NCBI GenBank assembly: GCA_003695725.1
Contig: RFHX01000011.1
Span: forward strand, 1-8,655
Reading direction: 5' to 3'
DNA from: J061 sp003695725 [NCBI: Candidatus Schekmanbacteria bacterium]
GTDB lineage: Bacteria > Schekmanbacteria > GWA2-38-11
Length of the DNA: 8,655 bases
The translations under genes were made by a program, and so were the position numbers. Positions 1 through 8,655 of the stretch are shown in pieces; within the stretch, counting starts at the first letter, position 1, and each line of letters opens with the position of its first letter. The notes below the pieces were generated by a model. It worked only from the letters and a program-made list of their open reading frames with translations, made no database searches and was not told the origin of the DNA.

Positions 1-49
1 AAGAAAAGATATTATAATCAATCAGAGCATAAAGAAAAAAAGCTTCGCA

Positions 50-76
50 TTGAAAATATTGAAATTCTAATATAAT
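50..76 (+). promoter_or_regulatory. Candidate vegetative (sigma-70-like) promoter upstream of glnA
   Basis: A perfect -10 hexamer TATAAT lies at 71-76, with TTGAAA at 50-55 as a possible -35 box. The 15-nt spacer is shorter than the usual 16-18. Transcription would begin near 83 and run through both dyad operators into glnA. In enteric bacteria glnA also has a weak vegetative promoter upstream of its sigma-54 promoter, so the layout is plausible. Such hexamers are common by chance in DNA this AT-rich, so support is modest. Confidence 0.33.
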
Positions 77-111
77 ACGACTGCTTCAATATGGTAAAAG
101 AGAAGAAATAC

Positions 112-128
112 TGTTCAAATATTGAACA
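112..128. promoter_or_regulatory. Perfect dyad operator, candidate NtrC-type enhancer site 1
   Basis: TGTTCAA at 112-118 and TTGAACA at 122-128 are perfect inverted copies around a 3-nt centre, giving a 17-bp dyad. NtrC sites have the same overall length, although the base sequence differs from the enteric consensus. The centre at 120 lies about 128 bp upstream of the transcription start predicted from the sigma-54 promoter at 221-238, a normal enhancer distance. The binding protein is inferred; the dyad is seen directly. Confidence 0.55.
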
Positions 129-143
129 TTGTTTTTTTCTAAA

Positions 144-160
144 TGGTAAATAATTGAACA
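144..160. promoter_or_regulatory. Imperfect dyad operator, candidate NtrC-type enhancer site 2
   Basis: The right arm TTGAACA at 154-160 is identical to that of the dyad at 112-128. The left arm TGGTAAA at 144-150 matches TGTTCAA at 5 of 7 positions, with the same 3-nt spacer. The centre at 152 is 32 bp (about three helical turns) from the first dyad, so both would face the same side of the DNA. It lies about 96 bp upstream of the predicted sigma-54 start. This is the weaker half of a likely cooperative pair. Confidence 0.45.
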
Positions 161-220
161 ACTAATCTTTCTCCTTAAAAAAATATTCAGTAAAATCAAA
201 TACTTATTTTTTATAAAAAA

Positions 221-238
221 TTGGCATAATTTTTGCAT
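221..238 (+). promoter_or_regulatory. Sigma-54 (RpoN) -24/-12 promoter of glnA
   Basis: The sequence TTGGCATAATTTTTGCAT carries GG at 223-224 and GC at 235-236 with exactly 10 nt between them, the diagnostic spacing. The flanks match the TTGGCAC(N5)TTGCA consensus well. Transcription should begin near 248, leaving a 5' leader of about 66 nt before the glnA start codon. A nitrogen-controlled activator acting through the upstream dyads would be expected. This is the best-supported regulatory site in the window. Confidence 0.8.
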
Positions 239-313
239 CAAGTGTCTTATAGTTTGTAGGTTGGGTATATTCAATTACAATGAGAAACTTTAATTTTAAA
301 AAGGAGTTACCAA

Positions 314-1726
314 ATGAGTCCCAAAGATGTGATGGAAATTATCAAAGAAAACAACATTCAAATGATTGATTTGCGTTTTATGGATTTCCCCGGTGTTTGG
401 CAGCATTTTTCAGTGCCTGTATCAGAGTTTAATGAAAACAGTTTTGAAGAAGGGTTCGGTTTTGACGGCTCAAGTATTAGGGGATGGCAGCCAATCAACG
501 CAAGTGATATGCTTGTAATCCCAGATCCCGCAACAGCAATGGTTGATCCAATATTAAAGTATCCAACTCTTGTTCTTATTTGCAACATAGTAGATCCAAT
601 TACAAAAGAAAAATATTCAAGAGATCCAAGGAATATTGCTCAGAAAGCAGAGAGTTATTTAAGATCGACACAAATTGCAGATACATCTTACTTTGGTCCT
701 GAAGCTGAATTTTTTATACTCGATGACATCCGATTCGATCAAAATGAACATCAAGGTTTTTATTTTCTCGACTCATCTGAAGGCCGCTGGAATAGCGGAA
801 AAGAGGAAAATCCAAATCTTGGATATAAACCTCGCTACAAAGAGGGATATTTCCCAGTACCTCCTACTGACAGCTTGCAGGATTTAAGGACAGAAATGGT
901 TCTTGAAATGCAGAAGGTAGGAATCGAGATTGAATGTCAGCACCACGAAGTGGCTACTTCAGGACAGGCAGAAATTGATATGAAATACAATACATTGACT
1001 GCCACTGCTGACAATTTGATGTGGTACAAATATATTGTCAAGAATGTAGCAAGAAGACATAACAAAACAGTTACTTTTATGCCAAAACCGGTATTTAGAG
1101 ACAATGGCTCTGGAATGCACACCCATATTTCATTGTGGAAGAATGGAGAACCACTCTTTGCAGGGAATGAATATGGTGGAATGAGTGAATTGGCTATGTA
1201 TTTCATAGGCGGCATTATTAAGCATGCACCTTCGGTTTGTGCCTTTGTAGCACCTACAACAAATTCATATAAAAGACTTGTACCGGGATTTGAAGCACCC
1301 GTCAATCTTGCCTATTCCTCAAGAAATAGAAGCGCAAGCATAAGAATTCCAATGTATTCTCCCAGTCCAAAGGCAAAGAGGATCGAAGTCAGATTCCCTG
1401 ACCCCTCATGCAACGGCTACTTGGCATTTGCAGCCCTATTGATGGCAGGACTCGACGGAATAGAAAACAAAATCAATCCGGGAGAACCTCTTGACAAAGA
1501 CATCTACGAATTAGGACCTGAAGAGTTGGCAGGTGTACCATCAGTGCCAGCTTCACTTGAAGAAGCACTAAATGCTCTTGAAGAGGATAATGAGTACCTT
1601 TTAAAAGGTGATGTTTTCACTCAAGATGCAATTGATATGTGGATTGAGTATAAAAGAACCAATGAAGTCGATGCAATGAGATTGAGACCTCATCCATATG
1701 AATTTGCTCTTTACTTTGATATTTAA
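314..1726 (+). CDS. glnA: Glutamine synthetase, type I (GSI-beta)
   Basis: This cytoplasmic enzyme joins ammonia to glutamate using ATP to make glutamine. At 470 residues it is the normal GSI length; active GSI enzymes are dodecamers. The N-terminal beta-grasp motif [11 protein letters not shown] is present, followed by the catalytic-domain motifs [20 protein letters not shown], the ATP-site motif [14 protein letters not shown], and [13 protein letters not shown]. The segment with FPVPPTD resembles the beta-subtype insertion. Tyr398 in [11 protein letters not shown] matches the adenylylated tyrosine of enteric GlnA (Tyr397 without the initiator Met), so covalent control is possible; no adenylyltransferase gene is in the window. 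The start is supported by AAGGAG at 301-306, seven bases before ATG. It is probably monocistronic, with a sigma-54 promoter upstream and a terminator downstream, which indicates nitrogen-limited induction. Confidence 0.98.
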
Positions 1727-1772
1727 ATAAGGTAAAGACGAGAAAAAGTTTAGATATTTCTTTACTAAATAG

Positions 1773-1822
1773 AACACTGCCGGCTCTTCTTGATAAAAGA
1801 GTCGGTTGTGTTTTGTTTTTAT
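1773..1822 (+). terminator. Intrinsic terminator after glnA
   Basis: Arms at 1774-1788 and 1797-1811 pair over 15 positions with one mismatch and two G-U wobbles around an 8-nt loop, and A1773-T1812 extends the stem. A T-rich tract (TTTTGTTTTTATT) follows directly. It lies about 50 bp after the glnA stop and separates glnA from the glutamate synthase operon. Confidence 0.8.
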
Positions 1823-1836
1823 TGGTTTTGTATAAT
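1806..1836 (+). promoter_or_regulatory. Candidate promoter of the glutamate synthase operon, upstream option
   Basis: A perfect TATAAT lies at 1831-1836. The best -35 candidate is TTGTGT at 1806-1811 with a long 19-nt spacer, and it overlaps the descending arm of the glnA terminator. Transcription would begin near 1843, just before the inverted repeat at 1848-1884, giving a leader of about 100 nt. Support is the -10 match and the need for a promoter in this gap. Confidence 0.33.
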
Positions 1837-1847
1837 TTTGGTGCCCT

Positions 1848-1884
1848 TGTTGTCACATCATCTACCCTCGTTTGCTTGACAACA
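1848..1884. repeat. Inverted repeat, possible operator or leader hairpin
   Basis: TGTTGTCA at 1848-1855 and TGACAACA at 1877-1884 are perfect 8-bp inverted copies separated by 21 nt. The right arm covers the TTGACA element of the downstream promoter candidate. It could be a split operator with half-sites about 29 bp apart, or, if transcription starts upstream, a hairpin with a large loop. It is unlike the TTGAACA dyads before glnA. Confidence 0.35.
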
Positions 1885-1904
1885 GTGTTTTTTTAATTTA
1901 CGAA
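1876..1904 (+). promoter_or_regulatory. Candidate promoter of the glutamate synthase operon, downstream option
   Basis: A perfect -35 hexamer TTGACA at 1876-1881 is followed after 17 nt by a poor -10, TACGAA (1899-1904). A weak -10 with a strong -35 would suit an activated promoter. The -35 overlaps the right arm of the inverted repeat. Only one of the two promoter candidates in this gap may be real. Confidence 0.28.
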
Positions 1905-1946
1905 ATAAAAGGGTTTTTATCACAAAAATTATTTGAAGGGTAAAAT

Positions 1947-3320
1947 ATGGCTTTAAATGCGATTTTTTGGGGCTGTCAAATACCAGCGCGATACCCCTTT
2001 ATCGAAAAATCTTTAAGAAGGGTTTTCGAAGAGCTGGAAATCCAAATAATAGATATCGATGGATTCACGTGTTGCCCTGAAAGAGCGCTCATAGGCAATA
2101 TGAGTGAAGAGGTTTGGTATTTGACTGCAGCAAGGAATTTAGCAGTGGCGAGAAAGAACGCCGGGAAACCATTAACTCTTATTCAAGCCTGTAATGGCTG
2201 TTTCAGCACATTAAAAAAAGTAAAGGAAGATCTCGACCACGATTTAGAAATTAGAAAAAAAGTAAACAAAGGTTTGGGTCATATCGGCCTTCATTATGAA
2301 GGTGGCGTTGATGTAAAGCATATAGTTGAGTTCTTACACGATGTTATTGGTGCTGACACCATAAAAAATCGCGTTAAATCCTCTTTGAACGGATTAAAAA
2401 TAGCAGTGCATCCGGGATGCCATATGACGCGTCCCTCATCTGCTATAGAGTTTGACGATCCCCTTGTTCCAAAAAAGTTCGACCAACTTATAAAATCACT
2501 TGGAGCAACAAATGTAAACTATCCAAGCAAAATGCTTTGCTGTGGGGGAGAATTAACCAATATTGGCAATATGGATGAAGGTTTTGCAGTAACAAGACAA
2601 AAACTTATTGAAACGACTCGTTTGAATGTAGATGCACTTGCTGTTGCATGTCCGAACTGCTTCAAACAATTTGATAATCAGCAGTTTCTAATGCAAAGAA
2701 ACGGTGAAGAATTTGAAATCCCGGTGTTTTATGTATCAGAACTTTTAGGATTGGCATTGGGGATTGACCCAAAAGAATTGGGATTGGAAGGGCACAGGAT
2801 AAATACAGAAAGTTTCTTCAAGAGATGGAACGAAGAAAAAGAAAAGGCAGGAAAAGTAAAAGAATATTTTGATTTAGAAGCATTGAGGAAATGCTATGAA
2901 TGCAGAGCTTGCTTGGATGATTGTCCATCAGTCAAGCTTCTTGATAAATATGACCCTGTTACAATAATGGGGAAAGTGTTGGATGGAAAAATCGAAGAAG
3001 CAATGGAAGATAACGCCATCTGGGAATGCCTTGAATGCCATACTTGCAGCGAGCTGTGTCCTCAAGGATTTGGAATGGAAAAAGTATTTACTACCCTAAA
3101 ACATTTTGCAGGGGAAAAGGGGAAAAGGCCTGCTCCTGCAAAAAAAGGTATTGAAATGTTCGAAAAAACAAGCAAAATAGGCGAACCTTCAAAAGCTCAA
3201 AGGAAAAAGTTTAATCTTCCAGATACTCCATCAAGCGGTTTTGAAGACTGGAAAAAGATGATTGAAGCAATTCGTTCAAAAAAAGAAAATGAGGGAGATG
3301 AAATTTTAAATGAACCATAA
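1947..3320 (+). CDS. HdrB-HdrC fusion iron-sulfur protein, heterodisulfide-reductase-like
   Basis: This 457-residue soluble protein combines a heterodisulfide reductase B-like part (about 1-270) with an HdrC-like ferredoxin part (about 310-385). The B part has two full CCG motifs: C10, C42-C43, C82/C85 and C158, C198-C199, C235/C238. In methanogen HdrB these bind non-cubane [4Fe-4S] clusters that cleave the CoM-S-S-CoB disulfide. The C part has two CxxCxxCxxxCP motifs, C316-C326 and C361-C371, for two cubane clusters. The last 70 residues are charged and unassigned. No flavin-binding or membrane segment is visible. AAGGG at 1936-1940, six bases before ATG, supports the start. It heads the operon, and its end overlaps gltB1 by 11 nt. 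In this bacterial setting I infer an electron-transfer or thiol/disulfide role for glutamate synthase; the actual substrate is unknown. HdrA is absent nearby. Confidence 0.88.
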
Positions 3321-4407
3321 TTACCAAAAAGACATATCAGGATGCGGGCTGTCAGGACTGATTAGTCGAAGCAAAAAAAGAATTCCCGGTGAAGTAATTA
3401 TCAAGTCTATTTGTCCTATGAAGGATAGGGGTAACGGACTTGGCGCAGGATTTGCCGCATACGGAATTTATCCTGATTATAGCGATTATTATGCGTTTCA
3501 TATAATGTATGATCACGGCACTGCAAAAGACATTGCAGAATCCTTCATTGAAGCAAACTATGAGATAGCTAAGCAGGAAAGAATTCCACATAAAAAGACT
3601 GAAAATATTGTCTATCATCCTATGCTTTACAGATATTTTGTTAAGCCAAAGGATAAGAGGCCTGATTCCCAATTTGCTGAGCTCGAAGGCGATGATTTTG
3701 TCGTGCGCACTGTAATGAATATCAATTCGAGTATTGAAGGAGCATATGTGTTTTCAAGTGGGAAAAACATGGGCGCTTTTAAAGGAGTTGGTTTCCCATC
3801 AGAAATTGCTGAATTCTATATGCTTGAAGATTATGCAGGCTACATTTGGACTGCTCACAATAGATTCCCTACAAATACTCCCGGCTGGTGGGGTGGTGCG
3901 CATCCATTTACGCTTCTCGACTGGTCAATTGTCCACAACGGTGAAATTTCATCATATGGCATAAACAAAAGATATTTAGAGATGTTTGGATACAGCTGCA
4001 CACTTTTAACGGATACGGAAGTTGTAGCTTATCTTTTTGACTTAATGGTAAGAAAGCATGGCATTAGCTTCAACATTGCCTGTAAAGCCCTTGCAGCACC
4101 TTTTTGGAAAGATATCGATGCGCTTCCAGAAGAAGAAAGAGAGGCTTATACATGGTTGAGAATGGTATATGGTAGTGCTCTTTTGAATGGACCTTTTGCA
4201 ATTCTATTTGGACACAGCAATGGTCTGATAGGGCTTAATGATAGAATAAAACTGCGTCCACTTGTTTGCGCAGAAAATGGAGATATGGTTTATATGGCAT
4301 CAGAAGAATCAGCAATCAGGGAAATTTGTCCAAAGCCGGAAAGAGTGTGGTATCCAAGAGCAGGAGAACCAGTAATTGTTAACCTGAATAGTGATGAAAA
4401 GAATTAA
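3310..4407 (+). CDS. gltB1: Glutamate synthase amidotransferase subunit (GltB1, class II)
   Basis: This is the stand-alone glutaminase module of a split archaeal-type glutamate synthase. It hydrolyses glutamine to glutamate and ammonia and passes the ammonia to the FMN subunit. It is an N-terminal-nucleophile amidotransferase: Cys12 in GCGLSG is the likely nucleophile, which implies removal of an 11-residue propeptide. Further class II motifs are HNRFPTN (183-189, substrate Arg185), HNGE (209-212, oxyanion Asn and Gly), TDTE (234-237), NGPFAILFG (293-301) and SEESAI (331-336). The ATG at 3310 lies inside the end of the HdrBC-like gene, and GGGAG at 3293-3297 sits 12 nt upstream, so coupled translation is likely. 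At 365 residues its length suits the separate domain. It could be mistaken for another class II amidotransferase, but the next two genes settle the assignment. Confidence 0.93.
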
Positions 4408-4409
4408 AA

Positions 4410-5915
4410 ATGAGAAAAAGCTACCTTATTCCAGAGTTTAGAGTCGAAATAGACCATACAAGATGCAGGCGGTGTAAGCGCTGTATAATGAATTGCAGTT
4501 ACGAAGCGCTTAGTTTCAGCGATAGAGTGGTTGCCGACCACTTTAAATGTGTTGCATGTCACAGATGTATCGTTTTCTGTCCTGAAAATGTAATAACTGT
4601 ACGAAAAAACCCTGTTGATTTCAAAGAAAGTTTCAACTGGACCAACAGGCATCGTTTAGATATTTGGAAACAGGCAGAAACAGGAGGCATTCCTCTTACT
4701 GGTATGGGGAATGATTTGCCCTATCAGATTATTTGGGACCATTTAGTCCTTGATGCCTGTCAAGTTACAAATCCTTCTATCGATCCATTAAGAGAACCGA
4801 TGGAATTGAGGACATATTTAGGGAAAAAACCTGATTCTTTGCAGTTTGAAGAAACAGCCGACGGAAAAATTAAATTAAAAGAAAAACCTCCCAAAAATAT
4901 AAAACTTGAAATGCCCGTTGTTTTCTCACCTATGTCTTATGGTTCCATTAGTTTGAATGCCCATAAAGCAATGGCGATGACTGCAAAGGAAATGGGCATT
5001 GTTATGCATACAGGAGAGGGCGGACTTCATAAGGATTTGTATGATTATAGTGACTATATGATTGTGCAATGCGCATCAGGACGATTTGGCGTTCATGCCG
5101 AATATCTTAAGAGAGGAATTGCAGTCGATATAAAAATAGGCCAAGGAGCAAAACCGGGAATAGGTGGCCATTTGCCGGGAGAAAAAGTCGGACTTGACAT
5201 TTCAAAAACTCGTATGATACCAATAGGCACCGATGCATTATCACCTGCTCCTCATCATGACATTTACTCCATCGAGGATCTCAGGCAGTTGATTTATGCA
5301 ATAAAGGAAGCAACTAATTACAAGCCGGTATCAGTTAAGATTGCAACTGTCCATAATGTTGCAGCCATTGTAAGCGGTATTGTCCGCGCTGGTGCTGATA
5401 TAGTTTATTTAGACGGTTTCAGGGGAGGTACTGGTGCTTCTCCCAAGATTGTTAGGGACCATGTTGGAATACCATTGGAACTTGCCCTTGCGGCAGTTGA
5501 TGACAGACTGCGTGAAGAAGGAATAAGAAATCAAGCATCAATTATAGCGGCAGGCAGTATTAGGTCAAGTGCAGACGCAATTAAAGCAATAGCTCTTGGT
5601 GCAGATGCCGTTGCGATTGGCACAGCGGCTCTAGTAGCAATTGGATGCAGAGTTTGCCAAACATGCCATATGGGTAAATGCGCATGGGGAATTGCAACAC
5701 AAAGGCCTGAATTAGCAAGAAGGCTTGACCCTGAAATTGCTGCCGAAAGACTTATTAATATGCTCAAAGCATGGAAATTTGAAATAAAAGAAGTTTTAGG
5801 AAGTCTTGGACTTAATGCTATTGAATCTCTGCGCGGCAGTAGAGAAAGATTGAGAGGTATTGGTTTAGACGCTCAAACATTGGATATTTTGGGTGTAAAA
5901 CCGGCAGGAAAATAA
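4410..5915 (+). CDS. gltB2: Glutamate synthase central subunit: two [4Fe-4S] ferredoxin plus FMN domain (GltB2)
   Basis: This synthase module reduces the imine formed from 2-oxoglutarate and ammonia to glutamate on FMN. Residues 15-62 form a two-cluster ferredoxin: C19/C22/C25/C29 and C47/C50/C53/C57. This is typical of archaeal-type enzymes and gives electrons an entry route. The FMN TIM barrel (about 165-440) shows PMSYGSIS, TGEGG (201-205), IKIGQGAKPGIGG, DGFRGGTGASP (335-345) and AAGSIRSS. C413-x5-C419-x4-C424 matches the [3Fe-4S] ligand pattern of glutamate synthases, with an extra Cys416. The start is 2 nt after the gltB1 stop with no strong Shine-Dalgarno sequence, so translation is probably coupled. 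The N-terminal ferredoxin and 501-residue length separate it from the 1500-residue fused bacterial GltB. The GltD-type NADPH partner is missing here. Confidence 0.95.
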   Translation: MRKSYLIPEFRVEIDHTRCRRCKRCIMNCSYEALSFSDRVVADHFKCVACHRCIVFCPENVITVRKNPVDFKESFNWTNRHRLDIWKQAETGGIPLTGMGNDLPYQIIWDHLVLDACQVTNPSIDPLREPMELRTYLGKKPDSLQFEETADGKIKLKEKPPKNIKLEMPVVFSPMSYGSISLNAHKAMAMTAKEMGIVMHTGEGGLHKDLYDYSDYMIVQCASGRFGVHAEYLKRGIAVDIKIGQGAKPGIGGHLPGEKVGLDISKTRMIPIGTDALSPAPHHDIYSIEDLRQLIYAIKEATNYKPVSVKIATVHNVAAIVSGIVRAGADIVYLDGFRGGTGASPKIVRDHVGIPLELALAAVDDRLREEGIRNQASIIAAGSIRSSADAIKAIALGADAVAIGTAALVAIGCRVCQTCHMGKCAWGIATQRPELARRLDPEIAAERLINMLKAWKFEIKEVLGSLGLNAIESLRGSRERLRGIGLDAQTLDILGVKPAGK

Positions 5916-5918
5916 TAT

Positions 5919-6749
5919 TTGAGAAATAAGAAAATGGATGCAGATACTTTGATAGAGTCAGGGAGAATCGAACCGGACAACGGAAAAGGAAAAATGGAAA
6001 AGCGTGAAAAAATAGTAATAGACGCAAAAGGTATCTATTACAGAGAATTAAATGAAAAAATCCGTGATGCTATTTACAATCTAAAATGTAAAGAAATTCA
6101 TCTCAATAATGTAAATGGTCAGCGCTATATTGGAGATGGGATTGAGGCAAAGGTAACCATTGTAATTAATGGTGTACCGGGGAATGACCTTGCAGCATTT
6201 ATGAATGGACCTACAATTATCGTCAACGATAATGCACAAGATGCAGTAGGCAATACGATGAACAATGGTAAAGTAATTGTCAAGGGACATTCAAGCGATG
6301 TCATTGGATATGGAATGAGAGGAGGCAAGATTTTCATAAAAGGTGATGTAGGATACAGAGTTGGAATTCATATGAAAGCTTATAAAAACACCGTGCCATA
6401 TATCATCTGTGGCGGAAGAGCAGGTGATTTTTTAGGTGAATATATGGCAGGAGGAGTTCTTGCCGTTTTAGGACTCGATGAAAATGATAATAGACCCCTA
6501 ACCGGTGATTATTTAGGTACAGGCATGCATGGAGGAGTTATATACATACGCGGTGAAGTCGATGAAAGGACACTAGGCAAAGAGGTTGGAATTGTGGATT
6601 TTACTGAAAAGGATATGCAAGAATTTGGAAAAATCTTAAAGGAATATGCTGATGACCTTGACTTAGATTTTGATGAAATAATGTCAAAACCATTTACAAA
6701 GATTGTCCCCATAAGCCATAGGCCTTACGGAAAACTTTATAGTTACTAA
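5919..6749 (+). CDS. gltB3: Glutamate synthase GXGXG-domain subunit (GltB3)
   Basis: This is the third module of the split glutamate synthase. It is a right-handed beta-helix domain that in fused GltB is structural and holds the other domains together. The repeated Gly-rich pattern is clear: GNTMNNGKVIVKG, GYGMRGGKIFIKG, GEYMAGGVLAVLG and GTGMHGGVIYIRG, at about 110-215. The start is uncertain. A TTG at 5919 has AGGA (5906-5909) upstream at good spacing and lies 3 nt after the gltB2 stop. ATG codons at 5934 and 5994 are also in frame, and the conserved part begins near residue 31. The first 30 residues are charged and poorly conserved in appearance. It is the last gene of the operon and is followed by a terminator. 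No catalytic function of its own is expected. Confidence 0.92.
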   Translation: MRNKKMDADTLIESGRIEPDNGKGKMEKREKIVIDAKGIYYRELNEKIRDAIYNLKCKEIHLNNVNGQRYIGDGIEAKVTIVINGVPGNDLAAFMNGPTIIVNDNAQDAVGNTMNNGKVIVKGHSSDVIGYGMRGGKIFIKGDVGYRVGIHMKAYKNTVPYIICGGRAGDFLGEYMAGGVLAVLGLDENDNRPLTGDYLGTGMHGGVIYIRGEVDERTLGKEVGIVDFTEKDMQEFGKILKEYADDLDLDFDEIMSKPFTKIVPISHRPYGKLYSY

Positions 6750-6759
6750 AGAATAATAA

Positions 6760-6794
6760 AAAATCCCCCTCACATCAAAAGTGAGGAGGATTTT
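6760..6794. terminator. Bidirectional terminator between convergent gltB3 and the radical SAM gene
   Basis: Arms 6760-6773 and 6781-6794 form a 14-position stem around a 7-nt loop. In the rightward RNA there is one C-A mismatch in the middle; in the leftward RNA the same position is a G-U wobble, so the stem is complete. T runs flank both sides: TTTTCTTT for the rightward transcript and TTTTTTATTATT for the leftward one. It therefore suits both genes, probably better for the minus strand. Confidence 0.85.
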
Positions 6795-6810
6795 CTTTCA
6801 AAAATTCCAG

Positions 6811-8190
6811 TTAATTTCCTGATACTGAATGCTGTGGTTCTTGAATAGATTCTCTGATATTCTCCTTGCTTAAATAGTCGCGCCGCCATACTTCATCAGC
6901 TATCTTGCCAAATTCTTCTGCATATTTATCGAGCTCAGGCGCCATATCTGTTACTAGTGCTTCTCCTCCATCTTGAGTAGCTTTTGCATTACAGCTATGA
7001 ACAACCTCACGAAGTACATTGGGATTATCGATAATTAGGCAAGGTTTTAAGCGATTCGTAATGCCCTCCTGCTTTTCTCTAATAGCTTTAAAGAAGTCTG
7101 ATTTCAAAACTTCCACAAGTGTTTTTTCTTTTATGTTGTCGACTGCAAATTGTGAAAAAACACAAGGTTCTACATCTCCATTGGAATTTATATGAAAATA
7201 TACACGCGCAGAAATGCATCCGCCAACTGATGGACCGTCATTCCAGAAGTCGGCAAGGACAATGGGTTTTCTTTTCCTCATCTCCATTATCCTTTCCCTT
7301 CTTTCCATTCTCTGTCTTGCAGTAGGCATTAAATCAAGGGAAGGACATCTGCCAATGGGCATATAGCTAAAATACCAAGCAATAAAGCATCCTTTTTCAA
7401 TCCAAAAATCTACGAATTCTTCACTTGAAACAAGTTCATTATTTTCTCTCGTTGTCGTAACTGAAATACCGTATAAACAGCCCGCATCTTTTAAGGCACT
7501 CATTGCATCAAGAATATTATTAAATGTCCCTTTGCCTCTCCTCCTATCGGTTTCTTTTTCAAATCCTTCTACACTTATACAGGGAAGAACATTTCCAAGC
7601 TTTGATAATTTTGAGGGAAGGTCTTTTTTCAAAATCATCGAACCATTATTATAAACCTGAAAATATACATCCGGATGTTTTTCAAATATATCCAGAATAT
7701 CATCTCTTAAAAATGGCTCTCCGCCTGAAATGACAACAAAATAAATGCCATATCTTTTCCCTTCTGTAATGACTCTATCAATCACATCAAAGGGCAAATC
7801 GTTTTCTTTGCTGTAATTGCCTGAATAACAACCATAACATTGTAGATTACAGCGCATTGTTGGGCTTATTACCATCAAAAGAGGTGGATAAAAACCTTCT
7901 CTCTTCAAAAAATCTTCCCTTCTTTTTGTACTCAAAAATCCAAGATTGCAAAAAAGGTTGACTGCCATTTTTTCTCTTACGGGTTTTGAACATTTGGGAA
8001 AGAAGCGTTTGCTGTTTAATATTATACTCTTTAAAAAATCGCGCCCTTCTTCATATTGAATGGCATTTATATAAGGACTTAAAGAAGATATTAGTTTTTC
8101 ATCAGAAATATGATTAGAAAAATTTGCTAAATACTTGAAAGTTTGTCTGTAAAAGGAATCTTTAATATCTCTTACACTATTCATAGACAT
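6811..8190 (-). CDS. Radical SAM protein with C-terminal cysteine-rich (SPASM/twitch-like) region
   Basis: A 459-residue radical SAM enzyme of unknown substrate. C114-x3-C118-x2-C121 binds the SAM-cleaving [4Fe-4S] cluster. GGEPF (156-160) is the SAM-binding motif, and the barrel continues through SVEGFEKETD near 206-215. After the barrel, C325, C343 (NSNGDVEPC), C384 and C400 could ligate one auxiliary cluster, as in SPASM or twitch domains; seven-Cys SPASM is not met. Residues 1-100 look helical and match nothing I can name. No signal peptide or membrane segment is visible. GGAGGGAGG (8199-8191) abuts ATG 8190, and the ATG at 8184 (third residue) has better spacing, so the true start may be two residues later. 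It is convergent with the glutamate synthase operon and probably unrelated in function. No peptide-precursor gene is seen beside it. Confidence 0.88.
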   Translation of the reverse strand: MSMNSVRDIKDSFYRQTFKYLANFSNHISDEKLISSLSPYINAIQYEEGRDFLKSIILNSKRFFPKCSKPVREKMAVNLFCNLGFLSTKRREDFLKREGFYPPLLMVISPTMRCNLQCYGCYSGNYSKENDLPFDVIDRVITEGKRYGIYFVVISGGEPFLRDDILDIFEKHPDVYFQVYNNGSMILKKDLPSKLSKLGNVLPCISVEGFEKETDRRRGKGTFNNILDAMSALKDAGCLYGISVTTTRENNELVSSEEFVDFWIEKGCFIAWYFSYMPIGRCPSLDLMPTARQRMERRERIMEMRKRKPIVLADFWNDGPSVGGCISARVYFHINSNGDVEPCVFSQFAVDNIKEKTLVEVLKSDFFKAIREKQEGITNRLKPCLIIDNPNVLREVVHSCNAKATQDGGEALVTDMAPELDKYAEEFGKIADEVWRRDYLSKENIRESIQEPQHSVSGN

Positions 8191-8317
8191 CCTCCCTCCT
8201 TTAAAAGTTCAGAAATCACAATTTTTAGTTTCCAACTTTCTATAACGAAGGTATTGAATCTATGTAGTGCATAAATATTCTTTAAAATAATTTTGTTACT
8301 CTTTTTCTTGTCCTTGA
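8191..8317. other. Short AT-rich gap upstream of the radical SAM gene
   Basis: This holds the ribosome binding site and presumably the promoter of the leftward radical SAM gene. I see no convincing -10/-35 pair, no -24/-12 pair and no transposon end. GAATCTATG at 8256-8264 and CATAAATATTC at 8270-8280 form only a loose dyad. Confidence 0.4.
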
Positions 8318-8655
8318 TTAGAACTTTTTCCAAATTTTAAGCAGTTTTTCATAAATCTTATCTTTTTCATTATATCTAAATTCGCTCTCCTTTAAATGCA
8401 GATAGAACGCTTTCTTAGGTATTCCATTGAATTTCGACAACCTTCTCTTGACATAGCTCCAGAAGCTTTCTGCAGAATCCAACGCTCTTCTTCTTTGCTC
8501 ATCATATTTAACCCTATAGTGCTTAATGCCGTCTATGATGATTGATTCATATTTTTTTAAAAAATCCAAATTATTCAATCTGTTTTCATTGAGATATTTT
8601 CTTAGATTTCTTTTAAAATCAAAAGAATTAATGCTTTTCACAATCTCTGTACAGA
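8318..8655 (-). CDS. IS1595-type transposase, C-terminal part (runs off window)
   Basis: The segment from GIKHYRVKYDE through AESFWSYVKRRL and FNGIPKKAFYLHLKESEFRYN is the characteristic C-terminal end of IS1595 (ISXO2-like) DDE transposases. The ESFW glutamate corresponds to the last catalytic acid. An ATG at 8641 would give 107 residues, too short for this family (about 200-330). The reading frame stays open upstream to 8655, so the gene probably continues past the window and 8641 is not its true start. Just upstream of the conserved part, residues 1-35 look divergent, so the copy may be degenerate. No terminal inverted repeat was recognised between its stop and the radical SAM gene. Confidence 0.72.
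   Translation of the reverse strand, partial: CTEIVKSINSFDFKRNLRKYLNENRLNNLDFLKKYESIIIDGIKHYRVKYDEQRRRALDSAESFWSYVKRRLSKFNGIPKKAFYLHLKESEFRYNEKDKIYEKLLKIWKKF

What the first reader, a model, noticed from the sequence alone, without database searches (positions are those of the whole stretch)
1947..6749. HdrB-HdrC-like protein in place of an NADPH subunit at the head of a split glutamate synthase operon
Seen: an iron-sulfur protein with two CCG and two ferredoxin motifs overlaps gltB1 and precedes gltB2 (with its own two-cluster ferredoxin) and gltB3. No GltD-like NADPH flavoprotein is present. Known: CCG clusters in HdrB reduce disulfides, and glutamate synthase needs two electrons per glutamate. 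Inference: electrons may reach GltB2 through HdrC-like and ferredoxin clusters, from ferredoxin, an HdrA/Mvh- or Flx-type complex, or a dithiol. Alternatively the CCG part is a redox switch. This would be a distinct electron supply for ammonia assimilation.
Basis: partly seen in the sequence, partly recalled or inferred. Interest (0 to 1): 0.75.

Follow-up and report, generated by a model that had tools for sequence, protein, structure and literature searches.

The report
Glutamate synthase powered through disulfide-reductase module
A key ammonia-assimilating enzyme carries, in place of its usual NADPH-using partner, a protein built like the enzyme that handles disulfides in methane-producing microbes, and in related bacteria the same genes sit beside a set for a lipoic-acid electron carrier, which suggests an unrecognised way of powering nitrogen assimilation.

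Summary
The window carries hdrBC-gltB1-gltB2-gltB3. HdrBC is an HdrB-HdrC fusion with both complete non-cubane cluster motifs and two ferredoxin motifs; its HdrB domain is modelled within 1.7 A of solved HdrB. GltB genes lie within 1 kb of it in 74 of the 80 best loci, from archaea and several bacterial groups. HdrBC and GltB2 distances track closely (r 0.92, 31 loci). Among 45 genome handles no full-length GltB was listed, and all 37 strong full-length GltD-like hits are NfnB beside NfnA.

New here: in a Bacillota survey (16 of 398 genomes have HdrBC), dihydrolipoyl dehydrogenase lies in the same cluster in 15 of 16, a free lipoyl domain just before hdrBC in 10, lipA in 5, lipB in 4. In five genomes that domain is the only lipoyl acceptor I found. 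I read HdrBC as a dithiol-driven electron entry: NAD(P)H, Lpd, lipoyl protein, HdrB, HdrC, GltB2.

No lipoyl gene adjoins the operon in the window's own lineage, so the donor there is inferred. Nothing biochemical has been shown.

The parts
1947..3320 (+). HdrB-HdrC fusion (457 aa), proposed dithiol-to-one-electron input module of the glutamate synthase
1974..2201 (+). first CCG motif of the HdrB domain (C10, C42, C43, C82, C85): first non-cubane [4Fe-4S] site
   Evidence: sequence; (PF02754); conservation
2418..2660 (+). second CCG motif (C158, C198, C199, C235, C238): second non-cubane [4Fe-4S] site
   Evidence: sequence; conservation
2892..3059 (+). HdrC-like domain ligands, two [4Fe-4S] motifs (C316/319/322/326 and C361/364/367/371)
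3310..4407 (+). GltB1, class II glutaminase; conserved Cys12 is the likely N-terminal nucleophile after removal of an 11-residue propeptide (inferred)
4410..5915 (+). GltB2, FMN/[3Fe-4S] glutamate-synthase domain with N-terminal two-cluster ferredoxin domain
4464..4580 (+). ferredoxin-domain ligands of GltB2 (C19/22/25/29, C47/50/53/57), proposed bridge from HdrC to the [3Fe-4S]/FMN core
   Evidence: (invariant in 5 rows)
5646..5681 (+). [3Fe-4S] ligands of GltB2 (C413, C419, C424)
5919..6749 (+). GltB3, GXGXG domain (listed from a TTG; an ATG at 5934 is in frame)
314..1726 (+). glnA, type I glutamine synthetase, same strand upstream; probably its own transcript
   Evidence: (TIGR00653 over cut-off)
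1779..1806 (+). terminator-like hairpin between glnA and hdrBC
6758..6796 (.). terminator-like hairpin after gltB3, matches on both strands

Best explanation
The four genes encode one glutamate synthase complex. GltB1 releases ammonia from glutamine, GltB2 (FMN, [3Fe-4S]) makes glutamate from 2-oxoglutarate and ammonia, GltB3 holds the assembly, and HdrBC is the electron entry in place of GltD. HdrB oxidises a dithiol at its two non-cubane clusters and passes single electrons through HdrC and the GltB2 ferredoxin domain to the FMN. In the Bacillota relatives the dithiol is the dihydrolipoyl arm of a small lipoyl-domain protein, re-reduced from NAD(P)H by an adjacent dihydrolipoyl dehydrogenase. 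The window's organism (order of Candidatus Schekmanbacteria) most likely uses a lipoyl protein encoded elsewhere in its genome. Shown: genes, domains, ligands, linkage, co-divergence, absence of a detectable separate GltD, and lipoyl-gene linkage in Bacillota. Inferred: complex formation, direction of flow, and the donor in the window's organism.
For: GltB within 1 kb of HdrBC in 74 of 80 loci. HdrBC/GltB2 distance correlation r 0.916 over 31 thinned loci, 0 of 2000 permutations as high; GltB1/GltB2 gives 0.809. HdrB rows of this set split from 19 other HdrB rows with SH-aLRT 99. HdrB fold Z 38.8, rmsd 1.7 A over 288 residues to 5odc_B; HdrC part Z 10.8. No Glu_synthase match in a frame over 839 aa in 45 genome handles, 43 distinct; 37 of 37 strong full-length GltD-like hits are NfnB beside NfnA. 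Survey of 398 genomes of the phylum of L064: 16 have HdrBC; Lpd in the same cluster in 15, free lipoyl domain before hdrBC in 10, GcvH in 1, lipA in 5, lipB in 4. Two Lpd, one LipB and one LipA tested pass curated cut-offs. Lipoyl lysine present in all 13 listed sequences, 12 distinct loci. In G063, G078, G079, G102, G132 every other strong biotin/lipoyl hit is a biotin carrier and no GcvH was found. Window's genome: dihydrolipoyl dehydrogenase and glycine-cleavage GcvH over cut-off (L283, L288), and a GcvH-family protein with LplA-, LipS2- and LipS1-like genes near another HdrC-HdrB pair.
Against: No Lpd or lipoyl gene was found beside the operon in the window, its three Schekmanbacteria relatives, the archaea or the other bacterial groups: only 8 of the 80 loci show Lpd (9 counting L065 through its overlapping contig L180). 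G076 lacks Lpd there; G062, G162, G200 and G234 show Lpd but no lipoyl domain in the stretch. PF01597 (GcvH) gave no match in 5 of 34 genomes with the operon: G063, G069, G073, G075, G086; free lipoyl domains were not sought in the archaea. The 79-aa free lipoyl domain of the window's genome belongs to a 2-oxoacid-dehydrogenase-like cluster. The LplA-, LipS1- and LipS2-like proteins of the window's genome score below their cut-offs. The fusion is not universal: 13 loci have separate HdrB and HdrC frames. L138 lacks one HdrC cysteine. In L133 (same contig as L051 of G035) 2.1 kb after HdrBC holds no GltB. The system is uncommon: 16 of 398 and, outside the order, about 2 of 56 sampled genomes. 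No biochemistry.
Confidence: 0.6

Rival explanations
1. Reduced ferredoxin feeds the GltB2 ferredoxin domain directly, and HdrBC is a thiol-sensing redox switch or an outlet rather than the entry.
For: GltB2 has its own two-cluster ferredoxin domain, and ferredoxin-dependent glutamate synthases are well known (PMC8097209, passages). Other split GltB proteins carry such a domain without HdrBC (recalled, not tested).
Against: A switch would not need Lpd, a lipoyl domain and lipoate synthesis in the cluster, nor does it predict the tight co-divergence with GltB2 and the near-complete conservation of all ligands.
Confidence: 0.15
2. In the archaeal members (ANME-2, Methanoperedens, Argoarchaeum) and perhaps beyond, the donor pair is CoM-SH plus CoB-SH, so glutamate synthesis regenerates heterodisulfide; lipoyl use is a Bacillota specialisation.
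For: The fold and ligands are those of methanogen HdrB; no lipoyl gene was hit beside the operon in the archaeal loci; three archaeal genomes gave no GcvH. Heterodisulfide chemistry is HdrB's known reaction.
Against: Other archaeal members do carry GcvH-family proteins, some with LplA-like and radical SAM genes. It cannot apply to the window's organism if that lacks CoM and CoB, which was not tested.
Confidence: 0.12
3. An HdrA-containing bifurcating or confurcating complex (HdrA with MvhD, Flx or hydrogenase) hands electrons to HdrBC.
For: HdrA-, HdrB- and HdrC-like genes lie beside the operon in L069, L083 and L098; the window's genome has HdrA-like and VhuD/MvhD-like genes elsewhere (L055, L056).
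Against: In those three loci HdrA comes with separate HdrB and HdrC; the HdrA marker gave no hit in the stretches held of the other 77 loci, many of which are cut short; HdrB here is a distinct group.
Confidence: 0.08
4. The lipoyl genes of the Bacillota clusters serve an unrelated enzyme and lie there by chance or co-regulation.
For: Most loci of the 80 lack them.
Against: The genes recur in differing gene orders (lipoyl domain before hdrBC in ten survey genomes, GcvH after gltB1 in L113), and five genomes show no other lipoyl acceptor.
Confidence: 0.05

Closest known systems
NADPH-dependent glutamate synthase GltBD (PDB 6s6s, 2vdc, 7mfm)
   Same: glutaminase, FMN/[3Fe-4S] synthase and GXGXG domains; three [3Fe-4S] cysteines conserved
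   Different: large subunit split into three genes, GltB2 has a fused ferredoxin domain, GltD replaced by HdrBC
Putative F420-dependent glutamate synthase of methanogens and ANME (FrhB-like subunit)
   Same: glutamate synthase with a separate electron-input subunit (PMC3087415 passages; PMC9012536 passages)
   Different: the input subunit is an FrhB-type protein for F420H2; no FrhB family was hit in the window
Heterodisulfide reductase HdrB/HdrC (5odc, 7bkb, 8rvu) and HdrD
   Same: both CCG motifs, HdrC motifs, HdrB fold at 1.7 A
   Different: HdrB at the N terminus fused to HdrC, no HdrA or cytochrome partner in the operon, tied to GltB; below the HdrB equivalog cut-off
sHdr-LbpA sulfur-oxidation system
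   Same: HdrB-type clusters paired with a lipoyl protein; the Discussion of PMC6067878 proposes Hdr-like, dihydrolipoyl, Lpd, NADH
   Different: there electrons run from sulfur towards NAD+; here they would run from NAD(P)H to glutamate, and no HdrA or LbpA is in the window operon
HdrL and type III HdrA with a GltD-like domain
   Same: an earlier known meeting of Hdr and glutamate-synthase parts (PMC12054007 and PMC2702500 passages)
   Different: there a GltD-type NAD(P)H domain is joined to HdrA; here HdrB-HdrC stands with the GltB core and no GltD domain

Membership tests
Glutamate synthase (GltS) | class II glutaminase domain with conserved catalytic cysteine | tested here: met
   PF00310 over cut-off; Cys12 invariant in 5 of 5 aligned rows; propeptide removal is inferred
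Glutamate synthase (GltS) | FMN synthase domain with three [3Fe-4S] cysteines | tested here: met
   PF01645 457 bits; all 11 GltB2 cysteines in 75 of 81 loci with a hit; five others are cut, and in L113 the contig ends before the gene
Glutamate synthase (GltS) | GXGXG domain | tested here: met
   PF01493 over cut-off in GltB3
NADPH-type GltS (GltBD) | GltD partner | tested here: not met
   none in window; the only full-length GltD-like hit of the genome is NfnB beside NfnA; the genome is 97.8% complete
Plant/cyanobacterial ferredoxin-dependent GltS | single ~1500-aa chain | tested here: not met
   three genes of 365, 501 and 276 aa
F420-dependent GltS | FrhB-like subunit | tested here: not met
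   no FrhB family among the seven window ORFs scanned with Pfam; neighbourhoods of relatives were not scanned for it
HdrB of heterodisulfide reductase | two complete CCG motifs and HdrB fold | tested here: met
HdrB of heterodisulfide reductase | curated equivalog score (TIGR03288, 345 bits) | tested here: not met
   254.4 bits
HdrB of heterodisulfide reductase | HdrA or HdrE partner | tested here: not met
   none in the operon; HdrA-like hit beside it in 3 of 80 loci, with separate HdrB and HdrC
HdrB of heterodisulfide reductase | CoB-S-S-CoM reduction | not testable with these tools
   biochemistry needed
Lipoyl-linked Hdr systems (sHdr-LbpA) | lipoyl protein encoded with the Hdr genes | tested here: inconclusive
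   met in most Bacillota relatives, not in the window operon

The most novel reading that the evidence does not exclude
A further electron-donor class of glutamate synthase: lipoyl-protein (dithiol) dependent, with HdrBC as converter. In some Bacillota lipoic acid would be made and reduced solely for ammonia assimilation, and in ANME archaea the same module may oxidise CoM-SH and CoB-SH, coupling nitrogen assimilation to reverse methanogenesis.
Probability: 0.5. Interest if true: 0.88.

Novelty: new variant of a known kind. Interest (0 to 1): 0.78.

Why it matters
Glutamate synthase is one of the main gates of ammonia into biomass, and its known or proposed donors are NAD(P)H, ferredoxin and F420H2. 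A dithiol-driven form would add lipoic acid, so far tied to 2-oxoacid dehydrogenases, glycine cleavage and sulfur oxidation, to nitrogen assimilation. It would give HdrB-type clusters a biosynthetic role, and answer how several uncultured groups and methane-oxidising archaea in which no GltD was found feed the enzyme. The gene neighbours make it directly testable.

Tried and rejected
A separate GltD elsewhere: not found in the window's genome or, among strong full-length hits, in the sampled relatives. Loose ends: L179 in G081 (621 aa, 38% to NfnB, no NfnA hit), and hits in pieces in G035, G065 and G081:C259 that were not fetched. A canonical long GltB: none among the listed matches of 45 genome handles, of which two pairs (G003/G061, G014/G088) are one genome each. 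The free 79-aa lipoyl domain of Schekmanbacteria as dedicated donor: it lies between E1-beta-like and E2-core-like genes (labels mine), so it was not counted. The viral-contig scan found nothing. Lipoyl/biotin sorting used a motif pattern of my own; some of its LIPOYL-like lines were biotin carriers matched elsewhere and were read as such. In the five genomes weak partial hits were checked only in part (L300, L301, L303, L306, L307; not G078:C18 and G102:C15). Genome completeness of those five is not told. The AlphaFold model is of one chain; no complex was modelled.

Literature: ten searches. Searches (glutamate synthase, lipoamide, HdrB; five phrases) returned no paper; in the passages I read I saw no HdrB-with-GltB enzyme and no lipoyl- or dithiol-dependent glutamate synthase. 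Most listed papers were seen as listings only, and only open-licence PMC papers were searched, so this is not proof of absence. Read: passages of PMC9012536, PMC12054007, PMC2702500, PMC3087415, PMC9295563, PMC7325909, PMC8097209, PMC10332631, PMC4378227; outline and first part of the Discussion of PMC6067878.

Rows dropped and limits: the genome scan kept the best 80 of 151 confirmed loci and its patterns came from members mostly seen beside GltB, so the linkage figure is biased upward. Tree 110 to 91 rows by near-identity, quick method. Distance test 74 to 31 loci. Alignment A5 omits L080, L123, L083, L089, L097 and L134. Searches used the genomes of 40 of the 80 loci plus five others; one search used 34.
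Full report
What is there. The 8655-base window is a whole contig of a 374-contig genome of 97.8% estimated completeness. A relative in the same order, G003, shows the same hits and the same contig as the genome of Candidatus Schekmanbacteria GWA2_38_11 (L063), so the window belongs near that group. The finding's genes are real and in the stated order: HdrB-HdrC fusion, GltB1, GltB2 with a ferredoxin domain, GltB3, all on the + strand, with an 11-base overlap between the first two. glnA lies upstream but a terminator-like hairpin separates it. A hairpin follows gltB3.

The HdrBC protein. Residues 5-294 align with solved HdrB chains (best E 4e-61) and residues 304-402 with HdrC. The AlphaFold model (mean pLDDT 89.8) matches 5odc_B at Z 38.8, 1.7 A over 288 residues, and an HdrC chain at Z 10.8, 3.8 A over 149. 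Both five-cysteine CCG motifs and eight ferredoxin cysteines are present; all 18 occur in 87 of 92 stretches, four of the other five being truncated and L138 having lost one (some stretches repeat a contig). The protein scores below the HdrB equivalog cut-off (254 against 345 bits), so it is HdrB-like and not a certified HdrB. The fusion is common but not universal: 63 of the 80 loci read through in one frame by my test; of 17 flagged, 13 are clearly two genes and four (L063, L075, L080, L083) seem flagged by a stop at the end of the match.

The glutamate synthase. GltB2 aligns with the synthase domain of solved GltS large chains and keeps the three [3Fe-4S] cysteines and its own eight ferredoxin cysteines in 75 of 81 loci with a hit; the other six are cut by an end of the stretch. 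GltB1 and GltB3 have the expected domains.

Conservation. A scan of 84,980 species genomes with a six-row HdrBC alignment confirmed 151 relatives and returned the best 80, from Methanoperedens and other ANME-2 archaea, Argoarchaeum, Schekmanbacteria, Armatimonadota, Bacillota, Deltaproteobacteria-labelled and unnamed bacteria. GltB genes lie within 1 kb of HdrBC in 74 of 80. Of the six others, L064 has gltB3 2.4 kb away and ends 222 bases after HdrBC; L123, L131 and L132 end within 124 bases of HdrBC; L065 overlaps by 80 bases a contig of the same genome (L180) that holds GltB1-3 and Lpd; L133 has 2.1 kb without GltB. HdrBC distances follow GltB2 distances (r 0.916, 31 loci, 0 of 2000 permutations). 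In a tree of HdrB domains the 72 rows of this set separate from 19 other HdrB rows (SH-aLRT 99, quick method); the set includes L123, L131 and L133, for which no GltB neighbour was seen. The system is uncommon: in a sample of 60 genomes, strong fusion-length hits came from the window's order and from G014 and G035.

No separate NADPH subunit. In the window's genome the only full-length GltD-like hit is NfnB beside NfnA. In 45 genome handles (43 distinct) all 37 distinct strong full-length hits are NfnB beside NfnA. One weaker hit, L179, is not, and fragments in three genomes were not fetched. No listed Glu_synthase match lies in an open frame over 839 aa, so no canonical GltB was seen.

The lipoyl link. 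In Bacillota the same genes share a cluster with dihydrolipoyl dehydrogenase (TIGR01350 over cut-off in both tested). Of 398 genomes drawn from the phylum of L064 (labelled Clostridia), 16 have HdrBC at E 1e-70 or better. Among these, Lpd lies in the same cluster in 15 (not G076), a free lipoyl domain of about 77 aa just before hdrBC in 10, a GcvH after gltB1 in one (G090), lipA in 5 and lipB in 4. The order GltB1-GltB2-GltB3-Lpd-LipB-LipA-lipoyl domain-HdrBC occurs in L206 and L210 and across the two overlapping contigs of G063 (its record is labelled Deltaproteobacteria, but its HdrBC groups with Bacillota rows); L208 and L209 have the same genes in another order. Six free lipoyl domains tested match PF00364 over cut-off, and the lipoyl lysine is present in all 13 listed sequences, 12 distinct loci, three of them identical. 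In G063, G078, G079, G102 and G132 every other strong biotin/lipoyl hit is a biotin carrier by motif and no GcvH was found, so the domain in this cluster is the only lipoyl acceptor detected. Genome completeness is unknown there.

Mechanism. HdrB's known chemistry is two-electron disulfide/dithiol exchange at two non-cubane clusters, and HdrC wires it to one-electron carriers. GltB2 has a matching ferredoxin domain in front of its FMN domain. The lipoyl cluster supplies a reducible dithiol and the enzyme that reduces it from NAD(P)H. The lipoamide potential of -0.29 V (PMC6067878 Discussion) lies between NADH and 2-oxoglutarate/glutamate (recalled, about -0.12 V), so the flow is downhill. That paper proposes the opposite flow for sulfur oxidisers, from Hdr-like proteins through LbpA and Lpd to NAD+. 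Direct contact of HdrBC with GltB2 and the direction are inferred.

The window's own organism. No lipoyl gene adjoins its operon. Its genome does encode a dihydrolipoyl dehydrogenase and a glycine-cleavage GcvH over curated cut-offs (L283, L288), and a GcvH-family protein followed by LplA-, LipS2- and LipS1-like genes (below their cut-offs) near another HdrC-HdrB pair (L056). A lipoyl donor is therefore possible but not shown. In the archaea, CoM-SH plus CoB-SH is a serious rival donor.

Verdict. It is a new variant of glutamate synthase; the ten literature searches and the passages read showed no description of it.

Noticed in passing
window 6811-8190 (-): Radical SAM/SPASM protein, best model NirJ2 at 89 bits, far below cut-off; function open.
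   Followed up: no
window 8318-8653 (-): IS1595-type transposase fragment at the contig end, below the curated cut-offs.
   Followed up: no
L056 1-8626 (own genome, contig C166): HdrA-like, VhuD/MvhD-like, HdrC-like, HdrB-like, DUF3088, one further gene, then a GcvH-family protein and LplA-, LipS2- and LipS1-like genes: an Hdr cluster near lipoate machinery.
   Followed up: partly
L279 6507-6743, L281 8653-8889, L282 8989-9225: A free-standing 79-aa lipoyl domain gene beside E1-like and E2-core-like genes of a 2-oxoacid-dehydrogenase-like cluster in Schekmanbacteria; a similar PF00364 hit in G001 (E1/E2 labels are mine).
   Followed up: partly
L180 9851-11488; also L062, L068, L119, L207, L211-L213: A ~530-aa paralog of the glutamate-synthase domain (PF01645, weak; tested in L068) of unknown role near glnA or the GltS cluster.
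   Followed up: no
L047 2-2146 and G001:C3:219670-221465: A second glutamate-synthase-like cluster with GltB1-like and GltB3-like parts in one 715-aa frame.
   Followed up: no
L292 and L294 (ANME-type archaea): GcvH-family genes with LplA-like hits and further genes that look like radical SAM proteins; in G067 on the same contig as HdrBC-GltB.
   Followed up: partly
L069 12876-15904, L083 4240-7183, L098 3092-6194: HdrA-, HdrB- and HdrC-like genes next to HdrBC-GltB in three archaeal loci.
   Followed up: partly
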